64,000 nucleotides of DNA from Thermorudis peleae (lineage in GTDB: Bacteria; Chloroflexota; Chloroflexia; Thermomicrobiales; Thermomicrobiaceae). Positions 1-64,000 of this stretch are shown piece after piece. Both the position numbers and the translations under genes were made by a program. The stretch spans positions 186,001 through 250,000 of the forward strand of contig NZ_JQMP01000001.1 of the NCBI RefSeq assembly GCF_000744775.1, read 5' to 3'. Position 1 is the first letter of the stretch, and the number at the start of each line of letters is the position of its first letter. The notes under the pieces are model-generated. The model had not been told where the DNA came from. It saw nothing but the letters and a program-made list of their open reading frames with translations, and made no database searches.

Positions 1-237
<237 letters not shown>

Positions 238-319
238 TTAACTGAGCCTGTGGGGATTCGGCTAGGCGGTCGGCGTGCTAGGATACCGCACAGTGAAAAA
301 GGAGGAGAGGAAGGAACGC

Positions 320-1105
320 ATGCAACTTGGGCGAGTGCTGCTCGGTGATACGCCAGTGCTGGTTGTCGTCGAGAATGGGGTAGCCTATCGTGCTGACGGT
401 GATCCCTTCCAGGGGGTGGTACGTAAAGGTGAAGAGATCGGGCCGTTTGCTGCACAGACCGTGTTGCCGCCGGTAGCGAGACCAAGCAAGATTGTCGCGG
501 TTGGCCTCAACTATGCGTTGCATGTAACCGAGAACGATCCGACGCGCACCATTCCCGATGAACCCGTGTTGTTCATGAAACCGCCGTCTGCGCTCCTCGG
601 CCATGGCGGGACCATCCTGTTGCCGCCAGGGAACCGTATCGACTATGAAGCAGAGCTCTGTCTCGTGATCGGGCGCCGAGCATCGCGCGTGCCTGAATCG
701 TCAGCGCTCGACTATGTGCTCGGGTATACCTGCGGCAATGATGTGAGCCATCGCGACTATCAGCGCAAAGATGGGCAGTGGGTCCGCGCCAAAGGGTTCG
801 ACACGTTCTGTCCGCTGGGTCCCGTAATCGTCACCGACCTCGACCCGAATGATCTGGCAATCTGCTCGCGACTCAACGGGGAGGTGCGGCAGAACAACCG
901 GACGAGCAACATGCTGTTTCCACCAGCGTTCCTGGTTTCCTTCATCTCCAACGTGATGACGCTCGAACCAGGCGATGTCATCATGACTGGCACCCCGGAG
1001 GGCGTGGGGCCGATGAAGCCGGGCGATGTCATCGAGGTCGAGATCGAGGGGATCGGCGTGCTGCGCAATACGGTCGCGGCACGGCCCGCGGAGGCAGCCT
1101 CGTGA
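320..1105 (+). CDS. Fumarylacetoacetate hydrolase (FAH) family protein
   Basis: About 261 residues, the usual size for the FAH C-terminal-domain family of hydrolases, isomerases and decarboxylases acting on 2-oxo acid ring-cleavage products. I start at the ATG at 320, because AAGGAGGAGAGG ends a few bases upstream; an upstream in-frame ATG at 275 has no ribosome site. The metal site is recognisable: YEAELCLVIG supplies the E-x-E pair, and the later GNDVSHRDYQRKDGQW and GDVIMTGTPEGVGPM motifs are family hallmarks. Its stop overlaps the next gene by 4 bases (GTGA), indicating translational coupling. The exact substrate cannot be read from the sequence; 2-hydroxyhepta-2,4-diene-dioate isomerase or acylpyruvase activity are the common assignments. 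Confidence 0.85.
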   Translation: MQLGRVLLGDTPVLVVVENGVAYRADGDPFQGVVRKGEEIGPFAAQTVLPPVARPSKIVAVGLNYALHVTENDPTRTIPDEPVLFMKPPSALLGHGGTILLPPGNRIDYEAELCLVIGRRASRVPESSALDYVLGYTCGNDVSHRDYQRKDGQWVRAKGFDTFCPLGPVIVTDLDPNDLAICSRLNGEVRQNNRTSNMLFPPAFLVSFISNVMTLEPGDVIMTGTPEGVGPMKPGDVIEVEIEGIGVLRNTVAARPAEAAS

Positions 1106-1737
1106 ACGCAGCGAGCGAATGGTCCCAGTTGCTGGCCTTTCTCCGCCTTGTTGGCAAGCTGAAACAGCTGCGCCGCAAAGGGTGGATCGACCGTGGCGTG
1201 CGCGAGCCAGAATCGGTTGCCGACCATAGTTTTCGTCTCGCTCTTCTTGCCTGGCTGATCGGCCAGTCTGTTGGCGGTGCGGATCCAGCACGAATGGCGC
1301 TGCTTGCGCTCGTCCACGACATGCCCGAGGCGCTCGCCGGTGATCGGACACCGTTTGATGACGCGCTTGCTGCTGGGGCTGATCGCACGGCGCTCTTTCG
1401 CCAGCCACCACCGAGGGACGCAGCTGCAACCGCGGCCAAGTCGCACGCGGAACGCGCAGCTCTGCATGAGATGACGGCAGTGCTCCCACCATCGCTGGCG
1501 GAAGCACTGCAGTCGTTGTGGGAAGAGTACGAGACGGGCGCAACGCTCGAGGCGCAACTGGTTCGTCAGCTTGATAAGCTTGAGACAGCGCTGCAGGCAC
1601 TCGAGTACCACGAAACCCAGCCGGAGCTGGTGATCGATTCGTTCGTGCTCGGCCTGGACGACGCTGTGGTGCATCCGGCGCTGCGGGACATCGCGGCAGC
1701 GCTGCAGGCAACTTGGAAAGCCGGATCCACGAGCTAA
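1102..1737 (+). CDS. HD-domain hydrolase, YfbR/HDDC2-like 5'-deoxynucleotidase family
   Basis: A 211-residue HD-superfamily metal-dependent phosphohydrolase. It starts at the GTG within the GTGA overlap with the FAH gene. The first metal histidine is in ESVADHSFR (around residue 39), the HD doublet is in LALVHDMPEALAGD (around residue 75), and a later conserved aspartate is in QLDKLETALQA. This spacing matches HDDC2/YfbR proteins, which remove phosphate from deoxynucleoside monophosphates. The pairing with an FAH enzyme does not obviously explain the substrate. The following 199 bases up to the convergent HtrA gene hold nothing I can recognise. Confidence 0.75.
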   Translation: MNAASEWSQLLAFLRLVGKLKQLRRKGWIDRGVREPESVADHSFRLALLAWLIGQSVGGADPARMALLALVHDMPEALAGDRTPFDDALAAGADRTALFRQPPPRDAAATAAKSHAERAALHEMTAVLPPSLAEALQSLWEEYETGATLEAQLVRQLDKLETALQALEYHETQPELVIDSFVLGLDDAVVHPALRDIAAALQATWKAGSTS

Positions 1738-1936
1738 CGGCTCTCGACCAGGTTTCACGGGCTCCGACGGACACGGACGGGATGGCATGGGGCCATGGCC
1801 GAGCCGAGGTGTGCGCGCCTGGAAGTCTCTGGCCATAGTCTGCACTACGAGGACCTGCACAGGGCGCTTGGCATCCCGTTGCTGCCAGCGCCATCGGGTC
1901 CGTGACAACTCGCTCCCGGCCATCAGAGCATGCCGG

Positions 1937-2986
1937 TCAGGCGTCGGGCTCAGCATCGAGGGTCACGGGAATGGTCAGCAGTTGCTGGCCCCGCCGTACT
2001 GTAAGCACCAGTGTGCTACCGATTGCCGCTTGCCCGAGCATGCGCTGAAGCAGGTCGAAGCCGGTGAGTGGCTGGTCGTTGACGCGCGCGAGCACGTCGC
2101 CAGGACGCAGCCCAGCGCGGGCAGCCGGACTGCCAGGGGCAACCTGGCGGACGACGAGCCCCTGAGCCTGCTGTTGACCGTTGGCTCGCGCAACAATCCC
2201 GGGCATCGGGCGCACTTCGAGCACGACGCCCAGATAGGCTCGACGGACACGGCCATCTTTAATGAGCAAGCCAGCGACCCAGCGGGCGGTGTTGGACGGA
2301 ATCGCAAAACTCAATCCCTGGGCTCCTGCGATGATGGCCGTGTTGACGCCAATAACCCGCGCACGCGTGTCAACGAGCGGCCCTCCGGAATTGCCGGGGT
2401 TGAGTGCGGCATCCGTCTGGATGATGTTCTCGATCATCCGCCCTGTCTGGCTGCGGAGTGAGCGCCCAAGGGCTGAGACGACGCCAGTCGTTACTGTCGC
2501 CGCAAAGCCAAACGGGTTGCCAATGGCAATCACCAGCTGCCCAACTCGCACCTGGTCAGAATCGCCAAGTTGTGCGGTTGGCAGCCCGCTTGCCTGCACA
2601 CGAATCACTGCGAGATCGGTGGCCGGGTCTTCGCCGACGAGGCTTGCTGGAAGTTCACGCCCATCGCTTAAGGTCACGGTCAGGCGATCAGCACCGTGGA
2701 CAACGTGGCTATTGGTCAGGATATAGCCATCTGGGGCAATGACAAAGCCCGTGCCAGCGCTGGGCAATTCGAACGGTTGATTACCATGTGCGGTGCGGAC
2801 AAGCCCATGGCGGGTTGTCGCAATCCCAACGACCGCTGGCAGGATCTGGTCAACGACGGTCACCACGGCCTGCGAATACGCATCAAGGACGGTCTCAGCC
2901 TCGCGCGCATCCATCGTGGATGTCGGCTGTGCGTGCCCATTGGGCTGTGAATTGGCAAGTGGCTGAACGATGAGTGTCTGTCGCAT
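1937..2986 (-). CDS. HtrA/DegP-like S1C serine protease with PDZ domain
   Basis: I start at the ATG at 2986 (349 residues), which has a GAGGGAG site just upstream; the longer open frame has none. The trypsin-like domain carries the full triad: histidine in ILTNSHVVHGAD, aspartate in DLAVIRV, serine in NPGNSGGPL. A PDZ domain follows (from about residue 240, with GLRPGDVLARVNDQPL). Family members degrade or refold damaged proteins. Unlike most bacterial HtrA proteins there is no signal peptide or membrane anchor: the N-terminus is a polar stretch rich in Gln, Asn and Thr. As written the protease would be cytoplasmic. It lies 16 bases after the unknown gene at 3003-3539 and is probably co-transcribed with it. 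Confidence 0.9.
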   Translation of the reverse strand: MRQTLIVQPLANSQPNGHAQPTSTMDAREAETVLDAYSQAVVTVVDQILPAVVGIATTRHGLVRTAHGNQPFELPSAGTGFVIAPDGYILTNSHVVHGADRLTVTLSDGRELPASLVGEDPATDLAVIRVQASGLPTAQLGDSDQVRVGQLVIAIGNPFGFAATVTTGVVSALGRSLRSQTGRMIENIIQTDAALNPGNSGGPLVDTRARVIGVNTAIIAGAQGLSFAIPSNTARWVAGLLIKDGRVRRAYLGVVLEVRPMPGIVARANGQQQAQGLVVRQVAPGSPAARAGLRPGDVLARVNDQPLTGFDLLQRMLGQAAIGSTLVLTVRRGQQLLTIPVTLDAEPDA

Positions 2987-3002
2987 TGAATCTGCTCCCT
3001 CG

Positions 3003-3539
3003 TCAACTTTCGTCGGTGATTTCAGTTGCTGGTCCACTCTGGCGCAGTTCCTGCACGCGCACCAGAGCCTGACGGAGTTCCGCGAGCCAGTCGGCCTGGT
3101 GGCGGGCGACGAGCCGGACGCACCATGCAAGCGCATCGCTACGACTCCGGGCAATGCCAGCTTCAACCAGCGTATCAAGCGTCTGCCGCTCGGGTAAACG
3201 CAGTCGGGTCATTACTGGAACACTCAGGACAGTGAAGAGCTGGCGTTGTCCGGCACAGACAACCCCCCAGGAGACTTTCCGCCGGAAGCGATACTCAGCC
3301 TCGCGGGCGATTTCCATCCGTAGCGGCCGTGTCTCTTCACGGAAGCGTTGGATACGTGCCAGAATCGCTTGCTGCCTCGCCTCGGGCGAAAGGTCGCTGG
3401 GCAGATTGGGTTCTGCCAAGGTGCCAACAACGAGAATCTCCTCGCGATCCGTGGTAATCTCCGGCTCGCCTTGAAACCAATGGTCAGGGAGACGGCCAAG
3501 AAACCAGCCGCGGATGTCGTCGTTCATTCGTGATGTCAT
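3003..3539 (-). CDS. Conserved protein of unknown function, co-transcribed with HtrA-like protease
   Basis: 178 residues, soluble, no signal peptide. The ATG at 3539 has GAAGGAG nine bases upstream; an ATG four codons later is also possible. I do not recognise a catalytic motif. The protein starts with RGWFLGRLPDHWF, contains an Arg/Glu-rich helical middle (around residues 55-85), then a segment resembling a substrate-binding or dimer strand (VSWGVVCAGQ) and a C-terminal helix pair. The operon arrangement with the protease, and a promoter with a dyad in its leader, suggest a stress-response or quality-control role; that is inference. Confidence 0.7.
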   Translation of the reverse strand: MTSRMNDDIRGWFLGRLPDHWFQGEPEITTDREEILVVGTLAEPNLPSDLSPEARQQAILARIQRFREETRPLRMEIAREAEYRFRRKVSWGVVCAGQRQLFTVLSVPVMTRLRLPERQTLDTLVEAGIARSRSDALAWCVRLVARHQADWLAELRQALVRVQELRQSGPATEITDES

Positions 3540-3559
3540 CGCATTGTACTCCTTCTCGT

Positions 3560-3574
3560 ACTCTTTGCAAGAGT
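3560..3574. promoter_or_regulatory. 15-bp dyad (ACTCTT-TGC-AAGAGT) in the leader of the protease operon
   Basis: Perfect 6-base arms around a 3-base centre, between the -10 element and the start codon of the 3003-3539 gene. It could be an operator for a heat or stress repressor. It is not the CIRCE sequence. Immediately beyond it the octamer TGATTACA occurs twice in tandem (3575-3590), overlapping the -10 region. Confidence 0.4.
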
Positions 3575-3581
3575 GATTACA

Positions 3582-3609
3582 TGATTACAAATCCTCGGCG
3601 TCTTGTCAA
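3582..3609 (-). promoter_or_regulatory. Sigma-A-type promoter for the hypothetical-htrA operon
   Basis: Minus strand: TTGACA (3604-3609), 16-base spacer, TAATCA (3582-3587). It sits 43-70 bases upstream of the start at 3539, and the predicted transcript start falls just before the 3560-3574 dyad. Confidence 0.55.
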
Positions 3610-3677
3610 GCGGGGGGATCATGCCACAAGCATCGTCGTTGATCGATCTCGGCAACGCTCGCTGAACTTGGTTAAAG

Positions 3678-3721
3678 CGAAAAAAGTCCCACCGGGATCT
3701 CGCATCCAGGAACCCGGTGGG
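3678..3721 (-). terminator. Rho-independent terminator of the malic enzyme gene
   Basis: Read on the minus strand, CCCACCGGG pairs with CCCGGTGGG across a 16-base loop and is followed by a run of six T. It begins 27 bases after the stop codon at 3749. This is the only hairpin in the window with a classical T tract. Confidence 0.75.
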
Positions 3722-3748
3722 CAGGTGTGGTCTTCTGCGTGAGGTTAG

Positions 3749-6259
3749 TTACCGCACGGTCTCGTAAAGCATCGTCCGCGTACGGGCTGCGATCTCGTCG
3801 GGGTCGGCGGCGACACGCGCGACGCCGGTGTCGAGCGCAGCCCGCGCGACGGCCGCGGCGACCGCGGGAGGAACGCGGAGGTCAAGGCTGTCTGGAATGA
3901 TGCGACCACTGGCGAGTTCGCGGTCGGTGACCAGTGACGCGATTGCCTCAGCGGCAGCGAGCTTCATTGCATCGTTGATATCGCGTGCCTGGACGTCGAG
4001 TGCGCCGCGGAAGATGCCAGGGAACGCGAGGGAATTGTTGACTTGATTTGGATAGTCGGAGCGCCCAGTGGCGACGACGAGTGCGCCGGCTTCCAGTGCC
4101 ACGTCAGGGTGAATTTCTGGGTCAGGGTTGGCGAGGGCGAAGATGATCGGCTTTGGGGCCATCGTGCTAATCATCTGTGGCGTCAGGATATCAGGCGAGG
4201 ACAGCCCGATGAAGACGTCAGCGCCGACCAGGGCGTCAGCTAATGTGCCGCGCAACCCCTGCTTATTTGTGAGCCGCGCCATTTCGAGCTTGTAGCGGTT
4301 CATGCCAATCTCACGGTCACGCGCGATGATGCCATGGCGATCACAGAGAATGAGATCGCCGACCCCGTAGACAAGCAGGAGTTTGGCAGTCGCAATGCCG
4401 GCGGCTCCGGCCCCGTTAATGACGATCTTTGCCTCGTTGAGGGGTGTGCCGCGCAAGCGGAACGCGTTGATGAGGCCAGCGAGCACGACGACGGCAGTGC
4501 CATGTTGGTCATCGTGGAAGACCGGCAGGTCGAGCCGCTCCTTTAGTGCCGCCTCGATCTCAAAGCACCGTGGAGCTGAGATATCTTCAAGATTAATTCC
4601 ACCAAACGATGGTGCAATAGCCTCAACAAGATCGACAATCTGCTGCGGGTCACGTTCAGCGACGCAGATTGGGAACGCCTCGACTCCAGCCAGCGACTGG
4701 AAGAGCACGGCTTTGCCTTCCATGACGGGCAAGGCAGCCTGCGGGCCGATATCACCCAGCCCAAGCACCGCGCTGCCATCAGTCACGATGGCCACAAGAT
4801 TGCCCTTCACGGTTAGGTTATAGACCTCGGGCGGATTCAGCCGTACTTCGTCCACCGGCACGAGGGCTGCCGGCGGTAAGTAGACAAGGTTGAGGATGTG
4901 CGGATCACGAATCGGGATCTTGCTGCGGATCTCGAGGACGCCGTGATGACGCTGGCGGAGTTCGATCGCCTCCTCCGCAAGTGAACGCGGCCGCATACTC
5001 AGCGGCCGCCGTGGTTCAAACGTCCCTTCATAGACGTAGCGACGCGTGTTTTCAGCCACGGTCGCTGGATCAACCGACCTGGTCGCCTCGCGTGTCTCAT
5101 TTGCCGCTTGGACGACCGCCGCGGCAATGGCTGGCGCGACGCGGAAGTCGAAGAGCTGGGGCACGATCGACGTCGGCGAGCGCTGGCCGGGGGGCACGAG
5201 GCTCGCCAGTGCCTCTGCGGCGTAGACCAGTGTGCGCAGGCGAATGTTGCGCGCGCCCGAATCGAGCAACCCGCGGAAGACGCCCGGGAAGACAAGCGAA
5301 ATATCCATCATGTTGGGATAATCAGCGCGGCCCGTGGCGACGATTGCAGCCCCCGCTTGCTTGGCAAGTTCTGGATCGATTTCAGGCGTCGGCAAAGCGA
5401 GCGCGAAGATAACGGGATCAGGTGCCATGCTGGCGACCATCTCTGGCGTCACGATGTTGCCCTGGGCGAGCCCGATGAAGACGTCAGCGCCCTTGAGGAC
5501 GTCAGCCAGCGAGCCGCGGCGCCGTTCCGGATTCGTTTCCTTGGCAAGATAGGCCTTAGCCCAGTTCATCCGAACCGTGCGTCCGGCGTAGATCGCGCCG
5601 GCCCGGTCACAAACGACGATATCCCGCACGCCAACGCGATAGAGCAGCCGGGCAACCCCGATGCCGGAGAGCCCAGCGCCAGCGATCACGACGCGCACCT
5701 GCTCGAGCTGCTTGCCAACGACGTCAAGCGCGTTCTTGAGCGCGCCGAGGACGAGGATGGCCGTGCCGTGGTGCTGGTTACTAAAGACTGGAATCGGCGC
5801 ACCTTTTTCGAGGTGATCGGCGATGGTGAAGCTATGCGGAGCACGGATATGGTCAAGGCAGATGGCTCCAAAGGTTGGCGTGAGTCGCAGGGCAACTTCG
5901 ACGATAGCGAGTGGGTCATGAAGATCGACGCAAATCGGCACGGCGTCAACGCCGGCAAATGTTTTGAAGATGACGCTTTTGGCCTCAAGCAAGGGCAGTG
6001 CAGCCTCAACAGGCCCACGCGTGGGCCCGAAGAGGTCAGTGCCGTCAGTGAGAATCGCGACGGTATTGCCGCGTCCAGTGAGTTCAAAGGATGCGACTTC
6101 ATCGCGGCTGATTGCGCGGCATGCCTCGGCAACGCCAGGCGTGTAGACGAGGCTGAGCATCGCACGGTCGCGCAGCGGCACCTTGCTGCCGATCCCAATC
6201 AGCCCGCGATACTGTCGGCGAAACGCCAATGTTGCATCTGGCTGGTCTAGCAGATACAC
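3749..6259 (-). CDS. Fused double NAD(P)-malic enzyme (two malic enzyme modules in one chain)
   Basis: Two complete MaeB-type malic enzyme modules are joined head to tail, about residues 5-415 and 425-836. The family decarboxylates malate to pyruvate. I start at the GTG at 6259 (836 residues): GGAGG lies seven bases upstream and a promoter just behind it; an ATG at 6355 lies upstream of that promoter. The N-half keeps YTPGVA (residues 39-44) and the catalytic Lys (LEAKSVIF) but has lost the metal motif (SNQHHGTA at 160 instead of HDDQHGTA; CLDHI instead of NLEDI) and the nucleotide-side motif (LALPTPEI for LANPEPEI). The C-half keeps HDDQHGTA (582), NLEDI, MEGK and LANPDPEI but has YLPPAA (460) for YTPGVA. 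The losses are complementary. A terminator follows. Confidence 0.88.
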   Translation of the reverse strand: MYLLDQPDATLAFRRQYRGLIGIGSKVPLRDRAMLSLVYTPGVAEACRAISRDEVASFELTGRGNTVAILTDGTDLFGPTRGPVEAALPLLEAKSVIFKTFAGVDAVPICVDLHDPLAIVEVALRLTPTFGAICLDHIRAPHSFTIADHLEKGAPIPVFSNQHHGTAILVLGALKNALDVVGKQLEQVRVVIAGAGLSGIGVARLLYRVGVRDIVVCDRAGAIYAGRTVRMNWAKAYLAKETNPERRRGSLADVLKGADVFIGLAQGNIVTPEMVASMAPDPVIFALALPTPEIDPELAKQAGAAIVATGRADYPNMMDISLVFPGVFRGLLDSGARNIRLRTLVYAAEALASLVPPGQRSPTSIVPQLFDFRVAPAIAAAVVQAANETREATRSVDPATVAENTRRYVYEGTFEPRRPLSMRPRSLAEEAIELRQRHHGVLEIRSKIPIRDPHILNLVYLPPAALVPVDEVRLNPPEVYNLTVKGNLVAIVTDGSAVLGLGDIGPQAALPVMEGKAVLFQSLAGVEAFPICVAERDPQQIVDLVEAIAPSFGGINLEDISAPRCFEIEAALKERLDLPVFHDDQHGTAVVVLAGLINAFRLRGTPLNEAKIVINGAGAAGIATAKLLLVYGVGDLILCDRHGIIARDREIGMNRYKLEMARLTNKQGLRGTLADALVGADVFIGLSSPDILTPQMISTMAPKPIIFALANPDPEIHPDVALEAGALVVATGRSDYPNQVNNSLAFPGIFRGALDVQARDINDAMKLAAAEAIASLVTDRELASGRIIPDSLDLRVPPAVAAAVARAALDTGVARVAADPDEIAARTRTMLYETVR

Positions 6260-6307
6260 CCTTCCGCCTCCGCCTGAGCCATCGGCCTGCCCCGTTGTCA
6301 CCGCGCG

Positions 6308-6336
6308 ATTGTACGCCCAGCCCAGCACTTGAGCAA
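6308..6336 (-). promoter_or_regulatory. Promoter of the double malic enzyme gene
   Basis: Minus strand: TTGCTC (6331-6336), 17-base spacer, TACAAT (6308-6313). The predicted start site is near 6301, about 42 bases before the GTG start at 6259. This supports the shorter reading of the gene. Confidence 0.55.
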
Positions 6337-6359
6337 CTGGGCGATGGCAGGTCATCCTC

Positions 6360-6389
6360 TTGACAAATTGGCCGGGGAGGGGGTAGAAT
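6360..6389 (+). promoter_or_regulatory. Strong promoter for the secreted-protein gene
   Basis: TTGACA (6360-6365), 18-base spacer, TAGAAT (6384-6389). It points toward the gene at 6574, with about 180 bases of leader between them, and is divergent from the malic enzyme promoter. Confidence 0.6.
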
Positions 6390-6573
6390 GAAGATGAGTC
6401 AGATACCGTTCAAAGGGGGTTTCGATAGGGTATCAGCCCACGAATACGCTCTGCTGAGCCAGCTGGCGGCGTGGATGTAGCGGAAAGAAGGTGCCAAATG
6501 TGGTGTGCGATAAAAGCTACACAACGATGAACGGGATCGCAGCGAGAGAGAACGGTAGCAAGGAGGCAATGGC
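6390..6573 (+). other. Long 5' leader of the secreted-protein gene
   Basis: About 180 transcribed bases without a convincing ORF, ending in AGGAGG before the ATG at 6574. A paired element GATACC...GGTATC spans 6403-6435, and GCCAGCTGGC is self-complementary further on. I could not match it to any riboswitch class I know by sequence. It may be a regulatory or stability leader. Confidence 0.35.
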
Positions 6574-7104
6574 ATGCAGAAGAAGAGAGGATGCTTTGGA
6601 CTGCTCGTCAGCGTCTTCTTGATAAACTTCCTTGCTTTCTCTCTTGTTCTAGAATCTGTAAGTGCAGCTGGCAGCGACAAAGGCAAGTACCCGCTTCACC
6701 TTACGACGGTTACTGTGCCTTTGTATCGTCTGCAGTCCTCTAACGAGCAGGGGTTAGCAGCAGGTTCTCAGCGTATTTCGCCGGATAATACGGTTGAAGG
6801 CGATTGTGGGACGGCTTCTATGTCTATCGGTGATGCTGGTGATGGCTACGCGAATGTTTCATTGTTTGTTGAGAGCTCGCAGGGACCGTTTGTGTACGCA
6901 AGCTATAGTTGGGCTGGAACAGCGCCAGTCGGGGCAATCAGCCGAAGTGGTTGGGAAGTCTTCTTGCCAACAACGGAATGGAGCCACGTTGATCACGTTT
7001 ATACGGGGTCAGGGTTTGTGAGTGTTGCGGGAACGATACAGATAAGCTCTGGTCTCGGTACGTGTGTCAGTAAGCCGTTGTATGGCTTTGGGTGGATTTT
7101 ATAA
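6574..7104 (+). CDS. Small secreted protein of unknown function
   Basis: 176 residues. A clear signal peptide opens the chain: positively charged start (MQKKRG), hydrophobic core (LLVSVFLINFLAFSLVL), then a probable cleavage after SVSAA near residue 32. The mature part is rich in Ser, Gly, Thr and Tyr with beta-like alternation and just two cysteines (in GDCGTAS and LGTCVSK), which could form one disulfide. The start has AGGAGG seven bases upstream. The gene is more AT-rich than its neighbours, which may indicate recent acquisition. It precedes an ABC exporter by 70 bases on the same strand, but linkage to it is only a possibility. No family recognised. Confidence 0.7.
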   Translation: MQKKRGCFGLLVSVFLINFLAFSLVLESVSAAGSDKGKYPLHLTTVTVPLYRLQSSNEQGLAAGSQRISPDNTVEGDCGTASMSIGDAGDGYANVSLFVESSQGPFVYASYSWAGTAPVGAISRSGWEVFLPTTEWSHVDHVYTGSGFVSVAGTIQISSGLGTCVSKPLYGFGWIL

Positions 7105-7174
7105 CGGTAACGGGGAGGGAGCCGGCCATAAGGCACGCGATCGAGCCAGCGGTTCCCCCTCGCACTGAGCGCAA

Positions 7175-8113
7175 ATGATCATGAGTCGAGAAGAGCAGGC
7201 ACGTTTCGTTCTCCAAGGCATTACAAAGCGGCTGAAGCGGCGTCCAGTGCTCCAGGATGTGTCGCTCACCTTGCCCGCTGGGGCCGTGACGGTGCTGCTG
7301 GGGCCGAATGGCTCCGGGAAGAGCACACTACTGCGGGTTATCGCTGGCATGCTGCAACCAGACGCAGGCGTGCGGCGACTCGGCGACGGGACGACGCTGC
7401 CTCCACACGCGCCGCCGCCCCGGGCCGTTGTCCTGGTCGAGGAGCCCGCATTCTACCCAACACTCGATGGTTGGGCGAATGTACGCTACCTCCTCAGACT
7501 AGCAGCACTCGCTGATGGCCGGCAGACGGTTGACGATCAGACGATCAAGGACGCGCTCATCACGGTCGGGTTGGATGCGGTGGCCGATCGCCCGGTTGGT
7601 GGATACTCGCGAGGCATGCGTCAGCGACTGGGATTAGCCGTGGTTCTGGCTTACCAGCCTGACCTTGTTGTCCTCGATGAGCCCGCCACTGGCCTGGACG
7701 AACCTGGGCGAACACTGCTGCACGAGTTGCTCGACCGCTGGCGTGCAGCTGGGGTGGCTGTCCTCGTGACGACGCACGAGGTTGCTGAAGCCGAGACGTT
7801 CGCCGATCGGGTTGCCGTGCTGGTTCGTGGTCGGATTGTTGCCGAGGGCACACTCACTGAGCTAACGCCACCAGTCGGGTATGTCGTCCGCGTGCTTCCG
7901 GAGCAGGTGACAACAGCGCTCGAGGCGCTTGTCGGCTGGCCCGTGATGGCTCAGTCTGACGGGCTGGTGCGCGTGACGGGCGATGGTACGGTCGGGCCTG
8001 CAGTACACCAGGCGCTGGCAACACGGGGCGTTTTCCCGTTGGCGAGCTCTATCGAGCGGCAGAGCCTTGTTGCCTTCTACCGGGAAGTACTTCAGCGGGA
8101 AGGGGTAGTCTAG
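7175..8113 (+). CDS. ABC-2 type transporter, ATP-binding subunit
   Basis: 312 residues, one nucleotide-binding domain: Walker A GPNGSGKST, ABC signature variant YSRGMRQRLG (in place of LSGGQ), Walker B LVVLDEPATGLD and the switch histidine in TTHEVAEAE. The YSRGMRQRL signature is typical of the ABC-2 (drug, antibiotic or polysaccharide) export class. The C-terminal 80 residues form the small accessory domain common in such subunits. The next gene, one base downstream, is the permease. The substrate is not visible. Two start codons (ATG ATC ATG) are equally usable and the ribosome site is weak. Confidence 0.9.
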   Translation: MIMSREEQARFVLQGITKRLKRRPVLQDVSLTLPAGAVTVLLGPNGSGKSTLLRVIAGMLQPDAGVRRLGDGTTLPPHAPPPRAVVLVEEPAFYPTLDGWANVRYLLRLAALADGRQTVDDQTIKDALITVGLDAVADRPVGGYSRGMRQRLGLAVVLAYQPDLVVLDEPATGLDEPGRTLLHELLDRWRAAGVAVLVTTHEVAEAETFADRVAVLVRGRIVAEGTLTELTPPVGYVVRVLPEQVTTALEALVGWPVMAQSDGLVRVTGDGTVGPAVHQALATRGVFPLASSIERQSLVAFYREVLQREGVV

Positions 8114-8114
8114 C

Positions 8115-9104
8115 ATGCCGCAGTGGCGCCTCGGGCTAAGCTTGCTTGAACTGGAGTTGCGCAAGTCCTGGCGGGCGCCCATCCTCCTTATGGTCATCGG
8201 CTTTGTCTTTTTGCAGCTTCTGTTCGCGTTCAGCCTGTTGCAAGGGCTATCAGATGATCTCGAGCAATACCGTAAGATCCAAAAGACCGGTATTCCTGTG
8301 CCGACCTGCGAGCAGCTGAACCTTCCCCCTGGGGTGATTTGTCAACAGGCGCAAGACCAGTTCCGCCAGATGAAGCCGCAGATCGACCAGCAGTTCACCC
8401 AGACGCTCGTTCCCCCGATCGTTGCGCGTATGGCGCTGCTCCAGCCCGTGCAGACTGGCATCTGGGCTGCAGGGTGGTTGGCGAGTGGTCCGGGTTTGCT
8501 TTTCCTCCTGGCCCTAGGAGCCGAGTTAATGGGGAGTGAATGGCAGTGGCGGACGGTACGTACTGTGCTGGGCATCGGGGCACGACGGTGGCAGTGGCTG
8601 GCGTCGAAGGTAACCGTAGCCGTGCTGATCAGCTGGGTCATGCTCGTGGTTGACTGGGCCTGCCTGGCACTTGCCTCGATTGGCTTCTCGCTCTACTACC
8701 GCATCGAACCGATACCTGGGTTGCCGGTACTACCGAGGAGTCTTGCTATCGACCAGATGGCGCGGGCGCTGGTGGTTGTCGCGTTCTTTGCTGTCGCTGG
8801 GGTGACGGCAGCAGCGTTTGCGCGCAGTCCTGGGAGTGGGCTGGCTCTCGGCCTGGTGACGCTGATGGCCTGGCTTATGCTTGGGCGTACAAAGACGATG
8901 CTGGGGGCGCTGAGCTTCGCGACCTGGGTCGGGCAGTGGATGGGCTGGCGGCGTGGACAAACCTGGGAAATGGCGCATCTCTTCTGGATTGTCCCGCGCC
9001 ACTGGCTGCCGGCACCAGCGTGGGCCGGGGCAGCGATTGTGCTCACGCTGCTTGCTGGCGTTGGGTTGGCAAGGGTCGCGCTTACCCGGGATGAACTGGC
9101 TTGA
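8115..9104 (+). CDS. ABC-2 type transporter permease
   Basis: 329 residues with about six membrane helices. The first (VIGFVFLQLLFAFSLL) is followed by a roughly 90-residue outside loop (residues 45-105), then a cluster of five helices through to the C-terminus. This topology is the ABC-2 membrane family (Pfam ABC2_membrane-like), partner of the ATPase encoded immediately upstream. GGAAGGGG precedes the ATG. Likely exports a lipid, peptide or drug; no specific evidence. Confidence 0.85.
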   Translation: MPQWRLGLSLLELELRKSWRAPILLMVIGFVFLQLLFAFSLLQGLSDDLEQYRKIQKTGIPVPTCEQLNLPPGVICQQAQDQFRQMKPQIDQQFTQTLVPPIVARMALLQPVQTGIWAAGWLASGPGLLFLLALGAELMGSEWQWRTVRTVLGIGARRWQWLASKVTVAVLISWVMLVVDWACLALASIGFSLYYRIEPIPGLPVLPRSLAIDQMARALVVVAFFAVAGVTAAAFARSPGSGLALGLVTLMAWLMLGRTKTMLGALSFATWVGQWMGWRRGQTWEMAHLFWIVPRHWLPAPAWAGAAIVLTLLAGVGLARVALTRDELA

Positions 9105-9188
9105 TGCAAATCTGGTCAGTGAAGCTGGCCTGCGCCAGGTCGACAACGGCAGGAATGGAGCACGACTGTAGGAATAGGATGCAAGCGT

Positions 9189-10766
9189 TCACTCGCCAGG
9201 CCGGCCACGAGCCGTGGCGGGCGGTGCAGCTTCGCTGGCTGGCTGCGTCCATCCGTCGCGGACGGCATGCCGGCGCAGTTTTCCCGAGGCCGTGCGTGGC
9301 AAGGCAGCGACGAACCGGATATCCCGTGGAACTTTATAGCCGGCCAGGCGATCACGGCACCAGGCCTGAAGCGCGGCGGCGTCGAGTTGGGCATCAGGGT
9401 GTAGTTGGACTGCGGCGACGACCCGCTGGCCCCACTCAGGATCAGGCACGCCTACGACACAGGCATCAGCCACGGCAGGGTGAGCCAGTAGCACAGCTTC
9501 GACCTCAGCGGGATAGACGTTCTCCCCGCCAGTTACGATCAGATCCTCTCGTCGATCGAGCACGTAGAGGTACCCGTCTTCGTCGAGGTAGCCAAGGTCT
9601 CCGGTACGTAGCCAACCGTCCTGGAACGCTGCTGCTGTACGTTCTGGCTGGCGAAAATAGCCTGGCGTCACGACGGGGCCACGGACGAGGATTTCGCCCA
9701 CTTCGCCCGGCGTTGCTTCACCCCGTTTGCCAAGAATGCGAAGTGCGTTGGGATAAAGTGGCTTGCCAGCCGCTCCTAACTTCCGCAGCGCATCCTCTGG
9801 CGCGAGCGTGACAACCTGCGATGCGGTCTCTGTAAGCCCGTACGTCTGTACCACCGGGGCACCAAGACGGGCGCACGCTTCCAAGAGTGGGCGCGGAGCT
9901 GGCCCGCCACCAAGCAAGATCACTCGGAGGGAAGGCGGGAAGGGCCGCTCGCCCCGTGCACGGAGCATTCGCCAGAGCATGGTACTGACGACTGAGATCA
10001 TCGTGACGTCGCCACGGTCGATGGCAGCGTTCACCGCCTCTGCATCAAAACGCTCGTGTACGAGCACGCGAAACCCGCCAATGACGCTCCGGAAGAGGAT
10101 CGATATTCCCCCAACATGAAAGAGTGGCATGCAGAGGAGCCAGCAATCATCAGGCGTAACCCCAAGATTGAGCGCCGAGCCGATGGCGTTCCACCAATGA
10201 TTACCATAGGTCAGCATCACGCCTTTCGGTCGACCGGTGGTTCCTGAGGTGTACACGATCGTATGTACGGCATTGAGATCGACCGTGCGCTGCACTGTTG
10301 CCGGAGCCTCGGGCGCAGTCTCGAGCAGCGGCACTGAGAGCGCGTCTGCATCGGCTGTGTCAGCGAGAACGATACGGCATGATTGCTCAAGACCATGGGT
10401 GGTGGCCTGTTCGAGCGCTGCCTGAGCGTGCGCCAACAGCGTTTGGTTGGTGAGCAACACGCGTGGGCTTGCCTCGGCCAATTGTGGAGCGAGTTCTGCT
10501 GGGGAGAGCCGGGTGTTCAGCGGCACAAGAACGGCTGGGATGCGACTCACGGCATGCACTGCGAGCACCATCGTGTAGCTATTGGGCAGCAAGGTCGCAA
10601 CACGATCGCCCGATGCTACCCCGAAAGCGATGAGCTGGCGGGCGAGACGATCAGCCGCGGCACAAAGTTGCTGAAATGTGAACGTGGCATCTGAAGTGGC
10701 CAGGGCTTGACGGTTAGGGACACGCTGTGCCTGCCAGGAGAGCCATTCAGGAACCACCATGTTCAT
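9189..10766 (-). CDS. menE: o-Succinylbenzoate-CoA ligase
   Basis: 525-residue ANL-superfamily adenylating enzyme that activates o-succinylbenzoate with ATP and CoA in menaquinone synthesis. The AMP-binding motif is YTSGTTGRPKGVMLTYGNH, the core motif YGLTETA, then GWLRTGDLGYLDEDGYLYVLDRREDLIVTGG (A8 region) and the catalytic lysine in PRTASGKLRR near the end. Many ANL enzymes look alike, but the position as last gene of a menB-menA-menC operon makes MenE the best call. The start has GAGGAAC upstream. The stop falls 84 bases from the convergent ABC permease gene. Confidence 0.88.
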   Translation of the reverse strand: MNMVVPEWLSWQAQRVPNRQALATSDATFTFQQLCAAADRLARQLIAFGVASGDRVATLLPNSYTMVLAVHAVSRIPAVLVPLNTRLSPAELAPQLAEASPRVLLTNQTLLAHAQAALEQATTHGLEQSCRIVLADTADADALSVPLLETAPEAPATVQRTVDLNAVHTIVYTSGTTGRPKGVMLTYGNHWWNAIGSALNLGVTPDDCWLLCMPLFHVGGISILFRSVIGGFRVLVHERFDAEAVNAAIDRGDVTMISVVSTMLWRMLRARGERPFPPSLRVILLGGGPAPRPLLEACARLGAPVVQTYGLTETASQVVTLAPEDALRKLGAAGKPLYPNALRILGKRGEATPGEVGEILVRGPVVTPGYFRQPERTAAAFQDGWLRTGDLGYLDEDGYLYVLDRREDLIVTGGENVYPAEVEAVLLAHPAVADACVVGVPDPEWGQRVVAAVQLHPDAQLDAAALQAWCRDRLAGYKVPRDIRFVAALPRTASGKLRRHAVRDGWTQPASEAAPPATARGRPGE

Positions 10767-10786
10767 CGTTGTTCCTCGTTTGTTTG

Positions 10787-11197
10787 CTAGCCAAAGAGCC
10801 CAAAGGCAAATGCGATCGCAAATGGCCAGAGGAATACAGAATAAAGAACGAAGAGGGCTGTGTTCACGCGTGAGAAATCAACAGCCCAAGGGTTGATAAC
10901 AGCAAAACTCACAGTCCAGACGATGCCAATCAGAAGGTAGAGGCCGAGCGCGACCATCAGGCCACGCCGCGAACCTGGTGTAAGGGCAGTGCCACAAAGG
11001 GTCCAGCCAGCGAGAAACATGCCAACACCGCCGAGAACCGCATATTCCGCCGGTCGCGCTCGTTGCGCGCTGGCCAGCGAGCGGCTGATAACGGTGAATC
11101 CAAGCGTGCCAAGTAGCAGCAGCAAGCATCCGAAGCCAAATCGTCCCCGTGCCAAGGATGGAGACGACGCATTAGTCACGGGCATGCGTGATGGCAT
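10787..11197 (-). CDS. Four-helix membrane protein of unknown function inside the men operon
   Basis: 136 residues with four predicted membrane helices (about residues 22-42, 52-72, 79-101 and 112-134) and short loops. GGAGG lies six bases before the ATG at 11197, and the first 26 bases overlap the end of menC, so it is translationally coupled. The menE start follows 20 bases after its stop. I recognise no motif. Its fixed position between menC and menE suggests a role connected with menaquinone or membrane quinone handling, but this is inference. Confidence 0.72.
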   Translation of the reverse strand: MPSRMPVTNASSPSLARGRFGFGCLLLLLGTLGFTVISRSLASAQRARPAEYAVLGGVGMFLAGWTLCGTALTPGSRRGLMVALGLYLLIGIVWTVSFAVINPWAVDFSRVNTALFVLYSVFLWPFAIAFAFGLFG

Positions 11198-12308
11198 GCC
11201 TATCCTCCATCAGATCTGCACAGAATCGTAGGGCCTCTTTATCCAGCGCGACGCCCAGGCCTGGTTCATCATGAGGAATTGCCAGTTGGCCATGGACTGG
11301 TTCAGGCAGCCCAGTCACCAAGGTTGTCACCAGGCTTGACGCTGTGGCAAGCCCACACGCGAGAAGCTCACCAGGCACAGCGGCAGCCGTGTGCATTGCA
11401 GCAGCAAGTCCGATGCCGGTCTCGAAAACGCTGGTGACTACAATGGCACACTGGTGGCGTGCGGCGAGTTCCGCAAGCGCGTGCGCGACGGTTATCCCGC
11501 CGACCACTGGAAGTTTGAGCACAAGGGCGTCAACGGCCTCGGCAACACAAAGCTGCTCGACGGCCTCACGGCTTGTCACGGCTTCGTCTGCAGCAATCGG
11601 GACACTGACGGAGCGCCGCACTCGCGCCAGGCCCTCAATGTCCCAAGCAGGCACAGGCTGTTCGACGAGCGCAAGGTTGTAGTCGGCAAGCCGACGCAGC
11701 ATCGTTATTGCCTGTTCTGGTGTCCACGCGCCGTTTGCATCCAAACGCAAGGCGATGTCTGGTCCGATTGCAGCACGGACTGCGGCAACGCGCGCGATTT
11801 CTTCTTCGCCGCGTGCCGCCATGCCGACTTTGAGCTTGATCACTCGGTAGCCAGCATCCCGGGCAGCGGCCGCGGCAGTGGCTGCGGCATCACAATCGCT
11901 CGCCGTAATGACAGCGTTTACTGCTATGGAAGGTCGGGGTGTTGGCGTAAGGAGTTCGGCGAGAGAGCAGCCATACTGTCGGGCACGAAGATCCAGGAGC
12001 GCTGTTTCGAGTGCAGCGCGCGCTGCTGTGCCAGCCTCGTCCCAGCGTGCCCAATGGTTCAGGATTGTCTCCGGCGGGGTGCCGTTGTGCAGATCGAAGG
12101 CGCAAGCGGCGAGGAGTTGGAGTGCATCCTGCAGGGAGTGGGTTGGCCGCTGGGGGAGGCAAGCGAGTTCCCCATGTCCAATGGTCCCGTCGGGTGCGAT
12201 CAGGGAAACGAGCGCGCCCCGGCGCAGCGTCGTGCTGCCATATGCTGTCTCAAGCGGACGGCGCAGCGGCACTGCGTAAGGCTGAACCGTGAGACGCCAA
12301 CTGCTCAC
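11172..12308 (-). CDS. menC: o-Succinylbenzoate synthase
   Basis: 378-residue enolase-superfamily enzyme dehydrating SHCHC to o-succinylbenzoate. The start is the GTG at 12308, overlapping the menA stop by 4 bases (GTGA); the longer open frame is antisense run-through of menA. The barrel keeps the acid-base lysine pair (YRVIKLKVGM with KxK), metal ligands in LRLDANGAW (Asp), LVEQPV (Glu) and IAADEAV (Asp), and the second-side lysine in ALVLKLPVVGG. Racemase-type family members (N-succinylamino acid racemase) share these motifs; the operon decides for MenC. Confidence 0.9.
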   Translation of the reverse strand: MSSWRLTVQPYAVPLRRPLETAYGSTTLRRGALVSLIAPDGTIGHGELACLPQRPTHSLQDALQLLAACAFDLHNGTPPETILNHWARWDEAGTAARAALETALLDLRARQYGCSLAELLTPTPRPSIAVNAVITASDCDAAATAAAAARDAGYRVIKLKVGMAARGEEEIARVAAVRAAIGPDIALRLDANGAWTPEQAITMLRRLADYNLALVEQPVPAWDIEGLARVRRSVSVPIAADEAVTSREAVEQLCVAEAVDALVLKLPVVGGITVAHALAELAARHQCAIVVTSVFETGIGLAAAMHTAAAVPGELLACGLATASSLVTTLVTGLPEPVHGQLAIPHDEPGLGVALDKEALRFCADLMEDRHAITHARD

Positions 12309-13225
12309 CGCAGCACCCCGAGGGCGAACAGGATACCGTAGAGCAGTACAAACTGCCCTGTCCGCTTGAGTAAGGGATTTAACGCGGGCCCGGTTACCCC
12401 AGAAAGCACGTGCCAAGCTAGCCAAATGCCAGCTGGCAGCGAGAGCCATGGCAGAAGAATCCAGCCGTCAACAGCGCCGCCCAGCCAAAGTCCGAGTGGC
12501 ACGAGGTAGGCGATCAGCAGAAAGAGGGCGTATTGCCAACGCGACGCCCGATCACCAATGCGAACCGCGAGCGTGCGTTTGCCCGCGGCGCGATCGGTTG
12601 GAATATCGCGGACGTTGTTGATAATCAAGATGTTCGTCACTAAGAGGCCGATCGGTACTGCTGCCCAAAAGGCGAGCCATGAAAAGGCGCCACTCTGCAG
12701 TTCGGCACTGCCCATGACCGCAGCGAGACCAAAGAAGAGGAAAACGAAGAGGTCGCCGAGACCAATGTACCCAAGCGGCCATGGCCCAGCTGTGTAGAGG
12801 ATGCCGCTCGCAATCGAAAGTACGCCAATCAGCAGGATCGGCCAACCACCGACTGCGATCAGATAGAGCCCGAGCAATGCTGCCAACCCGAAGGTGATGA
12901 TGACCGCACGGCGCGTTTCGGCCGGGGTGACAAGCCCCCGCGCGGTGATCCGGGTCGGGCCGGCGCGAGCTGGCGTGTCGGCGCCCTTGAGATAGTCAAA
13001 CAGGTCGTTTGCGTAGTTCGTGCCAATTTGAATCAGCACTGCAGCAGTGAGGGCAGCGAGGAAGGGCAGCACGCGCAGGCTATGACTCTGGCGCACGCCA
13101 ACCGCTGTGCCGACGAGCACCGGCGTCACCGAGGCAAACAATGTGGCTGGGCGTGCGCCGAGCAGCCAGACACGCCAGCGAGGAAGTGAACTGGTGTGCG
13201 ACGACGAGCTTGCCCTCATGGCCAC
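12305..13225 (-). CDS. menA: 1,4-Dihydroxy-2-naphthoate polyprenyltransferase
   Basis: 306-residue UbiA-superfamily integral membrane prenyltransferase that attaches the isoprenoid tail to DHNA. Both aspartate-rich motifs are present: NYANDLFDYLKGAD (first, around residue 72) and NNVRDIPTDRAAGKRTLAVRIG (second, around residue 205), with eight to nine helices around them. The frame opens with GTG GCC ATG; either codon could start, and GAAGG precedes the ATG by about six bases. It follows menB by nine bases and overlaps menC by four. Confidence 0.92.
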   Translation of the reverse strand: MAMRASSSSHTSSLPRWRVWLLGARPATLFASVTPVLVGTAVGVRQSHSLRVLPFLAALTAAVLIQIGTNYANDLFDYLKGADTPARAGPTRITARGLVTPAETRRAVIITFGLAALLGLYLIAVGGWPILLIGVLSIASGILYTAGPWPLGYIGLGDLFVFLFFGLAAVMGSAELQSGAFSWLAFWAAVPIGLLVTNILIINNVRDIPTDRAAGKRTLAVRIGDRASRWQYALFLLIAYLVPLGLWLGGAVDGWILLPWLSLPAGIWLAWHVLSGVTGPALNPLLKRTGQFVLLYGILFALGVLR

Positions 13226-13234
13226 CTTCAGGCT

Positions 13235-14065
13235 CTATGGGAACCGCGGGAACTTCGAGAAGTCCGGCTTGCGCTTCTCCAGGAAGGCGTTCTTCCCTTC
13301 CTTCGCCTCATCTGTCAGATAGTAGAGCAAGGTGGCATCACCCGCGAACTGCTGCAAGCCAGCAAGGCCGTCAGTATCGACGTTGAAGGCAGCCTTCAGG
13401 AAGCGGATGGCTGTCGGACTCTTCTCCAAAATCTCACGTGCCCACTGCAGGGCCGTCTCTTCAAGCTGCTCATAGGGCACAACGGCGTTGACGAGACCCA
13501 TCTCGAGTGCTTCTTGAGCGGTGTACTGCCGGCAGAGAAACCAGATTTCCTTCGCCTTCTTGTGGCCAACAATGCGTGCTAACAGCGTTGCACCATACCC
13601 GGCATCGAAGCTGCCAACGCGCGGACCAGTTTGGCCGAACTTCGCGTGCTCGGCTGCGATTGTCAGGTCGCAAACGACGTGGAGGACGTGGCCTCCACCA
13701 ATGGCGTAGCCGTTGACGACGGCAATCACCGGCTTGGGCAGGTAGCGAATCTGCTTCTGGAGGTCAAGCACGTTGAGCCGTGGGATACCCTGGTCGTCAA
13801 CGTAGCCGCCATCGCCGCGCACGCGCTGGTCGCCGCCTGAGCAGAACGCCTTATCACCTGCACCAGTGAGCAGCACGACACCGATCGAGCTGTCATCACG
13901 GGCGTGATTGAAAGCGTCCATCATCTCCATCACGGTCAGGGGACGGAAGGCATTGCGCACTTCCGGGCGATTAATCGTGATCTTCGCAATCCCTTCGCCC
14001 TCGACCCGTTCATAGAGGATATCGGTGTACTGCTTAATCGGTATCCATTTCACATTGGCGGCCAT
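13235..14065 (-). CDS. menB: 1,4-Dihydroxy-2-naphthoyl-CoA synthase
   Basis: 276-residue crotonase-fold enzyme closing the second ring of DHNA-CoA. I start at the ATG at 14065 behind GAGGGAGG. Diagnostic features are all present: [12 protein letters not shown], the oxyanion hole [19 protein letters not shown], the [26 protein letters not shown] block, [12 protein letters not shown] with the catalytic Asp, and the C-terminal [21 protein letters not shown] tail typical of MenB. First gene of the menB-menA-menC-X-menE operon. Confidence 0.96.
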
Positions 14066-14225
14066 GCTGCCTCCCTCTCGGTGTACAGGCAATGTCCCAC
14101 ACATTGCCCTCCTTTAACTATATGCGAGCAGCACCAGCGATGAGGGCACAATCCCATCAGCGTACCCGAAGGGAGCGGATCGAAGATTAATTCGGGTAAT
14201 CTCCGCCCTTTGTCGAGAAGCATGA

Positions 14226-14258
14226 TGGGCCAGAGTTGGCTCCAGGAACTCCGGCCCA
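14226..14258 (-). terminator. Hairpin after the E2 gene
   Basis: Twelve-base arms with one mismatch (TGGGCC-A-GAGTT against AACTC-C-GGCCCA) and a 9-base loop, 40 bases after the E2 stop. There is no T tract, so termination is plausible but not certain. Confidence 0.45.
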
Positions 14259-14297
14259 GCACGGGTATGACCCAACTTGAACGCGCTGGTTGTGGCC

Positions 14298-15713
14298 CTA
14301 GACGACCTCGAGGACGAAGCGTTCAGGGCGTTCCAGGAGGCGAATGAGATCCTTGAGGAAACGCACAGCTTCTGCACCATCGACCAGCCGATGATCAAAG
14401 GAGAGCGAAAGGTACATCATGTGGCGCAACGCGATACTGTCATCAGGGAGCGCGACCGGGCGCTTCTGGATGCGATGGACGCCAAGGATCGCTACATCGG
14501 GCACGTTAATAATCGGGAAGGAGAGGAGCGAGCCAATCGGGCCGATGTTTGTCACCGAGAACGTGCTTCCGGTCACATCCTCAATGGTCAGCTTCCCTGC
14601 GCGAGCGCGCTCGGCTAGCTCCTCGATTTCAGCAGCGAGCTCCAAGACGCTCTTCCGCTCAACGTCGCGAACGACGGGAACGACCAACCCTTGCTCGGTG
14701 TCGACGGCGATCCCGATGTTGTAGTAGCGCCGGTAGACGACTTCGCCATGTGCTTCGTCCAACGTTGCGTTCAGCGTCGGATGTTGCTTGAGAGCGCGTG
14801 TTAAGGCTTTGAGGATGAAGGGAAGGTAGCTCAGCTTGACGCCTTCTCGTTCGGCTTCGGGCTTAAGTTGCTCACGCAGCCGAACGAGCTCCGTGAGGTC
14901 AGCCTCTTCGACGGCCAGTGTGCGCACGGTATAGAGATGGCTAACCATCATCTGTTGGGCAATTGCCCGGCGAATGGCCGAAACCGGCACCCGTTCCTCA
15001 AGCTGCTCGTATCCCTTCGGTGTCCGGTACACCGGCGGCGGCGGAAAGCTAGGCGATGGCGCGCCAACCGGTGCAGCCGCTGGTGCACTGGGAGCAGCCG
15101 TTGGAGATGGCGTATGCACTTCCGGAGCCGGTGGCTTCGCAGCCGGAGTGGCCGGGGTTGCCCGCAGTTGTGCAGCATATGCGCGCACATCCTCGATACG
15201 CACGCGGCCGTGTGGCCCGGAGCCTGGTACTTGTGCGAGGTCAATGCCGAGTTCGCGCGCAAGCCGACGCACAGCCGGAGCGGCACGCACACGCCCCGGT
15301 TCCGGTGGCGCTGTTACCGTTGCTGTGCTACCACGGCTCTCGAGGAATGGGTTGCGCACTGGAGAGGGTGCACGCTCATCTGGCTTGAAAAGCGAGAGGT
15401 CAGCACCGTGATCACCGTTCTCTTCAACTGCCATCGCAGGCGATGCAGCCGGTTGGCTTGGCGCTTCTGCTTCACTTTCGTCAGCGAGTAAGCCGAGTGG
15501 CGTATGGACCGGAACGGTATCGCCTTCTTGAACGAGCTTTTTGACAAGGATTCCGCTGTAGGGACTGGGAAGTTCAACCGTGACCTTATCCGTTGTAATT
15601 TCGATATAGGGCTGGTCTTTCGTGAGCCGTTCCCCTTCGTCGACAAGCCATTTGACGACAGTTCCTTCAACGACTGACTCAGCGAGTTCCGGGAAAAGCA
15701 ACTCCTTTGGCAT
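14298..15713 (-). CDS. 2-Oxoacid dehydrogenase E2 (dihydrolipoamide acyltransferase)
   Basis: 471 residues. Order: N-terminal lipoyl domain (residues 1-78, lipoylated lysine in EITTDKVTVELP), an Ala/Pro-rich linker, a peripheral E1/E3-binding domain (APAVRRLARELGIDLAQVPGSGPHGRVRIEDV), a second Ala/Pro linker, and the catalytic acyltransferase core with the active-site DHRLVDGAE motif. The start is ATG 15713 with AAAGGA upstream. Third gene of the E1a-E1b-E2 operon; no E3 gene is in the window. The E1 partners favour branched-chain substrates, though the E2 alone does not decide between pyruvate and branched-chain oxoacids. Confidence 0.93.
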   Translation of the reverse strand: MPKELLFPELAESVVEGTVVKWLVDEGERLTKDQPYIEITTDKVTVELPSPYSGILVKKLVQEGDTVPVHTPLGLLADESEAEAPSQPAASPAMAVEENGDHGADLSLFKPDERAPSPVRNPFLESRGSTATVTAPPEPGRVRAAPAVRRLARELGIDLAQVPGSGPHGRVRIEDVRAYAAQLRATPATPAAKPPAPEVHTPSPTAAPSAPAAAPVGAPSPSFPPPPVYRTPKGYEQLEERVPVSAIRRAIAQQMMVSHLYTVRTLAVEEADLTELVRLREQLKPEAEREGVKLSYLPFILKALTRALKQHPTLNATLDEAHGEVVYRRYYNIGIAVDTEQGLVVPVVRDVERKSVLELAAEIEELAERARAGKLTIEDVTGSTFSVTNIGPIGSLLSFPIINVPDVAILGVHRIQKRPVALPDDSIALRHMMYLSLSFDHRLVDGAEAVRFLKDLIRLLERPERFVLEVV

Positions 15714-15742
15714 GGCGCGTCCTTTCAGCACCCACTGGGCGG

Positions 15743-16717
15743 CTAGTAGTCCAGCGCCTGTTTGGCGGCGTTGAGGATGCGGGTGACCGTTGGCAGATAC
15801 AACTTGTCCTGCGCGTACGGGTAGGGGGTATCGAACCCAGCAACGCGGATTGGTGGTGCGAGGAGTTGGTCGAAAAGCTCCTCGGCAATCGTTGCAGCGA
15901 TCTCGCCAAGAACCCCAGCCGTGCGTGGTGCGTCAGCGACCAGGATGACGCGGCCAGTCTTTGCCACTGAGCGCATAACCGTGTCAATGTCCCAGGGGAG
16001 CAGCGTGCGCAGGTCGATAATCTCAGCAGCAATGCCAACTTTCGCAAGCTCGTCACCCGCTTTCAGCACTTCCGGCATGCTCGTACCGTAGGCGATGATG
16101 GTAATCGCATCACCTTCGCGCCGAATGGCCGCCTTGCCAAGGGGAACCACGTAGTCGCCGTCAGGGACTTCCTCACGGCTCGCGCGATACAGTCGCTTGG
16201 GTTCCAAGAAGACGACAGGGTCATCGTCGCGGATCGCCGCTTTCAGCAGGCCCTTTGCGTCGGATGGCGTTGAGGCGACGACGACCTTGAGTCCAGCTGT
16301 GTGGACGAAATGTGCTTCTGGACTCTGCGAATGGTGATGACCACCACGGACACCACCGCCGCTCGGCATCCGCACGACCATTGGCGCGGAAAACTGTCCG
16401 CCAGAACGGTAGCGTAGCTTTGCTGCCTGGCTGAAGAGCTGGTCAATGCCAGGGAAGACATAGTCAGCAAACTGAATCTCGGCAACGGGACGCAGACCAT
16501 GGGCCGCCATTCCAACTGCCGCACCGATGATTGCTGATTCGGCAAGTGGGGTATCAAGCACACGCTCCGGCCCGAAGCGTTCGAGCAGACCCTCGGTTGC
16601 GAGGAAGACGCCACCACGCTTGCCAACGTCCTCGCCGAGAACAACAACGCGTTCGTCTCGCTCCATCTCTTCGGCAAGCGCTTGTGCAATTGCCTGCACC
16701 ATCGTCACTGCAGCCAT
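15743..16717 (-). CDS. 2-Oxoacid dehydrogenase E1 component, beta subunit
   Basis: 324 residues, transketolase-like pyrimidine-binding plus C-terminal domain. The start is the ATG at 16717 ([17 protein letters not shown] follows), with GGAGG eight bases upstream; the 105-residue longer open frame overlaps the E1 alpha gene. Conserved elements: [14 protein letters not shown] with the glutamate that activates thiamine diphosphate, the [21 protein letters not shown] block, and [14 protein letters not shown] in the C-terminal domain. Combines with E1 alpha into the thiamine-dependent decarboxylase. Confidence 0.94.
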
Positions 16718-16733
16718 GGCTTCCGCCTCCGCG

Positions 16734-18009
<1,276 letters not shown>

Positions 18010-18045
18010 CGCTGGGTCTCCCTAACTGTTCCCGGCTTCAGCTAA

Positions 18046-18075
18046 AGTATACCGAATCGGCAAGGGTGTGGACAA
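18046..18075 (-). promoter_or_regulatory. Promoter of the leader-ORF / 2-oxoacid dehydrogenase operon
   Basis: Minus strand: TTGTCC (18070-18075), 18-base spacer, TATACT (18046-18051). The predicted start is near 18039, 30 bases before the ATG of the 32-codon ORF. It lies beside the 3' end of the LLM gene (stop at 18083). Confidence 0.6.
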
Positions 18076-18082
18076 GGGGGCG

Positions 18083-19126
18083 TTAGGGCTGGGGAGCGTG
18101 GGCCTCGGGCAAGGCGTGGATGCGAGCAATGAGGTCGGCGGCACGGGCTTGTTGCTCCGGCGTCTCAAGCGGCAGTGCAAGCTGCACGACGTCAACGAGC
18201 CCGCCGTACCGTTCCGCAAGACGTTCGGGTAATGCGGCATCAGGTGTAATCAGGGCAAATGTCTCGAGCATCTCGTCGGTCATGCAGGCTGCCATAGCAT
18301 CCCAGCGACCTTGGCGCGCGAGCTGCGCAAGCGTATCAGCCGTCTCTGCCCACCCGTGCACTTCCATCACCCGCCGGTATGACGGCGTCGAGGCATAGAA
18401 TGCAAGCTGCTGGCGTACGTGCTCGCGCTGTTGGTGCAGATCGCGCTCGTGCCGAGCGGTGACAATGAACCCAGCGCCGACGACGGTGAATGACGCAAGC
18501 GTCCGGCCGGCGCGCGCTGCGCCGTCATGCACGGCTGGCAAGATGACCTCGCGCAAGTAACGCGGCGAGATGAACGGGTGGAGGCGAATGCCGTCGGCGA
18601 GTTCGCCGGCCAGGCGCGCCATGGCTGGGTTAACGGCAGCCAAGTGGATGGGAATCATTGGATGCTCAAGGGGCGGCGGAGTGAAAAACGGTGTCATTAA
18701 GGTGAAGGTGTAATGCTGTCCACGAAAATTGAGTGGGGTGCCGTGTTGCCAACACGCCCAAATTGCTCGGAGCGCCAAGATGTACTCGCGGAGTCGTGGT
18801 ACTGGAGCACTCCACGGCACGCTGAAACGCCGCTCATTATGGGCTTTCACCTGTGGCCCGAGCCCGAGGGCAAAGCGCCCGCCAGAAAAGGCCTGGAGAT
18901 CCCAGGCGGCGTAGGCCGTGATCATTGGACTGCGGGGAAACGCAATGGCAACGCCCGTTGCAAGTTGTAGCCGCTGGCTGTGCTCTGCTGCCAGCACCAG
19001 CGGTGCGAATGGATCATGGCGTGTCTCAACTGTTGCGACACCATCGTAGCCAACTGCCTCAAGCGTCCGGATAAGCTGTGGGAGAGCCCGAAGATCATCG
19101 AGATCGAGTGGGTACTCTACGCGCAT
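18083..19126 (-). CDS. LLM-class (F420-type) flavin-dependent oxidoreductase
   Basis: 347 residues, luciferase-like TIM barrel. The start is the ATG at 19126 with GAGGAAG upstream. Recognisable blocks are GYDGVATVETRHDPF, ATGVAIAFPRSPMITAYAAWDLQAFSGGRFALGLGPQVKAH and PIHLAAVNPAMARLAGELADGIRLHPF, which correspond to the TIGR03617-like F420-dependent group. Such enzymes use F420 or FMN; the substrate is unknown. It follows the cytochrome c gene across a long inverted repeat, so it may or may not be part of the sulfite dehydrogenase transcript. Confidence 0.85.
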   Translation of the reverse strand: MRVEYPLDLDDLRALPQLIRTLEAVGYDGVATVETRHDPFAPLVLAAEHSQRLQLATGVAIAFPRSPMITAYAAWDLQAFSGGRFALGLGPQVKAHNERRFSVPWSAPVPRLREYILALRAIWACWQHGTPLNFRGQHYTFTLMTPFFTPPPLEHPMIPIHLAAVNPAMARLAGELADGIRLHPFISPRYLREVILPAVHDGAARAGRTLASFTVVGAGFIVTARHERDLHQQREHVRQQLAFYASTPSYRRVMEVHGWAETADTLAQLARQGRWDAMAACMTDEMLETFALITPDAALPERLAERYGGLVDVVQLALPLETPEQQARAADLIARIHALPEAHAPQP

Positions 19127-19142
19127 ACAGCACTTCCTCATC

Positions 19143-19192
19143 CACGGGTCGGGCAAGGCTGACAAAAGGATAGTCGCCTTGCCCGACCCGTG
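19143..19192. repeat. 17-bp perfect inverted repeat with 16-base loop
   Basis: CACGGGTCGGGCAAGGC (19143-19159) and its exact complement (19176-19192), with another GAC/GTC pair inside the loop. It lies between the cytochrome c stop and the LLM start. It is very stable but has no T tract on either side. Possible roles: terminator, processing site or transcript stabiliser. Confidence 0.55.
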
Positions 19193-19209
19193 CAACCATG
19201 CAGCTAGTG

Positions 19210-19749
19210 TTACTTGCGCGTCTCTGGCGTGTAATGGCTCTGCAGATAAGCGATGATCTGCTTCGCAGCGTCGTCAGGAATCACCGCGCCGTAAGTTTGG
19301 ATCATCTTGTTGACCTCAGCGGCCCAGGTGTTGGCTGGCAACGGCGGCTGCATGGTGATATAGGTCACGCTGTGGCAGGTTTGACAGTAGCCCAGCACGA
19401 GCTCCTTGCCTGGACCATCGGCCAGCTGGGCTGTATAGAGCGGGTAGGGCCCAACGGTGTAGACACTGCCGGGCGGTACTGTCGGCGGCGCTGGCTGGGC
19501 AACGAGCCCGAGCGCACCGGTCATGTAGTTCCCCCCGGCCTGCAGGCCGACACTCGTGTTCTGCAGCCCGCTTAAGACCACGGCTGTCGGCGTATCGAGC
19601 TTTGCCGTGGGAGTGGCCGTCGCTGTAGACGGACTTGCCACCGCCTGCGGCTTCATCGTCGTGCCCCCGCGGGTGGCTACAAATGCAACGATGGCCACGA
19701 TCGCGAGGATCACGACCGCAACCGGAATGGCAACGCGTGCGCGGAGCAT
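19210..19749 (-). CDS. Membrane-anchored c-type cytochrome, partner of sulfite dehydrogenase
   Basis: 179 residues. One N-terminal membrane helix (VAIPVAVVILAIVAIVAFVA) anchors it; a Thr/Ala/Pro-rich linker leads to a single-haem domain with CQTCH near residue 121. A distal methionine could be in YITMQPP or NKMIQTYG. It follows the molybdenum sulfite oxidase gene by 18 bases, the arrangement of SorA/SorB sulfite dehydrogenases, where the cytochrome takes the electrons from sulfite. Assignment of the pair is inference from order; the haem motif is seen directly. Confidence 0.85.
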   Translation of the reverse strand: MLRARVAIPVAVVILAIVAIVAFVATRGGTTMKPQAVASPSTATATPTAKLDTPTAVVLSGLQNTSVGLQAGGNYMTGALGLVAQPAPPTVPPGSVYTVGPYPLYTAQLADGPGKELVLGYCQTCHSVTYITMQPPLPANTWAAEVNKMIQTYGAVIPDDAAKQIIAYLQSHYTPETRK

Positions 19750-19767
19750 CGCCTCTCCTCCTCACCG

Positions 19768-21087
19768 CTAGTGGTTTTGCAGCACGGTAACCGGCTGACG
19801 CTCAATCTTGTTCCAGAGGTAGCCACCCGGGTTCCAGACGCCCTCGTCAGTCTGGGTATTCCCTTTCTCATCAGTGGCGCGGACGGCCAGGGTATACTGC
19901 CCCGGCTGCTCCGGCGTCCACGTCCATGACCAGGTCCGGAACGCGTAGGGGCCAAGGTCGTCGCCGAGCTGCGCAGTTACCCAGGTCTTCCCGTCGTCAG
20001 TTGAGACCTCCACCTTGACCACTCGGCCCGAGCCACTGAAGGCGATGCCGCGCACCTCGGTTGGTACCCCGGCAACCAGCGGCACGGTGCCGTCGGGCAC
20101 AATGATGAATGACCGGACCGGCATGTTCACCTTGCCGATCGGTACCATCTTGACTGTCCCAGCGGCCACCGCGTCAGGCGTAGTCGAGCCGTTCGGCGTG
20201 TCCGGGATCTTATAAGCTGAAGCCATCCAGAAGTTAGAGTCTTCTTGAGTCAAGGCCCGAATCCACGTCAGGTGCTTGACCCAGTAGGTGGCAAACTTGC
20301 CGGGGACAATAAGGCGGACCGGAAAGCCGTTGAGCATCGGCAATGGTTCGCCATTCATCGCGTAGGCCACCAGGCACTGGTCGATCACCGGGTCGGTGAG
20401 GTCGAGCGACTTGAGGAACGCGTGCGAGCCCTTGCCCTCAGGTCCCTTCCCGGAATCAAGCCCTTGGAACTGAATCTGGACGGTGCCGGACTTGGGCTTA
20501 GCCATGTCGAGCAGGGTGCGCAGGCGAACTCCCAGCCACTCGGCGCAGCCCATTGCGCCGTTGCCCCATTGTCCTCCTGCGACTCGGGGCTGGAAGCGGC
20601 TACGCGAGTTACCCGAACACTGGTTGACGGCTACCAGCTTTGTTGCCTCTAGCTTTAACAACTCGGGCAGGCTGAGAGCCAGCGGGTTCTCGACGTTTCC
20701 CTCCACGTGCAGCCGCCAGGTGCTAAGGTCGACCGCATTGGGAATCACATCCAGATGGTAGCGGACGAAGAAGGCAGCGTTCGGCGTAAGTGGTGTCAGG
20801 AAGTAATGTCGTGGGGTCTCCAGTTGGACGGGGCGGTCGGTCAGGCGTAAGAGGGGCACTTTCTGGGGATAGACTGCGTAAGGGCTCACACTGTTCCAGT
20901 AGGGATTCGGCCCCGGACCGGTAAACGATGGGATCGGTTCCTGCACCGGCCCGGTCTCTTGGGCCGCGGCCGCCTCAAGCAGGCCGCTAAGTGCACCAGT
21001 CGCAGCCAAGATACCGGCCCCCTGCAGGAACCGCCGGCGCTGGATCCCCCGCCCCAGCCACCCAAGCCGTTCGTGCTTTTCCGCCAT
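19768..21087 (-). CDS. Tat-exported molybdenum sulfite oxidase/dehydrogenase (SorA-like)
   Basis: 439 residues from the ATG at 21087 (GAGGAGGGA upstream). A Tat signal is visible: [19 protein letters not shown], cleavage near AAAAQE. The oxidoreductase-molybdopterin domain follows, with the molybdenum-ligating cysteine in [12 protein letters not shown] and the cofactor-pocket sequences [17 protein letters not shown] and [20 protein letters not shown], then the immunoglobulin-like Mo-co dimer domain ([23 protein letters not shown]). It oxidises sulfite to sulfate outside the membrane, passing electrons to the cytochrome encoded next. Upstream genes provide the sulfite. Confidence 0.92.
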
Positions 21088-21184
21088 GGAATCCCTCCTC
21101 ACGGATACTCCGCTCCTCCACGCTGGTCTCCATGGGTTCTACGGACTACTGTGGCGCGCGGTTTGCCTCCTTTCGCAATGCCCG

Positions 21185-21976
21185 CTAGACAGCCAGCAGT
21201 GCCGTGCTGAGTAGCGCCACCCCCAGGGCCGCTACCAGCCCAGCGAAGGCGAGCCGCAGCCAGCGCTCGCCCACCCGCTCGCTCAGCCGCGCTCCCACTA
21301 ACACCCCGGCCAACGCACTTACTGCGAAGAGTCCGGCCACGCGCAGGTCCAGCCCGCCGAAGTGCAGATGGACGAGAAGAGCGGCAATCGCGTTGAGTGC
21401 GATGATCGCCAGTGAGGTCCCAACGGCCATGCGCATCGAAAATCCCAGGAACAGCACCAGAGCCGGGACGATGATGAACCCGCCGCCTGCCCCGAACAGC
21501 CCGGTCAGTGCCCCCACGCCGAAGCCTGCAGCCAGGGCCGCCAGCTGCGAGCGCTTCGTCTGGCTTCCCGGCTGGATCGGGCGACTGCTTGCATCGCCCG
21601 TCAGTTGTGCCGATCGCGCGCTCTGAAACATCCGGGCCGCGGTGACCAGCATCAGCAGGCTGAAGAGTACAAGCACCACGGCGTTCGGCAGGCGCCGGTT
21701 CACTATCGCTCCGAGAAATGAGCCAGGGATACCAGCCAGCGCGAACGGCAGGGCCGTGCCGAGGTCGACGCGCCCCGCCCGCCAGTGGGGCAGTGCGCCG
21801 ACCCCAGCCGTCAGGCCAACCACCACCAGCGAGGTCGCGGTTGCCGCGTGGGCATCCTGCCCGGCAACGTAGACCAGCGCCGGCACTGCGAGGATCGACC
21901 CCCCGCCGCCGATCAGGCCGAGCGAGAGGCCAATCGGCAGACCACAGAGCACCAGTGCCAGCCAGCCCGCACTCAT
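21185..21976 (-). CDS. TauE/SafE-family sulfite/organosulfonate exporter-like permease
   Basis: 263 residues with about eight helices in two similar halves. Each half opens with a glycine-rich turn typical of the family: GLIGGGGSILAVPALVYVAG and GLFGAGGGFIIVPALVLFLG. The ATG start at 21976 overlaps the rhodanese stop by 4 bases (ATGA); the longer open frame overlaps rhodanese. In sulfide-detoxification operons this family is thought to move sulfite or related anions out of the cell, which suits its place between the persulfide dioxygenase and the external sulfite dehydrogenase. Confidence 0.88.
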   Translation of the reverse strand: MSAGWLALVLCGLPIGLSLGLIGGGGSILAVPALVYVAGQDAHAATATSLVVVGLTAGVGALPHWRAGRVDLGTALPFALAGIPGSFLGAIVNRRLPNAVVLVLFSLLMLVTAARMFQSARSAQLTGDASSRPIQPGSQTKRSQLAALAAGFGVGALTGLFGAGGGFIIVPALVLFLGFSMRMAVGTSLAIIALNAIAALLVHLHFGGLDLRVAGLFAVSALAGVLVGARLSERVGERWLRLAFAGLVAALGVALLSTALLAV

Positions 21977-22311
21977 CGCTCGCGCGTCACCGGTAAGCGG
22001 TGCTGCTGCCAGGCCAGTAGGCCACCAGCCAAGTTCGTGGCCTGCAACCCAGCCTGCCGCAGTAGCGCCGTCGCCCGAGCACTCCGGCTGCCGCTCCGGC
22101 AGACGACGATCCACTCTCGGTTCGGGTCAAGTTCGTGTAACCGGTGTGGCAGTTGCCCGAGAGGAATGTGCCAGGCTCCTGGAATGTGGCCAGCCTGCCA
22201 CTCATCCAGCTCGCGCACATCGAGGATCGTCGCCCCATTCTGCTGCCGTTGCCGTGCTTCTAAAGGTGTCACTTCGGGCAGCGGCTCCCGCCGAAACAAC
22301 TGGAAGATCAC
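21973..22311 (-). CDS. Single-domain rhodanese (sulfurtransferase)
   Basis: 112 residues. The catalytic loop is CRSGSRS (Cys at about residue 80), and LDVRELDEWQAGHIPGAWHIPLGQL is the usual rhodanese core. Transfers a sulfane sulfur between persulfide carriers. Overlaps the TauE-like gene by 4 bases and lies 49 bases after the CstB-like gene. Confidence 0.93.
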   Translation of the reverse strand: MIFQLFRREPLPEVTPLEARQRQQNGATILDVRELDEWQAGHIPGAWHIPLGQLPHRLHELDPNREWIVVCRSGSRSARATALLRQAGLQATNLAGGLLAWQQHRLPVTRER

Positions 22312-22360
22312 CCTGTCCGTCCTTTCCTCTCCCTGCTGTTCAGATTCCTGCCACTGGAAC

Positions 22361-23761
22361 TCAGGCAGCCGTGGCCGTCGTTAACGGTTCGAGCGGCAAC
22401 CGTTCAGCAATCCAGGCAGTCATTCCACCGGCCACGTCGATGACGTTTCCGAAGCCCAGGCGGCGCAACAGGCTGGCCGCGATGATGCTCCGTTCGCCCC
22501 CGCCGCAGACCACGGCGACGTGCTCAGTGGGGTTAAGTCGCTGGCGGGCTTCCGCCTCAACCCGGTAGAATGGCAGGTGGATCGCGCCGGGTACATGCCC
22601 TGCCTCCCACTCGTCAGGCTCGCGCACATCGAGTACCTGCACTGGCCGCCGCTCAGTCAATGCCTGAGCGAGTTCCCGTGGCGTCCACTGTGACAGCGTC
22701 GCCACCGGCTCACCAGCCTGTTGCCAGGCTGCCATCCCACCGGCCAGGTAGCCGACGATCTGGTCAAAACCAATGACTGCCAGCGCTTGCGCCACCTCTC
22801 GTGCGGCAGTATCGTCGTCCAACACCAGCAGCAGGCGGGCATCAGGCGGCACCACCAGCCCCACCCGGTTTTGGAACTGGCTACCCTTGAACCAGACGGT
22901 TATCGCTCCCGGGATATGGCCTTGGGCAAATGCGGCTGGCGCCCGCGTGTCGAGGACGAGCACCCCGTCGCGCAGAAACTGGCGCACTGCCGCCGGGGTG
23001 AGCGGCTGTGGCTCGGCAACGGCCAGTGGCACGGCTCCGCGGTTGAGTTCCACGATCCGCTCCATGTTCGGCGGGCGCACCGGCAGCCGCTCGTTCATGT
23101 AACGCACAAACGCCGCTTCGTCGCCGATGGCGATCGCCGGGTTGAAGCGCTTCTCAAAGCCGATTGATGTACTTGTCATGCGGTTGGCCACCCGACCACA
23201 GAGCGACCCCGCCACATGGCCCGGACAGACGATTGTGCCTTCAGGTAGCTGGAGGAGTCGCTCGTGCAGGCTGTGAAACAGCCCGTGGGCGCCCTCTAGT
23301 CCATCGACTGCCAGGTCGGGCCGAGCAACGTCACCAATGAAGAGCGAATCACCAGTGAGGACGACCCACGGCTCCGGCCCACGGGTCGTGTCGATGACTG
23401 CAATCGCGATATGCTCTGGCCGATGCCCTGGCGTGTGAATGACCCGGAGCACCACATCGCCCAGCACAAGCTCATCGCCGTCCCGTACGGCCTGGTGTGG
23501 ATAGGCCACTCCCGCCGCCTCATGAACGACGATCGTTGCCCCGGTGCGGGCTGCCAGCTGGTGGTGCCCAGCGACGTGGTCAGCGTGGTTGTGCGTCTCA
23601 ATAATGTAGCGTAGGCGCAATCCCTCACGAGCCAGGATTGTGAGGATTTCCTCGACCATATCGATGCGTGGGTCGATGACGGCTGCCTCCCCACTTGCCG
23701 TCGATCCCACAAGGTAGGCCGCACAGCCAATGTCCGTGCGAACGAGTTGCTGGAAGAACAT
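22361..23761 (-). CDS. Persulfide dioxygenase fused to pseudo-rhodanese and rhodanese (CstB-like)
   Basis: 466 residues from the ATG at 23761 (GGAGG upstream). Three domains: a metallo-beta-lactamase-fold non-haem iron dioxygenase (residues 1-245, THNHADHVAGH, HTPGHRPEH, GDSLFIGDVARPDL), a central rhodanese-like domain that lacks a cysteine at the loop (LLVLDDDTAA, about residue 340), and a C-terminal rhodanese with its cysteine (VAVVCGGGERS, about residue 430). This is the architecture described for Staphylococcus CstB, which oxidises low-molecular-weight persulfide and transfers sulfur to make thiosulfate. Here it probably yields sulfite or thiosulfate from SQR-derived persulfide. Confidence 0.9.
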   Translation of the reverse strand: MFFQQLVRTDIGCAAYLVGSTASGEAAVIDPRIDMVEEILTILAREGLRLRYIIETHNHADHVAGHHQLAARTGATIVVHEAAGVAYPHQAVRDGDELVLGDVVLRVIHTPGHRPEHIAIAVIDTTRGPEPWVVLTGDSLFIGDVARPDLAVDGLEGAHGLFHSLHERLLQLPEGTIVCPGHVAGSLCGRVANRMTSTSIGFEKRFNPAIAIGDEAAFVRYMNERLPVRPPNMERIVELNRGAVPLAVAEPQPLTPAAVRQFLRDGVLVLDTRAPAAFAQGHIPGAITVWFKGSQFQNRVGLVVPPDARLLLVLDDDTAAREVAQALAVIGFDQIVGYLAGGMAAWQQAGEPVATLSQWTPRELAQALTERRPVQVLDVREPDEWEAGHVPGAIHLPFYRVEAEARQRLNPTEHVAVVCGGGERSIIAASLLRRLGFGNVIDVAGGMTAWIAERLPLEPLTTATAA

Positions 23762-23765
23762 GGCA

Positions 23766-24185
23766 TTACCTCCGTGTCTCCGCCGTCTGAACCGCCGCAG
23801 CAAACGCTTGCAGCGCGCGCTCCAGCCGGGCTCGAGCTTCAGCAGCAATCGGCTCCAGCGCTGGATTGCCAGCAATCCCCAGCATCGCCTGCGGATCGGC
23901 AATTTCTACCCGCGTCTGCCCATCGACTGCCCGGACGACGACGTTGCAGGGTAACAGCAGGCCGATCTCTGGCTCACGCTCAAGCGCCTGATGTGCCAGG
24001 GTGGGATTACACGCTCCCAAAATGCGATAGGGCGGCATCTCCTGCCCCAGCTTCTGCTTGAGCGTCTGCTGCACATCAATTTCTGTGAGCACGCCAAAGC
24101 CTTCAGCCTTGAGCGCTTCGGTAATCCGTGCGACTGCCTCCTCAGGCGGCACGGCAACCGTGACACCAAATCCATAGCTTCCCAT
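23766..24185 (-). CDS. DUF302-family protein
   Basis: 139 residues from the ATG at 24185 behind AAGGAG. The DUF302 pattern is clear: MGSYGFGVTV, then EAVARITEALKAEGFGVLTEIDVQQTLKQKLG, GACNPTLAHQALEREPEIGLLLPCNVVVR. The two cysteines (in GACNP and LLPCNV) are conserved in many members. The function is not established; its frequent place next to sulfur and sulfide genes suggests a sulfur-carrier or redox role. It precedes the CstB-like gene by four bases. Confidence 0.88.
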   Translation of the reverse strand: MGSYGFGVTVAVPPEEAVARITEALKAEGFGVLTEIDVQQTLKQKLGQEMPPYRILGACNPTLAHQALEREPEIGLLLPCNVVVRAVDGQTRVEIADPQAMLGIAGNPALEPIAAEARARLERALQAFAAAVQTAETRR

Positions 24186-24235
24186 CGCCTTAACTCCTTT
24201 CCAGATACCGACCTCCCGGTATCTGCTTGACTGCG

Positions 24236-24460
24236 TCAGTCGTTCGGGGTGCAACAGCAGCCACCGAGGCCACAGCTTGGCCCAGCGTCACTGGTCCACG
24301 TGCTTGTCTCGCGCCCGACGGTCGCGAAAGCGGCAAATTGCTTGCGCACTGTGCTGGCCCCACACTGGGGGCAGGGGGAGACGGTTTGCTGCTCTCGTCG
24401 CTGTACCAGCACCTCGAACGACGTGCCACAGGCCTCACAGCGATAGACATACAGCGGCAT
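24236..24460 (-). CDS. FmdB-type zinc-ribbon protein with Cys-rich tail
   Basis: 74 residues. An FmdB/CxxC zinc ribbon occupies residues 1-42 (YRCEACG ... SPCPQCG), followed by a flexible part and a cysteine cluster at the very end (SCGLGGCCCTPND). GGAGGA precedes the ATG. The family is thought to be regulatory or metal-binding. The clustered thiols and the context raise a sulfur or metal carrier role, which is inference. Confidence 0.85.
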   Translation of the reverse strand: MPLYVYRCEACGTSFEVLVQRREQQTVSPCPQCGASTVRKQFAAFATVGRETSTWTSDAGPSCGLGGCCCTPND

Positions 24461-24476
24461 TACGATCCTCCTCTCC

Positions 24477-24860
24477 TCACTCCGCTGTGTCGGTCACTGG
24501 TGTCGACCCGACCGGGATCTGCTCCCGCAGCTGCGTTGCCCAGGAACCCCGGCACGCTAGCTGGTCGATCAAGATGGCCCGCGTCAGGTGGCAGGCTTCG
24601 AGAATTCGGCGGTCGGTTAAGGAGTAGTGCATCTCGGTACCGACGCGCTCGGCCTGCACCACGCCCAGCTGCCGCATGATGGCCAGGTGCTGGCTGATCT
24701 TGGCCTGTCGCTGGCCAGTTAACTCAACGAGTCGCTTGACTGGCAGTGGGCCCTCGGCCAGTAGTTCCAGAATCTCGATCCGCGTTGGGTCGGCAAGTAC
24801 CCGACAGAACTCGGCCTGGAGCTGGTAGAGCTGTCGTGTTTGCGTGCGGTCGTCGGTCAT
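24477..24860 (-). CDS. ArsR-family repressor, probable sulfide/persulfide sensor of the sulfur cluster
   Basis: 127 residues from the ATG at 24860; longer readings run through the promoter. Winged helix: LADPTRIEILELLAEGPLPVKRLVEL, recognition helix GQRQAKISQHLAIMRQLG, wing VVQAERVGTEMHYSL. Cysteines at 19, 90 and 103. In SqrR/BigR-type regulators a cysteine pair forms a sulfur bridge on exposure to persulfide; the spacing here is not the usual one. It is divergent from nothing but lies directly after the SQR-like operon, and its promoter contains a dyad also found at the SQR promoter. Head gene of the DUF302-CstB operon. Confidence 0.88.
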   Translation of the reverse strand: MTDDRTQTRQLYQLQAEFCRVLADPTRIEILELLAEGPLPVKRLVELTGQRQAKISQHLAIMRQLGVVQAERVGTEMHYSLTDRRILEACHLTRAILIDQLACRGSWATQLREQIPVGSTPVTDTAE

Positions 24861-24871
24861 TGCCACCTCCC

Positions 24872-24888
24872 CGAATATATTCGAATAA
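24872..24888. promoter_or_regulatory. Candidate ArsR operator at the regulator's own promoter
   Basis: Two overlapping palindromes: CGAATATATTCG (24872-24883) and TATTCGAATA (24878-24887). They lie just after the predicted transcript start and before the ribosome site. The 15-mer 24874-24888 recurs with two mismatches at 26306-26320 in the SQR promoter. Confidence 0.6.
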
Positions 24889-24897
24889 CTGAATGAA

Positions 24898-24926
24898 ATG
24901 ATAAAGGGAAGCATAGTCGCTGTCAA
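24898..24926 (-). promoter_or_regulatory. Promoter of arsR and the downstream sulfur operon
   Basis: Minus strand: TTGACA (24921-24926), 17-base spacer, TATCAT (24898-24903). The predicted start site is near 24891, just before the dyad operator, an arrangement expected for autorepression. Confidence 0.7.
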
Positions 24927-24939
24927 GCACGGCCGGCAG

Positions 24940-26082
24940 TTAGAAGTAACGCCAGAGCCACCATTTCTCAAACAAGAGCTTGCCCACAAAGAGCGCGCGT
25001 GATGGCTCCCACATGCGCCCACGGCCTTCGCCTTTCGGTGGAAACCCCTTGGGGTAAGTCGTCCGGCTCATCGCGGCGCGCCCGGCGCCGTAGGTAACGA
25101 GTCAGGTTGTGTGCAGGCGGAATCGTTCCTTGGTACCGTGGCCAGTCAACTCCACGGCGAGGTTGTGCGCGATCAAGTCAGCCTGTTGGTGAGCCACAAC
25201 TCCCGCTTTCGATGCAGGGAAGTTCACGCAGTCTCCTAAGGCGTAGATATTGGGGTAACGGGTGGCAAGGGTGTCATAGTCAACTTGGACCCCAGCTGGC
25301 TCTGCAAGCCCACTGTCCAGTAGCACCTGAGCAGGACGATGCGGTGGAATCATGAACATGAGGTCATAGTGTAGCTCGTCGCCGTGAGCATTGCGCACGA
25401 CATTGTGTTCGTGGTCAATTTCTGCAACAGGCCAATCGAAATGAGTGATCACCCCGCGTGCCTCGGCGTGCTCCGTGAGCCAACGATTAGCTGATTTGGG
25501 GTCACCGCCCGGGCGCGCCATCGGCGCAACAAAGTGGATCTCTGTGCGCTGGCGTACGCCCCGCTTGTGCAAGAACGTGTCAATGCTGAAGAGCGCCTCG
25601 AACGGAGCAGGTGGGCAACGATAGGGAGTCGCTGGCATTCCCACGACGATGGTTCCGCCCGAAAAATTGCGGAGGGCATCATAACACCGGACAGCAGCCT
25701 CGAGTTCCCAGGCATGGTACGCGCCCTCACAGGCACCAGGAATCTCTTCCGGGTGGGTTTCAAGACCAAGCGCTAGGATGAGGTAGTCGTAGCCGATACG
25801 CTCACTCTCCAGTTCAACGGTCTGAGTCGAGGGGTCAATCCCCAAAATGTTCCCCAGAATGACTCGAACACCATATCGCTCTGTCCGGGTCAAGTCACGC
25901 GTGATGTCGCTTGGGCGACGCTCGCCCGTCATGAGAAGGAGATTCGCAGGCTGGTAGATGTGGTACGGGCGCCGATCGATGAGGATAACGTCATGCTTGC
26001 CCCGAAGCTTCTGGGCTAGGTTCACGGCGGCTGAGACACCACCGATACCACCACCAAGCACGACGACGCGTTTGCGTGTCAT
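24940..26082 (-). CDS. SQR/FCSD-like FAD flavoprotein with in-frame TGA at the third redox-cysteine position (possible selenoprotein, or nonsense mutant)
   Basis: Sulfide:quinone oxidoreductase-like flavoprotein. Start ATG 26082 with AAGGAGG. The Rossmann motif VVVLGGGIGGVSAAVNLA, GACEGAYHAW, YRCPPAPFEA and NIYALGDCVNFPASKAG are SQR/FCSD hallmarks. Up to the TGA at 25104-25102 the protein has 326 residues and lacks the family C-terminus. The same frame then continues for 53 sense codons to TAA at 24940, encoding LVTYGAGRAAM and the family-typical end WEPSRALFVGKLLFEKWWLWRYF (split here for length: the Trp-Glu-Pro-Ser start, then LFEKWWLWRYF). Family members carry Cys-x-x-x-x-G-x-G-x-A-A at this site; the TGA takes the Cys place with exact spacing. 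So either selenocysteine, a point nonsense mutation, or a sequencing error. Confidence 0.75.
25067..25104 (-). promoter_or_regulatory. In-frame TGA followed by a SECIS-like hairpin
   Basis: Minus strand, directly after TGA (25104-25102): lower stem CTCGT (25101-25097) with ATGAG (25071-25067, one G-T pair), upper stem GGCGC (25089-25085) with GCGCC (25079-25075), apical loop CGGGC beginning 17 bases after the TGA. Bacterial SECIS elements are stem-loops just downstream of the UGA with a guanine among the first loop bases; this hairpin fits loosely. GC-rich DNA forms such hairpins by chance, so weight is modest. Confidence 0.35.
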
Positions 26083-26098
26083 CGATCCCTCCTTTGCT

Positions 26099-26266
26099 TT
26101 AGCTGCTTTCGCTCTCAAACTCCGAAGTGACTTGAAGTCCCCAGATGAGAAGGCGGTCACTGAGTGCTTTCAGCTCTGCTGTTAACCGCGCACCAACTGG
26201 GGTCAACCACAGAGCCAGTCCGGCCACGCCCAGTAGCAGGAACCAAAGCCGCCACTCTCCTCGCAT
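26099..26266 (-). CDS. 55-residue single-helix membrane protein, first gene of the SQR operon
   Basis: The start is the ATG at 26266 preceded by AAGGAGGTGACC, one of the best ribosome sites in the window. One membrane helix (LWFLLLGVAGLALWLTPVG), then a short charged helix and an acidic tail. No family recognised. It lies 16 bases before the SQR-like gene and shares its promoter, so it may anchor or assist that flavoprotein at the membrane (inference). Confidence 0.65.
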   Translation of the reverse strand: MRGEWRLWFLLLGVAGLALWLTPVGARLTAELKALSDRLLIWGLQVTSEFESESS

Positions 26267-26300
26267 GGTCACCTCCTTGCTGGAAAATTGCTGGAGTTGA

Positions 26301-26329
26301 ATATCAATATACACGAATAAATGCATCAA
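26301..26329 (-). promoter_or_regulatory. SQR operon promoter with overlapping ArsR-type operator
   Basis: Minus strand: TTGATG (26324-26329), 17-base spacer, TGATAT (26301-26306). The spacer holds 26306-26320, which matches 13 of 15 bases of the element at the arsR promoter (TTATTCGnnTATATT). A repressor bound here would block the polymerase. Confidence 0.55.
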
Positions 26330-26623
26330 CGCAAGATAAGGACGTTACTCCTCCACCCTGGGAAGCAGGACGGCCCATCCAGCCCGCCGTCAGACGAGCG
26401 CTGGATAGACTGTTGCCTGCGTCGCGGAACGGTGTGTGAGAGCACCGTTTGTCAGCTTGTCCTCTGCCTCGATTCTTTGGTCTCGATCGGCTCGCTCAGG
26501 GTGGCAGGGGCAGCGTAAGCGCTACTCACCAGTCGAGCCTGTCTTTGGCAATCAGTCGTGCGCTACGCTCCCGCATGCTCCGGAAGCAGAGCATGACCCG
26601 TTGTTTCACCTGAGAGAACATGC
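26330..26623. other. Intergenic region between the SQR operon promoter and the acyl-CoA carboxylase operon end
   Basis: About 290 bases. The only structure I see is a 7-base perfect inverted repeat at 26574-26595 (CATGCTC / GAGCATG, 8-base loop), which lies 29 bases after the carboxyltransferase stop and may act as its terminator. No ribosome site with a convincing small ORF was found. Confidence 0.4.
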
Positions 26624-28183
26624 CTAGAGAATCGTGCCGTGTTTACGGTATGGCAACTCGACACGCTTTGTGCGATAGACCTCAAATGTGTCTATCAGCA
26701 CTGAACGCAGTTCGCTGGGCGGCACCAGGGCGTCAACAACGAGTTCCCCTGCCAGCCGGAAGATGTCATACCCTGCTCGGTACTCAGCTCGTAGTTGTTC
26801 GACGACACGTCGGCGTTCCTCGGGGTCAGTGATTGCTTGAAGCCGGTTATAGTAGACCGCGTTGACTGCTGCCTCTGGCCCCATGACCGCAATTTCAGCC
26901 GATGGCAGAGCAATGGTGAGCTCAGGGTCGTAGGCTGGGCCGGACATCGCGTAGATTCCTGCGCCGTACGCCTTGCGCACGACTACGCAGATTCGCGGCA
27001 CGGTGGCGCAGGCGGTCGCAAAGATAAATTTCCTCCCACGACGAAGAATCGCGTTCTGCTCAACGGCGGTTCCCACCATAAAGCCAGGCGTGTCAACAAG
27101 ATAGAGCAGGGGGATGTTGAACGCGTCGCAGAACCAGACAAACTCTGCTCCTTTATCGGCCGACTCTGGGAAGATTGTCCCACCACGGACAGCTGGCTGG
27201 TTCGCTACAATGCCAATGACATGTCCGTTGAGCCGGGCAAAACCAGTGACGAGTTCGGCAGCGTATTGGGCTCGGACTTCGAGGAAACTGCCGGCATCGA
27301 CAAGTGCGTCGATCAGTCGATGCACGTCATAGGCGCGGTTTGGATCCTGCGGAATCAGATCGTCAATCTGCGTTGGATCGAGTGCAGGGTCGCGTGGCGG
27401 GGCAACTGGTGGTGTGGTCTCACAGTGATCGGGTAAATAGCTGAAAATCTGTTTGACGAGCGCTGCTGCCTCCTCTTCAGTGTCAACGACGAAGTGGGCC
27501 GAGCCGCTCTTGCGTGCATGCATCTCCGCGCCGCCAAGTTCTTGCGGCGTGACTTTCTGTCCAATCGCCACTTCCACCATGCGCGGAGACGCGATCGCCA
27601 TTGCTGAATCACGCATCATCACGAGCAGGTCGCAGAAGACTGGCGTGTAGGCTGTTCCAGCGAAGCAGGTCCCGTAGAGCACGCCAATTTGTGGCACCAC
27701 GCCGGACATGATGCTGTGCTGGTAGAAGATCTCGCCAACGCTGTCTTTGTCGACATGGTGCCCGCCGGTCTCGTCAATGCGGGCCCCTGAGGAATCGATG
27801 AGATAGAGGATGGGCCGCCGTGCGCGAATTGCCGCTTGCTGGGTGCGCACGAATTTCCGCGCGTGGAGATGGCCAATTGAGCCCGCCTTGACCGTGTAGT
27901 CGCTCGCGACAAAGAAGACCGTACGTCCGTCGATGTGCCCGGCTCCGGTCACGACGCCGTCAGCTGCCAGCTCAGGATCCCAGTTACGGGCGAAAAGGCC
28001 AGTCTCTACCAACGGTTCTGGTTCGTCGAAGAACAGCCGTAATCGGTCGCGGACGAAGAGCTTGCCAGCTGCTTGTTGACGCTCGTGGCCGCGCGGTGGC
28101 CCGCCCTGCTTGATCCGGGCGATCTCCTGCCGTACTCGTTCCTCACGCTCACCCACCGGTTTCCTCACTTTCCCTGTCCACAT
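26624..28183 (-). CDS. Acyl-CoA carboxylase, carboxyltransferase (beta) subunit
   Basis: 519 residues, two crotonase-like halves as in propionyl-, acetyl- and methylcrotonyl-CoA carboxylase beta subunits. Seen: the N-half acyl-CoA site (LIDSSGARIDETGG), GGAEMHARKSGSAHFVVDTEEEA at the domain boundary, and the C-half PAVRGGTIFPESADKGAEFVWFCDAFNIPLLYLVDTPGFMVG with RKAYGAGIYAMSG. It pairs with the biotin carrier and biotin carboxylase encoded divergently at 29574-31145. The substrate (propionyl, methylcrotonyl or geranyl type) is not decided; neighbouring acyl-CoA dehydrogenase favours branched-chain acyl-CoA. Confidence 0.92.
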   Translation of the reverse strand: MWTGKVRKPVGEREERVRQEIARIKQGGPPRGHERQQAAGKLFVRDRLRLFFDEPEPLVETGLFARNWDPELAADGVVTGAGHIDGRTVFFVASDYTVKAGSIGHLHARKFVRTQQAAIRARRPILYLIDSSGARIDETGGHHVDKDSVGEIFYQHSIMSGVVPQIGVLYGTCFAGTAYTPVFCDLLVMMRDSAMAIASPRMVEVAIGQKVTPQELGGAEMHARKSGSAHFVVDTEEEAAALVKQIFSYLPDHCETTPPVAPPRDPALDPTQIDDLIPQDPNRAYDVHRLIDALVDAGSFLEVRAQYAAELVTGFARLNGHVIGIVANQPAVRGGTIFPESADKGAEFVWFCDAFNIPLLYLVDTPGFMVGTAVEQNAILRRGRKFIFATACATVPRICVVVRKAYGAGIYAMSGPAYDPELTIALPSAEIAVMGPEAAVNAVYYNRLQAITDPEERRRVVEQLRAEYRAGYDIFRLAGELVVDALVPPSELRSVLIDTFEVYRTKRVELPYRKHGTIL

Positions 28184-28205
28184 CCCGGCACTAGACTATG
28201 CTTAG

Positions 28206-29405
28206 TTAGTAGGAGCGTGGGAGCCCAAGAGCGTGTTCGGCTATGTAGTTCAGTAACATTTCGTTGTTGATCGGTGCCGTCTTGAAGAGCCGAGCTGGCG
28301 CGAGCATCTGAATCAGGTGATAGCCTTTAACGAATCCATTGCCGCCATGCGTCTGGATAGCCCGGTCGAAGGCATCAAAGGTCACTTCCGAGGCGAGATA
28401 TTTGGCCATAGCGGCATGCAGCCCGACCTCACGCCCTGGCACGCCATCGTCATAGGCCTTGGCGGCCCGGTACGTTAGGAGCCGAGCGGCCTCGTGCAAG
28501 ACAGCAAGCCGAGCAAGCGGATGTTGCACGGCTTGGTACGCACCAATCGGCGTGTCGTCAAACACCTTGCGCTCTTTGGCGTACGCTGCTGCTGCCCGCA
28601 AGGCGTACTCCGTCATACCAAGACACAGCGCGGCTGTGAGGATGCGTTCGACGTTCAAGGCCGCGAACAGCGGCGTCAGCCCCTGTTCGTCACTACCGAG
28701 ACGGTCTTCAGCTGGGACAAAGACGTCATCGAAGAAAACGAAGTATTGGCGAAACCCTTCAATACCAACGGTATCCATCTCCTGGAGGGTAACTCCAGGG
28801 GCACGAGGGTCAACAAAGAACAACCCAAGTCCAGCGCTCCGCGGTAGACCACGGCGTTGCACTTCTTCATATGACAGCGTCCGTGCTACCACAAGCACGC
28901 TCTGGGCGCGGTCGACGCCAGTAATCCAGGCTTTTTGTCCATTGAGTCGGTAGCCATCACCATCACGCCGTGCGAGCGTGCGAATCCGGAAGGTGTTTGT
29001 GCCAGCGTCGGGTTCGGTGATCGCAAAGGCCAAGCAGCGCTGCCCGCGGGCAATGGCTGGCAACCAGCGCTGTTTCTGTTCCTCCGTGCCTGCTTCGAGA
29101 ATGGCGGCTGTGTCCATCGCCGTTAGCATCACCATGGTATTGCCGAGCGCGTGGCTTGCGAAGGTTTCAACAGCGACGGTCAACGGCAGTAACCCCATGC
29201 CCGTGCCGCCGTATTGCTCTGGGATGAGCGCACCGAGGAGACCTAACTCGGCGGCCTTGTCCCAGAGTTCTTGTGGATATTCAACCTCGTCGAAAATCTG
29301 GCGGTAATATTCCTCACGCTTTGGCTCGAGTCGCCGTAACAGCTCTTCAACAGTCGTGCGTACCATTCGCAGCTCGTCACTGAGCAGCGCTTCTCCGCCT
29401 GTCAT
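28206..29405 (-). CDS. Acyl-CoA dehydrogenase
   Basis: 399 residues from the ATG at 29405 (AAGGAG upstream); the much longer open frame extends antisense over the divergent biotin carrier gene. Signature 1 is FAITEPDAGTNTFRIRTLA, the middle domain has LNGQKAWITGVDRA, and the C-terminal helices contain the family block RAIQTHGGNGFVKGYHLIQM, with a possible catalytic base near AEVTFDAFDRAIQ. It oxidises an acyl-CoA to the enoyl-CoA with FAD. It precedes the carboxyltransferase by 22 bases, as in leucine-degradation clusters (isovaleryl-CoA dehydrogenase with methylcrotonyl-CoA carboxylase), but this is inference. Confidence 0.92.
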   Translation of the reverse strand: MTGGEALLSDELRMVRTTVEELLRRLEPKREEYYRQIFDEVEYPQELWDKAAELGLLGALIPEQYGGTGMGLLPLTVAVETFASHALGNTMVMLTAMDTAAILEAGTEEQKQRWLPAIARGQRCLAFAITEPDAGTNTFRIRTLARRDGDGYRLNGQKAWITGVDRAQSVLVVARTLSYEEVQRRGLPRSAGLGLFFVDPRAPGVTLQEMDTVGIEGFRQYFVFFDDVFVPAEDRLGSDEQGLTPLFAALNVERILTAALCLGMTEYALRAAAAYAKERKVFDDTPIGAYQAVQHPLARLAVLHEAARLLTYRAAKAYDDGVPGREVGLHAAMAKYLASEVTFDAFDRAIQTHGGNGFVKGYHLIQMLAPARLFKTAPINNEMLLNYIAEHALGLPRSY

Positions 29406-29446
29406 CGCTCGGCTCCTTACACTCCGCTTGCCTGCGTGACAGCCTG

Positions 29447-29476
29447 GTTGTACTGAATCGGCAACCTCGTTGTCAA
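29447..29476 (-). promoter_or_regulatory. Promoter of the acyl-CoA dehydrogenase operon
   Basis: Minus strand: TTGACA (29471-29476), 18-base spacer, TACAAC (29447-29452). Its -35 box is 17 bases from that of the divergent promoter. Confidence 0.6.
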
Positions 29477-29493
29477 GCGCTGCCTCGTTTGCC

Positions 29494-29522
29494 TTGACAA
29501 ACCCTGCTGCATCAGCTACCAC
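29494..29522 (+). promoter_or_regulatory. Promoter of the biotin carrier / biotin carboxylase operon
   Basis: TTGACA (29494-29499), 17-base spacer, TACCAC (29517-29522). Divergent from the dehydrogenase promoter, so one regulator in the 17-base gap could control both halves of the carboxylase set. Confidence 0.5.
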
Positions 29523-29573
29523 AAAGGCGGCAGCATGAGTGAAGCGCGATGAAGCGATGGAAAGGCGGGAGGA

Positions 29574-29798
29574 ATGCAGGTGACCGCGAGTATGAGCGGG
29601 ATTGTCTCCCGAATTTGTGTCCAGCCTGGCGATGTCGTCCAGCCAGGAGACACGGTCGTTGTCCTTGAATCGATGAAGATGGAGGTTACCGTCGCGACTG
29701 AACATGGTGGTGTGGTCAAGGATGTACGTGTTCGGGAAGGTGAGTTTGTCGACGAAGGGGCAGTGCTCGTTGAGCTCGATGCTGGTGAGCCTGCATAG
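29574..29798 (+). CDS. Biotin carboxyl carrier protein (short, single-domain)
   Basis: 74 residues, just the biotinyl/lipoyl-attachment barrel. The biotinylated lysine is in VLESMKMEVTV, with the mirrored half ending in VVKDVRVREGEFVDEGAVLVEL. Carries the carboxyl group from the biotin carboxylase, whose gene starts nine bases downstream, to the carboxyltransferase encoded divergently. At this size there is no N-terminal extension of the AccB type. Confidence 0.92.
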   Translation: MQVTASMSGIVSRICVQPGDVVQPGDTVVVLESMKMEVTVATEHGGVVKDVRVREGEFVDEGAVLVELDAGEPA

Positions 29799-29807
29799 GG
29801 GGACAGG

Positions 29808-31145
29808 GTGTCGTACTTCCGCAAGATCTTGATCGCCAACCGCGGCGAAGTTGCCCGCCGGATCATTCGTACCTGCCGTCGACTTGGTATTGCAACCGTT
29901 GCCATCTATTCCGAAGCCGACCATGATCTGCCATTCGTCCGCGAAGCTGATGAGGCGGTGCTGATCGGGCCGCCTCCAGCCCGTGAAAGCTATCTGGCGA
30001 TTGACAAGATCCTTGATGTTGCCCAATCGACCGGAGCTGAAGCTGTTCATCCTGGCTATGGCTTTCTTTCAGAGAATCCCGTCTTTGCTGCTCGGTGTGT
30101 TGAGCGAGGACTCGTGTTCATCGGCCCTCGTCCCGAAGCGATCGCGGCAATGGGGAGCAAGATCGGCGCTCGTCGCTTTATGCGCCAAGCTGGCGTGCCG
30201 GTGCTGCCTGGCTGGGATGAGCCGCTGACGGATCTGGATCAGGCACGCGCAGTAGCTGCCCAGCTCGGTTATCCCCTCATGCTGAAGGCCAGCGCGGGCG
30301 GGGGTGGCATTGGCATGCAGTACCTTTCCTCTGAGACAGAGCTTATTCAAGCGTTTGACTCAGCGCGCGAGCGCGCACAGCGCTATTTTCGCGATGGCAC
30401 GCTCTTCTTTGAACGTGTCATCCCACATGCCCGGCACATCGAAGTGCAGATTGCTCGCGATGTGCATGGGAATGGCGTTCACCTCTTCGAACGCGAATGT
30501 TCGGTTCAGCGTCGGCACCAGAAAGTCATTGAGGAGACGCCGTCGCCATTCCTCACGCCAGAACGGCGTGCGGCACTGTGTGCTGCCGCCCTACGGGGGA
30601 TTGAAGCTCTCGACTACACGAACCTTGGTACCATTGAATTCTTGTTTGACCAAGCAGGGCAGTTCTATTTCCTTGAAATGAACACGCGCTTGCAGGTTGA
30701 GCATCCGATCACGGAGGAGGTGACGGGCCTCGACCTCGTTGAGTTGCAGCTGCGGATTGCTGCTGGCTTGCCGCTTGGCCTAAACCAGCATGAGATCCGC
30801 CAGCGTGGACATGCTATCGAGTGCCGAGTCTATGCTGAAGACCCTCGGACGTTCTTGCCCTCGCCCGGCCAGATTACACGCCTCGAATTGCCACCTGGCG
30901 CCCGATATGAGTTCGGCGTCGAGGCTGGTAATCGAATGACGCCGTACTATGATCCGCTGGTTGGTAAAGTCATTGTTTGGGCTGAGACCCGTGATGCGGC
31001 AATTGAACAGATGCGGGCTGTGCTTGATGGCATAGTCATTGAGGGAATTAAGACCAACGTGCCGCTCTTGCGGGAACTCATGCATGATCCAGCGTTTTGC
31101 TCGGGTATGTACGATACGACCCTGCTTGCGGCGCGCACTGGATAA
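29808..31145 (+). CDS. Biotin carboxylase subunit of acyl-CoA carboxylase
   Basis: 445 residues, the normal length of a free-standing biotin carboxylase. The start is the GTG at 29808 with AGGGGGACAGG upstream. ATP-grasp features: ILIANRGEVARRIIRTCR, HPGYGFLSEN, the glycine loop KASAGGGGIGMQ, HIEVQI, RECSVQRRHQKVIEE and EMNTRLQVEHPITEEVTGLDLV. It carboxylates the biotin of the carrier encoded just before it with ATP and bicarbonate. The 182 bases to the next (convergent) gene show nothing clear. Confidence 0.95.
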   Translation: MSYFRKILIANRGEVARRIIRTCRRLGIATVAIYSEADHDLPFVREADEAVLIGPPPARESYLAIDKILDVAQSTGAEAVHPGYGFLSENPVFAARCVERGLVFIGPRPEAIAAMGSKIGARRFMRQAGVPVLPGWDEPLTDLDQARAVAAQLGYPLMLKASAGGGGIGMQYLSSETELIQAFDSARERAQRYFRDGTLFFERVIPHARHIEVQIARDVHGNGVHLFERECSVQRRHQKVIEETPSPFLTPERRAALCAAALRGIEALDYTNLGTIEFLFDQAGQFYFLEMNTRLQVEHPITEEVTGLDLVELQLRIAAGLPLGLNQHEIRQRGHAIECRVYAEDPRTFLPSPGQITRLELPPGARYEFGVEAGNRMTPYYDPLVGKVIVWAETRDAAIEQMRAVLDGIVIEGIKTNVPLLRELMHDPAFCSGMYDTTLLAARTG

Positions 31146-31327
31146 GGCACGCACGGAGTAAGGCTTTGCCTACGGTGACATTGCCTGGAGTCGAAGGTGG
31201 GCGCAGGCTTGTATGGCCCGCACCGTGTTATCAAGCTACGATGGCGAGCTGTGGCGACGAGATGGGCGAGTAGACAAGCAGCACAGCCGCGCTGTGGAAA
31301 ACTAGGCTGCGCTCCAGCGTCAGCGCC

Positions 31328-31759
31328 TTAGGTCGTGGGGACGAAGAGTTCAGGCGCAACAGCAGCGATCGCCTGCCGGACTGGCTCAGGGATCGGAATC
31401 GGCCGTTTTGTTGCAAAGTCGATCATGACCATCACGAGGTGGCCAGTAACGGCTGGCTCGCTTTCCCCTTGTTTGGTGAGGGCGAAATCGAGCCGGAGTG
31501 ACGAGCGTCCGATGCGGCTAAGCCATACCCGGCAGGTGCCGATGTCGTCGACAACAAGCGGCGTATGATAGTCTGCCTCGACGTGGACGCGTGGATTGGC
31601 GTATCCCTGATTGATCATCGACAAAGCTGAAAAGCCAATGCTCCGCCACAACGCTGCTTCTGCTTGCGTAACGTAACGGAAGATTGCCGGGTAGTAGATA
31701 AAGCCTGAAGGATCGACATCGCCCCACGTCACTTCAAACGGTACGCTCGCTTCTAGCAC
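31328..31759 (-). CDS. Hotdog-fold acyl-CoA thioesterase, candidate DHNA-CoA thioesterase
   Basis: 143 residues from a GTG at 31759 with AGGGGGG five bases before it. The 4-hydroxybenzoyl-CoA thioesterase pattern is present: VTWGDVDPSGFIYYPAIFRYVTQAEAALW, with the catalytic aspartate in DVDPSG. As last gene of tetR-menF-menD-menH it is a good candidate for the DHNA-CoA hydrolysis step (MenI role), which otherwise has no gene in either men locus. The role is inferred from position; the fold is clear. Confidence 0.82.
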   Translation of the reverse strand: MLEASVPFEVTWGDVDPSGFIYYPAIFRYVTQAEAALWRSIGFSALSMINQGYANPRVHVEADYHTPLVVDDIGTCRVWLSRIGRSSLRLDFALTKQGESEPAVTGHLVMVMIDFATKRPIPIPEPVRQAIAAVAPELFVPTT

Positions 31760-31839
31760 TGTTGCCCCCCTTGCGCCACACTGCTGTGTTCCGCAGTCAG
31801 CATACCAAAGTATTTCATGTGCCGGTAAGATGCAGCAGA

Positions 31840-32676
31840 TCACCTGGGTGACGTGACTCGTTGGAGGAACGTGCTAACTAGGTTCTGGAAGATCTCGGGT
31901 TGCTCGACATGAACGGCATGGCCAGCGTCCGGCACGATGACAAGCTCAGCATGCGGGAGTTGCGCTGCCATGCTCTGACCAATCGTGACGTACTTGGTGT
32001 CAAACGCGCCGACGATGAGGAGGACCGGCAGATCCAGTTGTGGCAAGTGATCCCAGAGCGGTGTCATCACACCAGTGCCCATACCGCGTAGGCTATGTGC
32101 GAGCCCGCTCGGGCGCTGCGCCAGCCGTTCGGCGCGAATCCGAGCACGGACATCAGCCGGTAAGCGCGCCTGCGAAGCGAAAAGGGGTTGCTGTTCCCAG
32201 TATTCGACGAACCAGGCAATACCCCGTTCTTCAATCATGGCCGCGAGGGCCTCGTCCTGGGCCTTACGAGCCGCTCGTTCGCTGGGATCAGCGATGCCAG
32301 GTGATGTGCTCTCGAGGATGAGCGCGCTTACACGCGCTGGCGCATGCACGGCAAATGTGAGCGCGAGGCGACCACCAAGTGAGTAGCCCAGCACAATACA
32401 TTGGTCGATACCGAGCGTGTCCAGCAAGGCGAGCAAGTCGTCTACTGCTTCTTCAAGCGTGTAGCGTGCGGGATCGGTTGGAGCAGCACTCTGCCCATGG
32501 CCGATTAAATCGGGAGCAAGCACCTGATATTGTGTTGACCACTCTGGCAAAAACGCGGCCCACGTTGCGCTGCTGCCAGTAAAGCCGTGGAGAAGAAGCA
32601 ACCCTGGTCCAGTACCGGCCGTCTGAAGGGAAAATGGTATCCCTCGAACAGTAACCAGGCGTGTTGTGGGCTCCAT
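31840..32676 (-). CDS. menH: SHCHC synthase-like alpha/beta hydrolase
   Basis: 278 residues from the ATG at 32676 (GAGGGA upstream). Alpha/beta hydrolase with oxyanion-side LLLLHGFTGSSATWAAF, nucleophile elbow GYSLGGRLAL, acid in IVGAFDTKYV and histidine in DAGHAVHVEQP. GYSLGGRLAL with the following region is characteristic of MenH, which eliminates pyruvate from SEPHCHC. It sits directly after menD in a men operon, which secures the call. Confidence 0.88.
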   Translation of the reverse strand: MEPTTRLVTVRGIPFSLQTAGTGPGLLLLHGFTGSSATWAAFLPEWSTQYQVLAPDLIGHGQSAAPTDPARYTLEEAVDDLLALLDTLGIDQCIVLGYSLGGRLALTFAVHAPARVSALILESTSPGIADPSERAARKAQDEALAAMIEERGIAWFVEYWEQQPLFASQARLPADVRARIRAERLAQRPSGLAHSLRGMGTGVMTPLWDHLPQLDLPVLLIVGAFDTKYVTIGQSMAAQLPHAELVIVPDAGHAVHVEQPEIFQNLVSTFLQRVTSPR

Positions 32677-32783
32677 GGGTCCCTCATTGCTCGTATTGTC
32701 CGCGAATATTTTGTCCTCCTCACAAACCAAGAAAAACCTTAGTTAACAGCTGCCTGCAGCGCTCGACCTGGCCGCCTTGCCTG

Positions 32784-34577
32784 CTAGCCGGCTGATCGAG
32801 TGGCGACAGCAGCAAGGGCGTCGCGGCCAGCGGCGATCGCCTGCGACCAAAGCGCACGGTGCAGTGCGACGTTCCGTGCTCGCTCAGTGCGCAATTCGAT
32901 GACTGTAACCCCTGGGCTAGCAAGACTGTCACGAAGGGCTGACTGGAAAGCTGGCCAGGAATTCGGCGTAACATAGTGGAGCCCATAGAGTGCCGCGGCA
33001 TGGCGGAAGTCGAGGCCGTGCGGCGTACCGAAGAGCAATTCGAAATGGTCGGGATAGGCTGCCTGGGGCAAGAATGAGAAAATCCCGCCACCATCGTTGT
33101 TGAGCAGCATGATCGTCGCGCGAAGCGCGTGACGTCGAGCGGCAAGTAAGCCGTTCATATCGTGATAAAACGAGAGATCGCCGATGACGAGCACAACCGG
33201 CTCCGAACTGACCGCGGCGACCCCAAGTGCTGTTGAGACAACACCGTCAATGCCATTGACACCACGATTCGCCACGATGCGCAGTGAGCGGGTGGTTGCT
33301 GGGAAGAAGCTATCGAGGTCTCGTACCGGCATGCTGTTGCCGACAAACAGGGTCGCACCCTCTGGAAGTAACTGAGCCAACTCAAAGAAGAGGCGTGGTT
33401 CAGCGATCTCCGGCATTGCAGCAAGTGCTGCATTGAGAGCTGTTCGGGCTGCCCGATCAGCCTCCTGCCATTGCTTGACCCAAGTAATGTCCAGGGGTGG
33501 CTGGTTATTGGCTAAGGCATCAGCGACCGCCTGGCAGAATGGCGTCGGCGGTGCCTGGATAAGTTCATGTGCCAGGTGGGAGGGATCGGGCCAGCCTGCA
33601 GGGTCGACGAGGACATGGTCGGCTGCTGGTTGCCCTTCCAAGAACTGCCAGAGCGCCTTCGATGTCGGAATAGCACCCACGCGCAGCACGAAGTCTGGCC
33701 TGAGCAGGTAACGCAGCGTCTCATCACGTAGAAGCGCGTCATAGGCGTCAAGAACAAGCGTATCCACGTGCGGGCCAGCTCGTACCTGTGAAAGCGGATC
33801 AGCGAGAATCGGATAGCCAGCTACGCTTGCCAGTTTGACGATTGCTGGCCCAAGCTGTGGGTCAGGTTGCGGCCCGGCGATGATCAGGCCGCGCCGGTGT
33901 GCGCGAATCCGTTCTACAACCTGTGCCACAGCAAGCGGATCGGCCATTAGCACTGCTGGCCAGCCACAGACGGATGGCCGGTTCGTGTCATCGGTCTGTT
34001 GGCGACCGTCGTGGAGGGCAATGCCGTCAGTTGCAGGGATCAGTGGCTCGCGAAACGGGAAGTTGAGATGGACCGGACCCGGCGGGCAGGCACGTGCCGT
34101 CATCACAGCACGGGCTGCTAGTGCACGGGCATAGCGGAGGATCTCAGGATGGTGCTCTGGCAGTGGAACGTCCACAAACCATTTGACGAATGGACCGTAG
34201 AGCCGTATCTGGTCGATTGTCTGTGCTGCGCCCCAGTCACGTACTTCCGGTGGGCGATCGGCCGTCAGAACGAGCAAGGGGATGTGGCTCGCAGAGGCTT
34301 CGACAATGGCTGGCAAGAAATTTGCCGCAGCCGTGCCACTCGTGCAGACAAGTGCAACAGGCTCGTGCAGTGCCTTGGCCATGCCGAGGGCGAAGAATGC
34401 GGCGGATCGTTCGTCAAGATGGTCCCACAGCCGCAGCTGTCCAAGGCGAGCTGCCTGCATGACCAGCGGAGTTGAGCGTGATCCAGGAGCAAAGCAGAGA
34501 TGCTGCACGCCGTTCCGAGCAAGCTCATCAAGGAACGAACCAACAAACGCTGCGAGGGCCCGTGGATCAGCGCTCAT
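32784..34577 (-). CDS. menD: SEPHCHC synthase (2-succinyl-5-enolpyruvyl-6-hydroxy-3-cyclohexene-1-carboxylate synthase)
   Basis: 597-residue thiamine-diphosphate enzyme joining 2-oxoglutarate to isochorismate. The N-terminus (FAPGSRSTPLVM) and TSGTAAANFLPAIVEASASHIPLLVLTADRPPEVRDWGAAQTIDQ are MenD hallmarks; the cofactor motif is VIGDLSFYHDMNGLL ... NNDGGGIFSFLPQA. The start at 34577 overlaps menF by 11 bases. Confidence 0.96.
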   Translation of the reverse strand: MSADPRALAAFVGSFLDELARNGVQHLCFAPGSRSTPLVMQAARLGQLRLWDHLDERSAAFFALGMAKALHEPVALVCTSGTAAANFLPAIVEASASHIPLLVLTADRPPEVRDWGAAQTIDQIRLYGPFVKWFVDVPLPEHHPEILRYARALAARAVMTARACPPGPVHLNFPFREPLIPATDGIALHDGRQQTDDTNRPSVCGWPAVLMADPLAVAQVVERIRAHRRGLIIAGPQPDPQLGPAIVKLASVAGYPILADPLSQVRAGPHVDTLVLDAYDALLRDETLRYLLRPDFVLRVGAIPTSKALWQFLEGQPAADHVLVDPAGWPDPSHLAHELIQAPPTPFCQAVADALANNQPPLDITWVKQWQEADRAARTALNAALAAMPEIAEPRLFFELAQLLPEGATLFVGNSMPVRDLDSFFPATTRSLRIVANRGVNGIDGVVSTALGVAAVSSEPVVLVIGDLSFYHDMNGLLAARRHALRATIMLLNNDGGGIFSFLPQAAYPDHFELLFGTPHGLDFRHAAALYGLHYVTPNSWPAFQSALRDSLASPGVTVIELRTERARNVALHRALWSQAIAAGRDALAAVATRSAG

Positions 34578-35865
34578 CAGCTAACACTCCCAGGGCAGCA
34601 CGCATCGGCCGCAGTTTCAGCTCTGTCTCTTCCCACTCGCTGTCCGGCTGAGAGGCGGCAACAATGCCACAACCCGCATAAAGCCACGCGACTCCGCCGC
34701 GGAGAAGGGCTGAGCGGAGTGTGACGACGAAATCCCCAGATCCTCTTGCATCGATCCAGCCGAGCGTCCCCGCATACCAGCCACGAGCAATTGGCTCGTT
34801 CGCACGCAGGAAGGCGAGCGCCGCTGCGCGAGGTTGGCCACCCACAGCCGGTGTTGGGTGCAGCCGATCGACAAGGTCAAAAATCGTTGCTGTGCTATTG
34901 AGTGTTCCCGAAATGGGGGTAGCCAGATGCTGGACATTCGGCATCGTGAGCACTGATGGTGCTGGGGAAATGGTGAGTTCGCGGCAGAGCGGAGCCAGCT
35001 CGTCACGAATCGCCTCGACAACGAGCTGATGCTCATGGCGATCTTTCGCGCTGGCAAGTAATGCCGCTGCCTTTGCGGCGTCATCGGCTGGCGTGGTGCC
35101 GCGCGGTGCTGATCCCGCAAGTGCCATCGTTTCGATATGCTGACCCTGTACTCGGACGAGACGTTCGGGTGTCGCACTCAGAAAGAAGGCATCGCCCCAG
35201 CCGAGTGCACAGATGGTGCAGGTTGGGTAGGCGGCTGTAAGCCAACGAAGCGTATGCTCGAGCGTGACTGTTGGACGTTCAACGACAGCGCGGGCTAACA
35301 CGACTTTTTCGAGGATACCGGCGCGCATCGCTGCTTGTGCGCGCGCAATTAGTTGTGTCCACGCTGCGAAGGAGAGCATCTGGTTCGTATTGGCACGCGT
35401 GCTGACATCTGTTTGCGGTGAGACTGACCACGCGTGCTCGATCGGCAACTGCCCCGTGATCGTCAGCTCCCATGCCTGTTCCTGCGTGCCAATTGCAAGG
35501 TGCTTGGGCAACACGAGCAACCCTGGAGGAAAGTTCTCCCAAGGGGCAGTACCAGCAGTACCAGAAGAAGTAGGATCAAACGATCGGCCGCCGATGAGGA
35601 GTGGCCCGTTGAGCGGCAGACCAGGCAGTGCAACCTGTATGGCTGCGAGTGCTTCCTGGATTGCTCGCGCGCGGTCGCCAGTCGGCCAAGTGGGCAGCAT
35701 ATCAGCAATACCGTACGCGACGATGTGCAGTCCTTCAGTCGGCTGAAGCCAGAGGAAACGCCACACGGACGGTGCAGCAAGGAATCGGCAGATAGGATCA
35801 AAGGGGGCTACGACGCGCTGCGTGCAGACGATTGCCTCGGTGAGCGTAAGGGCATGGTGGGTCAT
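34567..35865 (-). CDS. menF: Isochorismate synthase
   Basis: 432-residue chorismate-utilising enzyme (MenF/EntC type). Seen: EKVVLARAVVERPTV, the FFLSATPERLVRVQGQ and ETMALAGSAPRGTTP blocks, EHQLVVEAIRDELAPLC, and the C-terminal HPTPAVGGQPRAAALAFLRANEPIARGWYAGTLGWIDARGSGDFVV region with the active-site residues. It starts inside the TetR stop (ATGA overlap), so it is coupled to the regulator and overlaps menD. Confidence 0.95.
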   Translation of the reverse strand: MTHHALTLTEAIVCTQRVVAPFDPICRFLAAPSVWRFLWLQPTEGLHIVAYGIADMLPTWPTGDRARAIQEALAAIQVALPGLPLNGPLLIGGRSFDPTSSGTAGTAPWENFPPGLLVLPKHLAIGTQEQAWELTITGQLPIEHAWSVSPQTDVSTRANTNQMLSFAAWTQLIARAQAAMRAGILEKVVLARAVVERPTVTLEHTLRWLTAAYPTCTICALGWGDAFFLSATPERLVRVQGQHIETMALAGSAPRGTTPADDAAKAAALLASAKDRHEHQLVVEAIRDELAPLCRELTISPAPSVLTMPNVQHLATPISGTLNSTATIFDLVDRLHPTPAVGGQPRAAALAFLRANEPIARGWYAGTLGWIDARGSGDFVVTLRSALLRGGVAWLYAGCGIVAASQPDSEWEETELKLRPMRAALGVLADER

Positions 35866-36500
35866 GCGTTGCGCTGCCTCTCATCGTTTGTCTCATCAGG
35901 GCCAACCGGAAGGCCAACACTGCGCCGGAGGCAAGCGCGAATCGTGGGATACGCGTCCTCCAGTCGTGCAGGCTCGCCGGTCAATGCCCAACGAAGCACG
36001 ACCTCATGCAATGCGCCGAACCACGCGGTCGCGATAAGCCAGCTGTCCATTGCCGGCAGTGTGCCAGCGGCAATCGCCGCGTCGAGGCTGCGTGCGATCA
36101 GTGCAATGACGCGATCATGCATCTGAAGCAGGGCGTGACGGATCTCCGGCCCTGTTCCGAGAGCATCGACGAGAAATAACCGCGTGAGGGAGCGGTGGTT
36201 GGCAAACGTGTGCAGGACGACGGCCAATGCGGCGTCGAGTTGCCGTCCAGGATCTGTTTCCGCGGTTATCGCCGCTTCAGCACGCTCGAGCAGTTGTGTA
36301 CCGAGACGGTCAATCAGTGCGAGGAAGACGGCTTGCTTGTTTGGGAAGTGGAAATAGAGACCGCCTTTGGATGTCGCCGCTTCTTCGGCAATCTCATCCA
36401 TTGCAGCATCATGGTAACCACGGTTCGTGAAGACTGCCAGTGCTGCATCGAGAATGCGCTCGCGGCGAGCACGAGCACGAGCTTGGCTGGCTGGTGCCAC
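35862..36500 (-). CDS. TetR-family repressor heading the menF-menD-menH operon
   Basis: 212 residues. I prefer the second GTG (36500) since AAGGGG lies eight bases upstream; a GTG three codons earlier is also in frame. N-terminal helix-turn-helix: RERILDAALAVFTNRGYHDAAMDEIAEEAATSKGGLYFHFPNKQAVF. The ligand domain is mostly helical; ligand unknown (TetR proteins of this sub-type often bind acyl-CoAs). Its gene is the first of the men operon, and a dyad operator sits at its start site, so it very likely regulates itself and menaquinone synthesis. Confidence 0.88.
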   Translation of the reverse strand: MAPASQARARARRERILDAALAVFTNRGYHDAAMDEIAEEAATSKGGLYFHFPNKQAVFLALIDRLGTQLLERAEAAITAETDPGRQLDAALAVVLHTFANHRSLTRLFLVDALGTGPEIRHALLQMHDRVIALIARSLDAAIAAGTLPAMDSWLIATAWFGALHEVVLRWALTGEPARLEDAYPTIRACLRRSVGLPVGPDETNDERQRNA

Positions 36501-36519
36501 GGTACACACCCCTTGCTGA

Positions 36520-36541
36520 AAACCGACTCATGCGTCGGTTT
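36520..36541. promoter_or_regulatory. TetR operator dyad (AAACCGAC-n6-GTCGGTTT)
   Basis: A 22-base palindrome with one internal mismatch, centred between 36530 and 36531. It covers the predicted transcript start of the tetR-men operon and lies 20 bases from the start codon. Confidence 0.7.
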
Positions 36542-36549
36542 CTGTAGGG

Positions 36550-36578
36550 AGTGTAGCAGTGACGGCTCAAGCACGCAA
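36550..36578 (-). promoter_or_regulatory. Promoter of the tetR-menF-menD-menH operon
   Basis: Minus strand: TTGCGT (36573-36578), 17-base spacer, TACACT (36550-36555). The same pair of hexamers and spacing recurs at the NCS2 permease promoter (47649-47677). Confidence 0.55.
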
Positions 36579-36580
36579 GG

Positions 36581-37429
36581 CTATCGCCGGTGTTGCAGTT
36601 GCCGAACGGTACGGACCGCAACGTCTGGGACGTCGGTAATGATACCGTCGACACCAAGCGCGGCGAGCGCAGCGATGCGTGGGCCAGTGTCGACGGTCCA
36701 AATGTTCACCGCGATGCCAGCGGCGTGGGCTGTGGGGAGGATCAAGGCAAGCTCCGCGTCGCACTGGGTATCCATCGGATGGAGGGCGTCGTACCCAGCG
36801 CTGCGGACGTGGTCGAGTTGTTCAGCGAGTGTCGTGATTGGCAAGGTGCAGAGACCAACGCGAATAGTGGGACCATGTGCTCGCAGGACGTCAAGGACGG
36901 ATGGCGTGAACGATGAGACGAGGAGGCGCTCTGCGAGAGCCGGTTCTTGTTGACAGCGCGTGGCAAGCCAACGGGCGATAGCTTGCCCACGGGCGCGGTC
37001 GGCGGCGTCCCAAGGCATGGCCTTGATTTCCACGTTGATGCCAACATGACTGGGGAGCGCCTCGAGCACCTCGTCAAGCGTTGGGAGCATGATCCCTAAT
37101 CCACGGAAGGGATACGTTGCCCCACCATCGCGCGTGAACCAGTATCCTGCGTCGAGCCGTCGGAGCTCAGCCAACGTCATCTCGTGGACAAGGCCATGGC
37201 CGTTGGTGGTTCGATCAACTTCAGCATCGTGACAGACGATCGGCTGCCCGTCGCTGGTGAGACGCAGGTCGAGTTCGACCATGTCAACGCCAAGCTCGGC
37301 AGCCAGCACAAATGCGGTCACGGTGTTCTCCGGCGCATAGACTGACGCGCCACGGTGTGCAATCACCCGGGGTGATGTGTGTGTCGTCACTCGCGTTGCT
37401 CCAGACCGTACCCCCAGCTCGACATCCAT
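36581..37429 (-). CDS. Glycerophosphodiester phosphodiesterase (UgpQ-like)
   Basis: 282 residues from the ATG at 37429 with AAGGAG seven bases upstream. TIM-barrel GDPD family: first catalytic His and Glu in VIAHRGASVYAPENTVTAF, the Glu/Asp metal pair in DMVELDLRLTSDGQPIVCHDAEVDRTTNGHG, GINVEIKAM, and the late NIWTVDTGPRIAALAALGVDGIITDVPD. It splits glycerophosphodiesters into glycerol 3-phosphate and an alcohol; no signal peptide, so it works inside. It is divergent from an Ugp-like importer, which fits uptake and hydrolysis of glycerophosphodiesters. Confidence 0.92.
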   Translation of the reverse strand: MDVELGVRSGATRVTTHTSPRVIAHRGASVYAPENTVTAFVLAAELGVDMVELDLRLTSDGQPIVCHDAEVDRTTNGHGLVHEMTLAELRRLDAGYWFTRDGGATYPFRGLGIMLPTLDEVLEALPSHVGINVEIKAMPWDAADRARGQAIARWLATRCQQEPALAERLLVSSFTPSVLDVLRAHGPTIRVGLCTLPITTLAEQLDHVRSAGYDALHPMDTQCDAELALILPTAHAAGIAVNIWTVDTGPRIAALAALGVDGIITDVPDVAVRTVRQLQHRR

Positions 37430-37637
37430 CTGCACTCTCCTTGTTTTCCTACCAGCACCGCCAATCCACTAACAAGTGTGCGCTCGATGACTGCCCAAGG
37501 CGTGAAAGGATCGTGAATAATGCTGCGATTTGGATCATCGCGCGTTCACACGGCTGCAACATGTACGGCGTCACAGCTCGCTAGCCTCTGCAATGAAAAC
37601 AGGCAGCAGGCCTGTTGACGAAGGGGGTGAGCCCTCA

Positions 37638-38585
37638 ATGGCACGTGATGTTGTGCAGCCAGCGGCCGTCTCAGGACTTCACTGGCGAGCCATGCTGACC
37701 TGGATGCAGCAGAAGCTTGGCGATTGGCCGCTCTTTGTACTCTTCGCTGGTCCAAATCTTGTCTTGCTCGCCATCTTCACCTATTGGCCACTGCTCTATA
37801 ACGTGTACTTAAGCTTGACAAGCTGGGATTTGATCGCTCCAGTCAAGCCTTTTGTTGGTTTGACAAACTATCGCAACCTTGCTGCCTCCGCGGAATTTCG
37901 CACAGTACTGCTTAACACCGCGATCTTCGCGCTCGGTACCGTTGGTGGAACGACCATTCTTGGGCTTGCGCTAGCGCTGTTACTGAACCTGCGTCTCCGC
38001 GGCCGAACACTTGCTCGCGCCATTATCTTCGCCCCGGTCCTGTTGAGTGGGGCAGCGATTAGCGTGTTTTGGATCAACATGCTTGATCCCCGTTTCGGGC
38101 TCGTCGCGCTACCGTTGCGTTGGCTGGGCTTGCCTGTTCCCGACTGGCTCAACTCACCGCACTGGGCCATGGTGGCGGTCATACTGGTCTACATTTGGCA
38201 AAACACTGGCTTCAGCATGGTGCTCTACCTCGCTGGCCTGCAGAACATCCCCCACGAGCTCTATGAGGCCGCGCGGATCGATGGAGCGGGTGCTGTCGCG
38301 TCGTTTCGGCATGTGACACTCCCGCAGCTTGGCCCGACAACCCTCTTCGTCCTGGTCGTATCGGTGATCAACTCCTTCCAAGCCTTCGACTTGATCAAGG
38401 TGCTAACGGACGGTGGCCCGGTCAATGCGACCACGACCTTGCTCTTCTACATCTACCAGCAGGGTTTTGTGGCCTTTAACGCTGGACGTGCTGCGGCGGC
38501 CTCGATCGTGCTGTTCGTGCTTCTCCTTGGGCTGAGTCTGCTGCAACTGCGGCTTGGTGAACGGAGAGTGCACTATGGCGGCTAA
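37638..38585 (+). CDS. Carbohydrate/glycerophosphate ABC importer permease 1 (UgpA/MalF type)
   Basis: 315 residues from the ATG at 37638; a GGGGGTGAG site lies upstream, and an alternative ATG at 37593 gives a longer tail. Six helices with the EAA loop in ELYEAARIDGAGAVASFRHVTLPQLGPTT, the site where the ATPase docks. Begins a three-gene operon with permease 2 and the binding protein. No ATPase gene is in the operon, so a shared MsiK/UgpC-like ATPase encoded elsewhere is probable. Glycerol-phosphate specificity is inferred from the divergent phosphodiesterase. Confidence 0.88.
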   Translation: MARDVVQPAAVSGLHWRAMLTWMQQKLGDWPLFVLFAGPNLVLLAIFTYWPLLYNVYLSLTSWDLIAPVKPFVGLTNYRNLAASAEFRTVLLNTAIFALGTVGGTTILGLALALLLNLRLRGRTLARAIIFAPVLLSGAAISVFWINMLDPRFGLVALPLRWLGLPVPDWLNSPHWAMVAVILVYIWQNTGFSMVLYLAGLQNIPHELYEAARIDGAGAVASFRHVTLPQLGPTTLFVLVVSVINSFQAFDLIKVLTDGGPVNATTTLLFYIYQQGFVAFNAGRAAAASIVLFVLLLGLSLLQLRLGERRVHYGG

Positions 38586-39411
38586 GTCATGGCGATTGCT
38601 GCGTCAGCTGCCCTGGTATGGTCTCATGCTCGTCGCTGTGTTCGCTATTGGCTTGCCCCTCTTCTGGGTAGCGACTGGCTCACTGAAGACAACACGCGAG
38701 ATCTATACCTTCCCGCCGGTGTGGCTACCTCAACATCCGCGGTGGGACAACTTTTCTGCTGCCTGGCATGCTGCTCCATTCGGGCGGTTCTATCTGAATA
38801 GCATCATCGTGACACTAGCTGACACTGCCGCCAAGCTCTTCTTTGCGCTTACCACCGCCTACGCATTGGTCTTTCTCAACATCCGTGGGCGCAACCTTGT
38901 GTTCTTGTTCGTGCTCGCTGCGCTCTTTGTGCCCGTGCAAGTTACCTTGTTGCCGAATTATCTGACTGTAGGTCGTTTGGGTTGGATCAACACCTATTTT
39001 GGCCTTATTGTCCCAATGATGCCCGTTGCTTTCGGCACATTCCTCTTCCGCCAACACTTCCGCACGCTGAGCCGCGAAGTGCTTGATGCAGCCGTCATCG
39101 ATGGCTGTGGGCACTGGCGATTGCTGTGGGATGTTGTCTTACCGATGTCGCGTCCAGTTGCTGTGACAGTCGGACTCTTAGCGTTAGTCGGACGCTGGAA
39201 TGACTTTCTCTGGCCGTTAGTCGTGACCAATACCGTTGAGATGCGGACATTACCAGTCGGCATCACCTATCTCTACCAGGTCGAAGGTGTGCAGAACTGG
39301 GGGCCGATCTTCGCCGGAACCCTCTTTGTCATGGTGCCAGTGCTTCTGGTCTACATCGTCGCCCAACGCTGGATCGTCAGTGGGATCACTAGTGGGGCTG
39401 TGAAGGGATAG
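38575..39411 (+). CDS. ABC importer permease 2 (UgpE/MalG type)
   Basis: 278 residues, six helices. The start ATG at 38575 has GGAGAG upstream and overlaps the end of permease 1 by 11 bases. The EAA loop is REVLDAAVIDGCGHWRLLWDVVLPMSRPV. The N-terminal FWVATGSLKTTREIYTFPPVWLP region is typical of the CUT1 family second permease. Confidence 0.9.
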   Translation: MAAKSWRLLRQLPWYGLMLVAVFAIGLPLFWVATGSLKTTREIYTFPPVWLPQHPRWDNFSAAWHAAPFGRFYLNSIIVTLADTAAKLFFALTTAYALVFLNIRGRNLVFLFVLAALFVPVQVTLLPNYLTVGRLGWINTYFGLIVPMMPVAFGTFLFRQHFRTLSREVLDAAVIDGCGHWRLLWDVVLPMSRPVAVTVGLLALVGRWNDFLWPLVVTNTVEMRTLPVGITYLYQVEGVQNWGPIFAGTLFVMVPVLLVYIVAQRWIVSGITSGAVKG

Positions 39412-39460
39412 GTTCTTGGGCGAGAAGGAGGAACATGTGGTACAGCGGGAGGACCATGGC

Positions 39461-40903
39461 ATGTTGCGTGTCCAGCTGACGCGGCGACGTCTGATGGCTG
39501 GTCTCGTTGGAATGAGCGCGGCTACCCTCCTTGCAGCCTGCGGTCAGAACCAATCAGCGAGTCCAACGGCCAATGCACCGGCTGTGCAGGCGGCTACCCC
39601 TACGCCTGCCCCAGCGACTGCAGCGTCAGCCGCAACCCCGAGTAAGACGATGGCAGCGACTGGTGCGCCTGCAGTGGTGACACAGACTGGCTCCAAAGTG
39701 AAGGTCACCTATTGGGGATCCTTTAGTGGAAACTTAGGCGAAGCCGAGCAGGAGGTGGTGCGCCGATTCAATGCCTCCCAGAATGACGTCGAAGTCACCT
39801 ACCAGTATCAGGGGAGCTATGAGGATACGGCACAAAAGCTTACCCAGGCGTTGGCTGCAAAACAGACGCCTGACATCGTCCTCCTCTCGGATGTCTGGTG
39901 GTTCAAATTCTATCTCAACGACGTACTCCAGCCACTCAATGACTTCTTTGCACAGGCCAAGATCGATCTGAGCGATTATGTCGATCCTCTGATTAACGAA
40001 GGAACACGGAAAGGCCAGGTCTACTGGGTGCCATTTGCGCGTTCGACGCCGCTCTTCTACTACAACAAGGCTGCCTGGTCGGAGGCGGGATTGCCCGATC
40101 GTGGTCCTGAGACCTGGGATGAGTTTCTCCAGTGGGTGCCCAAACTGCTGAAACAGGATGGGGGCAAAACTACTCGTTTCGCCTTTGCTCACCCAAACGC
40201 TGCCAGCTATGCTGCCTGGGTCTTCCAGCCGGTAGTGTGGCAGTGGGGTGGAAAGTATTCTGACCCTGACTTCACCATTCATCTTCAGGAGCAACCAGCG
40301 GTCGAGGCGGGGCGCTTCTGGCAGCGCTCGATCACTGAGGGTTGGGCGGTTTCATCAAAGGATCCCAATGCTGACTTTTTGAATGGCGTCACGGCAGCAA
40401 TGCTCGCTTCAACCGGCAGCCTTGCCGGGCTGGAACAATCAGCGAAGTTTCCCGTTGGGACAGCGATGCTGCCGAAGGGGCCGGCCGGATTCGGTTGCTG
40501 CACCGGTGGATCAGGCTTAGCGATTCTCAAAGGCAAGCCCGCTGAGGTGCAGCGAGCTGCGTTCCAGTACGTGGCCTTCGCGACGTCACCGGAAATGACG
40601 ACGTTCTGGTCGCAAAAGACTGGATACATGCCTGTGCGTAAATCGGCAGCCCAAAGCACAGCAATGCAGCAGTACTTCCAGAATCATCCCAATTTCAAGA
40701 CTGCAGTTGATCAGTTGCCCAAGACCCGGCCGCAGGATGCCGCACGGGTGTGGATTCCGAATGGTGACCAGATCATCGGCAAAGGCCTTGAACGCGTAAC
40801 GATTCAGCGCGAAGATCCCCAAAATGTGTTTAACGATGTTGCGCGTACCTTGACGGATGCGGCGAAACCAGTGGTCGAGCAGCTCAAGCGGCGAGAAGGC
40901 TAG
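39461..40903 (+). CDS. Extracellular solute-binding lipoprotein of the Ugp-like importer
   Basis: 480 residues from the ATG at 39461 (GGGAGG upstream). The signal combines a twin-arginine stretch (TRRRLMAGLVGM) with a lipobox (LLAACG), so it is probably a Tat-exported lipoprotein. A Thr/Ala/Pro-rich linker of about 55 residues precedes the family 1 binding fold, which opens with KVTYWGSFSGN and has PDIVLLSDVWWFKFYLNDVLQPL and GYMPVRKSAAQS. The trailing region matches UgpB-like sugar/glycerol-phosphate binders. A perfect hairpin follows. Confidence 0.9.
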   Translation: MLRVQLTRRRLMAGLVGMSAATLLAACGQNQSASPTANAPAVQAATPTPAPATAASAATPSKTMAATGAPAVVTQTGSKVKVTYWGSFSGNLGEAEQEVVRRFNASQNDVEVTYQYQGSYEDTAQKLTQALAAKQTPDIVLLSDVWWFKFYLNDVLQPLNDFFAQAKIDLSDYVDPLINEGTRKGQVYWVPFARSTPLFYYNKAAWSEAGLPDRGPETWDEFLQWVPKLLKQDGGKTTRFAFAHPNAASYAAWVFQPVVWQWGGKYSDPDFTIHLQEQPAVEAGRFWQRSITEGWAVSSKDPNADFLNGVTAAMLASTGSLAGLEQSAKFPVGTAMLPKGPAGFGCCTGGSGLAILKGKPAEVQRAAFQYVAFATSPEMTTFWSQKTGYMPVRKSAAQSTAMQQYFQNHPNFKTAVDQLPKTRPQDAARVWIPNGDQIIGKGLERVTIQREDPQNVFNDVARTLTDAAKPVVEQLKRREG

Positions 40904-40922
40904 CGAGGATCCGCACAAGCGT

Positions 40923-40949
40923 GGGCATGAGCATTGGATGCTCATGCCC
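40923..40949. terminator. 11-bp hairpin between convergent genes
   Basis: GGGCATGAGCA and its complement with a 5-base loop, 20 bases after the binding-protein stop. It overlaps the stop codon of the convergent Nudix gene, so it could end both transcripts. No T tract on either side. Confidence 0.5.
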
Positions 40950-41496
40950 ATTGCAGCAGGAGTTTGCCATGCTCGTTCGTTCGGGCAATCCCGATATGGA
41001 TGGGCGCATGGCCGACCGGATCGTGGGCAAGATCCCGCAGGAGTAATGGGATCGTCTCTCGCGTATTGTCAATCAGCGGGAGGGTGTCGAGTAGCGGAAT
41101 CGGTACCCAGAACAGTGCACCCTCCCGCATTGTTCTCGCCAAGGTTAGAGTATCGCCTCGTTCGAGCGGGGGCTGGAGCGTTGGGGGCAGCGTGCGAATC
41201 GTCCCAGTAAAGTAGCAGAGGAGAGTAAGCGCCTCGCCAGGGCGCGCATGCAACAAGACCCGTCGGAGTCGTAACCGATCAACATGCTCAGGAGTGATGC
41301 CAGCTTCCTCGGCAAGTTCTCGCCAAGCAGCAGCGGACAGGTCAGTAAACTCGGCGGGCTCAACGCGCCCGCCAAGTCCAGTCCATTGACCTGCGAAGGC
41401 TTTGTGTGGCGACCGCTGCAAGAGGAGACACGAGCGGCCATGGAGCAACACAATGCAGGTATATGCTTCGATGCCAGACGGCATTATGCCGGGCAT
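40942..41496 (-). CDS. Nudix hydrolase
   Basis: 184 residues; the ATG at 41496 has GAGGAG eight bases upstream. The Nudix box is at about residues 41-66: GGRVEPAEFTDLSAAAWRELAEEAGI, with the REL-x-EE-x-G core intact but two residues more than usual between the first Glu and the Arg. Preceding WTGLGG is standard. It probably hydrolyses a nucleoside diphosphate derivative or oxidised nucleotide. The C-terminal 60 residues are not diagnostic. Confidence 0.85.
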   Translation of the reverse strand: MPGIMPSGIEAYTCIVLLHGRSCLLLQRSPHKAFAGQWTGLGGRVEPAEFTDLSAAAWRELAEEAGITPEHVDRLRLRRVLLHARPGEALTLLCYFTGTIRTLPPTLQPPLERGDTLTLARTMREGALFWVPIPLLDTLPLIDNTRETIPLLLRDLAHDPVGHAPIHIGIARTNEHGKLLLQWA

Positions 41497-41514
41497 CACC
41501 GCTGCTCCTCTGCC

Positions 41515-41919
41515 TTAGGCGACAGGCGTGCCGCAGGAGGCGTCTTCAAACGGGTCCCATTGGAGCGCCTCATCAAGCGAGGCAAACCAGGCTGCCTCAG
41601 TTGGATTCAGCACCGCAATGACTTCGGCATCGAGATGTTCGACAAAGTAGCGGAACGAGGCTGGCATGACGCTAATCACGCTCGGCGATTGGGCGAGGAA
41701 CGAGAGAACGTCGAGTTCGCCCTCACGCATGGTAATCAACGTCTCGTCAGCACCATCGCAGAATCGATTGGTAGCAAGATACGCGATGCCCGGAACGATC
41801 GGTACCGGGCTTGTATGACGAATGATCCAGTAGCGTGGTCGGCTAGCCAGCCAGGGACAATCACCTGGCTGTTCTTGATCCCCGATCAGCGCGCCGGGGC
41901 TCTCTTCATGTGACTCCAC
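41515..41919 (-). CDS. Conserved hypothetical protein
   Basis: About 134 residues from a GTG at 41919 (GGAGAGGA ten bases upstream); a GTG pair at 41943 is also in frame, so the start is uncertain. It contains a compact domain with CDGADETLITMREGELDVLSFLAQ and an acidic end. I do not recognise a family. It lies 18 bases upstream of the Nudix gene on the same strand and is divergent from the ThyX-like gene, so the pair may be one transcript. Confidence 0.6.
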   Translation of the reverse strand: MESHEESPGALIGDQEQPGDCPWLASRPRYWIIRHTSPVPIVPGIAYLATNRFCDGADETLITMREGELDVLSFLAQSPSVISVMPASFRYFVEHLDAEVIAVLNPTEAAWFASLDEALQWDPFEDASCGTPVA

Positions 41920-42010
41920 AGATGAACCGTCCTCTCCCACCACACCACTAAGTATAGCCCACTACACTGCCTTCGCCAGATGGGCGATCTGCTCTCGTGC
42001 CTTGCATCGC

Positions 42011-42040
42011 TTGGATTGTGTACGTACACTATGGCATACT
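42011..42040 (+). promoter_or_regulatory. ThyX-like gene promoter with 12-bp palindrome in the spacer
   Basis: TTGGAT (42011-42016), 18-base spacer, CATACT (42035-42040). The spacer contains the perfect palindrome GTGTACGTACAC (42018-42029), a likely operator. The transcript would start near 42047, about 54 bases before the ATG. Confidence 0.5.
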
Positions 42041-42100
42041 GGAGTAAAACCAGGGTGCTCGATCGTGGTGCATCGACATGTGAATGCGAGGGATAAGGCA

Positions 42101-43783
42101 ATGGGCGCCGTGATGCCAGAGCTGGAAGCCAGTCCATTCCCATTCCGTTCAGCTCCGCCGGTCGTGAAGCTGGTACGGACGGAATCAGCGAACCATCCGT
42201 TTGCCTTAACGGTCGCAGCTGCGTGGTCTTGCTACGGTGCCCGGCCCTCAAGTGTTGAGCGAGTGCTCGATGTTCTCGCCGCTGACGGCCAACCGAGTGA
42301 TGACGTGCGGGCGGCTCGTCGAGAACGTGCGATGCGACTGTATCCCGAGCTGTTCGAAGCAGGCCATCACACGACGTTCCAGCATGCACACTTTGTCTTT
42401 GTGCTCGATGGTGTCTCACGGCTTGCGATCTGGTCGTTTTTTCATCAGCACCCTTACTATAACTCCGAACAGGTTTCCCAGCGCTATCGTGAAGTCTCAG
42501 GCAAAACGATGGTGACGCCTGATTTGCCTGAGCCCCTCTTGCAAATCTATCAACAGGCTGTTCAACGGGCGCTTGACGGCTACCGTCGCCTGGTTGAACT
42601 CCTCACTCCTGACATTACCGCTCGGTATGCTCGCGTGTTCCCAGCGCGTGTAAAGGCGCAGGGCCCTGAAGCTGAGCGCCGTGTCCGAACGGCAGTGCAG
42701 CGCCATGCGCAAGAGGTTGCGCGCTACGTCTTGCCCCTCGCAACGCCTGCACATCTCTACCACACGATTAACGGGTTGACCTTGCTCCGGTATGCCGTCT
42801 TGGCTGAGCAACTCGATGCCCCGGCTGAAGTGCGTTACATCGTCGGGCAAATGGTCCAGGAAGTGCTGAAAGTCGACCCCAACTTCCTCGGGACGCCTGA
42901 GCGGCCGCTCGACCTGCGCGCACTGTCGCTTGAAGACACGCTGGAATATCAGGTTCTGACGAATTTCCGTGACAGCCTTGTCCATGCTGCCGATGAGGCG
43001 TTCTTCGAAGAGTTTGATGCGGCCTTGGATGGTTATTCCTCGAAGCTGGTGAGCTATAACCCAAATGCCGAGCGTCTACTTGCTGATGCTGTCCGTGCTG
43101 TCCTTGGGCTCCCACGCCGTGCACTCTCTGATGCTGATGCTATTGCACGTGTGCTCGATCCAGCGCAGAATCCATATCTCGGCCACCCACTGTTCCTTGG
43201 GATGCACAGTAAGTTGATGCTCACCCTGAGCCACGTAACGTTTACGTTCCAAAAGCGTATTAGTGGTGCTGAAGATGCGCAAAGTCAGCGCCACCGCAGT
43301 ATTTTTGCCTCACGCCCCGTCCTGCTGGCCCATCTCCGACCGGAGGCAGACGTTATTGTGCCGGAGGATATCGCGCGCGTTCCGGCTGCACTCGAGGAAT
43401 ACCATGCGACAATCCAAGCGCTTTGGAATGCGAAAAACCGGCTGCTGGATGCCGGGGTTTCACCCGATGTTGCCCTCTATCTTCTGCCGAATGCACACCG
43501 GGTACGCTTTTATGAGACTGGTAGCTTGTTGAACTATCTGTGGAAGTGGGTGAAGCGGTTGTGCTTCAACGCGCAGCGGGAAATTTTTGAGACAGCGCGA
43601 CAGGAGACCGAGCAGGTCAAGCGTGTTCTTCCCCTGATCGGTCAATATATCGCCTGCCCACCGTGTGTCCTGCGTGATCGTGCTGGCACGCGACCACCGT
43701 GTCCGGAAGGCGAGCGCTACTGCGGCATCCCTGTCTGGCGCAACTACGTGTTCGAGGACTTGGCGGATCGACGTGTTCTCTGA
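42101..43783 (+). CDS. Tandem ThyX-like protein (two ThyX-type modules) with C-terminal four-cysteine motif
   Basis: 560 residues from the ATG at 42101 (GAGGGA upstream). Two ThyX-like halves are visible. The first has HHTTFQHAHFVFVLDGVSRLAIWSFFHQHP then NSEQVSQRY (about residues 115-129); the second has LSHVTFTFQKRISGAEDAQSQRHRS (about 375-400). ThyX makes dTMP with FAD, and its signature is RHRxxSxNExSxR. Neither half contains that motif intact. The last 45 residues hold cysteines 519, 522, 534 and 541 (CxxC-x11-C-x6-C), suggesting zinc or an iron-sulfur cluster. Thus it is homologous to ThyX, but thymidylate synthase activity is not assured. Confidence 0.8.
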   Translation: MGAVMPELEASPFPFRSAPPVVKLVRTESANHPFALTVAAAWSCYGARPSSVERVLDVLAADGQPSDDVRAARRERAMRLYPELFEAGHHTTFQHAHFVFVLDGVSRLAIWSFFHQHPYYNSEQVSQRYREVSGKTMVTPDLPEPLLQIYQQAVQRALDGYRRLVELLTPDITARYARVFPARVKAQGPEAERRVRTAVQRHAQEVARYVLPLATPAHLYHTINGLTLLRYAVLAEQLDAPAEVRYIVGQMVQEVLKVDPNFLGTPERPLDLRALSLEDTLEYQVLTNFRDSLVHAADEAFFEEFDAALDGYSSKLVSYNPNAERLLADAVRAVLGLPRRALSDADAIARVLDPAQNPYLGHPLFLGMHSKLMLTLSHVTFTFQKRISGAEDAQSQRHRSIFASRPVLLAHLRPEADVIVPEDIARVPAALEEYHATIQALWNAKNRLLDAGVSPDVALYLLPNAHRVRFYETGSLLNYLWKWVKRLCFNAQREIFETARQETEQVKRVLPLIGQYIACPPCVLRDRAGTRPPCPEGERYCGIPVWRNYVFEDLADRRVL

Positions 43784-44688
43784 ACCACAATGAAGGCTGC
43801 TCCAAGTAACATGAGTGTCGCGCTGAGATAACCGAAGACAAGGAAGATCACGGCGCTACCAAGCGTGCCTGAGATCGCTTCAACGTGTTGAATCCGGCTG
43901 ATGTAGAATCCAAAGCCAAGCTTGAGGAGCTCAAATCCAACAGCACTGAGCAATGCACCTGGCCAGGCGTGGCGTAAAGCGGGCGGCTGACTGGGAATGA
44001 TCCGGAACACAGCGAGAAAGAGCAGGAATGAAAGAGCGAGGGCGACGAGCGAGCTAAAAACAGGCACAAGCGGCCCAATGCCAAGCCATTGCATAAGGTG
44101 CCGAAGGATCACGAGACCAGCAGTCGCAACAGTCGAGAGGACGAGCAGTATTCCACTCACCATAACCAGAAGTGTATCCCGTAAGCGCACGAGTAATGCA
44201 AAGCGTGGGGTCCCAGGACCAAAGAAGACGTTGAGCCCCTGGCGCAGTGCGCCAACTGCTTGACTGGCGGACCAGGCTGCGAGCACAAGGCTGATGATCC
44301 CCGCAACTCCACCCTGGCGGGTAGCAAGAGACTCAACGAGATGTGCCAGTGTATCGCGGATTTGTGAAGTTGCCGGTAGTTGGGTGTAAAGAAACGTTAA
44401 GACGCGTGCTTGAGCGTTGACATCACGGAGCACGATGCTTACGACCGTAACAAGTGCGAACAGCAACGGGATCAATGAAAAGAGCGCATAATAGGCGATA
44501 GCAGCGGCATAGGTACCGCCCTGCCGACTGGTGAACAACGAGATTGTTTGGATTATGGTGCCAAGCACTGGCGTAAGCTGGATACGCTGCCAAAGCGTAC
44601 GAAGTTGTGCACTGCGGCTCTGCGGTGGGCGCTGCTCGCGAACTCTGACCCGCTCACGAGTTGAACGAGTTTCCATTGGTGAATGCAC
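43744..44688 (-). CDS. YihY/BrkB-family membrane protein
   Basis: About 314 residues from a GTG at 44688 with GGAAGGAG eight bases upstream; an ATG four codons later is also possible. Six helices with the family pattern: AAIAYYALFSLIPLLFALVTVVS, GIISLVLAAWSASQAVGALRQGLNVFFG, and the C-terminal GSAVIFLVFGYLSATLMLLGAAFIVVQ. Function is unsettled (once called ribonuclease BN in error). Its end overlaps the ThyX-like gene by 40 bases tail to tail. It is divergent from the CDF gene, 30 bases between starts. Confidence 0.88.
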   Translation of the reverse strand: MHSPMETRSTRERVRVREQRPPQSRSAQLRTLWQRIQLTPVLGTIIQTISLFTSRQGGTYAAAIAYYALFSLIPLLFALVTVVSIVLRDVNAQARVLTFLYTQLPATSQIRDTLAHLVESLATRQGGVAGIISLVLAAWSASQAVGALRQGLNVFFGPGTPRFALLVRLRDTLLVMVSGILLVLSTVATAGLVILRHLMQWLGIGPLVPVFSSLVALALSFLLFLAVFRIIPSQPPALRHAWPGALLSAVGFELLKLGFGFYISRIQHVEAISGTLGSAVIFLVFGYLSATLMLLGAAFIVVQRTRRSAKSSNT

Positions 44689-44718
44689 AACGTTTGCTCC
44701 TTCCGTGAGGCAGTTATA

Positions 44719-45699
44719 ATGCCGAGTGAAACGTCGGGAAGCATTACATTCAATGGCCAGCGTACCATACCTATCTTCCGTGATCCAAAGGAGCGGCAAC
44801 GGCAGGTGCGCCGGACGCTCATTCTCGTGCTGGCCTGCAACCTTTTGGTCGCCCTCGCGAAGCTTAGCTATGGATTGCTCACCCAGAGTCTCAGCATGAC
44901 CGCCGATGGGCTCAACTCGTTGATGGATGCTGCAGCGAATATTGTGGGCTTAGTCGGCGTGGAAGTGGCTGCGCGTCCTCCAGACAGTAGCCACCCGTAT
45001 GGCCACCGACGGTTTGAAACCCTTGCGTCATTGCTCATCGCTGCCACCATGGTGCTCGCGGTGACACAAATTCTTGAATCAGCGTGGCATCGCATTCAGT
45101 CCGGTGAGCGCCCGGATGTTACCCCGCTGAGCTTCGTCGTGATGGTTATAACCTTGGTGATCAACCTCGGCGTGTCTTTCCTCGAGCGGCGGCGTGCAGT
45201 AGCATTGCATAGCTCGATCCTCAGTGCTGATGCGAAACATACTGCTGCCGATGCGCTCGTCTCAACTGGCGTTATCGTTGGCCTTGTTGGTGTCCGGCTT
45301 GGGTATCCATGGGCAGACCTGGTCGTCAGCATTGGTGTCGCAGGCGTCATTGCGTGGGGTGCATGGACGGCGTTGCGCGATGCAGCGCAGGTCTTAGCCG
45401 ATCGTGCCGTAGTTTCCGCCGAAACGGTTGAACAAGCAGCCCGGGCCGTTCCCGGTGTTGTTGGGGTTCATGGCGTACGAACACGAGGCGGCGAAGGCAT
45501 GATTTGGGTCGATCTGCATATCCAGGTTGCGCCCCAGCTGCGGGTCGATGAAGCCCATGAGATTGCGAGCCAAGTTGCCCAACAGGTGGAAGCAGCCCTT
45601 GGCCTTCCCGCTGATGTTGTTGTCCACGTCGAGCCAGCGACCGCAGAACACTTACAGCCACAGCGCGGCTACGAACCATGGCGCGGTCGCTCAACCTGA
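44719..45699 (+). CDS. Cation diffusion facilitator (CDF) metal transporter
   Basis: 326 residues from the ATG at 44719 (GAGG eight bases upstream). Six helices and a C-terminal cytoplasmic metal-binding domain. Transport-site residues: SMTADGLNSLMDAAAN in helix 2 (Asp x3-Asn-x3-Asp, Asp replaced by Asn at one place) and HTAADALVSTGVIVG in helix 5 (His-x3-Asp). HPYGHRRFETLASLL is the family loop. It exports divalent metal, Zn, Fe or Mn; the helix 2 NxxxD form is seen in Mn or Fe transporting groups but I would not decide. Confidence 0.9.
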   Translation: MPSETSGSITFNGQRTIPIFRDPKERQRQVRRTLILVLACNLLVALAKLSYGLLTQSLSMTADGLNSLMDAAANIVGLVGVEVAARPPDSSHPYGHRRFETLASLLIAATMVLAVTQILESAWHRIQSGERPDVTPLSFVVMVITLVINLGVSFLERRRAVALHSSILSADAKHTAADALVSTGVIVGLVGVRLGYPWADLVVSIGVAGVIAWGAWTALRDAAQVLADRAVVSAETVEQAARAVPGVVGVHGVRTRGGEGMIWVDLHIQVAPQLRVDEAHEIASQVAQQVEAALGLPADVVVHVEPATAEHLQPQRGYEPWRGRST

Positions 45700-45778
45700 A
45701 TCCTGTGCCTGTGCTATCCTTATCCTAGCTTCCAGCTTCTGAGAAGAGCAGGCGGTACCTCGCCTGGAGGAGCGTACC

Positions 45779-45964
45779 ATGTCATCGCGGTTGCAAGTTG
45801 TCCTCTGGTTTGTGCTCCCGATTTTCGCGCTCTTGGGCCTGCTCACGTTTGCTGGATGGGTGAGTGGCGCACTTGCTGGCATCTTGCTCATCGTGCTAAC
45901 CGGATTCATCTTTCTTGCGCTGCTGCTCACCCGGCAGAGCGATGAGCGGCGCCCGTCACCATAG
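45779..45964 (+). CDS. Small two-helix membrane protein
   Basis: 61 residues, GGAGGAG before the ATG. Two hydrophobic helices (LWFVLPIFALLGLLTFAGW and LAGILLIVLTGFIFLALLL) with a charged tail. No family known to me. It follows the CDF gene by 79 bases. Confidence 0.65.
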   Translation: MSSRLQVVLWFVLPIFALLGLLTFAGWVSGALAGILLIVLTGFIFLALLLTRQSDERRPSP

Positions 45965-46054
45965 ACAATGGCGTCAGGTAAGGCACACGAGTGTTGACCG
46001 CATCGCTGCTTGCTTTTGGTAGGGAACAGGAGCCGCACTGTCAGCCAACGTATT

Positions 46055-46109
46055 GCCACTTGAGGGGATACGGTGGCTGTACATGCTGGCCTCCGACCCC
46101 TCAAGTGGC
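46055..46109. repeat. 13-bp perfect inverted repeat with 29-base loop between convergent genes
   Basis: GCCACTTGAGGGG (46055-46067) and its exact complement (46097-46109). It lies between the small membrane gene and the NCS2 gene, tail to tail, in 184 bases that hold nothing else. A bidirectional terminator or small-RNA hairpin are both possible. Confidence 0.45.
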
Positions 46110-46148
46110 GCTGTGCCCGTTGCGTGTCACGCTCGACGTCGTGCCTGG

Positions 46149-47612
46149 CTAGAGTGCGATGCCAAAGTGATGGCGGAGGAAGTAGATCAGGAATGCCAGG
46201 CTAACAATATAGAGTGCTGGATGAACCTGCCGCGCCTTTCCACGGAAGATCTTAAGCAAGGTCCATAGAACGAAGCCTGCGCCAATTCCGTTGGTAATGT
46301 TGTATGTCAGCGGCATCAGGAGCATCGTTGCGGCGACTGGCAAACCGATTTCAAGGTTTGTGAAATCGATGCCACCAAGACGGATTTGGCGACCGTCTTC
46401 AGCCTCAGCTTCAGCTTCGCTCAGTACACCCATCATCATCCAGCCAACAATGATCAGTGCGGGTGCTGTTGCTTGTTGGGGCACAACACCAACAATTGGC
46501 CAAAATGGCATGGCGAGCAGGAAGAGCAATCCCGTTACGACTGAGACAAGGCCACTCCGTCCACCGACTCCAATGCCAGCGGCTGATTCGATGTACGTCG
46601 TCGCCGACGAGCAGCTCGCCAAGCCACCTGCTATGGCAGCGAGTGAGTCGACGAGCAGCGCGCGCTGTGCCTGTGGAAACTCGCCTTTTTCATTCAGGTA
46701 GCCAGCCTGACGACCGACACCAATGAGGGTGCCCATGGTGTCGAAAAAGTCGGCCATCATGATCGACAGCACAATCAGAAGTGCTGTGATGACGCCGAGC
46801 TTAGTGAAGAAACTGAAACTAACATCGCCAATGCGACTAAAATCCGGTGCTGCAAACCAACGGGAGGGCAATTGGGCGACGCCGGGCGGAAACGCGTTGG
46901 TTCCGGTCACGGCACGAATAATGATGGCGATAATGGTTGTGCCGAGAATCCCCCAGAGCAGTGCGCCCCGAACGTTTCGTGCCAGAAGGAAAAGCGTCAA
47001 CGCGAGGCCGATGAAGGTAATGAGGACGGGAATTCCCTTGAGATCACCCATCCGAACGAGCGTCGCTGGATCAGCCTGAACAATGCCGCCATCAACTAAC
47101 CCGATGAAGAAGATGAAGAGACCAATTCCGACAGAAATGCCTTGCTTGAGCTCGAGTGGCACAACCTCCATCACATAGCGGCGGATGCCGAGGACGACGA
47201 GCAGGGTAATGACGATGCCTTCAGCAACAATCACACCCATTGCCTGGTGTGCCGTGAGTCCCATTGCCCCCATGAGCTGATAGGTCACCACTGCGTTTAA
47301 TCCCATGCCAGGAGCCAGAGCATAGGCGCGGTTCGTTGCCAAGCCCATGGCAATGGTCATAATCCCGGCAACGAGTGCCGTTGAGGTAGTAACCGCCGAG
47401 ACGGTCAGCTGATCGGGAACCTTCGCTGAGGTAAGGATTGCTGGATTGACGAAGATAATATAGGCCATGACCATAAAGGTCGTGAGACCGGCCATGATCT
47501 CGGTACGAAGGTCTGTGCCGAGTTCACTGAGATGGAAGATTCGATCGAAGAAGCCCTGTTCCTGCGCCTTGGGGACAGCACTCCGCATGGGGCGGCTTGC
47601 CTGGCTGCTCAT
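46149..47612 (-). CDS. NCS2-family purine permease (AzgA-like)
   Basis: 487 residues from the ATG at 47612 with GGAGAGGAGG upstream. About twelve helices. AzgA-group blocks: RTEIMAGLTTFMVMAYIIFVNPAIL at the start, MGLATNRAYALAPGMGLNAVVTYQL, DFFDTMGTLIGVGRQAGYL, and SSATTYIESAAGIGVGGRSGLVSVVTGLLFL. Takes up adenine, guanine or hypoxanthine by proton symport in characterised relatives. A dyad overlaps its promoter. Confidence 0.9.
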   Translation of the reverse strand: MSSQASRPMRSAVPKAQEQGFFDRIFHLSELGTDLRTEIMAGLTTFMVMAYIIFVNPAILTSAKVPDQLTVSAVTTSTALVAGIMTIAMGLATNRAYALAPGMGLNAVVTYQLMGAMGLTAHQAMGVIVAEGIVITLLVVLGIRRYVMEVVPLELKQGISVGIGLFIFFIGLVDGGIVQADPATLVRMGDLKGIPVLITFIGLALTLFLLARNVRGALLWGILGTTIIAIIIRAVTGTNAFPPGVAQLPSRWFAAPDFSRIGDVSFSFFTKLGVITALLIVLSIMMADFFDTMGTLIGVGRQAGYLNEKGEFPQAQRALLVDSLAAIAGGLASCSSATTYIESAAGIGVGGRSGLVSVVTGLLFLLAMPFWPIVGVVPQQATAPALIIVGWMMMGVLSEAEAEAEDGRQIRLGGIDFTNLEIGLPVAATMLLMPLTYNITNGIGAGFVLWTLLKIFRGKARQVHPALYIVSLAFLIYFLRHHFGIAL

Positions 47613-47624
47613 GCAACCTCCTCT

Positions 47625-47677
47625 CCACGCCGCGACCAACGGCAGTGTAGTGTACGGTCGCGGCGTGGAGAACGCAA
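47625..47677 (-). promoter_or_regulatory. NCS2 permease promoter overlapped by a 13-bp dyad
   Basis: Minus strand: TTGCGT (47672-47677), 17-base spacer, TACACT (47649-47654; a second TACACT overlaps at 47644-47649). The dyad has arms at 47625-47637 and 47656-47668 (CCACGCCGCGACC and complement), spanning the spacer and the start region. It could be an operator for the permease, or the terminator of the upstream prpC gene. Confidence 0.5.
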
Positions 47678-47685
47678 TAGGTTTG

Positions 47686-48834
47686 TTAGTGCACAGTAAC
47701 TTGGGTCGGATGCAGGTCGCGTGGCCCTTCGTAGCGTACTCGCGGCCGGAAGAGCCGATTATGGGCATGTTGCTCGGCAACGTGGGCGACCAGGCCAGCA
47801 GTACGGGCTACCAGGAAAATCGGCGTATCAAGATCAATCGGGATGCCGAGCAAGTAGTAAATGAGGCCAACTGGGTAGTCCGCGTTCGGGAAGAGTCCCT
47901 TCTCGCGATGCATTGTTTCTTCAACGATCTGGTAGATGCGATAGAGTTCCTCGCCCTGGGGATGGCGTTTGGCGAGTTCGGGAATGAAGTCCTTCATCAA
48001 GGCAGCGCGTGGGTCATACTTCTTCATGTAAACCCGGTGGCCAAAGCCCATGATGCGCTCTTTGCGCGCGAGCCGGTCAAGGATATAGCGCTCGGCCACG
48101 TCGGCCCCGCCTTGCTCCAGAATGTCCAGCAACATGTGCGCGACCGCTTCGTTGGCGCCGCCGTGGAGTGGCCCCTTCAGCGAGGCGGTTGCGCCAGTGA
48201 CTGCACCATAGAGATCAGATAACGTGGAGGCAATGACACGGGCGGCGAAGGTTGAATTCGGCATCTCATGCTCAATGTAGCATGTGAGTGTCAGGTCGAA
48301 GATGCGACGGGCAGTCTCATCTGGCTTCTGTCCGGTAATCATGTAGAGAAAGTTCTCGCTAAAGCCGAGAGATGGATCGGGCTCAACAACTGGTTGATCA
48401 TGGAGCACACGGTAAGCATTTGCCGTAATGACTGGCATACGAGCGAGGAGTCGTGTCCCCATCGCGATGTCATTCTCGGGTGTTGGTGTGCGGAGCATCG
48501 CGGGGTCTTCGTAACTTGCAAGGAAGGAGATTGCTGTTCGCTGGGCGTCCATGACAGCCGTTGTCTTCGGCATCAACTGGAAGAGCTGATAGACCTCTTG
48601 GGGGACAACGGCATCCTCACGCAACCGTTGGTCGAACGCGGCAAGTTCCTCGTCATTGGGGAGATGGCCGTGGATGACGAGATAGGCGACCGGGACATAC
48701 GACAGGTGACGGGCCAATTCAATTAAGTCGTACCCCCGCACCAGAATCTGGCCGTGGTCGACATCAAGGTATGAGATCTCGGTGATCGTCGCGATCACCC
48801 CTTCAAGTCCGGGACTATACGTTTCTTGCGCCAT
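47686..48834 (-). CDS. prpC: 2-Methylcitrate synthase / citrate synthase
   Basis: 382 residues, the short type II-like citrate synthase. Catalytic histidines in GPLHGGANEAV and MGFGHRVY, aspartate in the C-terminal region near NADYPVGLIYYLLGIP, and CYIEHEMPNSTFAARV is conserved. GGAGG precedes the ATG at 48834. It overlaps prpB by 20 bases and ends the prpD-prpB-prpC operon, which makes condensation of propionyl-CoA with oxaloacetate the best call. As seen alone, citrate synthase would be equally good. Confidence 0.9.
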   Translation of the reverse strand: MAQETYSPGLEGVIATITEISYLDVDHGQILVRGYDLIELARHLSYVPVAYLVIHGHLPNDEELAAFDQRLREDAVVPQEVYQLFQLMPKTTAVMDAQRTAISFLASYEDPAMLRTPTPENDIAMGTRLLARMPVITANAYRVLHDQPVVEPDPSLGFSENFLYMITGQKPDETARRIFDLTLTCYIEHEMPNSTFAARVIASTLSDLYGAVTGATASLKGPLHGGANEAVAHMLLDILEQGGADVAERYILDRLARKERIMGFGHRVYMKKYDPRAALMKDFIPELAKRHPQGEELYRIYQIVEETMHREKGLFPNADYPVGLIYYLLGIPIDLDTPIFLVARTAGLVAHVAEQHAHNRLFRPRVRYEGPRDLHPTQVTVH

Positions 48835-49753
48835 GGTGCGCCTCCTCCGCTAACTGACGGTCAAACCGCTCATACGCATCATACGCAATAAGCTGGTACA
48901 GCTCGCTTCGCGTGAACATGTGTGTGATCCACGCCTGCTGGTCTCCCTGCTGCGCAAGTGCGGTGAAGAAGCGGTGGACTGCCTGCAACGCGACACGGAG
49001 CGCTGAAACTGGATAGATCACAATTTGGTAGCCCAATGCCGCAAGTTCGTCGGCAGGAATGAGTGGGCTCTTGCCAAATTCGGTCATGTTGGCCAAGAGC
49101 GGCCCACCGACAGCTTGGGCAAAGGTTGCGAATTCGTCACGTGACAGCAGGGCTTCGGGGAAGATAATATCGGCACCAGCAGCACGATAGAGCCGAGCCC
49201 GCTCGATGGCACCGTCCAATCCCTCGATGGCGCGTGCATCGGTCCGTGCAACGATGAGGAGACTGTGTCGTGCACGGCGCGCGGCGTGAATCTTCTCGAC
49301 CATTGCGTCAGGTGGGATGAGTCGCTTGCCCTCGAGGTGCCCACAGCGTTTGGGATTTTCCTGGTCTTCAATCTGTATTGCGGCTGCGCCTGCTTCTTCC
49401 AGCTCGCGCACGGTTCGTGCGACGTTGAGGGCTCCTCCGAAGCCGGTGTCGGCATCGACAATGAGCGGAAGTCGCGATGCGGCAACGATCTGTCGTACTG
49501 CTGTCACGAGTTCGGAGAGCGTAAAGAGCCCAAGGTCAGGAAGGCCAAGAAGGGCGGAGAAGGCTGCGCCGGAGAAATAGAGGCAGCGAAAACCGGCTTC
49601 TCGGGCGAGCAGAGCGATGACTGGGGCGAAGACGCCAGGGGTAATCAGCAGTCGCTCGTCACGGAGCAGCTGCGCGAGTTCGCGAGCGAGTGCTCCAGCT
49701 GGCGGAAGTGGCTGGAAGGCCGGCGGAAGCGTTGTGGTATTGTCCTCGTCCAT
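48815..49753 (-). CDS. prpB: 2-Methylisocitrate lyase
   Basis: 312 residues from the ATG at 49753, whose first base is the last of the prpD stop (TGATG). PEP-mutase/isocitrate lyase superfamily barrel: FSGAAFSALLGLPDLGLFTLSE, VDADTGFGGALNVARTV with the metal aspartates, AAIQIEDQENPKRCGHLEGK with the catalytic cysteine in KRCGH, and IVARTDARAIEGLDGAIERARLYRAAGADIIFPEAL. It splits 2-methylisocitrate to pyruvate and succinate. Confidence 0.93.
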   Translation of the reverse strand: MDEDNTTTLPPAFQPLPPAGALARELAQLLRDERLLITPGVFAPVIALLAREAGFRCLYFSGAAFSALLGLPDLGLFTLSELVTAVRQIVAASRLPLIVDADTGFGGALNVARTVRELEEAGAAAIQIEDQENPKRCGHLEGKRLIPPDAMVEKIHAARRARHSLLIVARTDARAIEGLDGAIERARLYRAAGADIIFPEALLSRDEFATFAQAVGGPLLANMTEFGKSPLIPADELAALGYQIVIYPVSALRVALQAVHRFFTALAQQGDQQAWITHMFTRSELYQLIAYDAYERFDRQLAEEAHHGARNV

Positions 49754-51129
49754 CACAACACCAGGCTTTCTGTCAATGTCCGGACTGAATGGTTCTCCAG
49801 TTGCCAAATGATGTCGTGTACCCGGGTGCATCCATCTTCGCCGAGCAGTGGTGTTGCCATGTGGCGGAATTTCTGCTCGACTTGCTGATCGGTCATCGGA
49901 TTCTTCGCGTGACCAAGGGGATACCGCACTTCGCGTGAGAACCGCCGTCCATCCTGTGTTGTGACGGTGATTCGGTTGGGAATGCCCTCGGGATAGCCCG
50001 CCGTCAGCTCAGGATCTTCGCGGAGCTGGACATGGTTCGCAAGGAAATCGAGGATCGCTGGATCTTGGAATCGTTCAGGCCGGAAGCTTTCGGCATCAAT
50101 CTTCCCATCGAAGAGTGCAACGACAGTAATGTAGGGCAGTGAATGGTCCGCTGTCTCACGGGTCTTCGGCCGCCACTTTTCTGGATCCTTGGCAATGATC
50201 TCGTAGCCTGCCCGGAATGTCTCGATTTCAACGTGGGCGATCTGTTTGGGATCACCGATCTCAGCACGCAATGCCAGCGCAGCATCGACCGCACTCTGTG
50301 CGTGATATTCAACTGGCCAGGCCTTGATGTACGTGTCACAGATGCGCCGTGGTGCAGGAAACTGCGCAAGGCGGTCAATGGCGGCAGGGTTCGGGATCTC
50401 GCCGCCGAGGAGCTGGCGGACGAAGCCCATTTCACCGAGGAATGGAGCGAAGGGGCCGGAGACACCGTGTGCAGCAAGCAACGTGCTATAGACGGCGTGA
50501 CGCACAGCATCGGCGGCTGCAAAGCCTTTCCACATGGATAGCTCGCCAGCCCGCGTCTGTCGCATCGCAGCGTGTGGGACAACGGTGATGGCTAGCGCGT
50601 GTTCGGCCTGTTCTGTCGTGAGCCCAAGCAGTCTCGCTGCGCCGCAGGCCGTGCCAATCGCTGTGACGCTCACGTGGTCCCAGCCATGGGCGCGCAGCGA
50701 GAAGGCGTCACACAGCGAAACCCCAACTTCGTAAGCAATAACAATGGCCTCGAGCAGCCGTTGGCCGTCGAGACCAGCCCATTCAGCCAGAGCCACGAGC
50801 CCAGGAATCATGTCGCTCGGGTGGAGTGGCTCCAGGCTTAAGTAGGTATCGTTGAAGTCGAGGTAACGAACAGCAACGCCATTTGCCAGTGTCGCTGCCT
50901 CTGGATGCACACGCCGTGTCGTGCCCCAGATGGCGCTGCCGTGGTCATCAGTGGGCAGCGTGTAGGCATAGCGGCGTGCGGCGCGTGGCGCGGCAGCACC
51001 GAACGCACCAAACGCCACGCCAATCGCATCAAGGATGCGTCGTTTCGCTTCGTGGAGTGCTTCCGGCGGAAATGCCAGCTGAGGTGCGACGCTATACTCC
51101 GCAAGCGTGCGGGAAATCCGGTCGCTCAT
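49753..51129 (-). CDS. prpD: MmgE/PrpD-family 2-methylcitrate dehydratase
   Basis: 458 residues from the ATG at 51129 (GAAGGA eight bases upstream). MmgE/PrpD fold; recognisable stretches are AKRRILDAIGVAFGAFGA, NGVAVRYLDFNDTYLSLEPLHPSDMIP, RAHGWDHVSVTAIGTACGAARLLGLTTEQ, and AGELSMWKGFAAADAVRHAVYSTLLAAHG. First gene of the methylcitrate operon, coupled to prpB. The family includes cis-aconitate decarboxylase relatives, but the operon favours 2-methylcitrate dehydratase. Confidence 0.92.
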   Translation of the reverse strand: MSDRISRTLAEYSVAPQLAFPPEALHEAKRRILDAIGVAFGAFGAAAPRAARRYAYTLPTDDHGSAIWGTTRRVHPEAATLANGVAVRYLDFNDTYLSLEPLHPSDMIPGLVALAEWAGLDGQRLLEAIVIAYEVGVSLCDAFSLRAHGWDHVSVTAIGTACGAARLLGLTTEQAEHALAITVVPHAAMRQTRAGELSMWKGFAAADAVRHAVYSTLLAAHGVSGPFAPFLGEMGFVRQLLGGEIPNPAAIDRLAQFPAPRRICDTYIKAWPVEYHAQSAVDAALALRAEIGDPKQIAHVEIETFRAGYEIIAKDPEKWRPKTRETADHSLPYITVVALFDGKIDAESFRPERFQDPAILDFLANHVQLREDPELTAGYPEGIPNRITVTTQDGRRFSREVRYPLGHAKNPMTDQQVEQKFRHMATPLLGEDGCTRVHDIIWQLENHSVRTLTESLVL

Positions 51130-51188
51130 TGCTGGTGTCCTTCCCCCTCCGGCTCGGCCAGCGCGGGCCAAGCCCCCTGTCTGCCTTT

Positions 51189-51229
51189 ATTATCGCGCAG
51201 TTGATCCGTAATGGACAGGCCAGCTGTCC
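51189..51229 (-). promoter_or_regulatory. Weak promoter and dyad upstream of prpD
   Basis: Minus strand: CTGTCC (51213-51218), 18-base spacer, GATAAT (51189-51194). A dyad GGACAG-gccag-CTGTCC covers 51213-51229, over the -35 region. The elements are not strong individually. Confidence 0.35.
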
Positions 51230-51244
51230 TGGTCGATGGTAAGG

Positions 51245-51278
51245 AGTTCCCACGCGAGCGTCAGTGCGCGTGGGAACT
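51245..51278. terminator. 12-bp hairpin at the end of the alpha/beta hydrolase gene
   Basis: AGTTCCCACGCG (51245-51256) and its exact complement (51267-51278), loop of 10 bases containing the hydrolase stop codon at 51261. No T tract. A probable terminator separating the hydrolase from the prp operon. Confidence 0.5.
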
Positions 51279-52067
51279 TTCGGTAAGGAACGGTACGACA
51301 GCGGACAGAAAGGCCACTGGCGCTTCGGTGTGAATGCTATGACCATGCCCTGGGAACTCGACGACGGCAAGATGCGCGGCAGCCTCACGGATTGCGTACA
51401 GAGTCTCATCGTCAATGACGCCACCAACCTGTGGGTCGCCACGGAGCAGGAGAGTTGGCTGGTGGAGTTGATGGAGAAGGGCCAGTGGCTCGCGGTCTTC
51501 CGGCACAGGATCAAGCAAGGCAAGGAAAGGTCCGTCAGCAGTCTCGACAAGCCACTGTGCCGCCCGTTGCCGGTCAGCAGGGTCACGCTCAGGCTCGAGC
51601 TCAGCGAACAGTGCTTCAGCACGAGCCAGCCCACCATGCTTTGCTTCGAGAAGTGCTTCAAGCCAGAGGCGTGTGCTCGGCGTGATACCGGCAAGCGGTG
51701 GATCTTCGAGAACGATGCGGGTAACCTGTGTTGGATAGGCAACAGCAAGTTTGAGTGCGATGAGGCCGCCTAACGAATGGCCGATGACCATTGCGGGCTG
51801 GCTACTCGTGTTCGCGATGAGTGCTGCGATGTCAGCAGCATAGTCGGCAAGCGTGTAGCCACTGGCAGGTTTGGCGCTCCGTGCATGACCGCGCAAGTCG
51901 GGAGCGAGCACCTGGAAGTGGGTTGCCAGCGTTGGCAATACTGGTTCCCAACTCTCCCAGCGGTCAAACAGGCCGTGAAGTAAGACGAGGAGTGGAGCGG
52001 TTGCATCGCCAGCACGGTGCACCCACAGCCTCATGCCATGCTGGATCGGAACGCTTGCTTCTGTCAT
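51261..52067 (-). CDS. Alpha/beta hydrolase
   Basis: 268 residues from an ATG at 52067 close behind GGAGG; the exact start among three in-frame ATGs is uncertain. Oxyanion strand LVLLHGLFDRWESWEPVLP, nucleophile elbow GHSLGGLIALKLA, histidine in FPGHGHSIHTEAP. Resembles proline iminopeptidase, esterase and dienelactone-type hydrolases; substrate unknown. Encoded upstream of the prp operon on the same strand, but a hairpin lies between. Confidence 0.88.
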   Translation of the reverse strand: MTEASVPIQHGMRLWVHRAGDATAPLLVLLHGLFDRWESWEPVLPTLATHFQVLAPDLRGHARSAKPASGYTLADYAADIAALIANTSSQPAMVIGHSLGGLIALKLAVAYPTQVTRIVLEDPPLAGITPSTRLWLEALLEAKHGGLARAEALFAELEPERDPADRQRAAQWLVETADGPFLALLDPVPEDREPLALLHQLHQPTLLLRGDPQVGGVIDDETLYAIREAAAHLAVVEFPGHGHSIHTEAPVAFLSAVVPFLTESSHAH

Positions 52068-52114
52068 CATCCCTCCGTGATTCACATGTTATATTGGCCA
52101 CGCTGCAGCCTGCG

Positions 52115-53032
52115 TTACGGTGCAACTGTTATTGGAATTTCAACGCGATTTGTTGGTGAGCCGTCGCGTGGCGAGAGCTCAAACGCAATGACATTCACCG
52201 GTGTCGGTTTCTGGAGTGGCAGTTGCACCGTTACTTCAAAGGTGCCACGTGTACCACTGCCGGAGGTTGCAGTGACTGGTTGATCGGCCAGAACTGTGCC
52301 ACGCGTGTCAGTGATGGACAGATGGAACGTCGCTTCGAAGACGTTGGCGGTCCCCCAGATTCGCAGGGGCGTTGACACGGTATCGCCCGGCGCTGGCGAC
52401 TCGATGAAGATTGCCGGCAGCAGGTCTTCGAAGACTGCCCGAGTGAATGGTGCGTTGGAAGTCAGACCAGCGGCTTGTGGCTCGATCGGTACGCCGTCGA
52501 CTGTAATGAGCACACTCCGAACCGTTGGAAACTGTGTGAGCGTAAAGACGACTTCCGCAACCCGTTGTTTGAGAAGGCTTGCTGTTGCCTCGCTTGTGAA
52601 GGAGCTTGAAAGGTCAACAGTTGCTTGGTCGCCGTTGATCGTGAGTTTGTGAAGCTGTGTGCCAGACGGAATTGCACTGCGAAATCCGAGTGACTGTTCG
52701 GCTTGGGTCGGTCCAGCCAAAAGTGCCTGCAGTGCGGTGCTGCCGATTTGGCTTGTGCGCTCAAGATTGCGATGCACAACGCCTAGCTTGCCGTTCCGGA
52801 AGAAGTAGAGGGAGAGTGTGGTCGTTGTCGCTGTGGTTGGGGTTAGCGTAGCGGTTACGGCAGGGGTCGGGGGCGGCGTCGCGGTAGCGTCGGAGGGGGT
52901 TGCGGTCGCTGTGCTTGCTGATGTCGCTGATGGGACGAGCGGTGTCGTTGTCGGCGACGGTACTGCTTGACAAGCAACGATCACGAGCAGGCCAAGCACC
53001 AAAAGGAGGATCAGCTTTGATTGCACACGCAT
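52115..53032 (-). CDS. Lipoprotein with GerMN and Gmad2 domains
   Basis: 305 residues from the ATG at 53032 (AAGGAG upstream). Signal and lipobox: LILLLVLGLLVIVACQ. A Thr/Pro/Ala/Ser-rich linker (about 50 residues) precedes a GerMN domain (LSLYFFRNGKLGVVHR ... ALLAGPTQAEQSLGF ... IPSGTQLHKLTINGDQATVDLSSSF ... VAEVVFTLTQFPTVRSVLITVDGVPI) and an immunoglobulin-like Gmad2 domain (IFIESPAPGDTVSTPLRIWGTANVFEATFHLSI). The GerMN domain is named for spore germination but occurs widely in non-spore-formers as a surface protein; role here unknown. Confidence 0.88.
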   Translation of the reverse strand: MRVQSKLILLLVLGLLVIVACQAVPSPTTTPLVPSATSASTATATPSDATATPPPTPAVTATLTPTTATTTTLSLYFFRNGKLGVVHRNLERTSQIGSTALQALLAGPTQAEQSLGFRSAIPSGTQLHKLTINGDQATVDLSSSFTSEATASLLKQRVAEVVFTLTQFPTVRSVLITVDGVPIEPQAAGLTSNAPFTRAVFEDLLPAIFIESPAPGDTVSTPLRIWGTANVFEATFHLSITDTRGTVLADQPVTATSGSGTRGTFEVTVQLPLQKPTPVNVIAFELSPRDGSPTNRVEIPITVAP

Positions 53033-53111
53033 TCTCACTCCTTCAATCCTCGAGTAGTGGGGAGCAGGCATGGCGGGCGATTTTACGCTTCTAGGGTAAC
53101 ACACTGACTCC

Positions 53112-54482
53112 TTAGCCGAGCAGGGCTCGTTCGTCAGGGTCAGCGCTTGCCAAGCCAAGTGCTTCTCGTGCTTCAGCGACGACCGTCAAGGAGCCTGTTG
53201 CAACAATCAGGTCGTCGACACCAGCCTGTTCACGAGCCAATGCGAGTGCTGCCGCAACACTTGGTGCTGTCATGGCGTCAACGTGAGGACGAAGCTGTCG
53301 TGCGACTTCGACAATCTCTTCTGGCGCGCGGATTCGCGGGCTGTGGGTGGGAACGGCAATGAGGCGGGTACAGAGCGGCAAGAGCGGCGTGAGGAACGCC
53401 AGCAGGTCTTTATCGCGCGCCAGCCCAATAATTGCAGTCAAATGTGTCCACTGAAAGTGGGTACAGAGCGCCGTAGCAAGTGCCTGAGCGGATTCACGAT
53501 TGTGTGCGGCATCCAACACAATCGTTGGCCGTTCCTGCACAACTTCGAGTCGGCCAGGCCAACGCACCGCTGCTACCCCGTGGCGGATTGCAGTGTCGGG
53601 CACATCAATGCCCTGCTGGCTAAGCGAGTGGGCGATAGTGATGGCAACGCCTGCATTCTCCACCTGATGCTGCCCCAGCAAGCCGCTTCGCAGCCCCTCT
53701 AGCTGGCCTCCTGGCCCGACGTAGGTAAACGCTTCGGGCGTTCCCCGAACATGCCAATCGCGATCACCGAGCCAGAGTAGCGCGTTCTGTTGTGCAGCCG
53801 TCGCAATGATCACTGCTGCAGCTTCGGGCGCTTGTGGCGCAGAGACGACTGGACGTCCCGGCTTGATAATGCCTGCTTTCTCACGCGCGATTGCATCCAG
53901 AGTGTTGCCGAGAATGTGCATGTGGTCAAACCCAATCCGGGTAATGGCTGCAACGGTCGGTAGGACGACATTCGTGGCATCCAGTCGGCCACCGAGGCCT
54001 ACCTCAATAACAGCAATATCCACGTCAGCGCGTGCAAAGGCAAGAAAAGCAAGGGCCGTGGTAAGTTCAAAGGCGGTCGCTTCGCCAAGGTCAGGATGCG
54101 CAGCAGCAAGATGTTCGTTTGCGCTTGCAAGTTCCTGTAAAAGCGTTGCAAAGACATCAGGAGCAAGGGGCTGATGATCAAGCTGAAAACGCTCGCGAAA
54201 CGTGTGTAAGTGTGGTGAGGTGTAGAGACCGGTGCGGTAGCCGGCTGCATGCGCAATGGTGGCGATGAACGCAGCAGTTGAGCCTTTTCCCTTTGTCCCT
54301 GCAATGTGCACAACGGGATACTGCTGATGCGGATTGCCAACGAGGGCCAGCAAGTGCCGGGTGCGCTCCAGACCGGCACCTTCATCACCAAACGGATTGG
54401 CGACAAAGCCGCGATCATAGCCAGCGCGAGCGCTGAGATAGCGAATCGCCTCGTGATAGCTCCATGGGTGAGCGCGAGTCAT
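53112..54482 (-). CDS. folC: Folylpolyglutamate synthase / dihydrofolate synthase
   Basis: 456 residues from the ATG at 54482 (GGAGGCC upstream). Mur-ligase-like ATP enzyme: P-loop VVHIAGTKGKGSTAAFIATIAHAAGY, TSPHLHTFRERF, IAVIEVGLGGRLDATNVV, GFDHMHILGNTLDAIAREKAGIIKPGRPVV and the C-terminal VLDAAHNRESAQALATAL. Adds glutamates to folate. Upstream is 281 bases to the divergent PRTase gene. Confidence 0.95.
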   Translation of the reverse strand: MTRAHPWSYHEAIRYLSARAGYDRGFVANPFGDEGAGLERTRHLLALVGNPHQQYPVVHIAGTKGKGSTAAFIATIAHAAGYRTGLYTSPHLHTFRERFQLDHQPLAPDVFATLLQELASANEHLAAAHPDLGEATAFELTTALAFLAFARADVDIAVIEVGLGGRLDATNVVLPTVAAITRIGFDHMHILGNTLDAIAREKAGIIKPGRPVVSAPQAPEAAAVIIATAAQQNALLWLGDRDWHVRGTPEAFTYVGPGGQLEGLRSGLLGQHQVENAGVAITIAHSLSQQGIDVPDTAIRHGVAAVRWPGRLEVVQERPTIVLDAAHNRESAQALATALCTHFQWTHLTAIIGLARDKDLLAFLTPLLPLCTRLIAVPTHSPRIRAPEEIVEVARQLRPHVDAMTAPSVAAALALAREQAGVDDLIVATGSLTVVAEAREALGLASADPDERALLG

Positions 54483-54656
54483 CGGCAGGCCTCCTCTGCT
54501 GGCTTTAGCATACCCGGAGGAGGGGGATTTTCGCTTGTTTCCTGGTTCGCTTATACTTTTGCGGCAGCGCTGTGTCCAGGCATTGTGCCGTCGCGACACA
54601 CGAACAGCCCGGTGAATATGGAGGCAGGAGCACGCGGGAGGGGTAAAGGGCGAGCG

Positions 54657-54693
54657 CGGCATACCGACTATTCCTGCTATTCCTGGTATGCCG
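54657..54693 (+). repeat. 9-bp inverted repeat in the leader of the PRTase gene
   Basis: CGGCATACC (54657-54665) and its complement (54685-54693), 19-base loop. It sits 70 bases before the GTG start of the PRTase and could be a transcript hairpin or an operator. The rest of 54483-54763 shows no clear ORF. Confidence 0.35.
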
Positions 54694-54763
54694 GAGGCAA
54701 GTCAACCTTCTGCTGGTTCCCCATCGGCTGTGGCAAAGGCAAGACAATACAGGAGGAAGGGAC

Positions 54764-55426
54764 GTGCTATTCGGGGCAGAATCTAATCTCGATCTTGCGC
54801 AGGCCCTGTTTGACCTCGGCGGTGTGTTGTTTGGCGAGTTCGATTTAGGGCCAACAGCTGGGCGTTCGCCGGTATATATTAACCCGCGGGTTCTCATTAG
54901 CGAACCAAGCGTCTTGCGACGTATTGCTCAGCTGATCTATCATGAGATTCAAGCCGATCAAGCACGCCGTCGTCCACGACTTGCGAGCTTTCGGGCTGTT
55001 GCCGGCGTCCCAATGGGCGGCTTGCATCTGGCCACCGCCTTTGCGCTGGTTAGTGATACCCCGCTGATTTACATTCGTCCTGACACGCAGGAACCAGTGA
55101 TCGAAGGGCGAATTATTCCTGGTCAAACGGTCCTTGTCATCGATGACCTCATGACTGGCGGGACAAGCTTGCTCCGTACAGCCAAAACGCTCGAAGACGC
55201 TGGACTGGTCGTGCGGGATTTCATTGTCCTGATCGATCGGGAGCAAGGCGGCGTTGAGCGGCTACGTGAGCACGGCTATCATGTTCTGCCAATCCTCCGG
55301 CTCCGCACGATGCTCACCTACTACTATGAAAGCGGCCAGCTTGACAGCGCGCGGTATCGCACGATTATGGCGTATCTCGAGCAGACTGGCCGCCGGCCGG
55401 CTGCACTGCCGCCTGAAGAGGAATGA
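54764..55426 (+). CDS. Orotate phosphoribosyltransferase-like protein
   Basis: 220 residues from a GTG at 54764 with AGGAGGAAGGGAC just upstream. The PRPP-binding motif is VLVIDDLMTGGTSLLRTAKTLEDAG, and FRAVAGVPMGGLHLATAFAL with LIYIRPDTQEPVIEG are like PyrE. FGEFDLGPTAGRSPVYINPRVLI matches the PyrE N-terminal pattern. Makes OMP from orotate if it is a real PyrE; the catalytic lysine of classical PyrE (KxxG loop) is not obvious, so the name is left open. Confidence 0.85.
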   Translation: MLFGAESNLDLAQALFDLGGVLFGEFDLGPTAGRSPVYINPRVLISEPSVLRRIAQLIYHEIQADQARRRPRLASFRAVAGVPMGGLHLATAFALVSDTPLIYIRPDTQEPVIEGRIIPGQTVLVIDDLMTGGTSLLRTAKTLEDAGLVVRDFIVLIDREQGGVERLREHGYHVLPILRLRTMLTYYYESGQLDSARYRTIMAYLEQTGRRPAALPPEEE

Positions 55427-55455
55427 AGGAATAACGTATTGCCGAGAGGGAAAGC

Positions 55456-56271
55456 ATGGCTGAGGTTGTCGATGTCTTGGGTCTGCGCGCCCAACTCTTC
55501 GATTTAGAGCAGCCACGTACTGCGACGATGCCGATCCATCCCTCACATCGCCCTGGATACCACTACGCGCTTTATCGGCGCCATGAAGATACGTACGCGC
55601 CAGAACGAGGCCCGCGGTCAAGCGCGTCTGGTCTCGTTGTTTGCATGGAGCACAGTGGTACGCATATTGATGCGCCGTGTCATCAGGCAGAACACCTGAT
55701 GTTGACTGGGGGTGTTCGTGCGCAAGACGTTGAAGGACCGTCTGGCTTCCGAACGCTCTCGATCGACCAGGTAGCACCGTTGGTTGGCCCAGCCGTTGTG
55801 CTCGATGTGCCACGGGCAAAAGGTGTTGATGAACTGCCAGATCGCTATGCCATTACGGTTGAAGATCTTGAAGCCTGTTGCGCAACGCAGGGCGTCACCA
55901 TCGAACCTGGTGATATTGTGCTTGTGCGAACTGGGAATGCCCGCTATTGGCATGACACTGAGCGGTACCTGGCTGGTCCGGGCATTGCTGGCAAAACGTC
56001 ACACTGGCTTGCTGAACGCGGAATCCGCGCTGTTGGAGCAGACAATATGGCCTGGGACGTCATCGGTGTCGTTGATCCGGATATCGGCAGTGATTTGCCA
56101 GGGCATCTCATCCTGCTTGCTCGACGCGGCATCCTCATCATCGAGAACCTCTATCTTGAAGAACTTGTCGCTGCCGGGGTACACCGCTGCACGTTCGTTT
56201 GCACTCCCCTAAAGTTCGTCGGCGCGACGGGCTCTCCCGTGCGGCCGATTGCCCTCGTCCCGCTCACTTAG
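55456..56271 (+). CDS. Cyclase-family metal-dependent hydrolase (kynurenine formamidase-like)
   Basis: 271 residues, ATG behind GAGAGGG. The family motif HxGTHxDxPxH is seen as HSGTHIDAPCH (about residue 66), with later GDIVLVRTGNARYW and EELVAAGVHRCTFVCTPLKFVGATGSPVRPIAL. It hydrolyses an amide or lactone with Mn or Zn; kynurenine formamidase and isatin hydrolase belong here. No other tryptophan degradation genes are nearby. It is 30 bases downstream of the PRTase. Confidence 0.88.
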   Translation: MAEVVDVLGLRAQLFDLEQPRTATMPIHPSHRPGYHYALYRRHEDTYAPERGPRSSASGLVVCMEHSGTHIDAPCHQAEHLMLTGGVRAQDVEGPSGFRTLSIDQVAPLVGPAVVLDVPRAKGVDELPDRYAITVEDLEACCATQGVTIEPGDIVLVRTGNARYWHDTERYLAGPGIAGKTSHWLAERGIRAVGADNMAWDVIGVVDPDIGSDLPGHLILLARRGILIIENLYLEELVAAGVHRCTFVCTPLKFVGATGSPVRPIALVPLT

Positions 56272-56320
56272 TCATTCCTCAACTCTTCCCCTTGCGTCTC
56301 TGGCTCTTTCAGGAGTACGC

Positions 56321-56357
56321 TTGTGCCGAGGCAATTTAGCCTCGGCTAAATTATAGT
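56321..56357 (+). promoter_or_regulatory. mntH control region: two overlapping dyads
   Basis: AATTTAGCC-tc-GGCTAAATT (56333-56352) is a perfect 9-base dyad resembling DtxR/MntR-type operators. It overlaps a second perfect dyad GCCGAGGC-aattta-GCCTCGGC (56325-56346), which followed by TAAATTATA may be the terminator of the cyclase gene. TATAGT (56352-56357) may be the -10 box. The Mn-repressor reading is inference. Confidence 0.55.
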
Positions 56358-56377
56358 GGCGCGGGAAGGGAACAACG

Positions 56378-57664
56378 ATGGCGCGACCGGGGCAAGCAGC
56401 ATCAGCGCCAGAAGGCCGAGGGCAAGCGGCGCAACCAGTACGGGCATGGCGACTGGCACGAATCCTGCCCTATCTTGGGCCGGCGTTCGTGGCCAGCGTT
56501 GCGTATATGGACCCTGGTAACTATGCAACGAATATTCAGAGTGGCGCACAATTCGGCTACACCCTAATTTGGGTCGTCTTCGCCGCCAACTTTGCTGCTA
56601 TGCTGATTCAGGCGCTTTCTGCCAAATTAGGAATTGCAACAGGGCGAAATCTTTCCGAACTCTGCCGTGAACGGTTTCCGCGCTGGGTTGTTTACGCGCT
56701 CTGGATCATTGCTGAGATTGTGGCGATGGCCACAGACCTTGCAGAATTTCTTGGGGCGGCGCTTGGCTTCTATTTGCTGTTCCACATTCCCCTCTTCGCC
56801 GCTGGCTTACTTACTGGCGTGATCACGTTTGTCATCCTTGCGTTTGAACGCTATGGACATCGCCCGATTGAAGCAGTTATCACAGGGTTCATTGGGATCA
56901 TCGCAGTGAGTTATGTCATTGAGCTTGCGCTCGAGCCACCAGACTGGATGGCTGTTGGGCAGTCATTGCTGCCGCCACGCTTTGCTGGCCCAGAAAGCGT
57001 CTTGCTCGCAACGGGTATTCTCGGTGCCACAGTGATGCCCCACGTCATTTACCTGCACTCTGCGTTAACACAGCGGCGCATCGTCCCGCGAACGGCCGAA
57101 GAAGCACAGCGGATCTTTCGCTTCGAGGTCTTAGATGTTGTCATCGCGATGGGAATTGCTGGCCTTGTCAATGCCGCGATGCTGATGATGGCTGCGACCA
57201 CATTCCACACCCGAGGACTCTCCGATGTCGCGTCAATTGAGGAAGCGTATCGAACGCTCGAGCCACTCCTGGGACGCCTGGCAAGCGTGGTCTTTGCGCT
57301 CTCACTGTTGGCCTCAGGGCTGTCTTCATCAACGGTTGGGACAATGGCTGGCCAGGTTGTCATGCAAGGGTTCTTGGAGTGGCATATTCCCCTTTGGCTG
57401 CGGCGTGGATTAACCATGCTGCCAGCGTTAATTGTTATCGGCCTTGGTATTGATCCTACTCAAGCGTTGGTAATTAGCCAGGTCGTCTTGAGCTTCGGCA
57501 TCCCCTTTGCACTCGTGCCGCTTGTCCAGTTCACGAGCGATCATCGCTTGATGGGTATCCTTGTCAATCGTCGAGCAACGACGGTCGTGGCATGGGTGCT
57601 CGCCGGGCTCATCATCGCGCTCAATGTGTTTCTCCTCGTCTCCACGTTTCTTGGCATTGGATAG
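56378..57664 (+). CDS. mntH: Nramp-family divalent metal transporter
   Basis: 428 residues, about eleven helices. Metal site: AYMDPGNYATNIQSG in helix 1 (DPGN) and GATVMPHVIYLHSALTQRR in helix 6 (MPH). Imports Mn(II) or Fe(II) with protons. A DtxR/MntR-like dyad lies just upstream. The following Usp gene is 23 bases away. Confidence 0.95.
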   Translation: MARPGQAASAPEGRGQAAQPVRAWRLARILPYLGPAFVASVAYMDPGNYATNIQSGAQFGYTLIWVVFAANFAAMLIQALSAKLGIATGRNLSELCRERFPRWVVYALWIIAEIVAMATDLAEFLGAALGFYLLFHIPLFAAGLLTGVITFVILAFERYGHRPIEAVITGFIGIIAVSYVIELALEPPDWMAVGQSLLPPRFAGPESVLLATGILGATVMPHVIYLHSALTQRRIVPRTAEEAQRIFRFEVLDVVIAMGIAGLVNAAMLMMAATTFHTRGLSDVASIEEAYRTLEPLLGRLASVVFALSLLASGLSSSTVGTMAGQVVMQGFLEWHIPLWLRRGLTMLPALIVIGLGIDPTQALVISQVVLSFGIPFALVPLVQFTSDHRLMGILVNRRATTVVAWVLAGLIIALNVFLLVSTFLGIG

Positions 57665-57687
57665 AATGAAATTGGAGAGACTTAGCG

Positions 57688-58626
57688 ATGACACGGCCAT
57701 TTACTCATATTATTGTGCCCCTTGATGGGTCCCGACTTGCCGAAGGAATCATGCCGGTTGTTGCTGAACTGGCAACACGCTGCACTGCACATGTCACGTT
57801 GTTGCACGTTGTCGAAGGGAATCCCCCAGAAGAAGTGCATGGCGAGCCGCACCTTGGCACCGCCGCGGAAGCCGAGGCGTATCTCGTACAGGTTGCTGAG
57901 CGCCTGCGCGCTGCAGGCGTGGCAGTCGAGAGCCGCGTGGTGTCAGTAACGGATGATGGCGTTGCGCCTACGATCGCAAAAGTCGCACGGGAAGTGCACG
58001 CTGATCTCATCGCGCTCGCAACCCATGGTCGAGGCGGGCTGCGCGGCTTGCTGTTTGGACGTATTGCACAGCAGGTGCTGCAACTCGCGCGTCGTCCAGT
58101 CCTCGTTGTGCGTGCTCGACGTGGTATGCCAGCGGAGTATCGCTGCCAGCGAATCCTCGTTCCACTTGATGGCACCCCAGACGCTGAAGCCGCATTACCC
58201 GTGGCCTGGGCGCTCGCTGAGCAGGTTGGCGCGCGTGTCCAGTTGGTCCGCGTCGTGCCCACGCTGGAGACCGTCAGCGTACGCGAGCGCGCGCCGGTTG
58301 TATTCTTGCCGGCCACATCCGGTGCACTCCTTGATCTTGAGGCGCGTGACGCAAACGACTATCTCGTGCGGTTGCTCGCGAGTCGTCCAGCTGGGGTTGT
58401 TGCTGAAGGCGTTGTGCGTCGCGGTGACGTGATTGCGGAGTTGGCTGCTGCCTCACGTGATGCCGACCTCGTTGTCATGTCGACGCATGGGAAGGCCGGC
58501 CTTGAAGGGTGGCTGAGTGGCAGCGTAGCGGCGCGGTTGTTGGAACGATTGGAGGCCCCGCTGCTGCTCATTCCAGCTGAACGGAAGGATGGACGCGATG
58601 GAGACGTTGATCGAACGAGAGCATGA
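57688..58626 (+). CDS. Tandem universal stress protein (two UspA domains)
   Basis: 312 residues, two Usp domains (about 5-142 and 150-305). Each ends with the ATP-binding loop: ATHGRGGLRGLLFGRIAQQV and STHGKAGLEGWLSGSVAARL. FTHIIVPLDGS and CQRILVPLDGT are the first strands. GGAGAG precedes the ATG. Overlaps the small membrane gene by 29 bases. Confidence 0.94.
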   Translation: MTRPFTHIIVPLDGSRLAEGIMPVVAELATRCTAHVTLLHVVEGNPPEEVHGEPHLGTAAEAEAYLVQVAERLRAAGVAVESRVVSVTDDGVAPTIAKVAREVHADLIALATHGRGGLRGLLFGRIAQQVLQLARRPVLVVRARRGMPAEYRCQRILVPLDGTPDAEAALPVAWALAEQVGARVQLVRVVPTLETVSVRERAPVVFLPATSGALLDLEARDANDYLVRLLASRPAGVVAEGVVRRGDVIAELAAASRDADLVVMSTHGKAGLEGWLSGSVAARLLERLEAPLLLIPAERKDGRDGDVDRTRA

Positions 58627-58906
58627 ACGCACGCGGTGGCCTGTTTGGCTTCCCCCGCTCGTCAGTGCACTCGTCTTGTTCGTGCTCTTTGTCACCGCAA
58701 CGATGGTACGGCGCAGCAGCTTCGCTGAGACTGGGCGCCCAGTGATGATTGCGGCCTCATCAACCGCTGCGGGGGCAATTGCCCTCTCGGGTGGCTGGCT
58801 GGTGCTACAGGGCCGGCGCCGTGGCTGGGGTGCAGCGCTGGCTGGGTTGAGCATGCTCGCTATGGGCGGGTATACGCTCGTCCATGTTCTTCGCTCGGTG
58901 GTGTAA
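58598..58906 (+). CDS. Small three-helix membrane protein
   Basis: 102 residues from the ATG at 58598 with GGAAGG nine bases upstream; an ATG three codons earlier is too near that site. Three hydrophobic helices (VSALVLFVLFVTATM, IAASSTAAGAIALSGGWLVL and AALAGLSMLAMGGYTLVHVL). Unknown family. It is coupled to the Usp gene and overlaps the convergent PPOX gene by 47 bases at its 3' end. Confidence 0.6.
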   Translation: METLIEREHERTRWPVWLPPLVSALVLFVLFVTATMVRRSSFAETGRPVMIAASSTAAGAIALSGGWLVLQGRRRGWGAALAGLSMLAMGGYTLVHVLRSVV

Positions 58907-59345
58907 GCTGTCCCCAACTCCGCACATGACGCGGGGTAAGCGCGATGACTGGTAGTGCCTCCAACTGCATCGTCGCATACTGCGGATAGCGTGCCCGGAG
59001 CAGGGTGATGGCCTGCTGGTGGGAAGCTGAGCCCGGCATGACAAGCTCAGCCGGACCACGAACGAGTACCCAGGCGAGTCGTGACCAGTCTTCATCATAG
59101 CGGTCAATCACGAGCGCGGCTTGACCAGTGTGGCGAATGTTGCGTACGCGTGCAAGTTGCTCCCACGAGCCCTTGGGCTTCTCGTCAATCGGCGTGTAGA
59201 AGCGACCACTTGCTGCGTCATAGGCGTAACAGACTGGAACAACTGTTGGCTCACCCGCTCGGCTGACGGTTGCCAGGTGCCCAATCCGCTGGACTTCGAC
59301 GAATGCCTGCTCTGCCTGCGACAGCCTTACCATCCCTACGGCCAT
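58860..59345 (-). CDS. PPOX-class (pyridoxamine 5'-phosphate oxidase-like, F420-type) protein
   Basis: About 161 residues; ATGs at 59354, 59345 and 59333 are all in frame and none has a strong ribosome site. Split-barrel pattern: RIGHLATVSRAGEPTVVPVCYAYDAASGRFYTPIDEKPK, ALVIDRYDEDWSRLAWVLVRGPAELV. This matches the TIGR03668-like F420 group. It probably binds F420 or FMN; substrate not known. Together with the LLM protein it suggests coenzyme F420 in this organism. Confidence 0.85.
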   Translation of the reverse strand: MAVGMVRLSQAEQAFVEVQRIGHLATVSRAGEPTVVPVCYAYDAASGRFYTPIDEKPKGSWEQLARVRNIRHTGQAALVIDRYDEDWSRLAWVLVRGPAELVMPGSASHQQAITLLRARYPQYATMQLEALPVIALTPRHVRSWGQLTPPSEEHGRAYTRP

Positions 59346-59526
59346 GTCCCTCATGCTATGGTCTCAGCACCAAGCTCTGCTACACTGCACCAGCGAAGCT
59401 CTTGCCTGCATGCCTGGCGCCGTCAGGTAGCCGGGTGTCTCTCCTTCTGCCGCGCGGCTGCGCAGCGAGATCCTATTGGCGACGCCCCTGCTGGATCTGC
59501 CTCACCCCCTGGTGCGTGCCGTACCC

Positions 59527-60015
59527 TCACTGGCCACCGCGTGGCCCGGCTGGTCGCTTCAGTTGGAGAGCCGGTGCGTGCACTGCCTGGGCGATTGCCC
59601 GCCAGCGGCTCCAAAGTGCGACAAGGAGGAGGAGCAGGCCAAGCAGGCCGAGGATCGGTTGAAGCGGGGCAAAGAACTGGAGTGCCCCGCTGACCCCCAG
59701 GGCGAGGACGACGAGCTTGTTGCAAACTGGACAGCCAACGGCGAAGAAGGTGAGCAGCCCGCCCAGGGAGAGCTTGCCCTCTTGCAGTGGACATGCAGCC
59801 GGGAAGGCATAGCTCGCACCGAGCAAACCGGCCAGGAGCGTGGCCGTGCCGAGGAAGACCCAGTCGATCGGGCGTACAGGCGTCATCCGGCTGAACCATG
59901 GGTTCGGGATCAGGACAGTCGGCACGCCGATGACGATCATGGTAATGCCTGCCGCAGCCAGACCGAATCCTGCCGCCTTCAGCCATGTCATCCACGGGAT
60001 CAGTTGCCGTTGCAC
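59527..60015 (-). CDS. Four-to-five-helix membrane protein with a CPVC motif
   Basis: 162 residues from a GTG at 60015 with GGAGG eight bases upstream; an ATG at codon 9 (before TWLKAAGFG) is an alternative. Helices include LAAAGITMIVIGVPTVLI, DWVFLGTATLLAGLLGASYAF and GLLGLLLLLVALW. A cysteine pair in AVGCPVCNKLVVLALG (between helices 2 and 3) and one in FPAACPLQ suggest redox chemistry or metal binding, as in VKOR- or DsbB-like proteins; family not identified with certainty. Confidence 0.65.
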   Translation of the reverse strand: MQRQLIPWMTWLKAAGFGLAAAGITMIVIGVPTVLIPNPWFSRMTPVRPIDWVFLGTATLLAGLLGASYAFPAACPLQEGKLSLGGLLTFFAVGCPVCNKLVVLALGVSGALQFFAPLQPILGLLGLLLLLVALWSRWRAIAQAVHAPALQLKRPAGPRGGQ

Positions 60016-60366
60016 TGGGTGATCCTCCCCAACAATCTCGTCACATCCACGACGCTCAAGGGTAGCACGATGGGAGGCGGCGGAGATAGCCAGATGAGGT
60101 GTCGGCGACCTGGGGCGCAACGGTTGCCCAAGGACGATGGTTACTGGACTGCATCATGCTGCGGATATGGCCGTCGGCGATCTCATTGCTCCGGAGATGC
60201 TTCTTGCCCGCAAGCCAGTCTGCCCGAGGAGGAACCGCATCGGCTATCGCGCTGGATACCCAGCAGCCGCCGTATCACTGATGGCTCCTCGGTTTGAATG
60301 TTGAGAGATCTGGCCGGCGCTGCGTTGTTTAGCCGAGCCAGGAACAGCACCGGACAGCAGATCGCC
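60016..60366. other. Gene-free stretch upstream of the CPVC membrane protein
   Basis: About 350 bases between the CPVC gene start and the molybdopterin-fold lipoprotein gene stop, both on the minus strand. Open frames here are short and lack ribosome sites. I see no repeat, RNA gene or clear promoter apart from a possible extended -10 (TGCTACCCT on the minus strand near 60059-60067). Confidence 0.35.
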
Positions 60367-60996
60367 CTATCGGCTTCGCGGCGGGCTATCGATATCCCGC
60401 ACCTCGAGCTTGATGACACCAGAGACGTAACGTCCGCCACGTTGATCCCCTGGGACAACGAGCCGGAACGGCCCTCGGTCGCCGCTGAGGGGCGTGCCAT
60501 CTTCGTCCCAGGCGAGGAGCACGGGACGATTCCCAAAATTTGGATCAAGTTCCCCAAGGGAGAGCACAACCTCATACCCATCGCGTCCTGTCACAACGAC
60601 GTATTTGCGGAGCTCATCGTTCTTGCGTGTGCTATCGAGTTGCAGGCCAACCTGCTGGAGTACTGCCCAAAGCCGTACGCCAGTATAGCGGTGCTCCTCC
60701 GTTCCCTTGCTGCTCACAAATTGGACGGCAACGGTCTCGCTCCCCAGTTGCTTGGCCTGGTCCGGCGTGAGCTGCCCAGGTTGCTTCACAAGGCCAGTAA
60801 TGGTGAGCGTATCGCCTGAGGTTGGCGTCGAGCGCTGGGCGGTTGGAGTAGAGACTGTTGGCGTCGCGGTTGGCTGGACAACGGTTGGACTTGTTCCAGC
60901 TGCACTGCGCGGCGTTGCACCCGGTGTTGGGGTCACGGCTGTGTTGCAGGCTGTGAGCACGAACATAAGCAGCGCAACGATGAGTCGGCTGCGCAT
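60367..60996 (-). CDS. Molybdopterin-oxidoreductase-fold lipoprotein lacking the cofactor cysteine
   Basis: 209 residues from the ATG at 60996 with GAGGGGGGAG upstream. Lipobox: LLMFVLTACN. A Thr/Pro-rich linker (about 50 residues), then a domain like the SUOX-type molybdopterin fold: ITGLVKQPGQLTPDQAKQLG, YTGVRLWAVLQQVGLQL, GYEVVLSLGELDP, GPFRLVVPGDQRGGRYVSGVIKLEV. No cysteine occurs beyond the lipobox, so the usual molybdenum ligand is missing. It may bind a pterin, molybdate or tungstate, or be an electron-transfer relative; the neighbouring molybdate transport genes make a molybdenum link likely. Confidence 0.8.
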   Translation of the reverse strand: MRSRLIVALLMFVLTACNTAVTPTPGATPRSAAGTSPTVVQPTATPTVSTPTAQRSTPTSGDTLTITGLVKQPGQLTPDQAKQLGSETVAVQFVSSKGTEEHRYTGVRLWAVLQQVGLQLDSTRKNDELRKYVVVTGRDGYEVVLSLGELDPNFGNRPVLLAWDEDGTPLSGDRGPFRLVVPGDQRGGRYVSGVIKLEVRDIDSPPRSR

Positions 60997-61010
60997 TGCT
61001 CCCCCCTCAC

Positions 61011-61856
61011 TTACCGTAGTACGAACGTAGGGTTGACCTGGCGTTGCCATACCATTATGGCGGCAAGAACGCCCTCAGCAATGTGCATCGGTCGCTCGCC
61101 GAGCCCCTGGATTTGGGCGTTCGCACCGCGTGGATCAATCTCCAACACTTTGGTTCCAGTGCGTACCGTCACGCCACTCCGTGTGATTCCACGGATTACG
61201 CCGTCAAGTGGAGCCTCAATCGTGTATGGCTCGCCGGTATCCGGGATGATCTGGGCGACTGGTTCGTGCTGATGCACGGCGTGACCGATGTCTCGCTCGG
61301 TTTGCCAACGACCAGTGATCGGCGCGTAGACGAAGCGATCGCGGCTGTGCCCGGCAATCTCACGAGGTTCGCCGGCAAGCGGCAAGGTTGGCCCTTCCCA
61401 GATGATTGCCCCAAGGCGTTCCCATGCTGTCTCGATCGCGACATCAACGTGGTCACCGGCGACGAAACCGGGGCCAAGGCCAATCGTGAGCGGAGCAAGC
61501 CCGCGAAGCCGTTCCGGCTGTTCGCGCTTGCGCATCCGTGCATCGATGAGCACCGTAACGTCCAGCACCTGGACAAGCGTTGGCACGCTCCAATCGACAA
61601 CCAGCGGGATGGCACGTCGGCTCTCGAGCAGGTGCTCCACTGCCGCTCGTGTCACCACACGCTGGGCAACGATGCCAGCAAGTTCCGCTGCGCCGTCGAA
61701 GACGGCATCGGTGAATGCCATGCGCCGACGCGTGGTCGTTGGCGCTCGGTCTTCTGCGATAACGACGGCGTAGCCTTCGCTGAAGAGCCGGTGAGCCACG
61801 GCTGAGGCGACGTCGTTTGCGCCAAGCACAGCGATACGGTTGTGCATGGTGCTCAC
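61011..61856 (-). CDS. YqeB/EF2563-type protein (selenium-dependent molybdenum hydroxylase system family)
   Basis: 281 residues from a GTG at 61856 (GGAAG seven bases upstream); its first bases overlap the modB stop as GTGA. An ATG at 61847 is also in frame. Rossmann-like start IAVLGANDVASAVAHRLFSEGYAVVIAE, then APTTTRRRMAFTDAVFDGAAELAGIVAQRV, the VDWSVPTLVQVLDVTVLIDARM block, and GLGPGFVAGDHVDVAIET. This is the pattern of TIGR03309 (YqeB), linked in other bacteria to selenium-containing molybdenum hydroxylases. Its function is not defined biochemically as far as I know. Confidence 0.82.
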   Translation of the reverse strand: MSTMHNRIAVLGANDVASAVAHRLFSEGYAVVIAEDRAPTTTRRRMAFTDAVFDGAAELAGIVAQRVVTRAAVEHLLESRRAIPLVVDWSVPTLVQVLDVTVLIDARMRKREQPERLRGLAPLTIGLGPGFVAGDHVDVAIETAWERLGAIIWEGPTLPLAGEPREIAGHSRDRFVYAPITGRWQTERDIGHAVHQHEPVAQIIPDTGEPYTIEAPLDGVIRGITRSGVTVRTGTKVLEIDPRGANAQIQGLGERPMHIAEGVLAAIMVWQRQVNPTFVLR

Positions 61857-62710
61857 TCCAGAACTTCCCGATGACCAAGCAATACCCAGGCTGCCATGAC
61901 AATCACCAGGGAGAAGCCCAAAAGCAGGACCGAGAGCGACAGCGCCTGGGTGAGATTGGTCTCCATCGCTGTCATAATGGCCAGCGTCATCGTTTGCGTT
62001 CGGCCGGGCAAATTGCCAGCGAAGAGGAGCGTTGCGCCAAATTCGGCTGCAGCACGTGTACCGCAGAGCAAGAGACCAGAGAGAATACCGGGGAACGCAA
62101 GGGGGAAAGTGATATGACGGTAGGTTTGCCAGGCGCTGGCTCCGTCGATTGCAGCAGCCTCTTCGACTTCACGGGGGACGCTACGAAAGCCAAGTGAAGC
62201 GCCGCGGATGTAGAAGGGGATAGCAATGAAGAGTTGCGCCATAACGACAGCGATTGGCGTGAATGGTAACGTAATGCCCACGTGCTCCAGCGTGGGGCCG
62301 AAGAGCCCCCGGCGACCAAACGCCATGAGCAACGCAACCCCAGCGATGACCGGCGGAAGTGCAATTGGTAACTCAACAAGTGTTTCCGCCAGCGCTTTGC
62401 CGGGAAAGTGCCGTCGAGCCAGCAGATAGGCAAGCGGTGTGCCGCCGACCAGCGCGATGGCGAGCACTGCAGCAGTTGTCAGAGCGGTGAGCCGCAAGGC
62501 CGAGAGGACGAATGGGTCAAACAGCGCGTGGAACGTTTCTGCGCGTGCTCCACGCCAGATTAAGGCAACGAGTGGGATAGTGAGATACAACAATAAAAGG
62601 ATCCCTGGCGCAATCAGCAACGATGCCTGGCGCGCTGGCCGTCTGCGCCAAGCGGGCTGTTCGGTAACTGCGTGTGGGAAACTCGTTGTCTGCGCGCGCT
62701 GACTTGCCAT
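61853..62710 (-). CDS. modB: Molybdate ABC transporter permease
   Basis: 285 residues from the ATG at 62710 (GAGG six bases upstream). Five to six helices; the EAA loop is REVEEAAAIDGASAWQTYRHITFPLAFPG, and ELPIALPPVIAGVALLMAFG and RAAAEFGATLLFAGNLPGRTQTMTLAI are the CysTW/ModB pattern. Works with ModA (62939-63907). No ModC ATPase is in the window. It is coupled to the YqeB-like gene. Confidence 0.92.
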   Translation of the reverse strand: MASQRAQTTSFPHAVTEQPAWRRRPARQASLLIAPGILLLLYLTIPLVALIWRGARAETFHALFDPFVLSALRLTALTTAAVLAIALVGGTPLAYLLARRHFPGKALAETLVELPIALPPVIAGVALLMAFGRRGLFGPTLEHVGITLPFTPIAVVMAQLFIAIPFYIRGASLGFRSVPREVEEAAAIDGASAWQTYRHITFPLAFPGILSGLLLCGTRAAAEFGATLLFAGNLPGRTQTMTLAIMTAMETNLTQALSLSVLLLGFSLVIVMAAWVLLGHREVLE

Positions 62711-62802
62711 TCGTTGCCTCTCTGCCCTTGTTGTGGATCCTCCATACCAGCTGATTGTGAGCAAAGCGTGTCGGTTCCGCCTTGGGCTTAGGCCGTGTTG
62801 GG

Positions 62803-62830
62803 ATGCCGAGGAGGGCACCCTCCTCGGCAT
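62803..62830. terminator. 13-bp perfect hairpin between modA and modB
   Basis: ATGCCGAGGAGGG and its exact complement, two-base loop, 109 bases after the modA stop and 93 bases before the modB start. No T tract. A partial terminator or a processing hairpin that sets binding-protein excess is possible. Confidence 0.5.
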
Positions 62831-62938
62831 CATGCCGTTGGCTGCTCAACTTGAGCAATCACACTGCGCCAAAGGCGCCCGAGTGTATTCCCGAATGATG
62901 CTGGTCGTAGGGTCGTTCGCTTCATCGTCGGCTTCACC

Positions 62939-63907
62939 TCACTGCGGTGGTAAGAAGCCCCACTTCTGCAGCACCGCCTGCCCGGCTGGAGAGAGGACGT
63001 AGTCGATGAACGCTTGGCCAGCTTGCGCATTCGGCGCATTCTTGACGAGTGCAATCGGGTACTTGGCAATGACATTGAATTGATCGGGTATATCGATGAT
63101 CTTGACTTTGCTCTTGTAGTCGGGTGTGACATCGGTGCGATAAACAAAACTCGCGTCAGCCTCGCCAAGCGCAACCTTCGAGAGCGCGGACTTGACGTTC
63201 GTCTCTTCCGACACAACATTGGCGAGTACCTTATTTGCAAAGTCACTGCCGTATGACGGGTCCTTGCTGGCATTGTTGAGCACCTGACGCGCATAGTTGC
63301 CTGCTGGTACGTCTTTCTGCTCAATGACTAACTTGATGCCGCTCTTGGCCAGGTCTTTCAGGCTTGTGATCCCAGCTTTGTTATCAGCTGGCACAACAAT
63401 CACGAGGGCATTGCGTGCGAAAATCTTGGGCTGGCCAGCAATCGTGCCATCTTGGATTGCCCCTTGCATGTTGGGTTCGTCAGCAGACGCAAACACATCC
63501 GCCTTTGCGCCTTGCGCAAGCTGCGTGCGTAATGTCGGTGAGCCAGCGAAATTAAAGGTTATCGAGACGCCAGGGTGCTGGCTCTGAAATTGCTGGGCAA
63601 TCTCTTTGAACGCGTCGGTTAGTGAAGCCGCAGCAAAGACTGTTACTTGCCCAGTGATCGTGGCGCTAGCTGACGGTGTTGCCATGGCGGTAGTCGGTGT
63701 TGCCGTCGCAGCGACCGTGGTCGCTGTCGCTTGCGCCGTTGGCGTTGCTGTCGCGGCGGGCCGTGTGGCTGCTGCTGTTGCGGTCACCGCAGCTGCGGGC
63801 TGTGTCGCTGTTGGCGTGGCATTCCCTCCGCAGCCTGTGAGCAAAAGGCCGATCAACATCGGCATGATCGCCCACAGCACGATCTGCGTCGTGGTTCGCC
63901 GTTGCAT
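62939..63907 (-). CDS. modA: Molybdate-binding lipoprotein
   Basis: 322 residues from the ATG at 63907 (GGGAAGGGGAGAG upstream). Signal and lipobox: IMPMLIGLLLTGCGG. A linker rich in Ala, Thr and Pro (about 65 residues) leads to the type II binding fold: QVTVFAAASLTDAFKEIAQQF (Ser of the oxyanion site), FNFAGSPTLRTQLAQGAKADVFASADEPNM, NALVIVVPADN, GEADASFVYRTDV. Captures molybdate or tungstate for ModB. Confidence 0.92.
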   Translation of the reverse strand: MQRRTTTQIVLWAIMPMLIGLLLTGCGGNATPTATQPAAAVTATAAATRPAATATPTAQATATTVAATATPTTAMATPSASATITGQVTVFAAASLTDAFKEIAQQFQSQHPGVSITFNFAGSPTLRTQLAQGAKADVFASADEPNMQGAIQDGTIAGQPKIFARNALVIVVPADNKAGITSLKDLAKSGIKLVIEQKDVPAGNYARQVLNNASKDPSYGSDFANKVLANVVSEETNVKSALSKVALGEADASFVYRTDVTPDYKSKVKIIDIPDQFNVIAKYPIALVKNAPNAQAGQAFIDYVLSPAGQAVLQKWGFLPPQ

Positions 63908-63932
63908 CTCTCTCCCCTTCCCTCTCGTCACA

Positions 63933-64000
63933 CTATCCGCCAATTCGGGCAACAACTGTTCCAAGCGGCTCTACATCGTAGCCACGGGCCGCTTCGAGTT
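63933..64000 (-). CDS. C-terminal fragment of an unidentified protein at the right edge
   Basis: The frame ending TAG at 63933-63935 reads LEAARGYDVEPLGTVVARIGG on the minus strand (22 codons in the window), which looks like real coding sequence and lies 25 bases before the modA start. Too short to name; the gene is probably part of the same molybdenum operon. Confidence 0.45.
   Translation of the reverse strand, partial: LEAARGYDVEPLGTVVARIGG

Follow-up and report, generated by a model that had tools for sequence, protein, structure and literature searches.

A probable selenocysteine-containing sulfide quinone reductase-like flavoprotein in Thermorudis peleae and its Sec-only relatives

Flavocytochrome c sulfide dehydrogenase has two redox cysteines and works with a cytochrome partner, and the sulfide quinone reductases (SQRs) of Aquifex aeolicus and Acidithiobacillus ferrooxidans carry a third Cys near the active site. 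In the human enzyme, SQOR, the target of sulfide is a Cys379-S-S-S-Cys201 bridge; Cys379 takes the sulfane sulfur to an acceptor and Cys201 couples to FAD (PMC11039317). Selenocysteine (Sec) has also been placed in such proteins: in 2025 an NAD(P)/FAD-dependent oxidoreductase of Desulfosediminicola was predicted by deep-Sep to be a selenoprotein (PMC12013277), and the NCBIfam model NF049943 (SQR_III_seleno) is now curated as 'type III sulfide quinone reductase, selenoprotein subtype', with the motif HxxU (PMC13188914). A preliminary description of the DNA studied here, a 64,000-nucleotide stretch of the Thermorudis peleae genome (the window), had raised the possibility of a selenoprotein SQR of a kind unknown to its author; the selenoprotein part of that proposal is supported by our analysis, but, given these two reports, its novelty is not. 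A literature search on Thermomicrobia and SQR turned up nothing on a selenoprotein.

The gene occupies 24940..26082 on the minus strand and has 380 codons including Sec327. Its ATG (26082-26080) is preceded by AAAGGAGGGATCG, a strong Shine-Dalgarno-like sequence, and the frame runs through 326 sense codons to an in-frame TGA (codon 327; 25104-25102, i.e. 25102..25104, minus strand) at the position of the C-terminal catalytic Cys, then through 53 further sense codons to a TAA at 24942-24940. The TGA stands in the context HTTU-LVTY-GAGRAA, and the motif at the Sec site, LHTTU, matches the HxxU pattern. Checked against sequence and translation, the coordinates, the x4-G-x-G-x-A-A spacing and the product lengths in the preliminary description are all correct. 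In a GC-rich genome, a 53-codon open frame would by itself be weak evidence of a coding extension, and the evidence from homologues is stronger. Reassignment of TGA, as in codes 4 and 25, was rejected; TGA is the ordinary stop of the neighbouring genes ending at 21973, 22361 and 24477, so the genetic code is not reassigned, and the residue aligned to codon 327 in homologues is Cys rather than Trp or Gly. We estimate, with a probability of roughly 0.87, that the gene encodes a full-length 380-residue SQR-like flavoprotein with Sec as its C-terminal catalytic residue, inserted under the direction of a SECIS element; both the insertion and the activity are what we infer from the computed TGA conservation, machinery genes, hairpin, predicted fold and neighbourhood. 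The gene is not a broken one, and the evidence supports a selenoprotein and not a truncation.

Relatives were sought within the phylum, within the family and by scanning bacterial and archaeal genomes. Since the homologue queries had Cys at the Sec site and the scan motifs (FEKWWLW and KAGVVAHQ) lie away from the TGA, there was no selection for TGA. The equivalent of codon 327 is TGA in all of the approximately 35 distinct close relatives and Cys in none. These relatives, 49-63% identical to the window protein, come from Thermomicrobia/Chloroflexota, Acidobacteriota, Binatota and Myxococcota/Deltaproteobacteria; in one of them, L010, an alignment with 63% identity spans the TGA. The check for TGA-bearing relatives suggested in the preliminary description therefore found the same codon in other genomes and phyla. 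All of the wider homologues examined align their C-terminal catalytic Cys to the TGA codon of the window. A scan of genome contigs with the single protein returned no relatives, whereas an alignment-based scan did find them, and a search of a plasmid collection gave no match. Within the window's own family the Sec-SQR gene is present in 6 of 21 genomes, which fits gain by transfer. In the alignment of relatives, codon differences 3' of the TGA fall mostly at third positions, and dN is well below dS wherever dS can be estimated, showing purifying selection on the frame beyond the TGA. The earlier impression of an intact frame free of decay is borne out by this selection and by the confident prediction of the segment as an SQR C-terminal domain. 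The T. peleae genome also encodes a second, distant SQR-like paralogue (L040, G000:C1:152102-153202; 31% identity), which has Cys. Another SQR homologue, L098 (within match 5001-6092), offers a contrast to the Sec-SQR clade: it has Cys at the catalytic site, and its in-frame TGA stands at another place (YNIUAKIN), where it probably reflects a broken gene or a sequencing error.

The window protein contains the Pfam domains Pyr_redox_2 and FCSD_central, and among solved structures the closest to it in sequence is human SQOR, followed by flavocytochrome c and bacterial SQRs. An AlphaFold model built with 43 aligned sequences has a mean pLDDT of 94.5, the part after the TGA included; this part supplies the third domain with its last two strands and its C-terminal helix. 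Where amphipathic membrane-anchoring helices were looked for, the predicted model has one C-terminal helix, at residues 362-379 (LLFEKWWLWR). In a Foldseek search of the PDB, the top matches were the human, Aquifex and Acidithiobacillus SQRs (TM 0.83-0.86), with flavocytochrome c and NDH-2 ranking lower. Fold similarity extends to human SQOR (6OI5, 8DHK; TM 0.85), to the SQRs of A. aeolicus and A. ferrooxidans (3HYV, 3T31; TM 0.84-0.86) and, ranking behind the SQRs, to flavocytochrome c sulfide dehydrogenase (1FCD; TM 0.83). Pfam, the predicted model and Foldseek thus agree on a flavoprotein fold of two dinucleotide-binding domains and an SQR C-terminal domain, at a sequence identity of about 24% to solved SQRs.

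Only two Cys positions are invariant among the 43 sequences, 156 (RCPP) and 327, and each aligns with a Cys of the human SQOR chain, so that two redox-active Cys (or Sec) residues stand at SQR positions. The Cys156 codon (YRCPPAP) lies at 25615..25617 on the minus strand, as computed from the start at 26082. Judged by spacing, the human counterparts are Cys201 and Cys379 of the active site (PMC11039317), which puts Sec327 at the place of Cys379; human SQOR, about 24% identical, has Cys at this C-terminal catalytic site, whereas the window protein has Sec. Unlike the SQRs of A. aeolicus and A. ferrooxidans, the Sec-SQR clade lacks a third invariant Cys. The TGA had been assigned to a 'third redox cysteine'; the assignment to a catalytic Cys site stands, but 'third' does not, since only two such positions are invariant in the clade.

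The gene neighbourhood bears on the substrate. Six neighbours lie downstream of the Sec-SQR gene and, like it, on the minus strand: an ArsR/SmtB-family regulator (24477..24860), a DUF302 protein (23766..24185), a persulfide-dioxygenase-like protein with a metallo-beta-lactamase (MBL) fold and two rhodanese stretches (22361..23761), a single-domain rhodanese (21973..22311), a TauE/SafE sulfite exporter family protein (21185..21976) and a SorA-like sulfite dehydrogenase of the Mo-co oxidoreductase type (19768..21102), which scores 436 bits against a SorA cut-off of 600. By annotation, this set would look like a sulfide-to-sulfite pathway. G150, the nearest relative, has genes for a rhodanese, an MBL-rhodanese, a second rhodanese and a TauE protein in that order, with the Sec-SQR gene last in the series, and in the Binatia-type loci L075, L076, L080 and L110 an MBL-rhodanese gene directly follows the Sec-SQR gene. 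The regulator adjacent to the SQR gene matches sulfite-sensing BigR weakly (36.5 bits; cut-off 155), and it is possible that it senses sulfur species through its cysteines.

By homology with Cys201 and Cys379 of human SQOR, we propose that sulfide would attack a bridged Cys156-(S)-Sec327 resting state. Sec327 would then take up the outgoing sulfane sulfur, forming a selenosulfide, and give it to an acceptor, while Cys156 would pass electrons to FAD and from there to quinone; that sulfide is the substrate and quinone the acceptor, and that the cycle passes through a selenosulfide, is likewise what we infer. The persulfide would go to the rhodanese and MBL-rhodanese proteins encoded alongside, and sulfite to the SorA-like and TauE proteins. 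What Sec would bring is probably quicker attack and release at selenium during the half-cycle of sulfur transfer.

It is also conceivable, if rather unlikely, that all or part of the clade consists of selenoproteins with the SQR fold that act on another substrate, such as a persulfide, a thiol or a quinone. Besides the low identity to solved SQRs and a clade-specific LHTxU motif, this is suggested by many members from Binatota and Deltaproteobacteria, whose neighbours, instead of sulfur genes, are mostly DHDPS-family, cyclase-like and haem-oxygenase-like proteins; sulfide need therefore not be the substrate throughout the clade, and these members may have a different role. However, both SQR catalytic cysteine positions are invariant, SQRs are the best fold matches ahead of flavocytochrome c sulfide dehydrogenase and NDH-2, and sulfur-oxidation neighbours occur in three separate parts of the clade. 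The haem-oxygenase-like/TENA, cyclase-like and DHDPS-family neighbours are kept at L064 (363-2931) and at the matching places in L069, L072, L081 and L082.

For a selenoprotein SQR, the UGA would be decoded as Sec by SelB and tRNA-Sec, directed by a SECIS hairpin just downstream. The search for selA, selB, selC and selD called for in the preliminary description recovered the entire set in the T. peleae genome: SelA (559 bits), SelB (333 bits), SelD (376 bits) and a tRNA-Sec (73.3 bits) with the anticodon TCA (UCA). The SelD gene itself has one in-frame TGA, at the known Sec site of SelD (HCAGUAGKL). Sec is therefore already required in this organism, for a housekeeping selenoprotein. SelB was present in 13 of 13 further genomes, of which 11 have a member of the Sec-SQR clade, one has L091, a Sec gene outside it, and one (G421) has a Cys form. 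Since SelA occurs in 164 of the 201 genomes of the window's phylum, the machinery is necessary but not discriminating, and the presence of SelA and SelB was dropped as a discriminating sign.

A bacterial SECIS-like hairpin, CGGCGC-CGGGC-GCGCCG, lies at 25074..25090 on the minus strand, positions 15-31 counted from the T of the TGA; its distance and the G in its apical loop agree with the bacterial SECIS pattern. Taken alone, the window hairpin is not better than chance (p 0.083; z -0.58 for energy), in part because the codons for GAGRAA are GC-rich by themselves, and the SECIS argument therefore rests on the clade. There, a hairpin just 3' of the TGA was found: five core pairs at a fixed place form in 26 of 30 distinct Sec sequences, compared with 8 of 58 Cys homologues. 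Mean hairpin energy is -10.3 kcal/mol in Sec genes, a set that includes NF049943 genes with a hairpin further downstream, against -7.0 expected from synonymous-codon shuffles, and -4.8 against -4.5 in Cys genes. The covariation score exceeds those of all 500 shuffles. In L026 and L091, two distant Sec lineages, both partners of pairs 19-27 and 20-26 have changed, with compensatory swaps from G-C to C-G and from C-G to A-U. Because the sequences are related and hence non-independent, these statistics are supportive and are not exact probabilities. In four Thermomicrobiaceae sequences the hairpin forms only with a bulged base, and an Rfam search of the region gave no match.

Decoding of the UGA could also serve as a regulated switch that leaves a working 326-residue protein under selenium shortage. 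In known bacterial systems termination does compete with Sec insertion (PMC4513850), yet we regard a programmed truncation as very improbable: in the predicted model the short form would lose the last strands and the helix of the C-terminal domain as well as one of the two catalytic residues, and nothing supports activity without these parts. A recent nonsense mutation of a Cys codon, or a sequencing error, giving a truncated 326-residue protein, as the preliminary description had also envisaged, is the least credible reading and was rejected. TGC or TGT does become TGA by one substitution, other genes of the window end normally in TGA, and stray in-frame TGAs such as that of L098 exist in assemblies. 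Yet the TGA recurs at the same codon in about 35 distinct sequences, with identities as low as 49%, purifying selection acts on the frame downstream of it, and the genome has the full Sec machinery.

The Sec-SQR clade differs from the described SQR selenoproteins. Sec lies at the same alignment column in NF049943 members (HATU) and in the window protein; however, their hairpin is placed elsewhere, with the apical loop at +29 rather than at +21/22. The window protein scores 255.4 bits with the NF049943 model, below its cut-off of 525 bits, and other clade members score 240-267 bits, compared with 216-249 for ordinary Cys homologues; membership of NF049943 was thus rejected. In a tree of 91 sequences, 28 of them from the window's clade, that clade is exclusively Sec (28/28; support 100/99), whereas NF049943 is a separate branch that mixes Sec and Cys members, with Cys-bearing lineages lying between the two. 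In no clade member seen has Sec been replaced by Cys, unlike in the reported branch. Sec appears at two further places in the tree, outside both groups: L026 in the window's phylum and L091 in Methylomirabilota, SQR-like genes whose equivalent codon is also TGA (GYU). The genome of L026 (G019) has SelA and SelB but no SelD above the cut-off, perhaps owing to an incomplete assembly. L123, a Cys gene in the NF049943 branch, still has the SECIS-like hairpin that its Sec relatives have and looks like a recent Sec-to-Cys change.

The tree requires at least five changes between Cys and Sec, and a single clade of all Sec sequences was rejected (AU p = 0.000114). This favours several Cys-to-Sec conversions among SQRs; one very old Sec state followed by many losses and transfers would also account for the distribution but is not favoured. 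The best reading is that the all-Sec clade is of a kind known since 2025 and forms a distinct, wider, Sec-only branch. To the fuller proposal, that this is a second, independently arisen Sec-only SQR branch spanning several phyla, with a Cys-S-Se resting state and the outgoing sulfane sulfur on selenium, we would give even odds.

An annotation pipeline that ends the reading frame at the TGA would list Sec-SQR as truncated and lacking its second catalytic residue, and this clade is missed by the existing NCBIfam model (NF049943). Since SQR chemistry is well studied, down to the catalytic trisulfide of the human enzyme, a natural Sec version allows a direct test of what selenium gains in persulfide chemistry. 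A clade that is all Sec, set against a branch in which Sec and Cys interchange, also provides a natural comparison for asking why some enzymes keep Sec.
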